42,353 nucleotides of DNA from Promethearchaeota archaeon (GTDB lineage: Archaea > Asgardarchaeota > Lokiarchaeia > Sigyniarchaeales > SOKP01): assembly GCA_016839915.1 (NCBI GenBank), contig JAEOTH010000080.1, positions 1-42,353 of the forward strand, read 5' to 3'. Every line of letters starts with the position of its first letter. The stretch's first letter is position 1. The position numbers were made by a program, and so were the translations under genes. The notes beneath the pieces are model-generated. The model searched no databases and was not told the origin of the DNA. It saw only the letters and a list, made by a program, of their open reading frames with translations. Below are positions 1 through 42,353 of the stretch, one piece after another.

Positions 1-495
1 ATCTGGTTGATCTTTAGGTCTTTTACTTCTATCTCCCTTAGTATCAGTCATCGCACCATCTACCATTAGATCTTGTGTCTGGACTTCAATCCAATATTTC
101 TTAAAACGCTCGTGATAATTAGTATTTTTTTTTTTATCCATCTCATAAGTTACACTGTATAGGGCATTGGCAGTATCAAAACCCACACAACGTTGAAAAC
201 AACAGGCAGTCTGTTGACCAAGTAGTCTCTGCATTTTCACTTTTTTAATTAAATCATCAACTGATTGATGAATATGCGTAAAGCGATTAATTATTTCTCC
301 AGTTAGATGGGATTTGGTTGTCATAATGTCTTTGTATTCTTCCTTCTGTGCTAATTCATAGATTTTCATTATAGTATTAATCGAAGGTTTAATAATAGGA
401 TGATCCCAAAAATCCTTGATTTTCTCACCAAACAAATACAAATTTACAGGACGTTTAATACTCTCTAAATACTCTTTTGGTGTTTTTAAAGGCAT
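1..495 (-). CDS. abfD: 4-hydroxybutyryl-CoA dehydratase, N-terminal part (runs off left edge)
   Basis: The family dehydrates 4-hydroxybutyryl-CoA to crotonyl-CoA with FAD and a [4Fe-4S] cluster. It acts in 4-aminobutyrate/succinate fermentation and in hydroxybutyrate carbon-fixation cycles. ATG at 495 opens 165 codons that continue past base 1, so only the N-terminal third is visible. The segments FGEKIKDFWDHP, LTGEIINRFTHIHQS, KVKMQRLLGQ and DGAMTDTKGDRS follow the clostridial AbfD sequence as I remember it almost residue for residue. C99 and C103 in CCFQRC fall at the positions of the first two cluster ligands of AbfD. The later His and Cys ligands lie outside the window. The related flavin hydroxylase HpaB lacks these cysteines, so the dehydratase call is favoured. 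The next gene, CTP synthase, lies about 100 bp upstream on the same strand and is functionally unrelated. Confidence 0.92.
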   Translation of the reverse strand, partial: MPLKTPKEYLESIKRPVNLYLFGEKIKDFWDHPIIKPSINTIMKIYELAQKEEYKDIMTTKSHLTGEIINRFTHIHQSVDDLIKKVKMQRLLGQQTACCFQRCVGFDTANALYSVTYEMDKKKNTNYHERFKKYWIEVQTQDLMVDGAMTDTKGDRSKRPKDQPD

Positions 496-595
496 AATCT
501 AATTTATTCTATTAATTTTATATTAGTTAATTAGAAGAAAATTGAATTTTTATAGATACCTAAATTAAATCATAAGAAAATGTAAGCTTTTGATT

Positions 596-2269
596 CTATT
601 TTTTTCGATTTACACATGCTTTGATAAAGTCTAAGTATATTGGAGATGGATTATATGGCCGAGATTTAAATTCAGGATGGAATTGAGTACCAACCATCCA
701 ATGGTCTTTTCTATCTAATTCTATACTATTAATTATTTTACCAGTTTCATCTCTACTAGATACTAGCAAACCATTTTCTTCAGCTTCAGTAGTAATGAAT
801 TTCTCTTGAATGTGAAATCTATGTCGATACCGTTCAAATATTTCTTCTTGCTTATATGCTTCAAAAAGCCTTGTATTCTTCTCAACAATTATTTTTTGAG
901 CGCCTAATCTCATGGTACCACCAATTTCTGTAACAGCTTTTTGACTTTCTAAAATATCTACAACAGGATACGGAGTATTAGGATCTATTTCTGTCGAATT
1001 TGCTTTTTTTAAGCCAAGGTATTTTCTACAGAAAGCTATAAAAAATAACTGAGCTCCAAAGCATATCCCTAGAAATGGAACTTTTTCCTCCATAGCATAC
1101 TCTGCTGATTTGATCATTCCCTCTACTGCTCTTTCTCCAAATCCAGGAGTGAGAAGAATTCCATCACAATCTTTAAGTTGTTCCAGAAGTTTTGTATTTT
1201 CTTCAATATTTATCATTTTTAGTTCTGTTTTATATCCTAAATGAGCAGCAGCATCTTCTAGAGCCACATTTATTGAAATATAAGAATCTGAAATGTTAAA
1301 GTATTTACCGGGCATAGCAATTTTAACAGTCTTTTTAGCATTTTTAAATAATTCAACCATCTTCAACCATGCAGAGTAATTCGTAACCTCATTGTAAGAT
1401 ACTAGTTTTGCTTTTAAATCAATTAATTCACAAATAAGATCTCCTAATCCCTGTTCCTCGAACAATAGAGGTAATTCATAAACGATTTCTAAATCTGGGT
1501 TAGAAATTACAGCATTTTCGGGGACATTCGAATATAAGGATATTTTCCTCTTAATATCACTATCTAAAGGTTTTTCGCTTCTGCCTATAATTATGTCAGG
1601 CTGTAATCCCAAACTTTGAAGCATTTTAACAGAATGTTGGGTTGGTTTAGATTTCTGCTGTCCAACAGCTTTGGAATAAGGAATAAGAGTTACATGAACA
1701 AATGCAGTACGCTTTGGGTATTCCAATTTTAATTGTCGAAACGCTTCTAGAAATATGCTTGATTCTAAATCACCTACAGTTCCCCCACATTCAATTAATA
1801 AAACATCAAGATCTTCTTTTTCTGCAATTTCCATTAACCTTTCCTTTATTATATCTGTTACATGGGGTATTATTTGGACTGTTTTCCCCAAAAATTTCCC
1901 CTTTCTTTCACTAAGGATTGTAGAAAGATAAATTTGACCAGACGTAATATTATGTGAAGGATGCATTTCAATACCTAAAATCCTGGAATATGTTCCAAAA
2001 TCCTGATCAATTTCAGAAATTCTATAAGATCTTTCGTCAGATCCAGAAACTGGTCTAAAATCCCATACATCTTCGGTAATAAAACACTCACCATGCTCGA
2101 TTGGGTTCAATGTACCTGGATCTACATTTAAATAGGGATCAATTTTAACAACAGAAATTTTAAAACCACGAAATTGAAGTACTTTGCCAATACTTGCGGT
2201 AGCAACACCTTTACCTATCCCTGACATTACACCGCCTGTTACAAATACAAATTTACTACTCGAGTTCAT
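596..2269 (-). CDS. pyrG: CTP synthase (glutamine-hydrolysing)
   Basis: Converts UTP to CTP using ATP and glutamine, the last step of pyrimidine nucleotide synthesis. The 557-residue product has the synthetase domain first (FVTGGVMSGIGKG P-loop, KIDPYLNVDPGT, IECGGTVGDLES, KPTQHSVK) and a class I glutamine amidotransferase domain from about residue 315 (TPGFGERAVEG, nucleophile C403 in GICFGAQ, His in QFHPEF). Length is normal for the family. Two oddities are visible. About 16 residues (68-83, containing RPVSGSDERSYR) are inserted just before the metal-binding segment, whose key Asp survives as D90 in SEIDQDFG. The usual GGFG and GICLGMQ motifs also read PGFG and GICFGAQ. ATG at 2269 is the first residue of a normal N-terminus. 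No Shine-Dalgarno sequence is evident. Confidence 0.95.
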   Translation of the reverse strand: MNSSSKFVFVTGGVMSGIGKGVATASIGKVLQFRGFKISVVKIDPYLNVDPGTLNPIEHGECFITEDVWDFRPVSGSDERSYRISEIDQDFGTYSRILGIEMHPSHNITSGQIYLSTILSERKGKFLGKTVQIIPHVTDIIKERLMEIAEKEDLDVLLIECGGTVGDLESSIFLEAFRQLKLEYPKRTAFVHVTLIPYSKAVGQQKSKPTQHSVKMLQSLGLQPDIIIGRSEKPLDSDIKRKISLYSNVPENAVISNPDLEIVYELPLLFEEQGLGDLICELIDLKAKLVSYNEVTNYSAWLKMVELFKNAKKTVKIAMPGKYFNISDSYISINVALEDAAAHLGYKTELKMINIEENTKLLEQLKDCDGILLTPGFGERAVEGMIKSAEYAMEEKVPFLGICFGAQLFFIAFCRKYLGLKKANSTEIDPNTPYPVVDILESQKAVTEIGGTMRLGAQKIIVEKNTRLFEAYKQEEIFERYRHRFHIQEKFITTEAEENGLLVSSRDETGKIINSIELDRKDHWMVGTQFHPEFKSRPYNPSPIYLDFIKACVNRKK

Positions 2270-2376
2270 AATTTATTCTAGTATTTTAGGAAACAATATA
2301 ATTTTCTATCAAATTATATAAACAAAATTATTAAAAGAAACCAATTTTTAAAAGAATTTCTAAATCATTCTATAAG

Positions 2377-3897
2377 TTATGATATAAAGAGTCTTTCTGA
2401 CGAAAAATTGGGATCTGATGTTATATTAAGACCTAACCTCCTTAAGCCAGCCTGATCTCCAGGAGTTGGTATATGAGTTGAATGCATTTCACAATTATTA
2501 AGTTCCTTTAGTTTTTCCATTGCAACTTTAGCAGAAGGATTGAAATCAGCACTAATACTTAGAGCTATAAGAGTTTCTTCAAGGTTAAGACTCAATGGTT
2601 TATGGTTGAAAACTTCCGATTTTAATTTACTTATAGAACTTAATATATTAGGGGATAAAAGATGAATATTATCAGGGAGTCCAGCTAATTCTTTAATTGC
2701 ATTTAACACTAAACTAGAGGCTGAATGCATCAAAGTTGAGTTTTTACCCGTTATAATAACTCCATTTTTCAATTCTAAAGCAGCTCCAGCAAATATTCCT
2801 TCATTTCCTTTACCTTTTTTTTGAGCGTCTATAGAAGCTTGGCGGGCATGTTTCACTACCTTCCGATCCAATGGAATTAGATTCAATTCCTTCATAAGTA
2901 ATTCTGCTCTCTGCACAGTTTTCTTATCTGCAACACCAATGGCATATTCACAACTGTATCGAAAATATCTCCGTATCATTTCTTGCTTTGCTGCTTGCTG
3001 TACAAGATCGTCATCAATAATGGCAAACCCCGCCATATTGACACCCATATCCGTTGGAGATTTATATGCTAATTTTTTATCAATGATCCTTAGCATAATT
3101 TTCTTAACCACTGGAAAAATCTCTAAATCTCTATTATAATTTGTTGCGGTTATATTGTAGGTTTCAAGATGGTATGGATCTACTTGATTGAAATCCCCTA
3201 GATCAGCAGTTGCAGATTCATAAGCCATATTTACAGGATGTTTTACTGGTAAATTCCATATAGGAAATGTTTCAAATTTTGCATAACCTGCGTTTATCCC
3301 CCTTATATGTTCGTGATAGATTTGAGAAAGACAAGTTGCCATTTTCCCGCTACCTGGACCAGGTGCAGAAACAATTATTATAGGTTTAGAGGTTTCAATA
3401 TATTGATTTGCACCATATCCCTCTTCGCTCACGATTAAATCAATATTAGTAGGGTAACCCTTGATTGAACGATGTGTAAATACTTTTACATTTCTTCGCT
3501 CAAGTTTGTTCATAAATTGTTTTACAATCTGCTGTCCATTATAGCGTGTCACTACCACAGCACGTACTTTAATTCCCCCATCTCGAAGATCATCGATTAA
3601 TTTCATTGCACCTGTATCATAAGTGATTCCGAAATCTGCACGAATCTTCCTTCTTTCAATATCCCCAGAGTAAATACAAATTAAAACCTCGATTTTTTCT
3701 TTAAGGCGTTTTAAAAGCCTCATTTTAACATTTGGATCGAATCCCGGGAGAACCCTTGAAGCATGATAATCATATATCAGCTTTCCACCGAATTCAAGAT
3801 ACAATTTGTTCCCAAATTGAGTTGCTCGATCCAATATGTTCTTGGACTGCTCTTTTAGGTACTTCTCGTTATCAAAACCGATCTTGTTAATAGTCAT
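2377..3897 (-). CDS. DUF1846 / UPF0371 family protein
   Basis: A 506-residue soluble protein matching the conserved UPF0371 (DUF1846) family known mainly from Firmicutes. The biochemical function is not established, so none is assigned. The family look is unmistakable along the whole length: GFDNEKYLKEQS at the start, LYLEFGGKLIYDYHASRVLPG, RADFGITYD, VTRYNGQ, the glycine-rich APGPGSGK segment (around residue 180, resembling a nucleotide or phosphate loop), and KFETFPIWNLPVKHPVN. The length is typical. The ATG at 3897 begins directly with the conserved N-terminus. It lies between CTP synthase and an acyl-CoA dehydrogenase on the same strand, with gaps of about 110 and 140 bp, so membership of one operon is uncertain. 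Its presence in an archaeon could reflect transfer from bacteria, which is inference. Confidence 0.88.
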   Translation of the reverse strand: MTINKIGFDNEKYLKEQSKNILDRATQFGNKLYLEFGGKLIYDYHASRVLPGFDPNVKMRLLKRLKEKIEVLICIYSGDIERRKIRADFGITYDTGAMKLIDDLRDGGIKVRAVVVTRYNGQQIVKQFMNKLERRNVKVFTHRSIKGYPTNIDLIVSEEGYGANQYIETSKPIIIVSAPGPGSGKMATCLSQIYHEHIRGINAGYAKFETFPIWNLPVKHPVNMAYESATADLGDFNQVDPYHLETYNITATNYNRDLEIFPVVKKIMLRIIDKKLAYKSPTDMGVNMAGFAIIDDDLVQQAAKQEMIRRYFRYSCEYAIGVADKKTVQRAELLMKELNLIPLDRKVVKHARQASIDAQKKGKGNEGIFAGAALELKNGVIITGKNSTLMHSASSLVLNAIKELAGLPDNIHLLSPNILSSISKLKSEVFNHKPLSLNLEETLIALSISADFNPSAKVAMEKLKELNNCEMHSTHIPTPGDQAGLRRLGLNITSDPNFSSERLFIS

Positions 3898-4038
3898 CTT
3901 AACTTTTTCTTACTAACAATTATTCAGAATAAAAATATTAAATATAATTCACTTTTAATAAGAATTTCTAATAATTTACTCATCTTTAAAAAAAGAAAAA
4001 AAAAGCTCTTATTCAATTCAACCTGAAAAGGAGACATA

Positions 4039-5319
4039 TTACAGCATCTTAAAAAGCTGTCTTAGCCCCAGTGACATTATATAATCTTGCATTTGCGACG
4101 TCCCTGCTCCAACTTGGTGAATTCTTGAGATTCCCAATAAATCACTCATTAAAGTATTATCACACAAGCCAGCACCTGCCATAAGGTTAGCACATCCATA
4201 GCATACTCTTTCTGATAATTTTGCACTTTGAGATTTTAGCTGTGAAGCAAGAGCAAACATTGCTAAATTGAAACTTTTTGGAAGTATACCCGTTTGCTCC
4301 ATTTTCTCATCAATAATTTGACAGATATGCAAAGTCGCTAAAGTTAAGGTCATTGTCTTTGCCCACATTTCAGCTAAAGGAAAACCAACACCTTGATACT
4401 TTAAAATTTCCTTATCAAATTGTTTTCTCATATTGGCAAAAATAGTAGCATGTGAAATAGCATTCCATGCTTCTGCTACATTTACAAGTACAACACCTAA
4501 TCTCTCAAGATTTAATCCTTCAAAAAGATACTCTCTCCCTAAGCCTGGTTTACCTAAAACATATTCAGGTGGGATCCTTAAGTTTGTGAAAGTTTCCTTG
4601 CCAACATGTACCCTTGGAGTCCAAGGAATGTTAATTCTTTCGACATTCCATCCCTCCCATGAAGCATCTACTAAAAACTGAGCCATTGTATTCCCATTAT
4701 TTTGTTCGGAAACAGCATAAAGTATTGCGAGATCGGCTTTCGACCCGTTAGTTTGATAAATCTTTTGGCCATTCACAATATAGCTGCCATCTTCATTTTC
4801 TTTACATGTCGTAAGCATGTGAACTGCATCAGAACCACGTTCTGGTTCAGTAATACAAAGGCATCCTATTTTTTCTCCAGTGACTAAATCTTTTAATGCT
4901 TGCAAACGTTCCTCAATATTTTCGTGATGGAGAATTAATGGATTAGCTGCTAATACACTTGTTCCCATTCCCATTACTAATTGAGGATCAAAAAAGTCTG
5001 TAGCTATAATTCTCATGAATTCTGCCGTAATTCCATAAGGTTCATAGCTCAAACCCAATTCCTCAAAATTATTGACTCTTGTAATCAAGCCCTGTTTCCC
5101 AATTTCAGGAATCCATTCATATAAATCTTCAGTGTGATTTATATTGTGTTTTTTTTCAAATTTTAGGTAAAATCGTTGGCTTTCCCGTAGAAAATTGAAA
5201 TATTTTGGCTTCAAAATGCTCGTTAAATTATTATTTAAAAATTTATAACGATTTTTTAAGCTTAACTTTTCTAAAATTTCGTCATTTATACATTGGACTG
5301 TTCCTTTTTTATTTTCCAA
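4039..5319 (-). CDS. acyl-CoA dehydrogenase family flavoprotein
   Basis: Oxidises an acyl-CoA to the 2,3-enoyl-CoA with FAD, in fatty acid or branched-chain amino acid breakdown. The 426-residue product has the family layout: helical N-terminal domain, middle beta domain with the FAD motif CITEPERGSDA (about 155-165), and C-terminal helices. The Glu of medium-chain enzymes (YEGT) is missing, because the segment reads QVGAGTSQ. Instead E272 in LNLERLGV lies where isovaleryl-CoA and long-chain dehydrogenases carry their catalytic base, and those enzymes also have IGAGTSE in the C-terminal segment. The enzyme is therefore probably active, with an isovaleryl-type base. The start is TTG at 5319, with no ATG nearby. 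No electron-transfer flavoprotein genes are in the window. The substrate cannot be read from sequence. Confidence 0.9.
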   Translation of the reverse strand: MENKKGTVQCINDEILEKLSLKNRYKFLNNNLTSILKPKYFNFLRESQRFYLKFEKKHNINHTEDLYEWIPEIGKQGLITRVNNFEELGLSYEPYGITAEFMRIIATDFFDPQLVMGMGTSVLAANPLILHHENIEERLQALKDLVTGEKIGCLCITEPERGSDAVHMLTTCKENEDGSYIVNGQKIYQTNGSKADLAILYAVSEQNNGNTMAQFLVDASWEGWNVERINIPWTPRVHVGKETFTNLRIPPEYVLGKPGLGREYLFEGLNLERLGVVLVNVAEAWNAISHATIFANMRKQFDKEILKYQGVGFPLAEMWAKTMTLTLATLHICQIIDEKMEQTGILPKSFNLAMFALASQLKSQSAKLSERVCYGCANLMAGAGLCDNTLMSDLLGISRIHQVGAGTSQMQDYIMSLGLRQLFKML

Positions 5320-5496
5320 CTAAATACAACTCTCTATATAATTTAAGAAATCTGTTTATACTAGTATTAATCTGAATTCTTAAAATAATTTTATAAAAAT
5401 TTATTATATGAATTATATTGAATTTCTAAAGAAGTATTTTTTAATAGATAAATACTTCTTTATAATCCAAAAATAAAAGAACAGTATTTAATCAAT

Positions 5497-8025
5497 ATGA
5501 AAGACAAGGAATTAAGCCTATTATCTCTGTCTAAAATTACCACTAATGAAATCTTGATTGAAGAACAGATTGGAAGATTGGAGGCTGTTAGATTTCAAAA
5601 CTTCAAGAAATATTTAACAAGCAAAGAAGCTCTTAGACGAAAATTTATTATGTCAAAAATTTTTGGATCAGTAATTTTTGGAATATTACCAATTATTCCC
5701 TTGTTAACTTACTTTCAAGTTTTAGATTTTATCAATGAAGCTACATATCCTATTGAATTGATTTTGTTTGCAGGGAGTCTACTTTTTGGAATCTTTTTTT
5801 TGTTTCAATTTTTTAATTTTTTCCTTATGGCTATGTTAAATACTATGAAAATTTTATCAGGGGATATTTTTAAATGGTTTGAAACTTTACCTGTGCCTCG
5901 AGAAAAATTAAAAAAACTAATTCTATTAACTATAATTCGTAGTTTAGACATCCCATTAATCGTTATTACTATTTCATTTCCAGTTATTATGTTTATTGGG
6001 ACGCAGAGTGTTTTAATTTTCTTGGCTAGTATAGTTGTTTCAATATTAGAAACAATATTTTCATTTAGTTTATTAATTCTTTTTGCTGAAAGACTAAATA
6101 GGGTTATAAATGTAAATAAAATTGGCTCGAAAAAAACACATATAATTCGCTTAATAAACTTAGCAAGCTATATTATTATTGTAAGTGGAAGCGTTTTTTT
6201 AATCCAATGGGCTTTAAGTTCAATAGAGATTTTCTTTATATTATTTTTTAGGTCATTTTCTCCAACATTAATTATAATGATCTTAAGCATGATTCCTTTT
6301 CCAATCGCACCAGGTTATTTTTTATCATCATTCATCGCACCCGACCGAATTCCAGGGTTTATATGGTATAATATACTCATTGGATTTACTCTTTTTCTAA
6401 TTCTAACATATTTGATTTATTATAAATCAACTAAAAATGTTCAAAAAACTACATATTCCAAATTAAAGCTTGATTACCGTCTAGATACAATCGATGCTAA
6501 AGATATGGTGAAAATTAAAATTAAAACTCCTATACAGGCACACATCCGTAAGGATTTAATAATTGCTTCCCGAAATCTTAACACTTTTTTATCTTTAATT
6601 ATGCCAATTGTTATTGGATTTATTTTTACATTTACCTATTATAGTACAAATATTGGCGGAATTACTCCATTCCAATTTGATTTCGTTCTAAATATGTTTG
6701 TTATTCTTGGATTTAATATTTTTATATCTGGCATGATTATAAATGGCCTTCTAAGTATGGAAGAATCAGGAAGTGGGATATTAGCTTCATTACCACTCGT
6801 ACCTCGAGAACAGGCATATGCAAAATTAATTCTAATGGTTATAATTCAAACCATTTCTGTTTTAGCTCCTTCTTTTTTGTATATTGGTACTAGTGTCTTT
6901 TTTACTTCGCTATTAACGGCATTATGGGCTCTACCCTTTGTTTTAGTGCTTCTACTTATTATGTTCGAATTGAGAATCTATCTATTTGGTAGAGCGGTGC
7001 ATTTCTTTGTAATTGAAGAGATTCTTCCAGAAAAAAGGATAGGGAAATGGTTAATAATATTTGTAGTAGAGTACTTTATTTATATCTTGATCCTCAACAT
7101 TACTTCAGTATTTTATTTGATCGGAGGAGTAGTAGTTTTATTCCTATTTGTTGTTTTTTTCTCTATTGCTGGTTTTACACTCGGCATTTTAGTTTTTAGA
7201 AAAACATTTTTATCAAGTAGAGGAGTTAAGCCTAAAATTTCTATTGAAGGTTTATCTACTTGGTTTACAGAAAATAGTTTAATAACAACTTCGATGCTTG
7301 TAATTTTAAACATATTCCTATCTTTTCTGATTTATCTAATCCCTATACCATCTTTTCCTTTTTTAGTAATTGATAGATTCAGTTATGAGATCTATAAATT
7401 TATATACCTCATTGTATATAATATGATTTACATCGTACTATGGATTCTTATAGCTCCCAGAATTCTAGGAATTCCATATGGAAAAATGGGATTAAACCAA
7501 TATTTGAAAAAAACTACATTACCTATAGGAAAACGTCAATTAAATACCATTGCTAGGAATCTCATAAGTGTAACTATATTTATCTTTATTGCTTTTTTTA
7601 TAACTATATTTATCTATATTTATCCTACAGGGATACCACCTCCAGAAATTGTTGGAAACTATTTTTTATTTATATCTATCTCTAGTTTTTGTTTTTATTT
7701 CTGGCAGGTTTTTCTATTCATAGGAATAATTTTTCCATTAATTTTAAACAAATTTGACTCTTGGAAGGCAATAATTTTAACCGCTTTAATATACTCGATA
7801 TTTAGTCCACGTTTATTTCATATTTATCAAGGTTCTCCCTATTTTTTTGGTGATATCTCTCAAATTATAATTGATTGGATGTATTTGTTTTTACCTGGGT
7901 TTTTAGCAACATATATTTATATGAAAAGAAAAAATTTATTCATTACAGGGGCGATAATTATGAGTTTTGATTTTCTATTAAAATTCATTATTGAATACTT
8001 TATTGTGATTTATATGATTAGTTAG
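5497..8025 (+). CDS. large multi-spanning ABC-2-like membrane protein
   Basis: An 842-residue membrane protein with many hydrophobic segments, roughly sixteen to eighteen by eye. It starts with a short soluble N-terminus (about 55 residues). Two copies of a motif typical of ABC-2 exporter permeases are visible: LPVPREKLKKLIL near residue 131 and LPLVPREQAYAKLIL near residue 431. Each follows a membrane segment and precedes another, so the protein looks like two fused permease halves with an extra hydrophobic C-terminal region. No ATP-binding cassette gene lies next to it; the flanking genes are an acyl-CoA dehydrogenase (divergent) and an alcohol dehydrogenase (convergent). If it works in an ABC exporter, the ATPase must be encoded elsewhere. 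The substrate is unknown. The ATG at 5497 follows an AT-rich leader without a clear ribosome-binding site. Confidence 0.7.
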   Translation: MKDKELSLLSLSKITTNEILIEEQIGRLEAVRFQNFKKYLTSKEALRRKFIMSKIFGSVIFGILPIIPLLTYFQVLDFINEATYPIELILFAGSLLFGIFFLFQFFNFFLMAMLNTMKILSGDIFKWFETLPVPREKLKKLILLTIIRSLDIPLIVITISFPVIMFIGTQSVLIFLASIVVSILETIFSFSLLILFAERLNRVINVNKIGSKKTHIIRLINLASYIIIVSGSVFLIQWALSSIEIFFILFFRSFSPTLIIMILSMIPFPIAPGYFLSSFIAPDRIPGFIWYNILIGFTLFLILTYLIYYKSTKNVQKTTYSKLKLDYRLDTIDAKDMVKIKIKTPIQAHIRKDLIIASRNLNTFLSLIMPIVIGFIFTFTYYSTNIGGITPFQFDFVLNMFVILGFNIFISGMIINGLLSMEESGSGILASLPLVPREQAYAKLILMVIIQTISVLAPSFLYIGTSVFFTSLLTALWALPFVLVLLLIMFELRIYLFGRAVHFFVIEEILPEKRIGKWLIIFVVEYFIYILILNITSVFYLIGGVVVLFLFVVFFSIAGFTLGILVFRKTFLSSRGVKPKISIEGLSTWFTENSLITTSMLVILNIFLSFLIYLIPIPSFPFLVIDRFSYEIYKFIYLIVYNMIYIVLWILIAPRILGIPYGKMGLNQYLKKTTLPIGKRQLNTIARNLISVTIFIFIAFFITIFIYIYPTGIPPPEIVGNYFLFISISSFCFYFWQVFLFIGIIFPLILNKFDSWKAIILTALIYSIFSPRLFHIYQGSPYFFGDISQIIIDWMYLFLPGFLATYIYMKRKNLFITGAIIMSFDFLLKFIIEYFIVIYMIS

Positions 8026-8058
8026 AGTTAAAAAGTAAAAAAAAGGAACAAATTAAAT

Positions 8059-9267
8059 TTAAAATTCAAAAATTACCTTAAGTGAGTTATGTTCACTCTT
8101 GTTTGAAGCAACTTCTAATGCTTCTTTATATTTTTCTAAAGGAAATCTGTGAGTAATAAAATTAGTAACATCAGTTTTTCCAGATGATATTAAATCTAAG
8201 GCAATTTGCAATGTTCTCTTTTTCTCACCATCAATAATTTCAATACCAAATGTATTAGAAGTTTTTAAAGTTATTTCTTTAACAAATAATGGCGTCCAAT
8301 CAATTTCCAAAATGGCGGGTTGTCCTATTAACATGATGATTCCTTTCGACTTAACTAACCTAAAGCTTGTTTTTAATGATGATGGGATTCCCACGCAATC
8401 ATAAACTATATCTGCTCCACCACCTACCAGTATCGGATCCAGAAATGGCGGTGATACTGTTCTTGCTCCTAGTATTCTTGCAACTTTTCTAATAAATGTG
8501 CTTTTTTTTGCTAAAAATGCCTCGTCAGCGCCAATTTTTGTAGCTAAATCAATTTGAGACTGCCTTGTATCAATGGCTATAATCTTACACTTAGAAAACA
8601 CTTTTAAAGCTAATATAGCAGATAATCCCATAACCCCACAACCTACAACAACTACAGTTTCAGAATCTTTCGGTAAGTTTTTTAAAACAGCATGAATTGA
8701 GCCCGCTAATGGTTCAGCCATCAGTGCTTCTTCAAAAGAGACAGTATCTGGAATCTTCAGGACTTGACTTTCATGTGCAATCAAATATTCACCCCAACTA
8801 CCACCAGTATCTTTACATAAACCATTTATAAATCCTGGAGCGATATCTCCTTTATCAAAATTGTAACATAGGCTAAAATCTCCTTCTTTACAAGCGTCAC
8901 ATAATTCAAGCCCTCTTACTTCGCAGCTAAGAACTTCATCAATTATTACTCTATCTCCTATAGAAAGATTTTTCACTTTTGCTCCAACTTCTATGATAGT
9001 CCCTACAATTTCGTGACCTGGAACTGCAGGAGTAGAAACAAAGTTAAGTTGATATGTAGATTGTTTAATCTCTAAAATATGAATATCTGTCCCACAAATT
9101 CCCCCCAATTTTACCTTTATTTTTACCCAGTTTTCATTAACTATTTCTGGCTCAGGAGTATCCTCATATGAAACTAATTCAAAAATTTGGGGGGTAAAAG
9201 TAGGATCTTTAATTTTTTTTTGTAAAAGCTCAATAAATTTCTCTTCTGTTAATATTAATGCTTTCAT
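8059..9267 (-). CDS. zinc-dependent alcohol dehydrogenase (MDR family, butanediol/sorbitol-dehydrogenase-like)
   Basis: An NAD(P)-dependent medium-chain dehydrogenase that would interconvert an alcohol and a ketone or aldehyde. The 402-residue product shows the catalytic zinc residues C58 (GGICGTD) and H85-E86 (PGHE). A structural zinc loop holds C115, C123, C126 and C134, and a Rossmann motif VVGCGVMGLSA follows. The whole arrangement resembles 2,3-butanediol or threonine dehydrogenases. The loop between C115 and C123 is longer than in textbook members. ATG at 9267 is 30 bp downstream of the stop of the ThDP enzyme on the same strand, so the two are probably cotranscribed. A pathway through acetoin or another acyloin to a diol would fit that pair, but this is inference. 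The substrate is not determined. Confidence 0.85.
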   Translation of the reverse strand: MKALILTEEKFIELLQKKIKDPTFTPQIFELVSYEDTPEPEIVNENWVKIKVKLGGICGTDIHILEIKQSTYQLNFVSTPAVPGHEIVGTIIEVGAKVKNLSIGDRVIIDEVLSCEVRGLELCDACKEGDFSLCYNFDKGDIAPGFINGLCKDTGGSWGEYLIAHESQVLKIPDTVSFEEALMAEPLAGSIHAVLKNLPKDSETVVVVGCGVMGLSAILALKVFSKCKIIAIDTRQSQIDLATKIGADEAFLAKKSTFIRKVARILGARTVSPPFLDPILVGGGADIVYDCVGIPSSLKTSFRLVKSKGIIMLIGQPAILEIDWTPLFVKEITLKTSNTFGIEIIDGEKKRTLQIALDLISSGKTDVTNFITHRFPLEKYKEALEVASNKSEHNSLKVIFEF

Positions 9268-9297
9268 TTTAAACCCATTTTAATTTTTATCAATATT

Positions 9298-11010
9298 TTA
9301 TAAAATTCCCATGCTTCCCATAAGTTTTGTCGTATCAGGGGTATCAAATTGGACTTTTACATCTAATACTGCAGGTTTATCACAGTTTTTTGCTCGGTCA
9401 AATGCATTTTTTAACTCAGTAGGATCAGTCACAACTTCTCCATAACAACCAAAACCTTCCGCACATTTAGCATAGTTAAACTCTGGTAAATCAACATCAA
9501 TATAGCGTTTTCCCATAAATAATTTCTGTCCCGATTTAATCATACCCCACGCACTATTGTTTGCTACAACATATATTAGATTCTTAAGACCTAATCTTAC
9601 GGCAGTTTCTAAATCCTGAATGTTAATCATAAAACTACCATCACCAGCAATTGCTACAGCTTGCTTATCTGGGTGTGCCAGTTTAGCTCCAATTCCATAA
9701 GGTACTGCAGTTCCTAATTGTCCCATACCTATTGCTTGAAGAGTGGAAAGCGGAGCTCTATCCTTGTAATAATCAACCTGTTCAACCATATGAGCTGCAA
9801 TATCTCCACCATCTATTATTAGAATGGCATCATCATCAATATTTTCTAATATTTCCTTAATCAACCTTTTAGGTGGAATAGGGATCTTATCTCTCATCGC
9901 TTTTTTATTAACTTTTTCAATATTGGTTTGTCGAGATCCAGCAAGAGTATTTAGCCATTCCCGTTTTTCAATTTTATCAAATTTTTTAATTTCCTCGAGA
10001 ATTTGCATTAAAAATTGTTTACAATCACCAACAATTCCTAATGTAATTGGTTTTGCTCTTCCGATAATGGAGGGATCGATATCTACTTGAATTAATTTTT
10101 GACTATCCTTCCAAAATGGTTCAGCTCCATGCCCCATAGTGTATGAAAACTTACACCCAAGAGCTAATACGACATCAGCTTCAGGTGCTGCTTTCAGCGC
10201 CGGACCTGAAACTGATGCTCCCATCAAACAATTTGATTTATTAGTAAGTGTACCAATACCCATAACTGTTGTGAATACAGGGATTTGTAAATATTCCGCA
10301 AAATCTTTTAATTCATCCCATGCTTCAGCCCGTGCAACTCCGCCCCCAGAGATAATTATGGGTTTTTCTGCTGTTGATAGTAGATGTAAAGCTTCTTGTA
10401 TTGATTCATTATTGATACTAGGCCTTTTATAGGTCCGATATCTCTCAAAACCTAAAATATTTAATTGACCCTCTTCAATTTCTTCTAGGAATGCATCTTC
10501 AAAAATTTCTAATAATGCCGGTTGTGGACGTCCTCCCATAGCTTCTCTGAATACTTTATGAACGGCATCAGGGATTTCTTCAATTTTTCGAATACTTTTC
10601 TGATATTTTGTAATTGGTTTGAACATTGTCATTTGATCAAGATTCCCTTGTAATGTAAATGAATCTTGAATCTCAGAATTTACTTGAGGTACGATCGTAA
10701 TTATAGGGATATTATCTGCCCAAGCCGCACCTACTCCTGACATTAAATTCAAAGCACCAGGTCCAACTGTTCCAAAACAAATTCCTGGTTTATTTGTAAC
10801 ACGTGCCCATGCATCCGCAGCATGAGCAGCAGCAGCTTCATGTCTAAACAAAAGGGTCCTTATCCCTTGTTCCTTACCCCATTTATATATTGCGTCGTAC
10901 ATGTTTAAAAATTGACCACCTGGAATACCAAACATATATTTAACATTCTCTTTAAGGAGACATTTTATTAGAACGTCACCGCCATTAATCATTTTCTTCT
11001 CTTCTTCCAT
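9298..11010 (-). CDS. ThDP-dependent acetolactate-synthase-like enzyme
   Basis: A full-length (about 570 residues) member of the pyruvate oxidase/acetolactate synthase superfamily, which makes or breaks carbon-carbon bonds next to a carbonyl. The N-terminal pyrimidine domain has FGIPGGQFL and the cofactor-activating Glu in FRHEAAAAHAADAWAR. The central domain carries GGGVARAEAW. The C-terminal ThDP/Mg domain has AGDGSFMINIQDLETA followed by VVANNSAWG. No ferredoxin or regulatory ACT gene is adjacent, which argues against a dedicated branched-chain amino acid synthase. Oxalyl-CoA decarboxylase, 2-hydroxyacyl-CoA lyase and acetoin-forming enzymes remain possible. ATG at 11010 is preferred over the GTG three codons upstream (11019). 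It is the first gene of a pair with the zinc dehydrogenase. Confidence 0.82.
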   Translation of the reverse strand: MEEEKKMINGGDVLIKCLLKENVKYMFGIPGGQFLNMYDAIYKWGKEQGIRTLLFRHEAAAAHAADAWARVTNKPGICFGTVGPGALNLMSGVGAAWADNIPIITIVPQVNSEIQDSFTLQGNLDQMTMFKPITKYQKSIRKIEEIPDAVHKVFREAMGGRPQPALLEIFEDAFLEEIEEGQLNILGFERYRTYKRPSINNESIQEALHLLSTAEKPIIISGGGVARAEAWDELKDFAEYLQIPVFTTVMGIGTLTNKSNCLMGASVSGPALKAAPEADVVLALGCKFSYTMGHGAEPFWKDSQKLIQVDIDPSIIGRAKPITLGIVGDCKQFLMQILEEIKKFDKIEKREWLNTLAGSRQTNIEKVNKKAMRDKIPIPPKRLIKEILENIDDDAILIIDGGDIAAHMVEQVDYYKDRAPLSTLQAIGMGQLGTAVPYGIGAKLAHPDKQAVAIAGDGSFMINIQDLETAVRLGLKNLIYVVANNSAWGMIKSGQKLFMGKRYIDVDLPEFNYAKCAEGFGCYGEVVTDPTELKNAFDRAKNCDKPAVLDVKVQFDTPDTTKLMGSMGIL

Positions 11011-11043
11011 AATATACACTAAAAAAAAATTTCATTAAGTATG

Positions 11044-11072
11044 ATTTAAACGTTATATTTTTTTGTTTAAAT
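11044..11072. promoter_or_regulatory. spaced inverted repeat upstream of the ThDP enzyme operon
   Basis: The arms ATTTAAAC (11044-11051) and GTTTAAAT (11065-11072) are exact reverse complements, spaced by 13 bases, so equivalent points are 21 bp or two helical turns apart. This is the geometry of a dimeric regulator site. It lies 35-60 bp upstream of the ATG at 11010, where a promoter for that minus-strand pair would be. The arms are AT-rich and could arise by chance in this DNA. Confidence 0.3.
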
Positions 11073-11140
11073 AATTATCTAATTACCTTAGTATAATGAT
11101 ATCAGTATTGTGACTTAAGATTAGGTTTCTTAAAATAAGT

Positions 11141-12829
11141 TTATAAATCCAATTTAAGTTGCTCTATCTCTGCGAGGATTAGATCAGCGATTATTTCCCA
11201 TTTTCTTTTAGTTTCAAGATCACTTAAAGCTTTATTTTTAAAGCCTTTCCCCTTATTTAGATATACGACAGCTTCTCTAAAATTTCCTAGGACTTTATAA
11301 CAGATTCCCATCTTAATATATGTCTGGTAAATAAACCAACTTTCTTTATCTAACTCTCTTACTTTTTGGAACTGTTCTAAAGCCTGCTTATAATCATCAA
11401 AAAACATCAAGATTTCCCCTTTCGTATCATAATAAAGTGCATTATCAGGTACTTGGTTGATAAGACTTTGAATTGTTTCCAGCGAATCTTCTTTTTTATT
11501 TAAATATTGTAGCCAACAAGCTTTATAATTAAGTAGGTCTTTTTCTTCTGGGTAAATTTCAATTAATCTATTAATAATTTCTAATCCTGCTTCGGTATTT
11601 CTCATTTCTTTAAGAACATAAGCCTTTATCATCTGTATGTTCTTTTCTTCTTGAGGAAATATTTCTAGCATTGTATCTAGAAGAACTATTACCTCTCTAT
11701 ATTCATTTAAATCAATTAAAATCTTACTTTTTGAATAATATAATTCAATTTTTTTTGGATTTGATGAAATTTCTTTATCAATTAAATGCAAAGCTTCTTC
11801 ATTTCTAATTTTTTGACTAAGTTCTTCTTGTTTATTATCGAACTTGTAGGCTTGAATCTCTTGCCAAATTAAACCTTCTAATTTATCGTAAGAATCTCTC
11901 AGTACTTTCTTTTTTTCTATTTTATATGCCAAATAGTGTATATAATCAGGTAAAAATCTCTTTAAAGCTTTTCTCAATCCATTTGAGAATATTGTACCAC
12001 ATATTTCATCTAAAATGGCATCGACTGCTAATTCTAAGGTTAATTTAGGAGTTCCTTCTGATAGATTATATAAGTAAGTAAACTTAGCAACTTGTTCTTC
12101 CACAATAGCATTAAGTATCTTCTCTAATTTTTCATTTACTTGAAAGTAATAATTAACATTGTTTTCAAGCTCTAATTTGAAAAATTTTATAGGATAAATC
12201 GTATCTTCAACAATTCGTAGGACTGCAAAATTAAGTTTAGTTTCATTAATTCCATATTTTTCAGAAAAATCTTTAGGAGAAATATAATCAGGAAATTTAT
12301 TTGGATGATTTATTGAAAGAAAAAGTAAGACCTTGTTAAAATTATCTTCGCTATCAAAAGTGAATTTAATCTTTTCATTTTCATATGGTAATTTTATGAC
12401 ATTATTGAGGTAGCGAAACTTAATGTTCTTGTCTTCTATATGAAAATTTGTAAAAAATTTGTTAGTCTTCTGAGTAATCTCCTTAATCCGTTTACTTTCT
12501 GCGTCTAAAATTGATTGTCTATCTAGATCATATTGTCTCAGCATATTAGTATATTCTACTTTACCTGCTTTTGTAATCCTATACTCTTTATTTTCCTTTC
12601 TAATAAAATTTTTTTTCTCAATTAAGAAATTCATATTCTTAGATAATGAGGATTGATTAATTGATAAAGGTTTAGCTAGGAAATCTGACCATATGCAAAA
12701 ATTATTATTATATACCATCCAAAGAATCCAATGATCATAGTTCCTCTTTCTAAGTAAGATATCAGGAGGATAACTTAATTTTCTTTTTTTTTTTATCCTG
12801 AGATAATTCATAAAACCTTTCTTTACCAT
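11141..12829 (-). CDS. winged-helix/TPR regulator, distal part of a frameshifted gene
   Basis: Encodes a winged-helix domain (about residues 15-95: YPPDILL, WILWMVYNNN, WSDFL, QSSLSKNMNFL, YRITKAGKVEY), a middle alpha-helical region of unknown fold, and tetratricopeptide repeats from about 345 to the end (for example YYDTKGEILMFFDDYKQALEQF). A DNA-binding head on a TPR body suggests a regulator that senses a protein or ligand through the repeats. The first dozen residues after the ATG at 12829 are probably not native. The preceding gene encodes a similar winged helix in another frame and overlaps this one by 68 bp. Removing one A from the A11 run at 12784-12794 joins both into a single open frame of 642 codons. 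I infer one tandem winged-helix/TPR protein that is either broken here, read by slippage, or miscalled by one base. Confidence 0.72.
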   Translation of the reverse strand: MVKKGFMNYLRIKKKRKLSYPPDILLRKRNYDHWILWMVYNNNFCIWSDFLAKPLSINQSSLSKNMNFLIEKKNFIRKENKEYRITKAGKVEYTNMLRQYDLDRQSILDAESKRIKEITQKTNKFFTNFHIEDKNIKFRYLNNVIKLPYENEKIKFTFDSEDNFNKVLLFLSINHPNKFPDYISPKDFSEKYGINETKLNFAVLRIVEDTIYPIKFFKLELENNVNYYFQVNEKLEKILNAIVEEQVAKFTYLYNLSEGTPKLTLELAVDAILDEICGTIFSNGLRKALKRFLPDYIHYLAYKIEKKKVLRDSYDKLEGLIWQEIQAYKFDNKQEELSQKIRNEEALHLIDKEISSNPKKIELYYSKSKILIDLNEYREVIVLLDTMLEIFPQEEKNIQMIKAYVLKEMRNTEAGLEIINRLIEIYPEEKDLLNYKACWLQYLNKKEDSLETIQSLINQVPDNALYYDTKGEILMFFDDYKQALEQFQKVRELDKESWFIYQTYIKMGICYKVLGNFREAVVYLNKGKGFKNKALSDLETKRKWEIIADLILAEIEQLKLDL

Positions 12830-13070
12830 TAGAACTAATACAATAAACCTTTCTTTTCCTTCCTTCTTTTTCTACTGAAAGTTTCTTAACATAATTTTTA
12901 TTTATGAATTTATTCATATAATTCGATAGCGTTGATTTATTGACTATAGTTGTTAGATCTGACCATGTACTCGACTCATTATTATTTAGCATCCAAAGAA
13001 TAAGAAATTCATTATTTTTCTTGTAAGAACCTATGAGCTCTTTCGGTGGATAATTGATTGATTTGACCAT
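12762..13070 (-). CDS. winged-helix domain, proximal part of the frameshifted regulator
   Basis: About 102 residues forming one winged-helix unit (YPPKELIG, FLILWMLNNNE, STWSDLTTIV, STLSNYMNKFI, KRKVYCISSNGKERFYEL). It ends in a lysine-rich tail and TGA just after the A11 run at 12784-12794. The domain aligns with the winged helix at the start of the next gene, sharing the pattern YPP-x(10-11)-[FW]-[IL]-ILWM-x(2)-NNN-x(4)-WSD. The two are tandem copies. ATG at 13070 is preferred to the GTG at 13094. It could stand alone as a small DNA-binding protein, but its end at a homopolymer and the in-phase continuation after a one-base change make a split gene more likely. It faces a divergent small gene across a spacer that holds inverted repeats. 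Confidence 0.65.
   Translation of the reverse strand: MVKSINYPPKELIGSYKKNNEFLILWMLNNNESSTWSDLTTIVNKSTLSNYMNKFINKNYVKKLSVEKEGRKRKVYCISSNGKERFYELSQDKKKKKIKLSS
12784..12794 (-). other. A11 homopolymer, probable frameshift site
   Basis: Eleven consecutive T on the plus strand (A11 in the mRNA) lie between the two winged-helix frames. With ten A the reading runs SQDKKKRKLSYPPD without interruption; with eleven it stops six codons later. Homopolymers of this length are typical places for sequencing indels, phase-variation-like slippage and transcriptional slippage. Confidence 0.7.
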
Positions 13071-13153
13071 CTTTCTATTCTTCACTTTTAACACATTACT
13101 AAATAATATTTATTTTAGTCTCTATATATATTTATTGTCTATAAATTATCTCG

Positions 13154-13182
13154 AACTCTAAATAGAGTTTATGAAGATAAAC
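13154..13182. promoter_or_regulatory. two overlapping perfect inverted repeats in a divergent spacer
   Basis: AACTCTA-AA-TAGAGTT (13154-13169) is a perfect palindrome with a 2-base centre. GTTTAT-gaag-ATAAAC (13167-13182) is a second perfect inverted repeat that overlaps it by three bases. They lie between the winged-helix gene (minus, start 13070) and the small membrane-protein gene (plus), next to TATA-like sequence around 13120-13135. The position fits an operator for the winged-helix regulator acting on both promoters. That role is inferred from position only. Confidence 0.4.
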
Positions 13183-13239
13183 TATTAATTAAACTTTGAA
13201 CAAATTATTATTGATAAACAAAAATATGGTGCTAAAAAA

Positions 13240-13467
13240 GTGGTAAGTGAAGAAGTATTAGAAAACACAGATAAAACCGCACAAATACTGTATGTACCAG
13301 AAGCTAAATTAAAAACAAAAAAGAAAAGAAAAATAAAAAAAATCTTTTCAAATGAAGATGTTATATTGACATTATTAAGTCTAGGTGTAAGTACAATTAT
13401 AATAATTTTAATGATTGTTGCTGGTGCCTTAGGAGCTAAATTTCCCACTGGCCTTTATTGGTTCTAA
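13240..13467 (+). CDS. small single-pass membrane protein, unknown
   Basis: I do not recognise this 75-residue product. It has a charged N-terminal half with a lysine-rich stretch (KLKTKKKRKIKK, about 23-34), then one clear membrane segment (about residues 41-66, ILTLLSLGVSTIIIILMIVAG and following), and a short tail ending GLYWF. By the positive-inside rule the N-terminus should be cytoplasmic. The start is uncertain: GTG at 13240 is the only standard start, but the frame stays open and looks coding back to about 13189 (EQIIIDKQKYGAKK) without ATG, GTG or TTG. No ribosome-binding site is visible. It opens a run of three tiny genes with the two that follow, between the winged-helix regulator and the small GTPase. 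Confidence 0.5.
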   Translation: MVSEEVLENTDKTAQILYVPEAKLKTKKKRKIKKIFSNEDVILTLLSLGVSTIIIILMIVAGALGAKFPTGLYWF

Positions 13468-13551
13468 GAATTTTAATCAGAATTATGGATTTTAGATAGT
13501 TTACCAAAAAGGGTGGAAATAGAAAGGGAAGAATAAAGAGGGCGGTTTGAA

Positions 13552-13579
13552 GGAGAGCTCAATATTTATTGAGCTCTCC
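13552..13579 (+). promoter_or_regulatory. perfect hairpin in the leader of a small-gene pair
   Basis: GGAGAGCTCAA (13552-13562) and TTGAGCTCTCC (13569-13579) pair perfectly over 11 bp around the loop TATTTA. The two outermost loop bases on each side can also pair. The arms are GC-richer than anything nearby. The hairpin lies in a purine-rich leader and is followed by a T6 run, ending 31 bases before the Shine-Dalgarno sequence of the next gene. It may terminate the upstream small gene, act as a cis RNA element for the downstream pair, or be a dimeric protein site. A T-run plus hairpin is not needed for archaeal termination, so a regulatory role is possible. Confidence 0.55.
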
Positions 13580-13610
13580 ATAAATAATTTTTTAAAATAA
13601 AGTAAGAAAA

Positions 13611-13618
13611 GGAGGGTG
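13611..13618 (+). promoter_or_regulatory. strong Shine-Dalgarno sequence pointing to a CTG start
   Basis: GGAGGGTG is followed after six bases by CTG at 13625. The GTG at 13616 lies inside this element and would leave no spacer, so CTG at 13625 (or ATT at 13622) is the better start. The next gene has GAGGTGG (13908-13914) followed after six bases by TTG, which is the same geometry. Confidence 0.5.
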
Positions 13619-13624
13619 ATTATT

Positions 13625-13894
13625 CTGACAGAAAGCAAGCAAAAAATAATAACCAATTACAAAGAGTTCTTCTATGTGTTTAATAAAGACTATATCAACG
13701 AAGACCAAATAAAAGAGACAAAATTTAATATCCCATTTGTAAGACCAAGCATTTTAAGTGCTAAAATTAAATCCAAAAAAAAAGAAATAGACTTGATCGA
13801 AAAAAAAAGAGCATTAAAAAGATGGAAACAGACGCTTAATTTTTATAGTTTACATCCTGAGAAATATAAATTTGGATTTAAAAATTTTAAATAG
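13625..13894 (+). CDS. small basic protein, unknown
   Basis: I do not recognise this roughly 89-residue, lysine-rich, soluble-looking protein. It has an N-terminal aromatic segment (NYKEFFYVFNKDYI) and a long charged helix in its second half (AKIKSKKKEIDLIEKKRALKRWKQ, 24 residues shown only in part here as AKIKSKKKEIDLIEK). It ends KFGFKNFK. No Cys, His cluster or membrane segment is present. The start is put at CTG 13625 because a strong Shine-Dalgarno sequence sits six bases before it; GTG at 13616 would overlap that element. The following gene begins 26 bp downstream with the same ribosome-binding geometry and a similar opening (TESKQKI against TVSKKII), so the two are probably cotranslated and perhaps related. 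Confidence 0.5.
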   Translation: MTESKQKIITNYKEFFYVFNKDYINEDQIKETKFNIPFVRPSILSAKIKSKKKEIDLIEKKRALKRWKQTLNFYSLHPEKYKFGFKNFK

Positions 13895-13920
13895 AATAAT
13901 TTCAAATGAGGTGGTTTTAA

Positions 13921-14112
13921 TTGACTGTTAGTAAGAAAATAATAGTACCTGACATAAAAGATAATGAAGAAAAGATTGAAGATTTATCAAATTTCAAAAT
14001 TAATAAGATTCCAAAAAAGAAATCAAGAAAATCAATTATTAGAATATCTACTTATTCTTATGGAAGTAATGGCCTTCAATGGCACTTTTTCTCGAAGCGA
14101 AATAAAAAATAA
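13921..14112 (+). CDS. small basic protein, unknown
   Basis: A 63-residue protein I do not recognise. It begins TVSKKIIVPDIKDNEE, continues with a lysine-rich middle (KINKIPKKKSRKS), and ends with an aromatic tail (STYSYGSNGLQWHFF, then SKRNKK). The start is TTG at 13921: the codon before it is an in-frame TAA, and GAGGTGG (13908-13914) lies six bases upstream. A second open frame overlaps from 13964 but has no ribosome-binding site and reads as low-complexity, so it was not chosen. The gene follows the previous small gene by 26 bp and probably shares its mRNA. The basic composition of both would suit binding to nucleic acid or acidic lipid, which is only a guess from composition. Confidence 0.48.
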   Translation: MTVSKKIIVPDIKDNEEKIEDLSNFKINKIPKKKSRKSIIRISTYSYGSNGLQWHFFSKRNKK

Positions 14113-14193
14113 TCAAATTTTTCTAATTTTTTATAATTCTTATACCTTTAAATTTTGAATTTAAATATAGTAAATACTAAATGGTAATAGGAT

Positions 14194-14204
14194 CATATAT
14201 AAAT
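14194..14204 (+). promoter_or_regulatory. TATA-like promoter of the small GTPase gene
   Basis: CATATATAAAT lies about 50 bp upstream of the GTPase ATG. Transcription starting about 25 bp further on would give a short leader of about 25-30 bases. This is the best box in a very AT-rich gap, hence modest confidence. Confidence 0.35.
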
Positions 14205-14254
14205 CATATACTAATTTACACATCTAAAATATTTGAGTTTGATAAATTAATCTA

Positions 14255-14806
14255 ATGAATGAAATAGAATACAAGTTTAAAATTACTGTGATAGGAGATG
14301 GACAAGTAGGAAAAACCTCATTAATAAAAAAGTTCACAAAAGGTCTATTTAATAAGGATTATATCAAAACAGTGGGTGCTCAGTTTTCAATATATGACAA
14401 GGCAATTGATAGGGATAATATTCGACTAATATTCTGGGATATCGCTGGTCAAGACGATTTCAATTTTTTACGTCCATATTTTTATAGAGACAGCATAGCG
14501 GCAATAATTGTTTTCAGTCTTGAAGAAAATGAATTGGGTATTGAAAGTTTTAATCATATTTCCGATTGGATTGAGGATGTTAATCATTTTTGTGGTGATA
14601 TTCCCATTGTTTTGTTCGCAAATAAAGTTGATTTAATTGATAATAATAATTTGGAAAAGTCTAAAATTCAGAAGATTACGGATAGAAATAATTTTCTAGG
14701 GCACTATCTAACATCTGCTAAAACTGGGCAGGGAGTAATAGAAGCATTTAATTCAATTATTAATGAATTGTTTCAAAAATATAAAAAATTATCATCAGGT
14801 CTATAA
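14255..14806 (+). CDS. Rab/Ras-superfamily small GTPase
   Basis: A 183-residue GTP-binding switch protein of the kind expanded in Asgard archaea. All five G motifs are present: G1 GDGQVGKTS (14-22), the switch I Thr in KTVGAQF (about 39), G3 WDIAGQ (61-66) with the catalytic Gln Q66, G4 ANKVD (122-126) and G5 TSAKTG (153-158). Segments after G3 (LRPYFYRDSIAAIIVFSLEE) resemble Rab proteins. There is no C-terminal cysteine, so eukaryote-style prenylation is not expected, and no N-terminal amphipathic helix like that of Arf is visible. It is transcribed toward a TPR/longin-like protein 85 bp downstream, a likely functional partner. Hydrolysis should be intact because the Gln is kept. The pathway (membrane, cytoskeletal or signalling) cannot be told from sequence. 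Confidence 0.92.
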   Translation: MNEIEYKFKITVIGDGQVGKTSLIKKFTKGLFNKDYIKTVGAQFSIYDKAIDRDNIRLIFWDIAGQDDFNFLRPYFYRDSIAAIIVFSLEENELGIESFNHISDWIEDVNHFCGDIPIVLFANKVDLIDNNNLEKSKIQKITDRNNFLGHYLTSAKTGQGVIEAFNSIINELFQKYKKLSSGL

Positions 14807-14824
14807 ATATTAGATTAAAAAGCC

Positions 14825-14835
14825 TTAAATATAAG
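14825..14835 (+). promoter_or_regulatory. TATA-like promoter upstream of the TPR gene
   Basis: TTAAATATAAG lies 57-67 bp upstream of the ATG at 14892. It suggests that the TPR gene has its own promoter in addition to any readthrough from the GTPase gene. Confidence 0.35.
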
Positions 14836-14891
14836 AGAATCTTCTTTTTTTGCAAAATATTGAATTTCTAATTTAGTATAAAGATAAATCC

Positions 14892-16724
14892 ATGTCTAAA
14901 GTAATCTTAGAAAGATTAAAGCAAGCAGAGCAACTTAAAAATAGTGGAGAGTATGAAGAAGCGCTTAATATCATTACTACTCTAGAAAAAAAAGGAAGTA
15001 TTTCTAAAGAAGATTTAACTTCATTGCTCCTTCTTAAAAGTTCTCTGCTATTAGAGCTTAGACATTTAAAAGAAGCTCAAGACCTTGCGGAAAAAGTTTT
15101 ACAGCAAAGTGAAAAATTAAATTTGCATGATAAATCTGTCGATGCATTAATTATTAAAGCTTGGGTTTATCGCCGTCTTGGTAAATTAAAAGACGCCCTT
15201 GATGTAATAGATAAAGCAGATGCCATAATAAATACTCAATTCACAGAACCAGTAAAATTTATTCAAAAAAAACAAGCCTCTTTATATCTAATTAAAGGTA
15301 GTATTTTTTTTGCACGAGGAGACTTAAATCGTATAAAAGAATGCTTGGAACAAGGTTTGAAGCTCTCTAAAATAGTAGATGATAAAAAATTAGTAATGCA
15401 TTTTACTATTAACTCTGGTAACTATTACGGAATAAAGGGTAATCTAGAGCTCTCATCAAATTATCATAACAAAGGGTTAGCATTAGCTAAGGAAATCAAT
15501 GATAAACAAAATGTTATTATTGCTCTTAACAACCTAGGCTGGGTATATCGAGAACAAGGCAAGTTAGATGACGCATTTAATAATATTAATCAAAGCTATG
15601 AACTTTGCTGTGAGATAAAAAGCCCTACATTACCTATAGTTCTTGATTCCCTTTTTCATTTAGCGCTTGATAAAGGGGATCTAAAAGCGGCGCAAAAATA
15701 TTTGCGAGAAATGAAAGAACTTAAAGAACAAGAAGAGTATGAAATTGTTAAATTGAATTATTTGATAAATAAAGCCTTGTTGTTAAAAGCAAATCCTCGC
15801 GCCCGAAATCTTTCTGAAGCTGAAAAGATATTAAAGCAAGCAGTAGAGGAAGATATCGTTTTATATGAGGCTCATATAGATGCTCTCCTTAATTTATGTG
15901 ATTTAATTTTATTAGATCTCCGGAATACCAATGACCTTGAAATTGTAAGCGAATTAAATCCGTATATATCTCGTTTATTGGATATAGCTGAGGAAAATAA
16001 CTCCTACCCACTTATTGTGGAAATAAAGCTCTTACAAGCAAGATTAGCATTATTAACTTTCGATATAACAAATGCTCGAAAATTATTGTCAAAAGCTCAA
16101 CAAATTGCTGAAAAATACGGATTAAATCGATTAACAATTAAGATTTCAATTGAACATGATGATTTACTTAAACAAATAGATCTGTGGGAGGGTTTAAAAA
16201 ACTCAGATTCACCATTAACTGAAAGGTTAAGGTTAACTGGGTTAGAAGAAGAAATGAAACGATTAATACAAAAGCGAACTGTTGATGTTCCAATCTTAAT
16301 AGAGGAAGATCCCTTATTACTGCTAGTTATGACTGAAGGTGGAATTCCTGCATTTTCACATGCATTTTCTAAAGATTGGAAATTTTCAGATGATCTTTTG
16401 AGTGGATTTTTAACATCATTTGATTCGATTAGCAAAGCAGTGTTTTCAGAAGGTTTAGATAGAGCTAAATTTGGAGATCACACAATTCTTATTTATCCTC
16501 TAAGGAATTTCCTAGTGTGCTATTTATTTAAAGGTCAATCATATTATGCTAAAAAAAAGCTAGGTTATTTTACTGATAATCTTAAAGGAACTTCTTCAGT
16601 AGAACAGATATTTAAAAATTTTTTAAAAGATTTTCATACAATTCAGCTTAATGAAAATCCAAATCTTGAAGAACTTATAAAAAAGAGCTTTCTTATTACA
16701 GATCAATGGTTATTAAAAGAATAG
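14892..16724 (+). CDS. TPR protein with longin/roadblock-like C-terminal domain
   Basis: A 610-residue protein. Residues 1 to about 430 are tetratricopeptide repeats, some with clear consensus (ALNNLGWVYREQGKLDDAFNNI near 220, KAWVYRRLGKLKDALDVI near 95). From about 465 a globular alpha/beta domain begins: PILIEEDPLLLLVMTEGGIP, then SGFLTSFDSISKAVFSEGLD, then DHTILIYPLRNFLVCYLFKG, which carries the conserved pieces SGFL and LVCYLF. The strand-glycine-strand-helix order and the GG(I)P turn recall longin and roadblock domains that bind small GTPases. That assignment is my inference from pattern, not from an alignment. Placement directly after a Rab-like GTPase supports a role as its regulator (GEF, GAP) or effector. 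No membrane segment or signal peptide is visible. Confidence 0.75.
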   Translation: MSKVILERLKQAEQLKNSGEYEEALNIITTLEKKGSISKEDLTSLLLLKSSLLLELRHLKEAQDLAEKVLQQSEKLNLHDKSVDALIIKAWVYRRLGKLKDALDVIDKADAIINTQFTEPVKFIQKKQASLYLIKGSIFFARGDLNRIKECLEQGLKLSKIVDDKKLVMHFTINSGNYYGIKGNLELSSNYHNKGLALAKEINDKQNVIIALNNLGWVYREQGKLDDAFNNINQSYELCCEIKSPTLPIVLDSLFHLALDKGDLKAAQKYLREMKELKEQEEYEIVKLNYLINKALLLKANPRARNLSEAEKILKQAVEEDIVLYEAHIDALLNLCDLILLDLRNTNDLEIVSELNPYISRLLDIAEENNSYPLIVEIKLLQARLALLTFDITNARKLLSKAQQIAEKYGLNRLTIKISIEHDDLLKQIDLWEGLKNSDSPLTERLRLTGLEEEMKRLIQKRTVDVPILIEEDPLLLLVMTEGGIPAFSHAFSKDWKFSDDLLSGFLTSFDSISKAVFSEGLDRAKFGDHTILIYPLRNFLVCYLFKGQSYYAKKKLGYFTDNLKGTSSVEQIFKNFLKDFHTIQLNENPNLEELIKKSFLITDQWLLKE

Positions 16725-16813
16725 ATTATTAATGCATAGTAAAGCTTCGGATTAATCATACAATTATATTTTAATGGCTTACATTCAGTTAATATTTAAA
16801 GATTGTTATCTTA

Positions 16814-17167
16814 ATGAACGCTAAAGAGAAATTGGTATGGAAAAAATGTAAAAAATGTGGATTCTTACAATATACCTCCCATTTGAGATGCTTAAATTGT
16901 AAGAATAATAAATTTGAATTAGTTGAAGCATCGGGAGAGTGTAGTTTAACTACTTTTACAATTATAAATGCTCCTCCAGCAGAATTTCAGCATAAAAAGT
17001 CGTATGCACTTGGAGTTGTAAAATTTGAGAATGATATAAAAAGATTAGGGCAAATTACCACTCAAGAAAATCTATATAATGGGATGAAATTAAGACCTAT
17101 TTATAAAATGATCTGTAAAAATTTAGATGGAAAAGAAATTTATGATTATATTTTTGAACCAATTTAA
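16814..17167 (+). CDS. DUF35-type Zn-ribbon/OB-fold acyl-CoA-associated protein
   Basis: A 117-residue protein with a rubredoxin-like zinc ribbon (C12, C15, C26, C29) followed by an OB-fold-like beta region (GECSLTTFTIINAPPAEF, YALGVVKF). This is the layout of DUF35 proteins such as ChsH2, which act with thiolases, hydratases or HMG-CoA synthase and bind acyl-CoA substrates. In archaea these genes normally pair with a thiolase. Here none is present and the gene lies 28 bp before a methylmalonyl-CoA mutase subunit. It may serve the mutase operon or an unlinked thiolase. It is clearly cotranscribed with the mutase, whose start has a GAGG ribosome-binding site in the gap. Function beyond CoA-ester metabolism is not assigned. 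Confidence 0.85.
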   Translation: MNAKEKLVWKKCKKCGFLQYTSHLRCLNCKNNKFELVEASGECSLTTFTIINAPPAEFQHKKSYALGVVKFENDIKRLGQITTQENLYNGMKLRPIYKMICKNLDGKEIYDYIFEPI

Positions 17168-17195
17168 TAAGATAAGAAGAGGTTAACTATTTAAA

Positions 17196-18872
17196 ATGTT
17201 CTCAAAGAAAGAACTTGACAAAATTGAAATAAAGCAGAAAGAATGGGAAGAAACCTCCCTCTCTAAATTTGTTGAAAAGGGGGAAAGGAAAGAGAAATTT
17301 GAAACTCCATCAGGGATTCCCTTAAAACATGTTTATGGACCACAGGATATTAAAAATGTTAATTATTTAGAGGAAATAGGTTTTCCCGGAGCCCCTCCAT
17401 TCACAAGAGGTGTATATCCTAATATGTATCGCGGCAGAATCTGGACTATGCGCCAGTATGGAGGTTTTGCTGATGCTGCTAAAACAAATGAAAGATTTAA
17501 ATATCTTATTTCACAAGGCCAGAAAGGGCTTTCAATTGCGTTTGATTTGCCAACTCAGATGGGATATAATTCTGATAATAAAATTTGTTTAGGTGAAGTT
17601 GGAAGAATTGGAGTTACTGTCAACTCATTAAAAGATTTTGAAAAAGTGTTTGAAGGAATTTCTTTAGACAAAGTCTCAACAAGTATGACAATAAACGCAC
17701 CAACAGCCATACTTTTAGCCATGTATATTGCAGTGGCAGAGAAACAAGGACTAAGACCTGATCAATTAGCGGGTACCGTTCAAAATGATATTTTAAAAGA
17801 ATATGTTGCGAGGGGTACATATATATTTCCTCCAAAACCATCCTTAAGGTTAACAGCAGATGTAATTGAATATTGTTCTAAAAATCTGCCAAGGTTTAAC
17901 ACTATAAGTATTAGTGGATACCATATGCGTGAAGCAGGTTGTAATGCAATACAAGAGATCGCATTTACAATAGCTGATGGAATTGCTTATGTAGAAGAAG
18001 TTATAAAAAGGGGGATTAAAGTTGATGAGTTTGCTCCACGATTATCTTTTTTTTTCACGACTCATAATAATTTCTTTGAGGAAATTTGTAAATTAAGAGC
18101 AGCCAGAAGATTATGGTTCAAAATTATGAAGAATCGTTTTAATGCTAAGGATGTTAATTCATTAAGACTAAGATTCCACAACCAGACTGCGGGGGTCACA
18201 TTGACAGCGCAACAACCTCAAGTTAATTTAATTAGGGTAACTAGCCAAGCAATAGCTGCGATTCTAGGTGGTACACAATCACTTCATACATGCGGTTTTG
18301 ATGAAGCATTAGCAATTCCAACTGAAGATTCTGTGAGATTATCTCTAAGAACTCAACAAGTTCTTGCTCATGAAACAGGTGTTACTGATATTGTTGACCC
18401 CTTAGGGGGGTCGTATTATATTGAATATTTAACAACTAAATTAGAAGAAAAGGCAATGGAATATATTACAAAGATTGATAAAATGGGGGGTATGTCAATT
18501 GCTATTGAAAATTCATATATTCAACAAGAAATTCAAAATAATGCATATTTAGAACAAAAAAATATTGAAGAAGGAAAGCAAAACGTTATTGGGATTAATA
18601 CCTTCTGTACCGACGAAGAATGCAAAATTGACACTTTTAAACACGATAAGGAATTTGAAAAAAGTATTATTAAGTCTCTAAAAGAATTGAAAGAAGAGCG
18701 AAATGAACAATTAGTTCAAGAAAAATTAAAAGTATTAAAAAAGGTGGCACTATCATCTGAAAATATTATGCCAATTATGATTGACATTGTTAAAACTTAT
18801 GCTACAATACAGGAAATTTGTGATGTTCTTAGAGAGGTATTCGGAGAATACGTAAGTCCTCAAATATTTTAA
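17196..18872 (+). CDS. mcmA: methylmalonyl-CoA mutase, catalytic (large) subunit
   Basis: Catalyses the B12-dependent exchange of (R)-methylmalonyl-CoA and succinyl-CoA in propionate, odd-chain and branched amino acid metabolism. The 558-residue product is the TIM-barrel part only. The cobalamin-binding domain with its DxHxxG motif is absent and must come from a separate small subunit, which is usual in archaea but not found in this window. Substrate residues match true methylmalonyl-CoA mutase: Y88 in RQYGGF, R218 in PSLR and H243 in SGYHMREAG. Isobutyryl-CoA mutase has Phe and Gln at the first two positions. The motifs GTVQNDILKE and GGTQSLHTCGFDEA are normal. The ATG follows AAGAGG with good spacing. 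It sits in an operon between a DUF35 protein and a thioesterase. Confidence 0.94.
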   Translation: MFSKKELDKIEIKQKEWEETSLSKFVEKGERKEKFETPSGIPLKHVYGPQDIKNVNYLEEIGFPGAPPFTRGVYPNMYRGRIWTMRQYGGFADAAKTNERFKYLISQGQKGLSIAFDLPTQMGYNSDNKICLGEVGRIGVTVNSLKDFEKVFEGISLDKVSTSMTINAPTAILLAMYIAVAEKQGLRPDQLAGTVQNDILKEYVARGTYIFPPKPSLRLTADVIEYCSKNLPRFNTISISGYHMREAGCNAIQEIAFTIADGIAYVEEVIKRGIKVDEFAPRLSFFFTTHNNFFEEICKLRAARRLWFKIMKNRFNAKDVNSLRLRFHNQTAGVTLTAQQPQVNLIRVTSQAIAAILGGTQSLHTCGFDEALAIPTEDSVRLSLRTQQVLAHETGVTDIVDPLGGSYYIEYLTTKLEEKAMEYITKIDKMGGMSIAIENSYIQQEIQNNAYLEQKNIEEGKQNVIGINTFCTDEECKIDTFKHDKEFEKSIIKSLKELKEERNEQLVQEKLKVLKKVALSSENIMPIMIDIVKTYATIQEICDVLREVFGEYVSPQIF

Positions 18873-18901
18873 ATTTGATAACTAAAAGGTGTTAGAGAGA
18901 A

Positions 18902-19396
18902 ATGTCAAATTTTGATAAAGAAATAAAAAATCGCTCAGAAAAAATGATTAGTTTATTTAAGACTTTTATAAATCAAGAATTAAAAAAATTACCTGTTCCT
19001 CCCTTTACAAAATGGGCAAATGGCAAGATTATTAAAGCAGAATATGGTCTAATGGAATTAGAATTTGATGTAAGACCTGAAATGGGAAATCCTACAAATT
19101 TACTACATGGAGGGATTCAATGTGCTTTAATGGATGATGTTATAGGAATTGCTACTGTCACATTGGGACTTAAAGGATTCCCAATTACTATAGATTTTCA
19201 TATAGATTATTTGGGAAAAGTGAAGGTTGGTGAAAAAATAAGGGTTACTAGTGAAATCATCCGTGAGGGAAAAAATATTATTCACGCAAATGCTGAAATT
19301 CGTGACTTGAAGAATAATTTGATTTCAACAGGGAATTCTAATATGTTAAAAACTCAATTTATTCCGGATTATGTAAAAGCAACAGACAAAATTTAG
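18902..19396 (+). CDS. hotdog-fold thioesterase (PaaI/acyl-CoA thioesterase family)
   Basis: A 164-residue hotdog protein predicted to hydrolyse an acyl-CoA. The family signature NLLHGGIQCALMDDVIGIA is at about 66-84, with H69-G70-G71 and an acidic residue (D78 or D79) at the catalytic helix. The strands IDFHIDYLGKVKVGEKIRVTSEI and NIIHANAEIRD follow as expected. An N-terminal extension of about 35 residues precedes the fold. The start is preceded by a purine-rich sequence with GGTG. It is the last gene of the mutase operon, 29 bp after the mutase stop, and its end nearly touches the convergent acyl-CoA synthetase gene. A clearing role for dead-end CoA esters in that operon is plausible. The substrate is unknown. 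Confidence 0.85.
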   Translation: MSNFDKEIKNRSEKMISLFKTFINQELKKLPVPPFTKWANGKIIKAEYGLMELEFDVRPEMGNPTNLLHGGIQCALMDDVIGIATVTLGLKGFPITIDFHIDYLGKVKVGEKIRVTSEIIREGKNIIHANAEIRDLKNNLISTGNSNMLKTQFIPDYVKATDKI

Positions 19397-19398
19397 AA

Positions 19399-20829
19399 TT
19401 AATAGATATATCTTTTCTTATAATTTGAAATCTTAGGTAGTAACGGAATAACTTCAAGAGGGTCTCCAAAAACAGGAACTCTCCTTTCTATTAACTTCTT
19501 AGATATCCTTTCTCTTTCCTCAGGACGATTCGAACGTTGAATTATTGGAATTAATGGTTTATTATGTTTATGACCTAGACATAAACTCTCTATTATATTT
19601 GATTCGAAAGACTGACGATCCATTGATTTGAAAACAGGTTTTAGATAAAAACTTGGCATATCTAATATTAACCCATCTATTTTTTTGTCAGTTAGAGCAA
19701 TGTCAATTATCTCGTATACGGTATTTTCAAAGAAAAATTGAGCTGCCAAATCTAAAGGATTATTTGAGCTTGTTCCAGGTAAATATAGTTTTGAGCTTAA
19801 CAGGTTTTGAATTTCTGGAGTAAAAGACGGGACTTTGATATTTTCTTTTTCAAGCAGATCTACTAATATAACACCATAACCTCCGCTGATACTAAAGACC
19901 GCTAAGTTTTTTAACTCAAAAATCCTATAAAAATCAATTAAACGAGCGGTATTTAACAATTGTTCCAGAGATTCAACTTCAATTATATTAAATTGTTTAA
20001 AAAGAGCTTTCCAAAGTCGATCATCTCCCGATATTGAAGCAGTGTGGGTTTTAACTGCCTTAGACCCAGTTTTAGATTGACCACCTTTTAAAGCTATAAT
20101 TGGTTTTTTATTTTGTTTCAATACTTCTTTTAAATCATTAATTCTTCCTTCTTTAATTCCTTCTATATAGCAGAGGATAATATCTGTTTCTGGATCATTG
20201 CTTAAAAAGTAAAGTAAATCAACAAAATCTAAATCAGCACCATTTCCAAACGAAAAAACTTTAGAAAAATTAATTCCTAAGGCGCTAGCACCGTATATGG
20301 CAATGTTACATACTCCCCCTGATTGGGCAATAAATCCTATATTTCCAGGAGTTGTTGGAAATTCTGGACGCCAAGCAATACCTAATTTAGGATAAAATAA
20401 ACCCATTCCGTTTGGTCCTAAGATTCTTACCTTGTTTTGTGCTCGTCTCAATAACTCTTTTTCTAATATAGTGCCCTCTTCTGTACCGGAATCAGAAAAC
20501 TCAGATGTAAAAACTGTGACTAACTTAACTTTTTTTTCTACACATTCATCTATAATATTTAGAATTTTGAAAGCAGGAACAGCTATAAAAGCATAATCAA
20601 CTTCTCCAGGAATTTCTGAAACTGAGTGAAAAATGTTTTTTTTCTCAAAATTAGGGATTTCTTCTACTGTGGGGTGTACAGCATAAATTGGACCTTTAAA
20701 ATAAGTAGCATGATTTTTTAAGAAGAAATAATCTCTCTTTTTTGACGGACCAATAATTGCTATAGTTTTTATATTATTGATGAAAGAAAGGTTTTTAATG
20801 TATAGCTTATGTGAATCAATATTAGACAT
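19399..20829 (-). CDS. NDP-forming acyl-CoA synthetase, alpha-type subunit
   Basis: Resembles the alpha part of ADP-forming acetate/acyl-CoA ligases, which convert acyl-CoA, ADP and phosphate to acid, CoA and ATP. The 476-residue product has a CoA-binding Rossmann domain (IAIIGPSKKRDYF, AFIAVPAFK), ligase CoA-type domains (ILGPNGMGLFYP, NIGFIAQSGGVCN, FSFGNGADLDFVDLL) and the phosphorylated His as H262 in AVKTHTASISG. The ATP-grasp beta domain is missing, and no separate beta gene is adjacent, so the partner must be encoded elsewhere. The opening motif IAIIGPSKKRDYF differs from the usual VAVIGAS followed by a small loop. It converges on the mutase/thioesterase operon with only two bases between stops, which may make the two transcription units interfere. 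Confidence 0.85.
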   Translation of the reverse strand: MSNIDSHKLYIKNLSFINNIKTIAIIGPSKKRDYFFLKNHATYFKGPIYAVHPTVEEIPNFEKKNIFHSVSEIPGEVDYAFIAVPAFKILNIIDECVEKKVKLVTVFTSEFSDSGTEEGTILEKELLRRAQNKVRILGPNGMGLFYPKLGIAWRPEFPTTPGNIGFIAQSGGVCNIAIYGASALGINFSKVFSFGNGADLDFVDLLYFLSNDPETDIILCYIEGIKEGRINDLKEVLKQNKKPIIALKGGQSKTGSKAVKTHTASISGDDRLWKALFKQFNIIEVESLEQLLNTARLIDFYRIFELKNLAVFSISGGYGVILVDLLEKENIKVPSFTPEIQNLLSSKLYLPGTSSNNPLDLAAQFFFENTVYEIIDIALTDKKIDGLILDMPSFYLKPVFKSMDRQSFESNIIESLCLGHKHNKPLIPIIQRSNRPEERERISKKLIERRVPVFGDPLEVIPLLPKISNYKKRYIY

Positions 20830-21373
20830 TATTAAAGAAAAAGAAACAAAAAATAAATTTTTTCAGATTCAATTTTACTGTCAAGATATTCAGACATATT
20901 AATTATATAGTATTGTTTAACCTGATAAAATCAGAAACCGATACTTTCAGGCAAATATTGTCTTAAAAGCAACTTCTAGTCTCGTCTAGTAAATAAGACA
21001 TCCTTCTTCTTAATTATAGTCATGAATATATGATTGACATTTATGTGGATTCCTCAATTTTGCATAATAGTTTAAAATCTGGTTTTTTTACAAATAAGAA
21101 AAAAATCTGAGAGAGATAATCAACATCAGTAATTCACAATGTGTTTTCAAATTTGTCAAATGAAAAAAAAAAAATTTATAAACTAATCGGCATAATATAC
21201 AAATCACTGAAAATGTCTAGAATTTTGTAGGGTGTAAATCACTCGCGGAAATTTTATGACTTTTTGGCGATGTTCATAGTATCTTTAATTATTATATGAT
21301 TTAAGATATTTGAACTGCAAAAATGGAAATGAACAAACTAACAAATCTATAAAAAAAAAAAGATGATAAATTA
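20830..21373. other. 544-bp gene-free region upstream of the secreted protease
   Basis: No convincing open frame or RNA gene is visible. It holds the divergent promoters of the acyl-CoA synthetase (minus) and the protease (plus). A TATA-like TTTATAAAC follows an A12 run near 21165-21185, about 190 bp before the protease start, and another TATAAAAAA lies close to the start near 21350. A weak imperfect stem (GTCTTA at 20960 with TAAGAC at 20994, enclosing CTAG repeats) is present. The long leader would allow complex regulation, but nothing specific is recognised. Confidence 0.4.
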
Positions 21374-23569
21374 ATGAGAAAAAAATTAGTTGCTATACTA
21401 GTAGTCTTCAGCTTTTTAAATATTGCTAGTTTTGCATTTCTTTTTATTCCAACTACTGCCTCTACAAACGGAACATTTAACTATGCTCCAACGGATATTG
21501 GTTGGAAGTTAAGGAATATGGAAGTAGACTTTGATGCAGAATTAGAGTTTAAAGGCGGAGCAACAAGTTTTGGTTTACAAACGAGTGCTGATGAAGGAGA
21601 TATTGACACGACTCACCCCTGGATATGGTACGATACTACAGTTGGTATTTATCTAGCAGAATATAGATTAAGAGCTGTTGGAGTACACTGTGAAGTTTGG
21701 GTTATGGATAATCTTTCATGGTATTATCTAGGTGACCCACGACCCATACCAGTCGTAACAGATGAACAATGCGAATATCTTGCTGATCAATTTGATAATA
21801 CAATCTATCCAATAGATACAAGTTATTTTGGGCAAGAAGATTGGCATGATGGAAGTTTTGCGGGATTACCCTATGGTTACTATGATGATGCTGGTAAATC
21901 AGTAATTTTAATTTCAAATGTCGGAGATGATAACTGGTATGATTATACATATCCTTCTTACGTCGCAGGATTCTATTGGGGTGCTGTATTTGAACTATAC
22001 TGTGATAGAAATGTTATTTCTATCGATGCTTATGATTGGGTACATAGAATGGGGGATGCAGATGATCCATGGTTCCTTGATGATGATGACGCTCGTCCTA
22101 ATCTATATGAGAGTACTATCGCACATGAATATCAACATCTTATTCATGACGATTGGTTCAGCGGCGATGAAACCTGGATGAATGAAGCCTGTTCCTTATA
22201 TGCAGAACCATTATGTGGCTATCCTATTGATTGGGGTCAAGTAGAATGGTTCTTACATAGTCCTGATAATTCCCTTACCGTATGGGGTGATCAAGGAGGT
22301 TTTAACATTCTAGCTGATTATGGAGCTGCGTTTCTATGGTCAATGTATGTATCTGATCATTATGGCGAAGACTTTTGGCACAGATATGTTCAAGGAGACC
22401 CTATGATCCCTGATCTCAAACTCAGTCCTATCCCAAGAATCAGTCAACTTTTACCTGAAGGAGTAGATTTTGATGATGTATTTCACGATTGGAGAATTGC
22501 AAATCTCATTCATTCAGATAAACCTGGCTGTGGAAAATATAACTATAAATCATTTGATTTAGGCGGTGTATATCCTATGACAATTCATGATATGCCAGGA
22601 TATAATGTTGGTTGGACAAGCGCAGCAGAAGAATTTGGGTATACAATAACACACTCATCAACCTTCCATCCAGATGGTGTCATCTTAGATCCATTAAATG
22701 CACCTCCTGATGGTGTCACTGAAATAGGACCATATAGTACTGAATACATACGATTCCCAGACTTAAGAGGATTAGACTTTTTCTTCTTTGACGGTCAGGA
22801 CTTAGCATATTATCCTTATGAATGGTTAAGATATGACTTTGCTGCAGATCCTATTTTTGATCCTATTCTTGATGGCGCATGGTGGTCTGGACCTCAAGGA
22901 GCTCTTAAAAATATGTTATTAGCTGGTGAAGTATCTGTTCCTACAACCGCTCCAACATTGAATCTTATGACTTATTGGGATATTGAAGATAATTGGGATT
23001 TTGGATTTGTACAAGTCTCAACTGATGGAGGAGAAACATGGGTATCTCTCGCAAATGAATATACTACTATGGATTACGTAGATGGTGCCCATTATGGAAT
23101 AGTTGATAATCTTCCAGGACTAACAAGCTGGACAGCATATCTTACTGGTTATTTGTATGTACCAATTCCTATGTCCTTTGATTTAACAGCATATGCTGGA
23201 CAAGATGTCCTTATTGGTTTCAGATTTATGACTGACTGGAATACAGAATATGATGGTTGGTTTATAACTGAAGCAGATGTATCTGGAACTCCAATTATGG
23301 ATGCTTTAGCACCTGTTCCAAAAGAAGCCGATTTCATGGTCAGCATTGTTGAAGCACATATTCAGCCTAACGGTCATGTCACATGCAAACAAGTTAAAGA
23401 CATGTGGCTTAAATGTGATGAGTCAGAACTTGGAATGGCTATCGCATTAATTAAAAGCGAAGCCAAAGATGCAATCCTCGTTGTAAGTTATGTTGGTCAA
23501 TATGGAACTGTAGACTATGAATTTAAAGCAAAATCCTTCCGTTTCAAATGGAAATGTATGGGTTTTTAA
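21374..23569 (+). CDS. secreted HExxH metalloprotease, immune-inhibitor-A-like
   Basis: A 731-residue exported protease. The N-terminus is a classic signal peptide (MRKKLVAILVVFSFLN, hydrophobic to about residue 24, then TTAST). The zinc site is H251-E252-x-x-H255 in AHEYQHLIHDD, with a probable third ligand E271 in WMNEACSLYAE, the gluzincin spacing. From about 530 a beta-rich domain with VSTDGGETWVSL, YAGQDVLIGFRF and YDGWFI resembles the carbohydrate-binding-like domain of immune inhibitor A (peptidase M6) and relatives. The mature part is acidic and rich in Asp, Tyr and Trp. No C-terminal anchor or sorting signal is evident, so it may be released or held noncovalently. It probably digests external protein. 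An A-rich leader precedes ATG. Confidence 0.8.
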   Translation: MRKKLVAILVVFSFLNIASFAFLFIPTTASTNGTFNYAPTDIGWKLRNMEVDFDAELEFKGGATSFGLQTSADEGDIDTTHPWIWYDTTVGIYLAEYRLRAVGVHCEVWVMDNLSWYYLGDPRPIPVVTDEQCEYLADQFDNTIYPIDTSYFGQEDWHDGSFAGLPYGYYDDAGKSVILISNVGDDNWYDYTYPSYVAGFYWGAVFELYCDRNVISIDAYDWVHRMGDADDPWFLDDDDARPNLYESTIAHEYQHLIHDDWFSGDETWMNEACSLYAEPLCGYPIDWGQVEWFLHSPDNSLTVWGDQGGFNILADYGAAFLWSMYVSDHYGEDFWHRYVQGDPMIPDLKLSPIPRISQLLPEGVDFDDVFHDWRIANLIHSDKPGCGKYNYKSFDLGGVYPMTIHDMPGYNVGWTSAAEEFGYTITHSSTFHPDGVILDPLNAPPDGVTEIGPYSTEYIRFPDLRGLDFFFFDGQDLAYYPYEWLRYDFAADPIFDPILDGAWWSGPQGALKNMLLAGEVSVPTTAPTLNLMTYWDIEDNWDFGFVQVSTDGGETWVSLANEYTTMDYVDGAHYGIVDNLPGLTSWTAYLTGYLYVPIPMSFDLTAYAGQDVLIGFRFMTDWNTEYDGWFITEADVSGTPIMDALAPVPKEADFMVSIVEAHIQPNGHVTCKQVKDMWLKCDESELGMAIALIKSEAKDAILVVSYVGQYGTVDYEFKAKSFRFKWKCMGF

Positions 23570-23585
23570 AATTATAAACTTTTAA

Positions 23586-23597
23586 TTTTTTTTTTTT
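23586..23597 (+). terminator. T12 run after the protease gene
   Basis: Twelve consecutive T follow the protease stop by 17 bases, with more T-rich sequence after. Archaeal RNA polymerase stops at such oligo-T tracts without a hairpin. Confidence 0.55.
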
Positions 23598-23639
23598 ATT
23601 TCTTGTTTTCTTACAAAATTAGCTGAATTATTTCATTAC

Positions 23640-23804
23640 AGGTTTATTAGTACACATCCTCAAATTGAATTAGCACTCAGCATATTAAGAGATAAGCAAT
23701 TAAAAAATGGTTCATGGGATTTACAACTTTTAATAACAAAAGATAAAGACTCCTATCTATGGATTGCTTTAGCAATTTGCCGAATATTTAAAAATTTTTA
23801 TTGA
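23640..23804 (+). pseudogene. decayed C-terminal gene fragment
   Basis: An open frame without any start codon reads THPQIELALSILRDKQLKNG, then SWDLQLLITKDKDS, then YLWIALAICRIFKNFY before TGA at 23802-23804. The pattern of a helix, KNGSW, a short variable stretch, then W[IV][TA]L-x-A-x(2)-[IL] and a basic aromatic end is like the C-terminus of archaeal prenyltransferase-repeat-like proteins as I remember them. No upstream part exists, since the protease terminator precedes it. I take it as the remnant of a deleted gene. Alternatively the frame is coincidental. Confidence 0.35.
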
Positions 23805-23859
23805 TTACTTAAAATATATCGGCAGAAATTTTATGGATAGTGAATGAAGGCAAATTAAT

Positions 23860-24801
23860 TTGGGTAAGCAGAAAATCGACATTCCTAAAATGCTTTCAGA
23901 TTTAAAAGCAGACGACTCATCAGGAGCAGATCAATTAGTTAGAAAAGCTCTTGAAATAATAAAAACTCAATTAGAATTAGTTAAAAATCCAAATGATAAT
24001 ATAAAAGATAAAATCTTACTGTTAGCAAAAAACATTATCAATTCTCGTCCGAGTATGGCCCCTCTTATTAATTCAATGGGGTACATAATCCAAAACTTAG
24101 AAAAAATTACCGTAAAGACAATACAACAGAGATTAGTTGAGTTTGAAAAAGACAGAATCATAAGGAAAAAAGCATTGAATACTTATTTCAATGAATTTTT
24201 AAGAAAATTCAAGAAATCCCATTTAAAAATAATGCTGATATCATACAGTTCGACTATTATCAATTCATTATTAGGAAATACGAAATATAATTTAGAGATA
24301 TATATACTTGAATCAAGACCGTTGTTCGAGGGAAGGAAGACGGCTGAGATTTTATCTCAATATTATAAAACTCACCTTATCATTGATGCCGCGATGGGAA
24401 AATATATCAATCAGATTGATGTAGTGCTAATTGGAGTTGATAGTATCTTGAAAGATGGGTCCGTTATCAATAAAATTGGCACACTCCCTTTAGCAATATT
24501 AGCCAAGACAAATGATGTTAAGGTCTATGCCATAGCTGATTCGTATAAATATAATTTAAAAAGTCATTATGGATATCCGATTCTCATTGAGGAAAAGCCA
24601 ATAGAAGAGATTTATGATAAAAGTTTAGTAACCGATTTTTTACAGATTCATAATTATTATTTTGATATTACACAACCTCATTATATTTCTGGAATTATTT
24701 CAAATATAGGAGTATTAAGTATACAAGATTTTCTGGAAAAAGTTTATCAAGATTTACCAATAGAGTGGTTTAAATATTTTATAATTAACAAGAAGATATG
24801 A
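23860..24801 (+). CDS. eIF2B alpha/beta/delta-like protein
   Basis: A 313-residue member of the family that includes eIF2B regulatory subunits, ribose-1,5-bisphosphate isomerase and methylthioribose-1-phosphate isomerase. The typical two-part structure is seen: a helical N-terminal half (1-115), then a Rossmann-like half with IYILESRPLFEGRKTA (148-162) and VVLIGVDSILKDGSVINKIGT (188 on; D194 corresponds to the catalytic Asp of the isomerases). The isomerases carry a catalytic Cys in THC; here the equivalent segment is LISYSST (126-132) with no Cys. Loss of enzyme activity and a regulatory or ligand-binding role like true eIF2B subunits is therefore more likely. The start is TTG at 23860, the only reasonable one. 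Its last four bases (ATGA) overlap the next gene, so the two are translationally coupled. Confidence 0.8.
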   Translation: MGKQKIDIPKMLSDLKADDSSGADQLVRKALEIIKTQLELVKNPNDNIKDKILLLAKNIINSRPSMAPLINSMGYIIQNLEKITVKTIQQRLVEFEKDRIIRKKALNTYFNEFLRKFKKSHLKIMLISYSSTIINSLLGNTKYNLEIYILESRPLFEGRKTAEILSQYYKTHLIIDAAMGKYINQIDVVLIGVDSILKDGSVINKIGTLPLAILAKTNDVKVYAIADSYKYNLKSHYGYPILIEEKPIEEIYDKSLVTDFLQIHNYYFDITQPHYISGIISNIGVLSIQDFLEKVYQDLPIEWFKYFIINKKI

Positions 24802-26039
24802 TTTTGAAATCAAAAATGAGCTCAGAAGATTTAAATACAAAAAAAGTAAATGAAAACTCCTCTGGTATCATACCAAGTGAGGATAATGCTTATAGGATAA
24901 CAGAAAGACTTGCTTTTCCAAGACTGGTAGGTTCAGAAGGAGAGAAGAAAGCATCAGCAATTGTAACAGATGAATTTAAAAATGCAGGGTATAATCCAGT
25001 CCAAAGAGATATCTTTAAGACTTCTTCATATAATTGGATTTTTATAAGATTCATTTTTTTAATTACTGGCTCTGCTTTGATTTTATTGGCACTTTCATTC
25101 TATTTAAGTCCCTTTTTAACTCTTAGTGTATTTGTGCTTAATCTCTATATTTCATATAAAGCACTCACTAGAATTAACAAAATTAAATTATCCAAAAATG
25201 AAATATACAATTATGAGACAGAGAACATTTTTACTAAGTTGAAAAGTAAGAATTCATGTGGTAAAATAGTTTTTATTGGGCATTGGGATTCAAAGTCTCA
25301 AACTTTTCCAACATCGACAAGAATATTACTATTTATTATCTCTGTATTTGGTTCTCTAATTTTACTTCTAATTTATTTAATTTTAAGTCTACTCAGAATT
25401 TTTCTTAATTTTAACGTACCTATCTTGAATAATATTTTATTAGATCTCTGTATAATTATTGCTATTATTGGAGCAATTAATTATTTCAATAAAACTGGTA
25501 ATGATTCTCCCGGAGCTTATGACAATGCAGCTGCTGTAGGTACGATAATAGAACTTGCTAGATTTTATAAAAAAAATCCAATTAAGAACATTGATCTAAT
25601 ATTTTTGTCTACAGGTTCAGAGGAGTTAAACTTAGGAGGAGCGATTCATTTTATCCAGAAATATAAAGATGATTTCGACAAAAGTTCAACTTTTTTTGTT
25701 AATCTTGATTTAATCGGAGGAAATGAGTTAATTAGACTAATAACTTCATATGGAATTCCCCGAAAAGTTTCCTCAAAGAAATTAAATCAGCTATTTATAG
25801 AAAGCAGTAAAGACCTAAACATTAGATTAAAAGATATTTATGCACCTACTGGCGCTTGGTCTGATTATATGCCATTTGTTCATGAAGGTTTTGAAGCCTG
25901 TTGGCTTGGCTCTCAACCAGGTTTGAAGATGGTACATACAAAGAATGATAACATGAGTTTGGTTTCTAAACAAGGATTAAAAAACATTCTCCTTTTATGC
26001 GTGGATGTTGTAAAAAAACTAGAAAAGGATTATAACTAA
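24798..26039 (+). CDS. membrane-bound M28-family metallopeptidase
   Basis: A 413-residue aminopeptidase-like zinc protein. All expected M28 positions are present: H162 and D164 in GHWDS, the bridging D242 in PGAYDN, E275-E276 in STGSEELNLGG, D304 in NLDLIGG, and His near 391 in MVHTKNDN. Hydrophobic segments at about 80-120 (two spans) and at 174-200 and 208-230 interrupt the sequence before and between the ligand-bearing parts. The enzyme is therefore anchored by about four helices, an uncommon insertion also seen in some other archaeal M28 proteins. The start at ATG 24798 overlaps the eIF2B-like stop (ATGA); ATG at 24816 is an alternative. Pairing with an eIF2B-like protein has no obvious explanation. 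It would release amino acids from peptides at the membrane. Confidence 0.85.
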   Translation: MILKSKMSSEDLNTKKVNENSSGIIPSEDNAYRITERLAFPRLVGSEGEKKASAIVTDEFKNAGYNPVQRDIFKTSSYNWIFIRFIFLITGSALILLALSFYLSPFLTLSVFVLNLYISYKALTRINKIKLSKNEIYNYETENIFTKLKSKNSCGKIVFIGHWDSKSQTFPTSTRILLFIISVFGSLILLLIYLILSLLRIFLNFNVPILNNILLDLCIIIAIIGAINYFNKTGNDSPGAYDNAAAVGTIIELARFYKKNPIKNIDLIFLSTGSEELNLGGAIHFIQKYKDDFDKSSTFFVNLDLIGGNELIRLITSYGIPRKVSSKKLNQLFIESSKDLNIRLKDIYAPTGAWSDYMPFVHEGFEACWLGSQPGLKMVHTKNDNMSLVSKQGLKNILLLCVDVVKKLEKDYN

Positions 26040-26183
26040 CAAATTAGTTTTCCTATAAGTATGACTTTTTTTTTGTAAATTGTATATAGAAAAGTTTTAT
26101 GAGATATTATGCATAACTTAAATTTTAGCCTTTGATTTATTTAATAGAATTGAATTTTCAAAAAAATAAAGTGTTTTTTCAAA

Positions 26184-27173
26184 ATGTTGACTCCAGAACA
26201 AATGAAAGAAATATTAAACGAAAATGTAATCAATCTTAGATTTCACGCTCGTGGTGGACAAGGTGGTGTTACTGCCTCCAATTTATGTGTTGAAGCTTTT
26301 TATGGTTATGGAGTATGTCAACCCTTATTTGGGGCAGAGCGTATGGGATCTCCTACTGAAAGTTATGTTAGACTAAGTGCTAATGAAGATTTAGTTAGAA
26401 CTAATGAACAAGTCTATGCTCCACATGCTGTTTCTGTACTAGATCCTTCTCTCTTAGGAGAAGTTGATGTAATAGCAGGAATTGCGCCCGGAGGATGGCT
26501 TATTATAAATACTACTATGGATCAGATTACTATTCAAGAAGTTATTGGTCGAAAAGATATAAATATAGCGACTATTGATGCATTAAACATTGCAATGGAA
26601 ATTCTTGGTAGAAATATAACGAATACAATTATATTAGGAGCTTTATTAAGAGTTATGCCAATTTTTTCTACTGATGCATTAGCAGATGCTATAATGCGTC
26701 GATTCAAAGGTGAAGTAGCAAGTAAAAATATCGCTGCTATAAAACGAGCATATGAAGAAACTTGTATATATGAAACTCCAGATGCTCCCACTATTGACTT
26801 TACTACTGATACAAAAGTTCCCTGGCAACAAGTGTATCCTGGATTGCCCGGATTTAAAGAGCTGGATGACGCGGGGGTATGGTATTGTGATGAGGATGTA
26901 ATAGAAATTGGTAGTAAACATGTAAATACAGGTTCTTGGGGTGAATGGGACATGATTTGGGATGAAGAAAAATGTACTGATTGCGCTCAATGCTGGTATA
27001 TATGCCCTGATTTTACGATAATCAGAGAAAAAGGAGAAGATGAATTATGGCATATGAAAGGAATTGACCAATTTCATTGTAAATCTTGCCAAAACTGCCT
27101 AGAGATTTGTCCTGTTCAAGCTATAACTAAAAGATTAAAACAAGGTCCGGCAGCTTGTGCCACACCTGAGTAA
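26184..27173 (+). CDS. porGD: 2-oxoacid:ferredoxin oxidoreductase, fused gamma and delta subunits
   Basis: First gene of a three-gene operon for a ferredoxin-reducing 2-oxoacid (probably pyruvate) oxidoreductase, which makes acyl-CoA, CO2 and reduced ferredoxin. The 329-residue product fuses the gamma domain (RFHARGGQGGVTASN at 18-32, then LFGAERMGSPTESYVR) to a delta-type ferredoxin domain. The two [4Fe-4S] clusters are bound by C264, C267, C270, C274 and by C299, C302, C305, C309. In many archaea gamma and delta are separate genes, so the fusion is a feature of this lineage or locus. The alpha gene follows 14 bp later with a GAGGT ribosome-binding site. ATG at 26184 is the first in a long open frame. 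Confidence 0.93.
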   Translation: MLTPEQMKEILNENVINLRFHARGGQGGVTASNLCVEAFYGYGVCQPLFGAERMGSPTESYVRLSANEDLVRTNEQVYAPHAVSVLDPSLLGEVDVIAGIAPGGWLIINTTMDQITIQEVIGRKDINIATIDALNIAMEILGRNITNTIILGALLRVMPIFSTDALADAIMRRFKGEVASKNIAAIKRAYEETCIYETPDAPTIDFTTDTKVPWQQVYPGLPGFKELDDAGVWYCDEDVIEIGSKHVNTGSWGEWDMIWDEEKCTDCAQCWYICPDFTIIREKGEDELWHMKGIDQFHCKSCQNCLEICPVQAITKRLKQGPAACATPE

Positions 27174-27187
27174 AAGAGGTAAATATT

Positions 27188-28417
27188 ATGAGTATAGAAC
27201 CAATGAGAATTTTTTTTAAGGAAATAAAAGAACCTATCGAAACTACAATGATAGGTAATTATGCTGTTGCTGGTGGAGTGACTCAAACAGATCCAGATGT
27301 GATATGTGCTTTTCCCATTACCCCTCAAACACAATCAGTTGAAGGATTATCTGATGTCGTTCATCACGGAAGATTAAAAGCAGCCTTTGTGAATGTAGAA
27401 TCAGAATTAGCTGCAATAAGTTTTTCAACTGCTGCTTGTGCTGCAGGAGCAAGATCTTTTACTGCTACGGCAAGTCAAGGATATTTATTAATGACTGAGG
27501 CACTCCCTATGGCTGTAGGGTGGAGATTACCGCTAACAATGATGATTTCTGCTAGAGCGTTTAATTCACCTAATTTATCTATTTGGAACTCTTGGGAATA
27601 CACTCAAGTTAATTCTGAACTAGGTTGGAATATAATTGTTTCTGAAAATGTTCAGGAGACCTATGACGCAGCAATACTTTCAGTGATGGTCTCAGAAGAT
27701 TCTTTATTTCCAACTATATTTGTACATGATGGCTTCATAATATCTCATTCAGTCCAAAAATTAACATTAATACCAGATGAAACAGTTAAAAGAATGACAC
27801 CTAAAAAACAAAGACACACAATTGATCCATCAAAACCAGGAACATGGGGTGGTATCGTTACTCCTTCTTATTTTATGGAAGGAAGAGCACGACTGGAAGA
27901 AGCTAAACAGCCAGTTTTAGGGCAAATGAAGGATGTCTTTAAAAAATTTAAAGCAGAAACTGGAAGAGAATATAACCCTATTGAAACGTATAATTTAGAC
28001 AACTCATCAAGAACAGCTTTTTGTACAATGGGTTCGTTATGTGGAAATATTATCAGTTGGATGACAAAAAACAAAGATATCGGGTTAATTAAGATAAGAG
28101 CCTATCGACCGTTCCCATCCGAAGAATTACGCAAAATCGTACAACAACATGATATCGAGAAACTTATTATTTTAGAAAAATCGGATTCATTAAATGGCCT
28201 TTTACCACCATTTTCAATGACAATTGCTTCAGCATTATATCCACTTGGAACACTATTCAGAAGTTTTATTGTAGGTTTAGGCGGTCGAGATGTTACAAGG
28301 GATGAGTTTGATATAGCAAAAAAGAAGATGGAATCTGTAACAGATATGAAAGGGCAGCTTTATCAATATCTAGGAGTTAGGGAAACTAAACAAAAAATTG
28401 CAGGGGTGGATCGATAA
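27188..28417 (+). CDS. porA: 2-oxoacid:ferredoxin oxidoreductase, alpha subunit
   Basis: Contains the pyrimidine-binding domain of the ThDP enzyme and the C-terminal transketolase-like domain. Typical pieces are seen along the 409 residues: GNYAVAGGVTQTDPDVICAF then PITPQTQSVEGL (substrate/CoA region), VNVESELAAISF with the cofactor-activating Glu, TATASQGYLLM, RLPLTMMISARA, WNSWEYTQVN, and in the C-terminal part AYRPFPSEELRK and LEKSDSLNG. Length is normal. The similarity is closest to pyruvate enzymes, although 2-oxoacid specificity is hard to read. A GAGGT element precedes ATG. The stop codon TAA is followed immediately by the ATG of the beta subunit (no gap), indicating coupled translation and fixed stoichiometry. 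Confidence 0.93.
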   Translation: MSIEPMRIFFKEIKEPIETTMIGNYAVAGGVTQTDPDVICAFPITPQTQSVEGLSDVVHHGRLKAAFVNVESELAAISFSTAACAAGARSFTATASQGYLLMTEALPMAVGWRLPLTMMISARAFNSPNLSIWNSWEYTQVNSELGWNIIVSENVQETYDAAILSVMVSEDSLFPTIFVHDGFIISHSVQKLTLIPDETVKRMTPKKQRHTIDPSKPGTWGGIVTPSYFMEGRARLEEAKQPVLGQMKDVFKKFKAETGREYNPIETYNLDNSSRTAFCTMGSLCGNIISWMTKNKDIGLIKIRAYRPFPSEELRKIVQQHDIEKLIILEKSDSLNGLLPPFSMTIASALYPLGTLFRSFIVGLGGRDVTRDEFDIAKKKMESVTDMKGQLYQYLGVRETKQKIAGVDR

Positions 28418-29506
28418 ATGTCAAAACCAGAGAGAAATATCATTAATTTTGAGGAAATTTTGGGTAGAAATGAAAAGAGTAATGTCTTATTTTTCAACTA
28501 TGATAATGAAGCTTTTATGAATACAGGAATCCAAGAAAGTGGTGGAACACCTCCTTTTGCATCTACTACAACTGGCCCCGCAGGAGAGAAAATTCCTGGT
28601 AAAATAGGTGTGAAACAGGATTTAGTTACTCCATTTGCTTTCTATGGAACAAAAAAATTATTCTTAGCCACAGTAAATCCAGCATATCCAAATGACTTTA
28701 TGGGAAAGGTAGCCGATGCTCTTAAATCGAATGGATCTGCTTTCATCCAAGCATATTCTGACTGTATGAGAGGATGGAGACATGGTGCGGCTGATGCCTT
28801 AAAAATATCCAAACTAGCAACAGATTGTGGTTATTGGCCTCTTTATACAGCAAGAGTAGAAGATGGTATTCCTACATTTACTTATTATCGTGGATTAGAT
28901 ATTGATAAAGATCAATTTGTAGAATACCTTAAATCAATGGGTAGGTTTAGGCACTTATTTAAACCTAAATTTATGGAGAAAGAAATTGATGAGATTATTT
29001 ATTTAACAGAACAACGAAATAATAAATTGAAAGGATTAATTGAAAAATTTGGCACTGAAAAACCTGTAGATGTTTATCGAGTTAATCGAAAAAAACTGCA
29101 ACCTCAAATTCATTTACAACCTGGTCATGGTTTATGTCCTGGATGTGGAGCTGGGATGGTCTTGAATCAATTGGCAACAGCAGCAACTGCAGTTGCTGAG
29201 AGGAATATAATTTACGTGAATAATACAAGTTGTTCAGAGGTTTCAACTTCAAAAGACAACGTCACTTCTTGGAATGTTCCTTGGGTACACCATTTATTTG
29301 AATCTGGTGCTACAGTTGCTGAAGCTATCTCAACTGCAAAAAAGATCATGAAAGCGAAAGATCTTTATAGTCAAGAGATACCTTGGATTATTCATATAGG
29401 AGGAGATGGCTCTACATATGATATTGGTTTTCAATTTCTCAAAGCAGCACTTATTAGAACTAGTAGTTTTGTTGAAATGAATGAGTATTTGAAAAATCAA
29501 AAATAA
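28418..29506 (+). CDS. porB: 2-oxoacid:ferredoxin oxidoreductase, beta subunit in circularly permuted order
   Basis: Beta subunits bind ThDP diphosphate and one [4Fe-4S] cluster. All the expected parts are here but in swapped order. Residues 21-210 hold what is normally the second half: NYDNEAFMNTGIQESGGTPP (27-46), the cluster Cys C116 in SDCMRGW, YWPLYTARVEDG and the GRFRHLF tail. Residues 230-345 hold the normal first half: GHGLCPGCGAG with C240 and C243, C272 in NTSCSEVSTS, and GGDGSTYDIGFQ (328-339). The ThDP motif, normally GDG then about 27 residues then N, therefore has its GDG near the C-terminus and its Asn at N30. All four cluster cysteines are kept. The frame is continuous, with no gap after the alpha gene. 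No second beta copy is in the window. Identity of the subunit is certain; whether the order is natural should be confirmed. Confidence 0.88.
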   Translation: MSKPERNIINFEEILGRNEKSNVLFFNYDNEAFMNTGIQESGGTPPFASTTTGPAGEKIPGKIGVKQDLVTPFAFYGTKKLFLATVNPAYPNDFMGKVADALKSNGSAFIQAYSDCMRGWRHGAADALKISKLATDCGYWPLYTARVEDGIPTFTYYRGLDIDKDQFVEYLKSMGRFRHLFKPKFMEKEIDEIIYLTEQRNNKLKGLIEKFGTEKPVDVYRVNRKKLQPQIHLQPGHGLCPGCGAGMVLNQLATAATAVAERNIIYVNNTSCSEVSTSKDNVTSWNVPWVHHLFESGATVAEAISTAKKIMKAKDLYSQEIPWIIHIGGDGSTYDIGFQFLKAALIRTSSFVEMNEYLKNQK

Positions 29507-29560
29507 TTTTTATTTTAGTACTTTTTCTTTTTGTTTATTTTTAGTTTTCTTCTAATTTTA
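29507..29560 (+). terminator. T-rich terminator region of the oxidoreductase operon
   Basis: Directly after the beta stop come repeated runs of four to five T over about 50 bases, typical of archaeal oligo-T termination. The facing minus-strand gene ends at 29592. Confidence 0.45.
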
Positions 29561-29591
29561 TAATTAAACTGTTTTTAATTTAAAATACAAA

Positions 29592-29819
29592 TTAGAAAAA
29601 AAAATCATGAAAACATTTGTTAAAATCTTTTAAGAAAGAAGTATTGGTTTTTTCAAATTCAATATGGTTAAACCATTTAAAATAGCGTTGGTAAAAGTTT
29701 GGACTATTGTTATCGCTAAAATAATTATTTATAGAATTTTCATAATCGAATAAGCTTAAATTGTTTAGTTCTGCGATGTTATTTATCTGAAATATTGATA
29801 CAACTACAGATTCAGTCAT
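29592..29819 (-). CDS. small hypothetical protein
   Basis: A 75-residue soluble-looking product with no recognised domain. It is rich in Asn, Phe and aromatic residues (NFYQRYFKWFNHIEFEK) and ends FHDFFF. ATG at 29819 is preceded by AAGGGAGAA with nine bases spacing, a fair Shine-Dalgarno sequence. It lies 32 bp downstream of the flavoprotein gene on the same strand and probably shares its mRNA. Low complexity and high AT leave open that the frame is not translated. Confidence 0.42.
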   Translation of the reverse strand: MTESVVVSIFQINNIAELNNLSLFDYENSINNYFSDNNSPNFYQRYFKWFNHIEFEKTNTSFLKDFNKCFHDFFF

Positions 29820-29851
29820 TTTTAAAATTCTCCCTTATTTTCACTAATACC

Positions 29852-30877
29852 TCAATTTACCATGTAATATGCTGTCTTTAGACATTTCTCAGCATCATCT
29901 ACAACTGAATTAATAATATCTGAGACACTCTCAATTTCGTCTACCAGTCCACAACTCTGCCCTAAGAGAATAATACCGTTTTCAACATCTCCATTATATG
30001 CTCTCTCTAATTTTATCACACCATCTCTTATTACTGACATAGAAGTTTCTTCAGCTCTTTTTTCTTTTTTATTTAAAACAACAGTAGCATTTTTCGCATA
30101 ATTATTTTTCAATACTCTGGCAGGTCCAAAAACTCCTGTAACTAATTTAGTATCAGATATTGTTGAATTTTTGACCTCATTTTTGTAATTTTCATGAAAC
30201 TCACATTCCTTTGACGCTATGAGTCTCGTTCCCATTGCAATTGCTCCTGCACCCATAGCTAAAGCTGAGGCTAATCCTTCCCCAGTAGCATAACCCCCAC
30301 ACGCAATTATTGGGATCTCTGGGATTTCTTGTCTAATTTGTTGTAAAAGAATCAATGTGCTGGCATTATCATAAGATTGATGCCCTCCACCTTCATGTCC
30401 GGTTGCGACTATCCCATCAACACCATGTTTTATCACTTTTTTTGCTAGTTCTAAAGAAGGTACTACATGAAAATGATTGATGTTTGCGGTTTCCTTTAGT
30501 GCTTTAAAATATTTGTTATATAATATTTTTGGAGATCCTGCACTTGTAATTAAGTAGGTACATTGGTCTTTGATTTTAGGGTTATCCATTATAAATCTTG
30601 GAATTTGCCTACATAATTTTACCGCATCAGGTTGCAGTGCTGCTGTTCGAATATTCAGTCCAAAAGGCTTATCAGTATACTCGACTACTGTTTTCATGCT
30701 TTCCTTAATTTGGTTTATTGTAACGCCTTCACTTAATGTTACGTGGCTTAAAACACCTAATCCTCCTGCTTCTGAAACTGCAATTGTTAGGTTTGTCGTG
30801 TAAAAGGGTCCCATAGGTGCTGCAATTATTGGATGTTTAATACCTAGCATTTCAGTTATGTTTGTTTTTATAACCAT
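29852..30877 (-). CDS. nitronate monooxygenase / FabK-like FMN enzyme
   Basis: An FMN-binding TIM-barrel enzyme of the 2-nitropropane dioxygenase/enoyl-ACP reductase II family. It would oxidise nitronates, or reduce or oxidise an acyl thioester. Family motifs are clear: IKHPIIAAPMGPF at the start, EAGGLGVLSH, GVDGIVATGHEGGGHQ (the flavin and substrate loop with the usual His), PIIACGGYATGEGLASALAMGA and a GTR motif in IAMGTRLIAS. Length is about 341 residues. ATG at 30877 is chosen because AGGTCGG stands just upstream and the conserved start follows directly; GTG at 30910 would add 11 basic residues. The upstream spacer holds one degenerate and one perfect copy of a FadR/TetR-like operator, suggesting control by acyl-CoA and a role in lipid or acyl-CoA metabolism. 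Confidence 0.85.
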   Translation of the reverse strand: MVIKTNITEMLGIKHPIIAAPMGPFYTTNLTIAVSEAGGLGVLSHVTLSEGVTINQIKESMKTVVEYTDKPFGLNIRTAALQPDAVKLCRQIPRFIMDNPKIKDQCTYLITSAGSPKILYNKYFKALKETANINHFHVVPSLELAKKVIKHGVDGIVATGHEGGGHQSYDNASTLILLQQIRQEIPEIPIIACGGYATGEGLASALAMGAGAIAMGTRLIASKECEFHENYKNEVKNSTISDTKLVTGVFGPARVLKNNYAKNATVVLNKKEKRAEETSMSVIRDGVIKLERAYNGDVENGIILLGQSCGLVDEIESVSDIINSVVDDAEKCLKTAYYMVN

Positions 30878-30920
30878 TTTTTCCGACCTTTTTTTTATTA
30901 AAAATTTCACTATATTTTAT

Positions 30921-30938
30921 TAAATGAACGTCTATTCA
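30921..30938. promoter_or_regulatory. degenerate second copy of the FadR/TetR-like operator
   Basis: TAAATGA-ACGT-CTATTCA matches the perfect site at 31097-31116 in 14 of 18 positions. It lies 44-61 bp upstream of the flavoprotein ATG at 30877, downstream of or overlapping its likely promoter. A TATA-like sequence on the minus strand (TTATATATG) lies at about 30987-30995. Confidence 0.45.
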
Positions 30939-31096
30939 GTGTAATATTTAATTGACTTAATAGATATTTAGTTGAATAATCTGCATCATATATAAGTTTA
31001 ACCAATTCGCCAATATTAGTATATTGTGTATATTAAATTTGATTTTTATGGGGGATCATTAAGGGATAAAAAAATTCATCAAATAGATTAAAAATC

Positions 31097-31116
31097 TTGA
31101 ATGAACGATCATTCAA
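31097..31116. promoter_or_regulatory. perfect 20-bp FadR/TetR-like operator
   Basis: TTGAATGA-ACGA-TCATTCAA is a perfect inverted repeat with 8-bp arms and a 4-bp centre. The core TGAATGA-N4-TCATTCA equals the consensus I remember for the TetR-family fatty acid regulator FadR of Bacillus. TetR-type FadR proteins occur in archaea as well (for example Sulfolobus). The site lies in the 400-bp spacer between the flavoprotein (minus) and the mini-gene/crotonase pair (plus). No TetR gene is in the window. Confidence 0.6.
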
Positions 31117-31315
31117 AATTAAAGTAGGAGTAATATTTGATTTAATCCGAGTTATTAAAAAAAGGAATCTATTTTCTATTATTAAAAATTTATGTTTTTT
31201 CGTGGCAGTTCTTATAGAAATGGAATATCCAATATTATTATGAAAAGATAATATACTACTTACTCCTATTGTATTTACCTTTCTCTTTAATAATATTAAT
31301 ACAAAAAGTGATTAT

Positions 31316-31468
31316 ATGAAAGACTATAAAATCGAACAGTTTCAATATGGAACGAAAGAGCTCAACACTATTGAGGCCTTAACCGAGGCCATTAATAATG
31401 TCGCAGTCGAAGGTTGGGAATTAATATTTATCGATAGAACCCTTTATTATTTTGAGCGTGAGAAATAA
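31316..31468 (+). CDS. 50-residue DUF4177-like mini-protein
   Basis: A very short gene with coding character: MKDYKIEQFQYGTKELNTIE, then ALTEAINNVAVEGWELIFID, then RTLYYFEREK, stop TAA. The layout (YKIEQF strand, helix, then EGWELIFID and a YYFERE strand) matches the small DUF4177 family, whose signature is a GWEL turn between helix and strand and a terminal F-x-R-x-K. The family function is unknown; members often sit beside metabolic or signalling genes. A TATA-like TTTAATAATATT lies about 25-35 bp before the ATG, so the mRNA may be leaderless. The crotonase gene begins 38 bp downstream and the two are probably cotranscribed. Confidence 0.7.
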   Translation: MKDYKIEQFQYGTKELNTIEALTEAINNVAVEGWELIFIDRTLYYFEREK

Positions 31469-31506
31469 TTAACTAACTTTTTTTTTTTCTTTTCATTACT
31501 TCTTAT

Positions 31507-32274
31507 ATGCCTATAAGAATTGAGAAAGAATATCCAATTTTCACCATAATTATTGATAATCCTGAAGTTAAAAACGCTGTTGATGGTCCTACTGCCGAAG
31601 AGCTTGCTGAAGCTTTTCGGAAATTTGAACGTGATGATAAAGCAGAAGTTGCAGTGCTATATGGTGCCAATGGAACATTTTGTTCTGGAGCAAATTTAAA
31701 GGTGATTAGTAAGGGTCATGGAAATCGAGTTGAAAAAGAGGGTGATGGTCCTATGGGTCCTACAAGGATGCGATTATCTAAACCTGTAATTGCAGCGATT
31801 GCTGGTTATGCTGTTGCTGGAGGTCTTGAATTAGCATTATGGTGCGATTTACGTATTATAGAAAAAAGTGCGATATTAGGTGTGTTCAGTCGCAGATTTG
31901 GTGTACCGTTAATTGATGGTGGCACAGTTCGTTTACCTCGACTCATTGGTTTAAGTAGAGCATTGGATATGATCCTTACTGGACGCCCTATAACAGCTGA
32001 TGAAGCCTACTCATGGGGACTTGCAAATAGAATCGTTGAAAACGGTCAATCAAGGCAAGAAGCAGAAAAGCTTGCGAGAATTATAAGTAGCTTTCCAAAA
32101 ATATGCATGAGAAATGATCGTAAGTCTACTCATGAACAATTTAGCTTGAATTTAGAAGATGCGTTAGCGAATGAATTTGAGTTTGGCTTAAAAACTTTAG
32201 AAAGCGGAGAGTATTTAAAGGGAAGTGAAGCTTTCAATAAAGGAAGGGGAAAACACGGATCTTTAAAAAATTAA
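31507..32274 (+). CDS. crotonase-fold enoyl-CoA hydratase/isomerase family protein
   Basis: A 255-residue CoA-binding crotonase-fold enzyme. The oxyanion-hole segments are present (FCSGANLKVISKG, IAGYAVAGGLELALWCDLRI). The first hydratase Glu is kept in GGLEL. The second catalytic Glu of ordinary enoyl-CoA hydratases, normally in PE-x(4)-G-x-I-P, falls on Ser in VFSRRFGVPLIDGGTVRLPR. The enzyme may be an isomerase, a decarboxylase-type member or a hydratase with altered chemistry rather than a standard beta-oxidation hydratase. The variant RRFGVPLIDGGTVRLPRL is a recurring subfamily in bacteria as far as I recall. It follows the DUF4177-like mini-gene by 38 bp and is 17 bp before the YjbQ gene. 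The spacer before the pair has a FadR/TetR-like operator, suggesting control by fatty acyl-CoA. Confidence 0.85.
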   Translation: MPIRIEKEYPIFTIIIDNPEVKNAVDGPTAEELAEAFRKFERDDKAEVAVLYGANGTFCSGANLKVISKGHGNRVEKEGDGPMGPTRMRLSKPVIAAIAGYAVAGGLELALWCDLRIIEKSAILGVFSRRFGVPLIDGGTVRLPRLIGLSRALDMILTGRPITADEAYSWGLANRIVENGQSRQEAEKLARIISSFPKICMRNDRKSTHEQFSLNLEDALANEFEFGLKTLESGEYLKGSEAFNKGRGKHGSLKN

Positions 32275-32291
32275 GTAATTATATTAAATAT

Positions 32292-32735
32292 TTGAAAATT
32301 ACTAAAATTGGTGATATTTTGATATATTTTGATGAGATTAGAGTAAAAACACTGGAACGAGAGGTATTAATTGATATCACTAATGAAATTAAAAAAATCA
32401 TTAGAAAATATGATGTAAAAGAAGGTTTATGTCGAATTTATATACCACATACTACTGCCGGGATAACAATCAATGAAAATGCAGATCCTTCTGTTATTAA
32501 AGATATTAGTAAATATTTAAGTAAATTAATACCTAAAGGAGGAGGATTAGGTTATTCCTATAAACATGGTGAAGGAAATTCTGATGCTCACATCAAATGT
32601 TCATTAACAGGACATTCCGTCGATATATTGATCCATGAAAAAAGATTAATGTTAGGGACTTGGCAGGGAATAATGTTCGCTGAGTACGATGGACCAAGAA
32701 ATAGAAGAGTGCTTGTACAAATTCAAGGAGAATAA
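32292..32735 (+). CDS. YjbQ / UPF0047 family protein
   Basis: A 147-residue protein of the widespread YjbQ (UPF0047) family, annotated in databases as a secondary thiamine-phosphate synthase because of weak activity in E. coli; the true role is unsettled. Motifs are canonical: IYIPHTTAGITINENADPSV (about 49-68), HGEGNSDAHIKCSLTGHSV with the conserved histidines, and LGTWQGIMFAEYDGPRNRRV near the C-terminus. Start at TTG 32292 places MKITKIGDI at the expected N-terminus, and no ATG is available before the conserved core. It lies 17 bp after the crotonase gene and is probably the last gene of that unit. It converges on the alpha/beta hydrolase with a 37-bp gap. Confidence 0.9.
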   Translation: MKITKIGDILIYFDEIRVKTLEREVLIDITNEIKKIIRKYDVKEGLCRIYIPHTTAGITINENADPSVIKDISKYLSKLIPKGGGLGYSYKHGEGNSDAHIKCSLTGHSVDILIHEKRLMLGTWQGIMFAEYDGPRNRRVLVQIQGE

Positions 32736-32772
32736 CATTTCTCTATGATTTTTTATCAAAAATAAAACAATT

Positions 32773-33600
32773 TTATTTGCTTAAAGAAAATTCAATTCTA
32801 TCTAACCAATCATTCACTAGAACCTTAAACAATTTTTCTTGTTCAATTTGCGCGATATGTCCCGCTTTATCTAATACTGCAAAAGTAGCTCGTGGATATT
32901 TTTCAATTATTTTCCATGCGTCTTGATACCCAACAGCAGAATCTTGTCGTCCTAAAAAGAATAATGTAGGTTTATCAAATTTATTATACGTCTTGTCCAC
33001 ATCAAATGAGAATGCATATCCTTTTTCTTCGACTCTATTTAAGAATTCCATATCAGCGATTTTTAAACCAGATAATCCTTCCTCTTTCCCTCTTTCCCAT
33101 ACACTTTGGTTAATAACTGTTGCAACATCTTCAATTACTTCCAACTCAAATGGACTTAATTTCGATAATAAATTTGAATCTTTTACTAAAACAGTGGGTT
33201 TAGGTAATGTTCTTTGATCTCTATTTGCTATGATTAAAGGCACTAAAAATAAGATTCCATCAATTAAATCGTGTTTTTTCTCAATTAACCCTCTTGCTAA
33301 ATAACTACCGAAAGATTCACCAACAATGATAAAATTTCGATCTGGAATAATTCTTTCTATAAAATCTATCACAATATTGAGAAAATCATCTGTACTTTTA
33401 ATCCAATCTTCACCTTTAGTTTTTCCCATTCCTGGTAAATCGAAGTAAATTCTTTCATATCTGTTTCTAGTCTTAAATATAGGTTCCATGCATCCCTTCA
33501 TAATCCGATGATCTACAGGCCAACCATGAATCATTAAAACTGGTGTCCCTTGGCCAAAAATTTCATAATAAATTTTTATATTCTTAAGCTCACATTCCAT
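32773..33600 (-). CDS. alpha/beta-hydrolase fold protein
   Basis: A 275-residue hydrolase of the alpha/beta fold. Seen are the oxyanion segment LMIHGWPVDHRIM (22-34), DLPGMGKTKG, the nucleophile elbow VGESFGSY with S96, a probable acid D in FFLGRQDSAVG (about 215) and the His in DKAGHIAQIEQ (about 250). The order and spacing suit esterases, C-C hydrolases or haloperoxidase-like members. No signal peptide is present, so it is cytoplasmic. ATG at 33600 starts the fold directly. It is transcribed divergently from a transporter gene with a 120-bp AT-rich spacer, and converges on the YjbQ gene. The substrate cannot be given. Confidence 0.82.
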   Translation of the reverse strand: MECELKNIKIYYEIFGQGTPVLMIHGWPVDHRIMKGCMEPIFKTRNRYERIYFDLPGMGKTKGEDWIKSTDDFLNIVIDFIERIIPDRNFIIVGESFGSYLARGLIEKKHDLIDGILFLVPLIIANRDQRTLPKPTVLVKDSNLLSKLSPFELEVIEDVATVINQSVWERGKEEGLSGLKIADMEFLNRVEEKGYAFSFDVDKTYNKFDKPTLFFLGRQDSAVGYQDAWKIIEKYPRATFAVLDKAGHIAQIEQEKLFKVLVNDWLDRIEFSLSK

Positions 33601-33723
33601 GTCAATTACCTTGAAAAATTACTTAAAAATTCGAGCTTTAAACTTAAATCTTTTTATAAATAAAAATTCAAATTTAATATAAATTATGTTGAAATTTAAA
33701 ATTAGTTTTATTATGGTGAAAAA

Positions 33724-34614
33724 ATGGCTAATGAATTTTATTGGTTAGGCGTGGTTCTAGCATTGCTAGCCGGTTCAATAACTCAATTGGGATCTGTTTT
33801 CCAAAAAAAGGCTGTAAATGAAAAGTCCAAAGAATCTAAATTTATGAAGAGCTTAGTAAAAAGCCCTACTTGGTTATTAGGAGTGATCCTAAGTTTTGGA
33901 GTCAGTTCAATATTCTTTTTAACAGCTCAAACGATGATTGGTCCTGCACTTGTTCCTGGGCTTATGGCTTTTGGTCTAATCGTTCTAGCTTTAGGATCAA
34001 TTAAGATCGTAGGAGAGAAGTTAAAATTAGAAGAAATAATCGGGATTTTGCTAATGATAGCAGGAACTTTATTATTAAGCTTAAGTCAATTATCAATAGA
34101 TCTTATTGAAACAAATCTATTAGAAATTAGACTTATTATTCGGATAACCATTTTTACTGTTGTTATTGTTGTTTTATCTTTATTTTGTCATGTTTTCCAA
34201 AGAAAAAGTGACAGATTTAAGGGAATTTTATTAGCAATCTTGTCTGGGTTCATGTTTGCTCTTTCAAATTTGTGGGTAAGCCAATTTATAGGAACAATAA
34301 CAGAAATATTTAGTGGTCCTTTTAATATAGCCCAACTTATAATATGTATAATTTCTGGAATAATTCTAATTTTTAGTAATATATTTGGTTTAACAACAAT
34401 CCAACTAGCTTATAGAGTAGGTCAAGCTAGTAATATGGTTCCTATTCAACAAGTTCCAACCCAAATTGTGCCCATTGGTATATATTTTCTAGTATTTTTA
34501 GGGATTCCTCCGAGTGACTTTTCAATTTTCTTTTTAATTTCTGGTGTTACTTTCATAATGATTAGTTCCTTTTTATTAGGAAAAAGATCGGCACAAATGG
34601 AAGAAATAAAATAG
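33724..34614 (+). CDS. NIPA/DMT-superfamily membrane transporter
   Basis: A 296-residue membrane protein with about nine hydrophobic segments. The first helix plus QLGSVFQKKAVNEK, the segment TWLLGVILSFGVSSIFFLTA and the paired helices around LVPGLMAFGLIVLALGS and GEKLKLEEIIGILLMIAG follow NIPA-type (magnesium transporter) proteins of the drug/metabolite transporter superfamily. A second, weaker copy of the fold occupies the C-terminal half. Substrate (Mg2+, another cation or a metabolite) is not certain. The ATG at 33724 follows a GGTG element about five bases upstream. The PIG-L deacetylase gene starts 22 bp downstream, so the two are probably cotranscribed. Confidence 0.7.
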   Translation: MANEFYWLGVVLALLAGSITQLGSVFQKKAVNEKSKESKFMKSLVKSPTWLLGVILSFGVSSIFFLTAQTMIGPALVPGLMAFGLIVLALGSIKIVGEKLKLEEIIGILLMIAGTLLLSLSQLSIDLIETNLLEIRLIIRITIFTVVIVVLSLFCHVFQRKSDRFKGILLAILSGFMFALSNLWVSQFIGTITEIFSGPFNIAQLIICIISGIILIFSNIFGLTTIQLAYRVGQASNMVPIQQVPTQIVPIGIYFLVFLGIPPSDFSIFFLISGVTFIMISSFLLGKRSAQMEEIK

Positions 34615-34636
34615 ATTTTACTAATTTTGAGATGAC

Positions 34637-35437
34637 ATGACAAAAATTATATTGTTTCAAGCTCATCCTGATGATTTAGAGCATAAATGTGGCCATTTAA
34701 TGCATTATCTTGCTATAAAAAGCAAAAAAAAGTATGATATTAAAATTGCTTCAATGACAAAAGGTGAATTTGGTCTTCCTGGGCCTCAATATGATAAATT
34801 TAAAGGAGAATTTCTTGCTAAAATAAGAACACGAGAATTGTTTAACGCAGAAAAAATTCATGAAATTGCTACTGAAAATATAGATTTTTTAGGATATATC
34901 GATGGATTTGTACCATTCAATAATGATTTCATTAATAAAATTGCTGAATATCTAAAAAATGAAAAACCTGATATTATTTTTGCTCCAGAAGCAATCTATT
35001 CTTGGTATTATCATATGGATCATATAAACACTGGAAGAGCAGTATTTTACGTCATCTACAATAAAATGATTGATTTTACTCCAATTCTTTATTTTTACAC
35101 TTCTTTATATCCAAATTTCTCTTTTGGTTTTAAAAAGAAGGATATTAAAACTTTAACATACAAATTGATTGATTGCCATAAAACACAACAATGGCTTTTA
35201 AGATATACTATGCTCCCATATCGACTATTCAGTAGATTTGCAGGAAGAAAACTCCCTGGTTGGAAATATGCTGAACCATATCGACGTGTGTATTTTAATA
35301 AAAAAAATTTGTATAAAAATAAGCAGCCTTTAATTGTACGAATTTTTTCCCACTTTTTCTCAAGTCTTCCATGGACTAAAGCCAAATATCCTCAAAATGT
35401 AATGTTGGATCTTAAAGACATTAAAGGAAAAAAATAA
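34637..35437 (+). CDS. PIG-L/LmbE family deacetylase
   Basis: A 266-residue zinc-dependent N-acetylglucosaminyl-type deacetylase. Signature AHPDDLEHKCGH (9-20) includes H10, D12 and D13, and the partner motif HMDH lies near residue 124. MTKGEFGLPG and KIRTRELFNAEKI are typical of the family. Members remove acetyl groups from GlcNAc-linked lipids (GPI pathway), mycothiol/bacillithiol precursors, or sugars of glycolipids and antibiotics. The C-terminal 60 residues are strongly basic, which may aid membrane association. In an archaeon a lipid-linked sugar or thiol-precursor substrate would be a guess. It is followed 45 bp later by an SCP2-like lipid-carrier gene, consistent with lipid-linked substrate handling. 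ATG 34637 gives the normal N-terminus. Confidence 0.85.
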   Translation: MTKIILFQAHPDDLEHKCGHLMHYLAIKSKKKYDIKIASMTKGEFGLPGPQYDKFKGEFLAKIRTRELFNAEKIHEIATENIDFLGYIDGFVPFNNDFINKIAEYLKNEKPDIIFAPEAIYSWYYHMDHINTGRAVFYVIYNKMIDFTPILYFYTSLYPNFSFGFKKKDIKTLTYKLIDCHKTQQWLLRYTMLPYRLFSRFAGRKLPGWKYAEPYRRVYFNKKNLYKNKQPLIVRIFSHFFSSLPWTKAKYPQNVMLDLKDIKGKK

Positions 35438-35482
35438 TGTTATAAAATAAAGATAAATTAAATTTGATAATGGTGAAAGTAT

Positions 35483-35827
35483 ATGGCAACTGCTGAAGAA
35501 TTAAAACAAGCATTAGAAAAATGGGCAAGAAAACTCGATGACCCTGAAATTGCAGAAGAATTTGAAGATTTTAATAAAGCGATGCAATTCATCTTTCCAG
35601 ATATTGGTTATAAAGTCCAGTTAATTTTTAGAGATAAAGAAGCAAGTGTAGAAGAAAGTTTTAATGAGAATGCAGAAATGAGTTTAGAAGTTGAATCCGA
35701 CCTTTTCTTAGGTATCTCAACTGGAGAAATTGATCCAATGGAAGCATTTATGGATGGAACACTTAAACCAAAAGGAACCATGTCTGATTTGGAAAGATTG
35801 GAGATTTTTATGGATGATTATGATTAA
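35483..35827 (+). CDS. SCP2-like sterol/lipid-carrier domain protein
   Basis: A 114-residue acidic protein with the SCP2-type fold: an N-terminal helix (EELKQALEKWARKL), strands KVQLIFRDK and EMSLEVESD, then the characteristic DLFLGISTGEIDPMEAFMDG (about 72-91) and GTLKPKGTMSDLERL. The SCP2 domain binds hydrophobic molecules such as fatty acyl-CoAs, sterols or isoprenoids. The archaeal role is unknown. A GGTG element lies close before the ATG at 35483. The M24 peptidase gene starts 20 bp downstream with a GAGAGG element in the gap, so they appear cotranscribed. A lipid or acyl-CoA carrier fits the CoA-rich neighbourhood. Confidence 0.82.
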   Translation: MATAEELKQALEKWARKLDDPEIAEEFEDFNKAMQFIFPDIGYKVQLIFRDKEASVEESFNENAEMSLEVESDLFLGISTGEIDPMEAFMDGTLKPKGTMSDLERLEIFMDDYD

Positions 35828-35847
35828 TTATTATAGCTGAGAGAGGA

Positions 35848-36972
35848 ATGGTCGAACCAATAGGATACAATAAAAAAAAAGCGATTGAACTTCTTGAGAA
35901 GTTTAATCTTGATGCATTAATTGCTACTACACCTGTTAATGTTTTTTATACAACGGGGATTCCCACACTACATGTTGCGCCAAATCCAATATTATTTGTT
36001 TTATATAATCAATATCCCAGCTTTTCAATAATAACTAAAGATGGAGAAGTTACTTTGTTAATATGGATTTTATATGACAGTGTTGAGAAATTTTCATGGG
36101 TTAAGAATTACGAACGTGTAGGCTCCACTAAAGGTGGCTTAAACCTATTGAAAGATAAATTGGATGATTTTGGTTTGAAAAATGGAAATATTGGCCTTGA
36201 AACTCTTATGCCTAGATATCAATCAGAATTTCTAAGAAAAGAATTCCCAAATGCTTCTTTTGTTGATGGAGATAATGTATTTTTAGAAATGCGTTTGATT
36301 AAATCAGAGGAAGAAATAAAAAGAATTAAAAAATCTACTCAAATTGCCGAAAAAGCCATTCTTAATTGCATTGAAGCCGTGAAAGAGGGAATTACTGATA
36401 ATGAATTACTTCAGATAGCAAGAAGTACTATAGTTAATGAGGGAGCAGAAGGTTGGGATCATTTAACAATGAATATTGGGAATTCCGATCCAGAAGCTCC
36501 CGGTGTTGGAACTGTTGTTGAACCGGGTGATATGATTAGATTTGATTTTGGTGCTGTATGGAAGGGTTATGTTTCAGATGTTAGTCGTGATGCTGTCGTT
36601 GGACAAGCTCCTGAAAAAGGTGTAAAAGCTATGGAAAATATGATAAAAGTTCAAGAATTTTGCCTAGAAAACCTTAAACCAGGCGTAGATCCAAAAGAAC
36701 TATATAAAAGTGCCTTCAGATATTATAAACATCTAGGAAGGGGATTCTGTAGTATAATTGGCCATAGCATAGGGTTAGAAACCGAAGAAACACATATTTT
36801 TGGTCCCGGACATACCTATGATGGCCCTATAAAAGAAAATATGGTATTAGATGTAGAAGCATGGCAAAATGTTAGAGGCCAGGGATTAGTAGGAATCGAA
36901 GACTGTTATAGAATAACGAGTACTGGATGTGAAAGGCTCTCAAGTTTAGATAAAGAAATTTATATCAAATAA
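35848..36972 (+). CDS. M24-family metallopeptidase (Xaa-Pro aminopeptidase/dipeptidase-like)
   Basis: A 374-residue enzyme with an N-terminal creatinase-type domain (ALIATTPVNVFYTTGIPTLH) and a pita-bread catalytic domain. All five metal ligands are visible: D233 in FDFGA, D244 in VSDVSRD, H306 in IGHSIGLE, E337 in VLDVEAW and E351 in GIEDCY. It should therefore be an active two-metal enzyme, most likely cleaving Xaa-Pro bonds, although creatinase-like members use other substrates. Motif VLDVEAW replaces the more usual ENP segment. ATG at 35848 follows GAGAGG with suitable spacing. It is third in a probable unit after the deacetylase and SCP2-like genes. Peptide use fits the secreted protease and the M28 peptidase elsewhere in the window. 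Confidence 0.88.
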   Translation: MVEPIGYNKKKAIELLEKFNLDALIATTPVNVFYTTGIPTLHVAPNPILFVLYNQYPSFSIITKDGEVTLLIWILYDSVEKFSWVKNYERVGSTKGGLNLLKDKLDDFGLKNGNIGLETLMPRYQSEFLRKEFPNASFVDGDNVFLEMRLIKSEEEIKRIKKSTQIAEKAILNCIEAVKEGITDNELLQIARSTIVNEGAEGWDHLTMNIGNSDPEAPGVGTVVEPGDMIRFDFGAVWKGYVSDVSRDAVVGQAPEKGVKAMENMIKVQEFCLENLKPGVDPKELYKSAFRYYKHLGRGFCSIIGHSIGLETEETHIFGPGHTYDGPIKENMVLDVEAWQNVRGQGLVGIEDCYRITSTGCERLSSLDKEIYIK

Positions 36973-37037
36973 ATAGACTATTTTTTTAAAATTATTCATT
37001 TTTAACCATATTTCATTACAATCTTCGTTAGTTTGAT

Positions 37038-38177
37038 TTAATCTAATATATAATTATTTTGAACAGCTTTCATTAAATTTTCATGTATGAATCTAGTTCC
37101 TTTTGTCTTATAAATATCCATTAATTCATCCATTGATGTAGTTCTCGCATTAATTGCTGACAAATATGCTAAAAGAACTGTAGCTACAGCTTCTTTTGCA
37201 TGTTCTGGTGTAAATTCAGGTTCTCTGTCATCTAGTATGCAATTTGTAAAATAGGAATCCTCATTACCCATTGAAATGTGATAATATTTTGGAAAAGGAC
37301 CATGATTTATTTTTGGATAATACCATCCTTTCGATTTGTCAGTGTCTAGTTTTTGAGGGGTATAAACTTTTATAGGATTATCCCAATCATGATTTTCTAT
37401 TAATGTTCCTTCTGTTCCATAAATTTCTAATTGATTGGATGAGGGTGCGTTAACTGTAAAACTTAGAACACATTCGACAATAACACCAGATTGATATTTC
37501 AGAAAAATAAACGCATTATCTTCTGCTTTTTCAGGTAGCTTTGTTAATTGTTTAGTAATCCAACAATAAGCAGAATCCACTGTATCATTTAAAATCCAAT
37601 TGAAAGTAGCAAATTTATGGACGCCCATGTCCATTAACGCACCTCCTCCTGCTTTTATAGGATGTGCTTTCCAAGATTCTGGATTGTTGACATTATGAAC
37701 CTCTGGAACCCCTTCATAGGAGCGAATCATAAAAACTTTCCCAACTGTTCCTTGATCTACAAAGTCATGAATATTTTGATGAGCGGGCAAAAAACGATGA
37801 TTTTCAGCAATCATAAATTTAACTCCTGCTTTTTTAGTCGCTTTGATCATTTGGTCACATCCCTCAAGAGTCGTTGCCATGGGTTTTTCACATAGAATAT
37901 GCTTTCCTGCTTTTGCTGCTTTTTTTACTACCTCTTCATGTGCATGGTGTGGAACCAATACAAGAACAGCATCAATATCGCTTTCTAGAAGATCTTCATA
38001 AGAAGCAAAAGTTTTCAGTTTGAAGATTTTAGCTAGTTTAGTTGCTTTCTTTTGATTGATATCATACACTGACACAAATTCTATTTTTGGATTATTTTTG
38101 CAACCAACATAATGATAAGGCCAAGCTGAATTGAGTGTGTTGCCGATTCCTACTAATCCATATTTTACAGAATTCAT
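37038..38177 (-). CDS. Gfo/Idh/MocA-family dehydrogenase (copy 1)
   Basis: A 379-residue NAD(P)-dependent sugar or polyol dehydrogenase. It has an N-terminal Rossmann domain (YGLVGIGNTLNSAW, VSVYDINQKKA), the catalytic motif HILCEKPMATTLEGC with Lys, and the C-terminal alpha/beta domain (GGGALMDMGVHKFATFNW) with the Asp and His that hold the substrate. The glycine motif G-x-G-x(2)-x is altered by the insertion NTLNSAW. It is a paralogue of the gene at 39812-40954, sharing KKAGVKFMIAENHRFLPAHQ exactly. It is transcribed divergently from the SDR gene across a 107-bp spacer. Inositol, glucose-fructose and sugar amine substrates are all known in this family, so specificity is open. Confidence 0.88.
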   Translation of the reverse strand: MNSVKYGLVGIGNTLNSAWPYHYVGCKNNPKIEFVSVYDINQKKATKLAKIFKLKTFASYEDLLESDIDAVLVLVPHHAHEEVVKKAAKAGKHILCEKPMATTLEGCDQMIKATKKAGVKFMIAENHRFLPAHQNIHDFVDQGTVGKVFMIRSYEGVPEVHNVNNPESWKAHPIKAGGGALMDMGVHKFATFNWILNDTVDSAYCWITKQLTKLPEKAEDNAFIFLKYQSGVIVECVLSFTVNAPSSNQLEIYGTEGTLIENHDWDNPIKVYTPQKLDTDKSKGWYYPKINHGPFPKYYHISMGNEDSYFTNCILDDREPEFTPEHAKEAVATVLLAYLSAINARTTSMDELMDIYKTKGTRFIHENLMKAVQNNYILD

Positions 38178-38284
38178 AATTAAGAAAAATTAGAAAAAAA
38201 TAAATAAGTTTGGTCTATACACTAGCCATTATTTCTTAGTAAAATTAATTTATCAATATATTTTTAGTAAAATAGAGGTGTATA

Positions 38285-39064
38285 ATGATTAGAGTAAAAG
38301 ATAAGATAGTAGTATTAACTGGTGCAGCTTCTGGAATTGGCAGATCTACCGCTGTATTATTTGCAAAAGAGGGAGCGATACAAGTACTTTCAGATATTGA
38401 TGAAGAGGGTCTTAAAGAAACTCTTGAATTGATTGAAAATGGCAAAGATAGAACCTCAATTATGAAAGTAGATGTAAGAAATCCAGAAGAAGTTAAGAAA
38501 ATGATCGATTCAGTTATTGATACACATGGGAGAATCGATATTTTGATTGTAAATGCAGGAGTAGTACGAGTTGGACCTGTTGAGACTTTTCCAGATGAGG
38601 ATTATGATCTTCTAATAGATGTGAATTTAAAGGGCACTCATTACACATGCAAATATGCTGTCCCTTATTTTAAACAGCAAAAATCAGGATCGATTATTAC
38701 GTTAGCTTCGATAGCGGCTCATATTGGTCAAGTCGCTCATGCAAATTACTGTTCTACAAAAGCAGGAGTTTTAGGCTATACTAGAGCATTAGCACTAGAT
38801 TTGGCACCTTATAATGTACGTGTAAATAGTGTAAGCCCTGGAGCTACTGATACACCGATGCTACAAAGTGATGTTGCAAAACAAGCAAGAGAGAGAGGTG
38901 TTTCATATGAAGTTGTTAAAGAAGAGTTTGAGCAAAAAGGAGTATTGGGACGTTGGGCAACACCAGAAGAAATTGCTACAGGAATTCTCTTTTTAGCAAC
39001 TGAAGACGCCTCTTACATGACAGGTTCAGACCTTCGTATCGACGGAGGGTGGACTACCCAATAG
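38285..39064 (+). CDS. short-chain dehydrogenase/reductase
   Basis: A 259-residue classical SDR. Visible are the cofactor motif LTGAASGIGRS (12-22), the acidic residue D38 or D40 after strand two in LSDIDEEG (favouring NAD), NAGVVRVG, the catalytic Ser in TLASIAAH and Y-x3-K in NYCSTKAG, then NSVSPGATDTPM and the C-terminal DLRIDGGWTTQ. Full length and apparently active. GAGGTG lies four bases before the ATG at 38285. It stands on the plus strand between the two minus-strand Gfo/Idh/MocA genes and converges with the racemase gene 24 bp away. A role in oxidising or reducing the same sugar-derived intermediates as its neighbours is likely but not proven. Confidence 0.9.
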   Translation: MIRVKDKIVVLTGAASGIGRSTAVLFAKEGAIQVLSDIDEEGLKETLELIENGKDRTSIMKVDVRNPEEVKKMIDSVIDTHGRIDILIVNAGVVRVGPVETFPDEDYDLLIDVNLKGTHYTCKYAVPYFKQQKSGSIITLASIAAHIGQVAHANYCSTKAGVLGYTRALALDLAPYNVRVNSVSPGATDTPMLQSDVAKQARERGVSYEVVKEEFEQKGVLGRWATPEEIATGILFLATEDASYMTGSDLRIDGGWTTQ

Positions 39065-39088
39065 AAAGTAGAAACGTACTTTTTTGAA

Positions 39089-39784
39089 TTATTCTAACGC
39101 TTTGTTAATTGCTGCTCTTGCTAGTAATCTGGTAGAGTCTAAAGTAGGTAAGGGACAATCATTGGGGTCTACAAGTAGAGGTATCTCTGTACATCCAAGA
39201 ATAACAGCATCACAGTTATTTTTAGCTAATTTTTGTATTATTTTATTAAATTCCTTTCTGGATTCCTCTGAAAATACCCCATTCACTAATTCTTCAAAAA
39301 TAATCTTATCCACTTTATCTTGATCAGAAACTACTGGAATCTCACACGATATCCTAAATTTCTTGAGAACATCATGATAAACTGGAGAATTCATGAGGTA
39401 TTTTGTACCTAAAATTCCTAGATGTTTAAATTTTTTTTGTTTAGCCTCTTCTCCTACAACTTCAGCGATATGCAACCACGGAATAGGAGACTTAGATATC
39501 ATCAATTCATATGCTTGATGTATAGTATTGTCAGGGCATATTGCAAAATCTGCTCCTGCTTTTGAGACAATTCTTGCTGAATTGAGCATTAACTCAGCTA
39601 CACCTTCCCAATTACCATTCCATATGTGTTGCATATAATCAGAAAGAGGTGGTGTATGCATTGTTATTTCAGGGTGTCTATATTTAAATAACTTTTCTTG
39701 AGCTTCTATACAAATTGTTTTATAACAAAGGGCGGCTCCTTCTGCACTACAACCAATAATTCCAATATGCTTTACCATTTTCAA
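39089..39784 (-). CDS. aspartate/glutamate racemase family protein
   Basis: A 231-residue member of the Asp/Glu/hydantoin racemase family. The N-terminus HIGIIGCSAEGAALCY and the second catalytic Cys segment VILGCTEIPLLV are typical. At the first catalytic position, where racemases have CNT, the sequence reads C83-P-D85-N-T, so Asp replaces Cys and only one family Cys is in place. One-cysteine members such as an E. coli L-Asp/Glu racemase are known, so activity with narrower specificity is possible. The gene lies 27 bp downstream of a Gfo/Idh/MocA gene (39812-40954) on the same strand and is preceded by AGGAGATTG, a good ribosome-binding site, so both are in one operon. Confidence 0.85.
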   Translation of the reverse strand: MKMVKHIGIIGCSAEGAALCYKTICIEAQEKLFKYRHPEITMHTPPLSDYMQHIWNGNWEGVAELMLNSARIVSKAGADFAICPDNTIHQAYELMISKSPIPWLHIAEVVGEEAKQKKFKHLGILGTKYLMNSPVYHDVLKKFRISCEIPVVSDQDKVDKIIFEELVNGVFSEESRKEFNKIIQKLAKNNCDAVILGCTEIPLLVDPNDCPLPTLDSTRLLARAAINKALE

Positions 39785-39811
39785 TCTCCTTATATTTTTA
39801 TATTTACCTTT

Positions 39812-40954
39812 TTACCAATTTAAATTTTTATAATTATTTTGAATATTGGGCAGAAAATCTTCTAAGATGCTATGTGTTCCTTTTTTTTTTGCAATTTTTT
39901 TAAGTTCATCCATAGTAACAATCGTTCTTTTCTTAGCAGAAAGATATGAAAGCAAGACAATAGCAACTGCTTCCTTTGCTTGTTCAGGGGTGAATTCAGG
40001 TTCTTTATCGTCCAATACACACTCAGCAAAATATCTATCTTCATATCGAGCGGAGATTGTATAATATTGTGGGTAAGGTCCATGTTCAATAGGTACAGAG
40101 GGACTATAAAATTCACCTTTCTTTTCTGCTTCGGGATGAGATGAAAAAATTTTAAGAGGGTTTTCCCTAGAATGATCTTCATAAATAGTTCCTTTTGTCC
40201 CCTGTAATTCAGTAGTGTTATTCAATGGATGTACAGATGTAGAAGTTAAACAAACACTTGCAATGGCTCCATTTTTATAGCGCAATAGTATAATTGCGGT
40301 ATCTTCTCCTTTATTGGGGGGACTATTTAATGTTTTTGAGCACCAACACTGGGCCGAATCTACATCACCAAGAAACCAATTTAGCATAGTAAATTTATGT
40401 ACACCTTGATCCATAACAACTCCTCCTCCTCCTTTCTCAAAAGTAAAGTGCCACTGATCGGGATCCAAGAATTCATCATGTTCACAATATGCACCTTCAT
40501 AAGTACGTGCTAGAAAAATATCCCCAATAAAATCTTTATCTAGTAGAGTTTTTATATATTGGTGAGCGGGTAAGAATCGGTGATTTTCAGCGATCATAAA
40601 TTTCACGCCTGCTTTTTTAGTCGCTTCAATCATTCTATCACATTCTTCAAGAGTAGTAGCCATTGGTTTTTCACATAATAAATGTTTTCCTGCTTCTGCT
40701 ACCTTTTCAGCTAATTCTGCATGCTGATAATGAGGAACAAGAAGGAGTACTGCGTCAATTTCACTCTGAAGAAAATCATCTAAATTAGTATATGGGGTCA
40801 TCTTCTTTCTTTTAGCAAAACTCCTTAATTTCTTTTCATTAACATCGTGTGCTGCGATAAATTCTAAGTTGGTGTTAGTATCTCTCTTAATCCCTAGTGT
40901 ATGAAAAGCCGCAGCTGAACCACATCCCAAAATTCCAAACTTAACTATATCCAT
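39812..40954 (-). CDS. Gfo/Idh/MocA-family dehydrogenase (copy 2)
   Basis: A 380-residue NAD(P)-dependent dehydrogenase with the Rossmann motif FGILGCGSAAAFH, the catalytic HLLCEKPMATTLEEC and the C-terminal GGGGVVMDQGVHKFTMLNW. It is closely related to the gene at 37038-38177: catalytic and substrate-helix segments are near identical (KKAGVKFMIAENHRFLPAHQ), while the N- and C-terminal ends differ. The C-terminal ends share TMDEL and a K-x-KGT stretch. The pair arose by duplication and may act on related substrates or on two steps of one pathway. It lies 30 bp downstream of the BKACE gene and 27 bp upstream of the racemase gene, forming a minus-strand operon BKACE, dehydrogenase, racemase. 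Confidence 0.88.
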   Translation of the reverse strand: MDIVKFGILGCGSAAAFHTLGIKRDTNTNLEFIAAHDVNEKKLRSFAKRKKMTPYTNLDDFLQSEIDAVLLLVPHYQHAELAEKVAEAGKHLLCEKPMATTLEECDRMIEATKKAGVKFMIAENHRFLPAHQYIKTLLDKDFIGDIFLARTYEGAYCEHDEFLDPDQWHFTFEKGGGGVVMDQGVHKFTMLNWFLGDVDSAQCWCSKTLNSPPNKGEDTAIILLRYKNGAIASVCLTSTSVHPLNNTTELQGTKGTIYEDHSRENPLKIFSSHPEAEKKGEFYSPSVPIEHGPYPQYYTISARYEDRYFAECVLDDKEPEFTPEQAKEAVAIVLLSYLSAKKRTIVTMDELKKIAKKKGTHSILEDFLPNIQNNYKNLNW

Positions 40955-40984
40955 TTTAAAGACCTTCTTATTTCTACACTTTTT

Positions 40985-41791
40985 TTATTTTATTCCTAAA
41001 ATTTTTCTTGCTTCATAAGGATCAGCAATATCGCGACCTACATGATTACAAATACTCACATAATTTTTTACAATTTCAGCGTTATTTTTTGCAGATACTC
41101 CTTTTTTAATGAATGGATAATCTTCAGTCCCAACTCTTATATTTCCACCATGAGTAAGAACAAAAACTAATAACCGCATTTGTTCTTCACCCATTACACT
41201 AACAGTATGAACACTATTAGGGGGTATATAACTTCTTCTATGAATATACTCATCATAATTTGGGGGTGACCACGTTCCACCTGGCCAATTAAAGAACAAT
41301 GTTATTATATGAGGTTCTGACCATTCTAATAAACCTTTATCAATTAAATAATTCAAATTCCAATATGAACCTTGATGCCATACTTCCCATTCTGGCTTTA
41401 TATTAAATTCTTTACATTTCATACAATACTCCTCTAATTCATCTAGAGGGTGTAAAACATTAACAGCTAACTGAGCAAAATGCTCTGCATGATGAGTTAG
41501 CATAACTGACATCATTTCTGGTTTTGCTTTAAAATCTCCCTCTCGTTTTGGGATTAACTCGCTTGACATTCCAGCTTGAATGATAATATTACATTTCTCC
41601 CGTATTCTTTTAATTGTTTCGACTTCTTCTCCTCTTGGGAGATGAATATGCGCAATTGCTGCTCCAGCTTCATGACACGCCACTACATCATCAATAAGTT
41701 CATCTGTATTCTGTGCCCAGTTCTTAACATCAGGATAAATCCATGAATTAGCTGTAGTGGCAGTAATAATTATTTTTTGATTTTTTTTCAC
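40985..41791 (-). CDS. BKACE (DUF849) family beta-keto acid cleavage enzyme
   Basis: BKACE enzymes are zinc TIM barrels that condense a beta-keto acid with acetyl-CoA and split it to an acetoacetate-type product and a new CoA ester, as in lysine or carnitine breakdown. The 268-residue protein has the N-terminal strand IIITATTANSW, the zinc pair H48-x-H50 in AHIHLPRG, KPEMMSVML, and the C-terminal GGNIRVGTEDYPFIKKG with the acidic zinc ligand region, then AEIVKNYVSICNHVGRDIAD. The loop after the zinc pair is shorter than usual, lacking the common RD-x(3)-G-x-P segment, so the substrate is likely unusual. First gene of the operon with a Gfo/Idh/MocA dehydrogenase and a racemase-family protein. 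Confidence 0.85.
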   Translation of the reverse strand: MKKNQKIIITATTANSWIYPDVKNWAQNTDELIDDVVACHEAGAAIAHIHLPRGEEVETIKRIREKCNIIIQAGMSSELIPKREGDFKAKPEMMSVMLTHHAEHFAQLAVNVLHPLDELEEYCMKCKEFNIKPEWEVWHQGSYWNLNYLIDKGLLEWSEPHIITLFFNWPGGTWSPPNYDEYIHRRSYIPPNSVHTVSVMGEEQMRLLVFVLTHGGNIRVGTEDYPFIKKGVSAKNNAEIVKNYVSICNHVGRDIADPYEARKILGIK

Positions 41792-41933
41792 AATTATTTC
41801 AACCTCTGTAATTCCTTTTCTTGAAATTTATGGTTTATTATTTAAATCTAATATATTTTAATGTTATTTTGAAATATTTAAGCTTTTTATTTGAAGATTT
41901 TATTCAATACAGAGAATTATTATAAAAAAGAGA

Positions 41934-42353
41934 TTATACACTTCTAGTAATTTTTACAGTGTGAATTCCATCATTCTTTATCTTTATGAAAATCATTTGT
42001 TTGTCCTCATTTTTCTTAAGTTCTCCTTCAGAAATCTTAACTTCGTAACCTTCAGGAAATTGAATTATTGGAACAAATATAATTGTGGGAGCTGAGATTG
42101 TAGGATCTCCATCAAATTCAAAGTAAAATATCTTTTCTTTATAATTGAACTCCATCTTTAATGGAATTCCAGAGCAGCGAATAAAACACGGGCGACAAAA
42201 TCCCTCAATTGCTCTTCCACCACTATTTATATCATTAGGGTTTAATTGTTGATCCCTACTAAAGATAGAAAGATCTTCAAGATTCCATTGATCCCCCCAT
42301 TGGTTATTGTTATCGGCAGTATAATTCCAATGAGTTGAATTTAAAAGATTTGC
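41934..42353 (-). CDS. C-terminal part of an endoglycoceramidase-like GH5 glycoside hydrolase (runs off right edge)
   Basis: The frame is open from the right edge for 139 codons and ends at 41934, so the ATG at 42155 is internal. The visible part reads THWNYTADNNNQWGDQWNLE, then DLSIFSRD, then NSGGRAIEGFCRPCFIRCSG, followed by a beta-rich end (APTIIFVPIIQFPEGYEVKI). The order WNYT, D-N-x(2)-WGD-x-WN-x-EDLS and GGRA-[LI]-E-x-[FW]-x-RP is that of endoglycosylceramidases and related GH5 enzymes with a C-terminal beta-sandwich. In the family this region follows the catalytic Glu residues, which lie outside the window. It would split glycosidic bonds in glycolipids or beta-glycosides. A sugar released by it could feed the neighbouring Gfo/Idh/MocA dehydrogenases. 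Confidence 0.72.
   Translation of the reverse strand, partial: ANLLNSTHWNYTADNNNQWGDQWNLEDLSIFSRDQQLNPNDINSGGRAIEGFCRPCFIRCSGIPLKMEFNYKEKIFYFEFDGDPTISAPTIIFVPIIQFPEGYEVKISEGELKKNEDKQMIFIKIKNDGIHTVKITRSV

What the first reader, a model, noticed from the sequence alone, without database searches (positions are those of the whole stretch)
28418..29506. Circularly permuted beta subunit of a 2-oxoacid:ferredoxin oxidoreductase
Seen directly: one continuous 362-codon frame carries the normal C-terminal half first (YDNEAFMNTGIQ at 28-39, SDCMRGW with C116, WPLYTARVEDG) and the normal N-terminal half second (GHGLCPGCGAG with C240/C243, C272, GGDGSTYDIG at 328-337). Known: in Thermotoga, Pyrococcus and Desulfovibrio enzymes the order is CPGCG, then GDG, then DNE-x-YMNTG, then the fourth Cys. 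The break falls inside the ThDP diphosphate motif, between the GDG loop and the Asn. All four cluster cysteines and both ThDP half motifs survive, and the gene sits in a complete operon, so it is probably functional. I know of no described permutation of this subunit. It would imply an origin by tandem duplication and trimming, and new termini close to the cofactor.
Basis: partly seen in the sequence, partly recalled or inferred. Interest (0 to 1): 0.92.

Follow-up and report, generated by a model that had tools for sequence, protein, structure and literature searches.

The report
Rearranged metabolic enzyme subunit in Lokiarchaea
A subunit of an energy-metabolism enzyme in Lokiarchaea, archaea related to the ancestors of eukaryotes, carries its two halves in swapped order; many relatives share this arrangement under strong selection, so it is a real and very probably working natural circular permutation that we did not find described.

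Summary
ORF 28418-29506 encodes a beta subunit of a 2-oxoacid:ferredoxin oxidoreductase (OFOR) whose C-terminal half precedes its N-terminal half. All 61 distinct homologues kept match a canonical-beta HMM in crossed order. Matches spanning the junction occur in 66 of 83 genomes of the window's class, two of them single-contig genomes, and in none of the other 144 Asgard genomes scanned. The frame, junction and new termini included, is under purifying selection. Gamma-delta, alpha, beta stand in this order in 46 of 61 distinct loci; most of the rest are cut by contig ends, but four lack a partner gene despite room. Cluster cysteines, GDG and DNEAFMNTGIQ are invariant in the 31 aligned sequences. 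Most likely it works like ordinary PorB, with a remodelled alpha. Not supported: a duplication relic and termini shown close to ThDP. Unexpected: in four genomes of two genera of the same family the gene is interrupted in the cofactor motif by 30-31-nt hairpins resembling archaeal bulge-helix-bulge introns; splicing is not shown. Neither feature was found described in the searches made.

The parts
28418..29506 (+). circularly permuted OFOR beta subunit (362 aa)
28478..29017 (+). residues 21-200: equivalent of the canonical C-terminal half (canonical HMM from about 129), with DNEAFMNTGIQ and the fourth cluster cysteine
28502..28534 (+). DNEAFMNTGIQ (residues 29-39), Asn half of the ThDP/Mg site; the site at which relatives in two genera carry hairpin insertions
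28763..28765 (+). C116, fourth [4Fe-4S] ligand by homology
   Evidence: invariant in 31 of 31; 61 of 61
29018..29107 (+). residues 201-230: linker joining the old C- and N-termini; under purifying selection
   Evidence: median pN 0.163, pS 0.701
29108..29467 (+). residues 231-350: equivalent of the canonical N-terminal half (canonical HMM about 13-133)
29135..29146 (+). C240-x-x-C243 cluster ligands
29231..29233 (+). C272, third cluster ligand
29402..29410 (+). G329-D330-G331, GDG half of the ThDP motif
   Evidence: invariant
27188..28417 (+). alpha subunit (Pfam POR_N and PFOR_II; below the cut-off of NCBIfam PorA_Arch)
26184..27173 (+). fused gamma-delta subunit (POR domain plus 4Fe-4S motifs)

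Best explanation
The gene encodes a naturally circularly permuted beta (ThDP and proximal [4Fe-4S]) subunit of a 2-oxoacid:ferredoxin oxidoreductase of the POR/VOR/oxalate-oxidoreductase type. The chain starts in the loop between the helix after GDG and the strand carrying D-N-E, runs through the old C-terminal half, crosses a new linker of about 30 residues that joins the old termini, and ends after the old N-terminal half with GDG and its helix. Folded, GDG and DNE are expected to meet as usual to hold Mg-ThDP at the interface with alpha; the four cysteines hold the cluster; electrons leave through the delta ferredoxin domain to ferredoxin while a 2-oxoacid is turned into an acyl-CoA (or the reverse). 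Shown: order, conservation, selection, operon. Inferred: fold, activity, substrate, product. Trees fit a single origin within the class (NCBI titles Loki-, Hel- and Sigynarchaeota) and mostly vertical inheritance with some losses.
For: Crossed order in 61 of 61 homologues kept. Matches spanning the junction in 66 of 83 genomes of the class and in none of the other 144 Asgard genomes, whose best matches have E 2e-37 or weaker; among the 66 are single-contig genomes G004 and G042. dN/dS 0.035-0.053 in the eight of the 14 closest comparisons shown that are not saturated, and median pN well under pS in the junction and in both new termini. Gamma-delta, alpha, beta in this order on one strand in 46 of 61 distinct loci. 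Cysteines, GDG, DNEAFMNTGIQ invariant in 31 of 31. AlphaFold2 pTM 0.80; all 24 Foldseek matches with E up to 0.001 are POR/PFOR or oxalate oxidoreductase chains. Residues on either side of the break add up to the canonical GDG-to-DNE spacing within about one residue (my arithmetic). Alpha and rotated-beta trees each put the permuted operon on one side of one branch with support 100.
Against: No protein or activity data. The model's segments 31-74, 277-281 and 331-359 have pLDDT under 50 and Foldseek aligns only part of it (TM 0.38 by query for 9bt4_C), so that GDG and N30 meet is inferred. Gamma, alpha and beta score below the NCBIfam equivalog cut-offs (beta 202.8 against 405). The partner alpha has lost residues that all 28 ordinary alpha rows here (26 genes) share, so the reaction may differ. 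17 of 83 class genomes have no such match (one of them, G073, only a contig-edge fragment; G047 only an ordinary beta), some of them 99% complete. Of the 15 loci without all three genes, four have room and lack partners: L090 and L092 without gamma-delta (found 6.7 kb upstream in G034, on another contig in G053), L078 without alpha (on another contig in G063), L077 without either, and none found elsewhere in G084.
Confidence: 0.93

Rival explanations
1. Assembly artefact or chimera: two half genes joined in the wrong order in this contig.
For: The window is a contig of a draft MAG with 221 contigs. No read data could be checked.
Against: Same order and junction in 66 of 83 class genomes, two of them single contigs; contig names show different assemblers; synonymous sites largely saturated between relatives.
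Confidence: 0.01
2. A decaying, rearranged pseudogene or a non-catalytic paralogue, the ordinary betas elsewhere doing the work.
For: The genome has two ordinary betas on other contigs; some class genomes lack the permuted operon; interrupted copies exist in four genomes; a beta without any alpha or gamma-delta in G084.
Against: dN/dS about 0.04-0.05; catalytic and cluster residues invariant in 31 of 31; operon with all three genes in 46 of 61 distinct loci.
Confidence: 0.04
3. The gene is permuted but the mature product is not: a permuted transcript is circularised or trans-spliced, as for permuted tRNA genes, and an ordinary beta is made.
For: Permuted tRNA genes are known in Archaea (PMC3218864, title and start of abstract seen in the listing); four relatives carry BHB-like insertions in this gene; two EndA-type genes in 6 of 6 genomes tested.
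Against: In the window a start codon directly follows alpha and a stop follows the GDG helix; linker and both termini are under amino-acid-level selection; a contiguous frame holds both motifs in permuted order in 58 of 61 (one of these cut by 9 residues at a contig end; the other three are interrupted genes).
Confidence: 0.02
4. For the insertions in four relatives: not introns but translational bypassing, small palindromic mobile elements, or inactivating insertions.
For: No RNA evidence; the L071, L074 and L077 structures are imperfect BHBs (three of four central pairs in L071 and L077, outer helix of 0-1 pairs in the BHB register; in L074 an inner helix of 2 pairs in that register); with two sequences the covariation count is weak (53 of 500 shuffles as high). 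Two of the four interrupted genes stand in disturbed operons (L077 without alpha and gamma-delta, L090 with gamma-delta 6.7 kb away).
Against: In three of four the only excision of 20-44 nt that restores DNEAFMNTGIQES is the one a BHB cut (two nucleotides into each three-nucleotide bulge) predicts, and in the fourth one of four possible excisions is. L090 has central 4, inner 9 and outer 7 pairs. Inner helix 9 of 9 pairs in both L071 and L077, three changed on both sides. L071 and L074 stand in complete operons. No uninterrupted copy in the four genomes.
Confidence: 0.3

Closest known systems
Archaeal pyruvate synthase beta, PorB (NCBIfam NF008819, PRK11865; POR structure 9bt4)
   Same: Best NCBIfam match of the beta (202.8 bits, two stretches); four cluster cysteines, GDG, DNExxMNTG; operon with alpha, gamma, delta
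   Different: Order of the two halves swapped; score under the 405-bit cut-off; gamma and delta fused; alpha lacks residues shared by the ordinary Asgard alphas compared
Oxalate oxidoreductase beta (NF045792; 5c4i, 5exd, 5exe)
   Same: Second-best match (176.1 bits; 143.4 bits); the gamma-delta chain here matches the oxalate oxidoreductase delta model over 57-308 of 316, so a gamma-delta fusion is shared
   Different: Order swapped; under the cut-offs of all oxalate models listed; alpha keeps PITP where the oxalate enzyme has its own loop (recalled)
Homodimeric pyruvate:ferredoxin oxidoreductase (Desulfovibrio africanus 1b0p, Moorella 6cin)
   Same: Same ThDP and proximal-cluster domain; whole-domain order in ThDP enzymes is known to vary (recalled)
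   Different: Here the cut is inside the ThDP domain, between the two halves of the GDG...N motif
Archaeal BHB pre-mRNA introns (cbf5; PMC2738675, passages read)
   Same: Short introns, BHB-like structure at the exon borders, recognition by EndA; the insertions in L071, L074, L077, L090 look alike
   Different: Another gene (permuted porB-like), another lineage (Lokiarchaeia), 30-31 nt, splicing not shown

Membership tests
OFOR beta subunit (PorB / oxalate oxidoreductase beta type) | four cysteines for the proximal [4Fe-4S] cluster (CxxC, C, C) | tested here: met
   C116, C240, C243, C272 invariant in 31 of 31; motifs in 61 of 61
OFOR beta subunit (PorB / oxalate oxidoreductase beta type) | ThDP/Mg motif residues GDG and DNExxMNTG | tested here: met
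   invariant in 31 of 31; DNEAFMNTG in 58 of 61, the other three being frames of interrupted genes
OFOR beta subunit (PorB / oxalate oxidoreductase beta type) | linear order CPGCG - GDG - DNE - fourth Cys | tested here: not met
   crossed in 61 of 61
OFOR beta subunit (PorB / oxalate oxidoreductase beta type) | score over the curated family cut-off | tested here: not met
   202.8 against 405 bits (PorB), 176.1 against 590 (oxalate)
OFOR beta subunit (PorB / oxalate oxidoreductase beta type) | encoded with alpha and gamma/delta subunits | tested here: met
   window and 46 of 61 distinct loci; 8 show alpha and beta, 7 beta alone, most cut by contig ends, four not
OFOR beta subunit (PorB / oxalate oxidoreductase beta type) | ThDP-dependent oxidation of a 2-oxoacid with ferredoxin | not testable with these tools
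   needs protein
natural circular permutation | both segments homologous to the parent and together covering it once | tested here: met
   HMM about 11-133 and 127-317, overlap -14 to +7 positions over 61 sequences, 3 to 7 in 48
natural circular permutation | inherited and maintained as a functional gene | tested here: met
   66 of 83 class genomes; purifying selection
natural circular permutation | parent fold retained | tested here: inconclusive
   pTM 0.80 but active-site segments under pLDDT 50; Foldseek finds POR/oxalate oxidoreductase betas with partial alignments
archaeal BHB pre-mRNA intron (insertions in L071, L074, L077, L090; not in the window) | BHB motif at the borders, with cuts that restore the protein | tested here: inconclusive
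   full in L090; BHB-like in L071, L077, L074; cuts restore DNEAFMNTGIQES in 4 of 4
archaeal BHB pre-mRNA intron (insertions in L071, L074, L077, L090; not in the window) | splicing endonuclease in the genome | tested here: met
   two EndA-type genes in each of 6 genomes searched, the four with insertions among them
archaeal BHB pre-mRNA intron (insertions in L071, L074, L077, L090; not in the window) | spliced RNA observed | not testable with these tools
   needs RNA

The most novel reading that the evidence does not exclude
Lokiarchaeia evolved an OFOR whose ThDP subunit is circularly permuted through its cofactor motif, together with a remodelled alpha, making a new enzyme subclass; and in two genera of the window's family the messenger of this same gene is interrupted inside the same cofactor motif by 30-31-nt bulge-helix-bulge introns that the tRNA-splicing endonuclease must remove, a case of archaeal mRNA splicing in an energy-metabolism gene of an Asgard archaeon. 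Boldest link, untested: the permutation itself arose from a circular (back-spliced) RNA of the ancestral gene.
Probability: 0.57. Interest if true: 0.85.

Novelty: new variant of a known kind. Interest (0 to 1): 0.74.

Why it matters
Circular permutation through the cofactor-binding core of a central, multi-subunit metalloenzyme, widespread in an archaeal class, is a natural experiment on how folding order, subunit assembly and cofactor binding depend on chain connectivity. OFORs are, according to the Prometheoarchaeum paper (PMC7015854, passages read), the oxidative route by which that cultured Lokiarchaeon can use 2-oxoacids from amino acids; whether it has this operon was not tested. Linear models score the protein low or see it in two pieces, so automatic counts of such enzymes in Asgard archaea may be off. 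The candidate mRNA introns, if confirmed, would extend archaeal pre-mRNA splicing beyond cbf5 (the only confirmed gene according to PMC2738675 of 2009, which mentions predicted ones in other genes) into Asgard archaea.

Tried and rejected
Assembly artefact: rejected. A spread outside the class (locus L083 is titled Bathyarchaeota): its contig length equals that of the contig in G043, which lies in the window's order, so it is taken as a misnamed bin. Duplicated-helix relic at both termini as proof of tandem duplication: BLAST matches of the two ends overlapped by about 16-19 residues on ordinary betas, but the HMM overlap is 3-7 positions in 48 of 61 and the shuffle test is negative, so rejected. 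Substrate from NCBIfam equivalogs: no subunit passes one (the gamma passes only the subfamily model PorC_KorC). Synteny as a guide to substrate: neighbours vary; an enoyl-CoA hydratase-like gene near 18 of 61 distinct loci (Pfam ECH_1 for the one tested) and relatives of the window's M28 peptidase near 14 of 61. Rfam on the L071 insertion: 0 matches (the other three not tested). Ordinary Asgard parent of the permuted clade: none is close; long stem branches (alpha 1.71, beta 1.12 changes per column). A homing-endonuclease reading of the 685-aa ORF upstream of alpha in L090: Pfam gives only weak HTH matches under the cut-offs, dropped. Distribution outside Asgard archaea could not be tested well: the one genome-contig scan uses short exact peptides and finds close relatives only.

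Literature: the ten searches showed no description of a permuted OFOR beta or of introns in this gene; they cover open-licence PMC papers, and the lists were capped below the number of papers found. Passages only were read in PMC7015854, PMC6125680, PMC2738675, PMC2395249, PMC11334425 and PMC6957218; the last three are unrelated.

The odds for introns were lowered from 0.75 to 0.7 and the novel case from 0.6 to 0.57 because two of the four interrupted genes stand in disturbed operons.

Full report
Observation. The window is a whole contig (C27) of a draft archaeal genome; its nearest named relatives are Lokiarchaeota MAGs. At 28418-29506 one 362-aa frame follows the alpha gene with no gap. Against PDB sequences the two halves align in crossed order with POR beta 9bt4_C and oxalate oxidoreductase beta 5c4i_C. 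Pfam sees only part of it and NCBIfam hits it in two stretches under the cut-offs.

Is it real? After a first look at the own genome and 57 relatives, I searched the 83 genomes held for the class and the 227 for the phylum, the 83 among them. Counting matches with E below 1e-100, each of which spans the new junction: 66 of 83 class genomes (six of these cut by contig ends). In the other 144 genomes the best E of any genome is 2e-37 and the places listed are half matches of about 22-228, as expected for the ordinary order; the list of places was cut, but the genome table gives the best E of each matching genome. The 17 class genomes without such a match include some 99% complete ones. The 66 include single-contig genomes G004 (3.34 Mb) and G042 (4.36 Mb); a third single-contig genome, G009 (81% complete), lacks it. 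A scan of named genomes gave 60 loci, 59 titled Loki-, Hel- or Sigynarchaeota, one of them chromosome CP070831.1, and one titled Bathyarchaeota whose contig, by length, is that of G043 in the window's order.

Family set. From the loci held I kept 61 distinct proteins matching over more than 300 residues; shorter contig-edge matches and identical copies were dropped. Three of the 61 (L124, L125, L126) are downstream frames of interrupted genes and one (L100) lacks 9 residues at a contig end. An HMM from 33 ordinary Asgard betas (34 found, one truncated left out) matched all 61 in crossed order. In the 58 that contain NTGIQ it precedes CxGCG. In 31 aligned sequences (the window and 30 of the 60 named loci, my choice, none with an insertion) all four cysteines, GDG and DNEAFMNTGIQ are invariant.

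Selection. Codon comparison of the window's gene with the 60 others: median pS 0.737 and pN 0.117 over all; N-terminal 20 residues 0.744/0.193 (58 rows); junction 201-230 0.701/0.163; last 12 residues 0.85/0.14. Of the 14 closest shown, eight are not saturated and give dN/dS 0.035-0.053; several of these have dS over 1, so the values are rough. The permuted frame is what selection sees.

Operon and partners. One search counted 50 loci, five of them held twice; recounted on 61 distinct loci, 46 show gamma-delta, alpha, beta in this order on one strand, 8 alpha and beta, 7 beta alone. Most of the 15 are cut by contig or locus ends, but four have room: L090 (G034, gamma-delta 6.7 kb upstream of alpha on the same contig), L092 (G053, gamma-delta on another contig), L078 (G063, whose gamma-delta and alpha lie on another contig, next to a broken beta), and L077 (G084, with no close alpha or gamma-delta found in the genome). 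The alpha tree (26 of 57 permuted-operon alphas, 28 ordinary rows of 26 genes) and the tree of beta put in ordinary order (19 of 61, 33 ordinary) each separate the permuted operon by one branch with support 100; these are quick, midpoint-rooted trees without sequences from outside Asgard archaea, so a single origin is fitted, not proven. In alpha, 44 of 57 columns conserved in the ordinary rows carry the same commonest residue in the permuted operon; lost ones include the His-Ser after the E-S-E motif and an Asp and an Arg of the S-D...R-D region. I read this as a changed substrate or CoA site; which, is unknown.

Anatomy. The canonical HMM is covered once, broken near position 130, between the helix after GDG and the strand leading to DNE. 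The AlphaFold2 model has pTM 0.80 and mean pLDDT 72; segments 31-74, 277-281 and 331-359 are under 50, so the active site cannot be measured. Foldseek's 24 matches with E up to 0.001 are all POR/PFOR or oxalate oxidoreductase, with partial sequential alignments, as a permutation would give.

Origin. BLAST seemed to show both termini sharing one canonical segment, which would be a duplication relic. The HMM overlap is small, and the N-terminal extension is no better than its shuffles (43% as high), against 0% for the true C-terminal segment. The mechanism of origin is open.

Insertions. In L071, L077 and L090 only one excision restores DNEAFMNTGIQES, and it is where a BHB cut would fall; in L074 one of four is. 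Within the same regions 2, 2, 11 (L074) and 1 (L090) of 1050 scanned positions score as well on central and inner helix, the site itself included. L090 folds into a full hBHBh'; the outer helix is poor in the other three. Between L071 and L077 the inner helix pairs 9 of 9 in both, with 3 pairs changed on both sides, but two sequences give little power (53 of 500 shuffles as high). A scan of all loci held counted 105 distinct uninterrupted stretches at this site, ordinary betas included, and 9 others: the four insertions, L094 (below) and four short matches of ordinary betas. Two EndA-type genes occur in all six genomes asked. None of the four genomes has an uninterrupted copy. Against: two of the four stand in disturbed operons (above). 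I hold introns of the cbf5 kind (PMC2738675, passages read) about 70% likely; no RNA is at hand. The window's own gene has no insertion.

Verdict. A real, widely conserved, natural circular permutation of an OFOR beta subunit; probably a working enzyme; not found described in the open library searched.

Noticed in passing
L071:3032-3061, L077:6110-6139, L074:6113-6143, L090:6119-6149: 30-31-nt hairpin insertions in or just after the DNEAFMNTG motif of the permuted beta gene, looking like archaeal BHB introns.
   Followed up: partly
L115:3-344 and 1294-1635 with L115:550-1038; L042:5447-6275; L123:6778-7606; L100:2053-2400: Extra copies of the 3' end of the permuted beta gene (its GDG half) lie downstream of or beside it; in L115 two copies identical in protein flank a PIN-domain ORF, and in L042 and L123 a PIN ORF and a small ORF lie between the intact gene and the fragment, as if a VapBC-like mini-element had inserted at the gene's end and duplicated it.
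   Followed up: partly
L094:6001-8057 (G063:C275) and L078:3711-7086 (G063:C94): In G063 the operon copy with gamma-delta and alpha has a beta that stops matching after residue 36, followed by about 1.95 kb of unrelated DNA with a 541-aa reverse ORF (no Pfam match) to the contig end; an intact beta stands alone on another contig behind a 719-aa ORF without a Pfam match over cut-off. An insertion that duplicated the beta's 5' end would explain both.
   Followed up: partly
L120:10674-12176 (-), L120:12161-13999 (-); L099:1127-2617: In two genomes an ordinary-order beta fused behind 2Fe-2S and 4Fe-4S domains lies next to a NuoF-like gene, 0.25-2.9 kb upstream of the permuted operon; no alpha for it was seen in the stretch held, possibly an NAD-linked OFOR (Pfam run on the L120 pair only).
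   Followed up: partly
window alpha 27188-28417: The alpha of the permuted operon has lost residues found in all 28 ordinary Asgard alpha rows compared (His-Ser after E-S-E; an Asp and an Arg of the S-D...R-D region), hinting at another substrate.
   Followed up: partly
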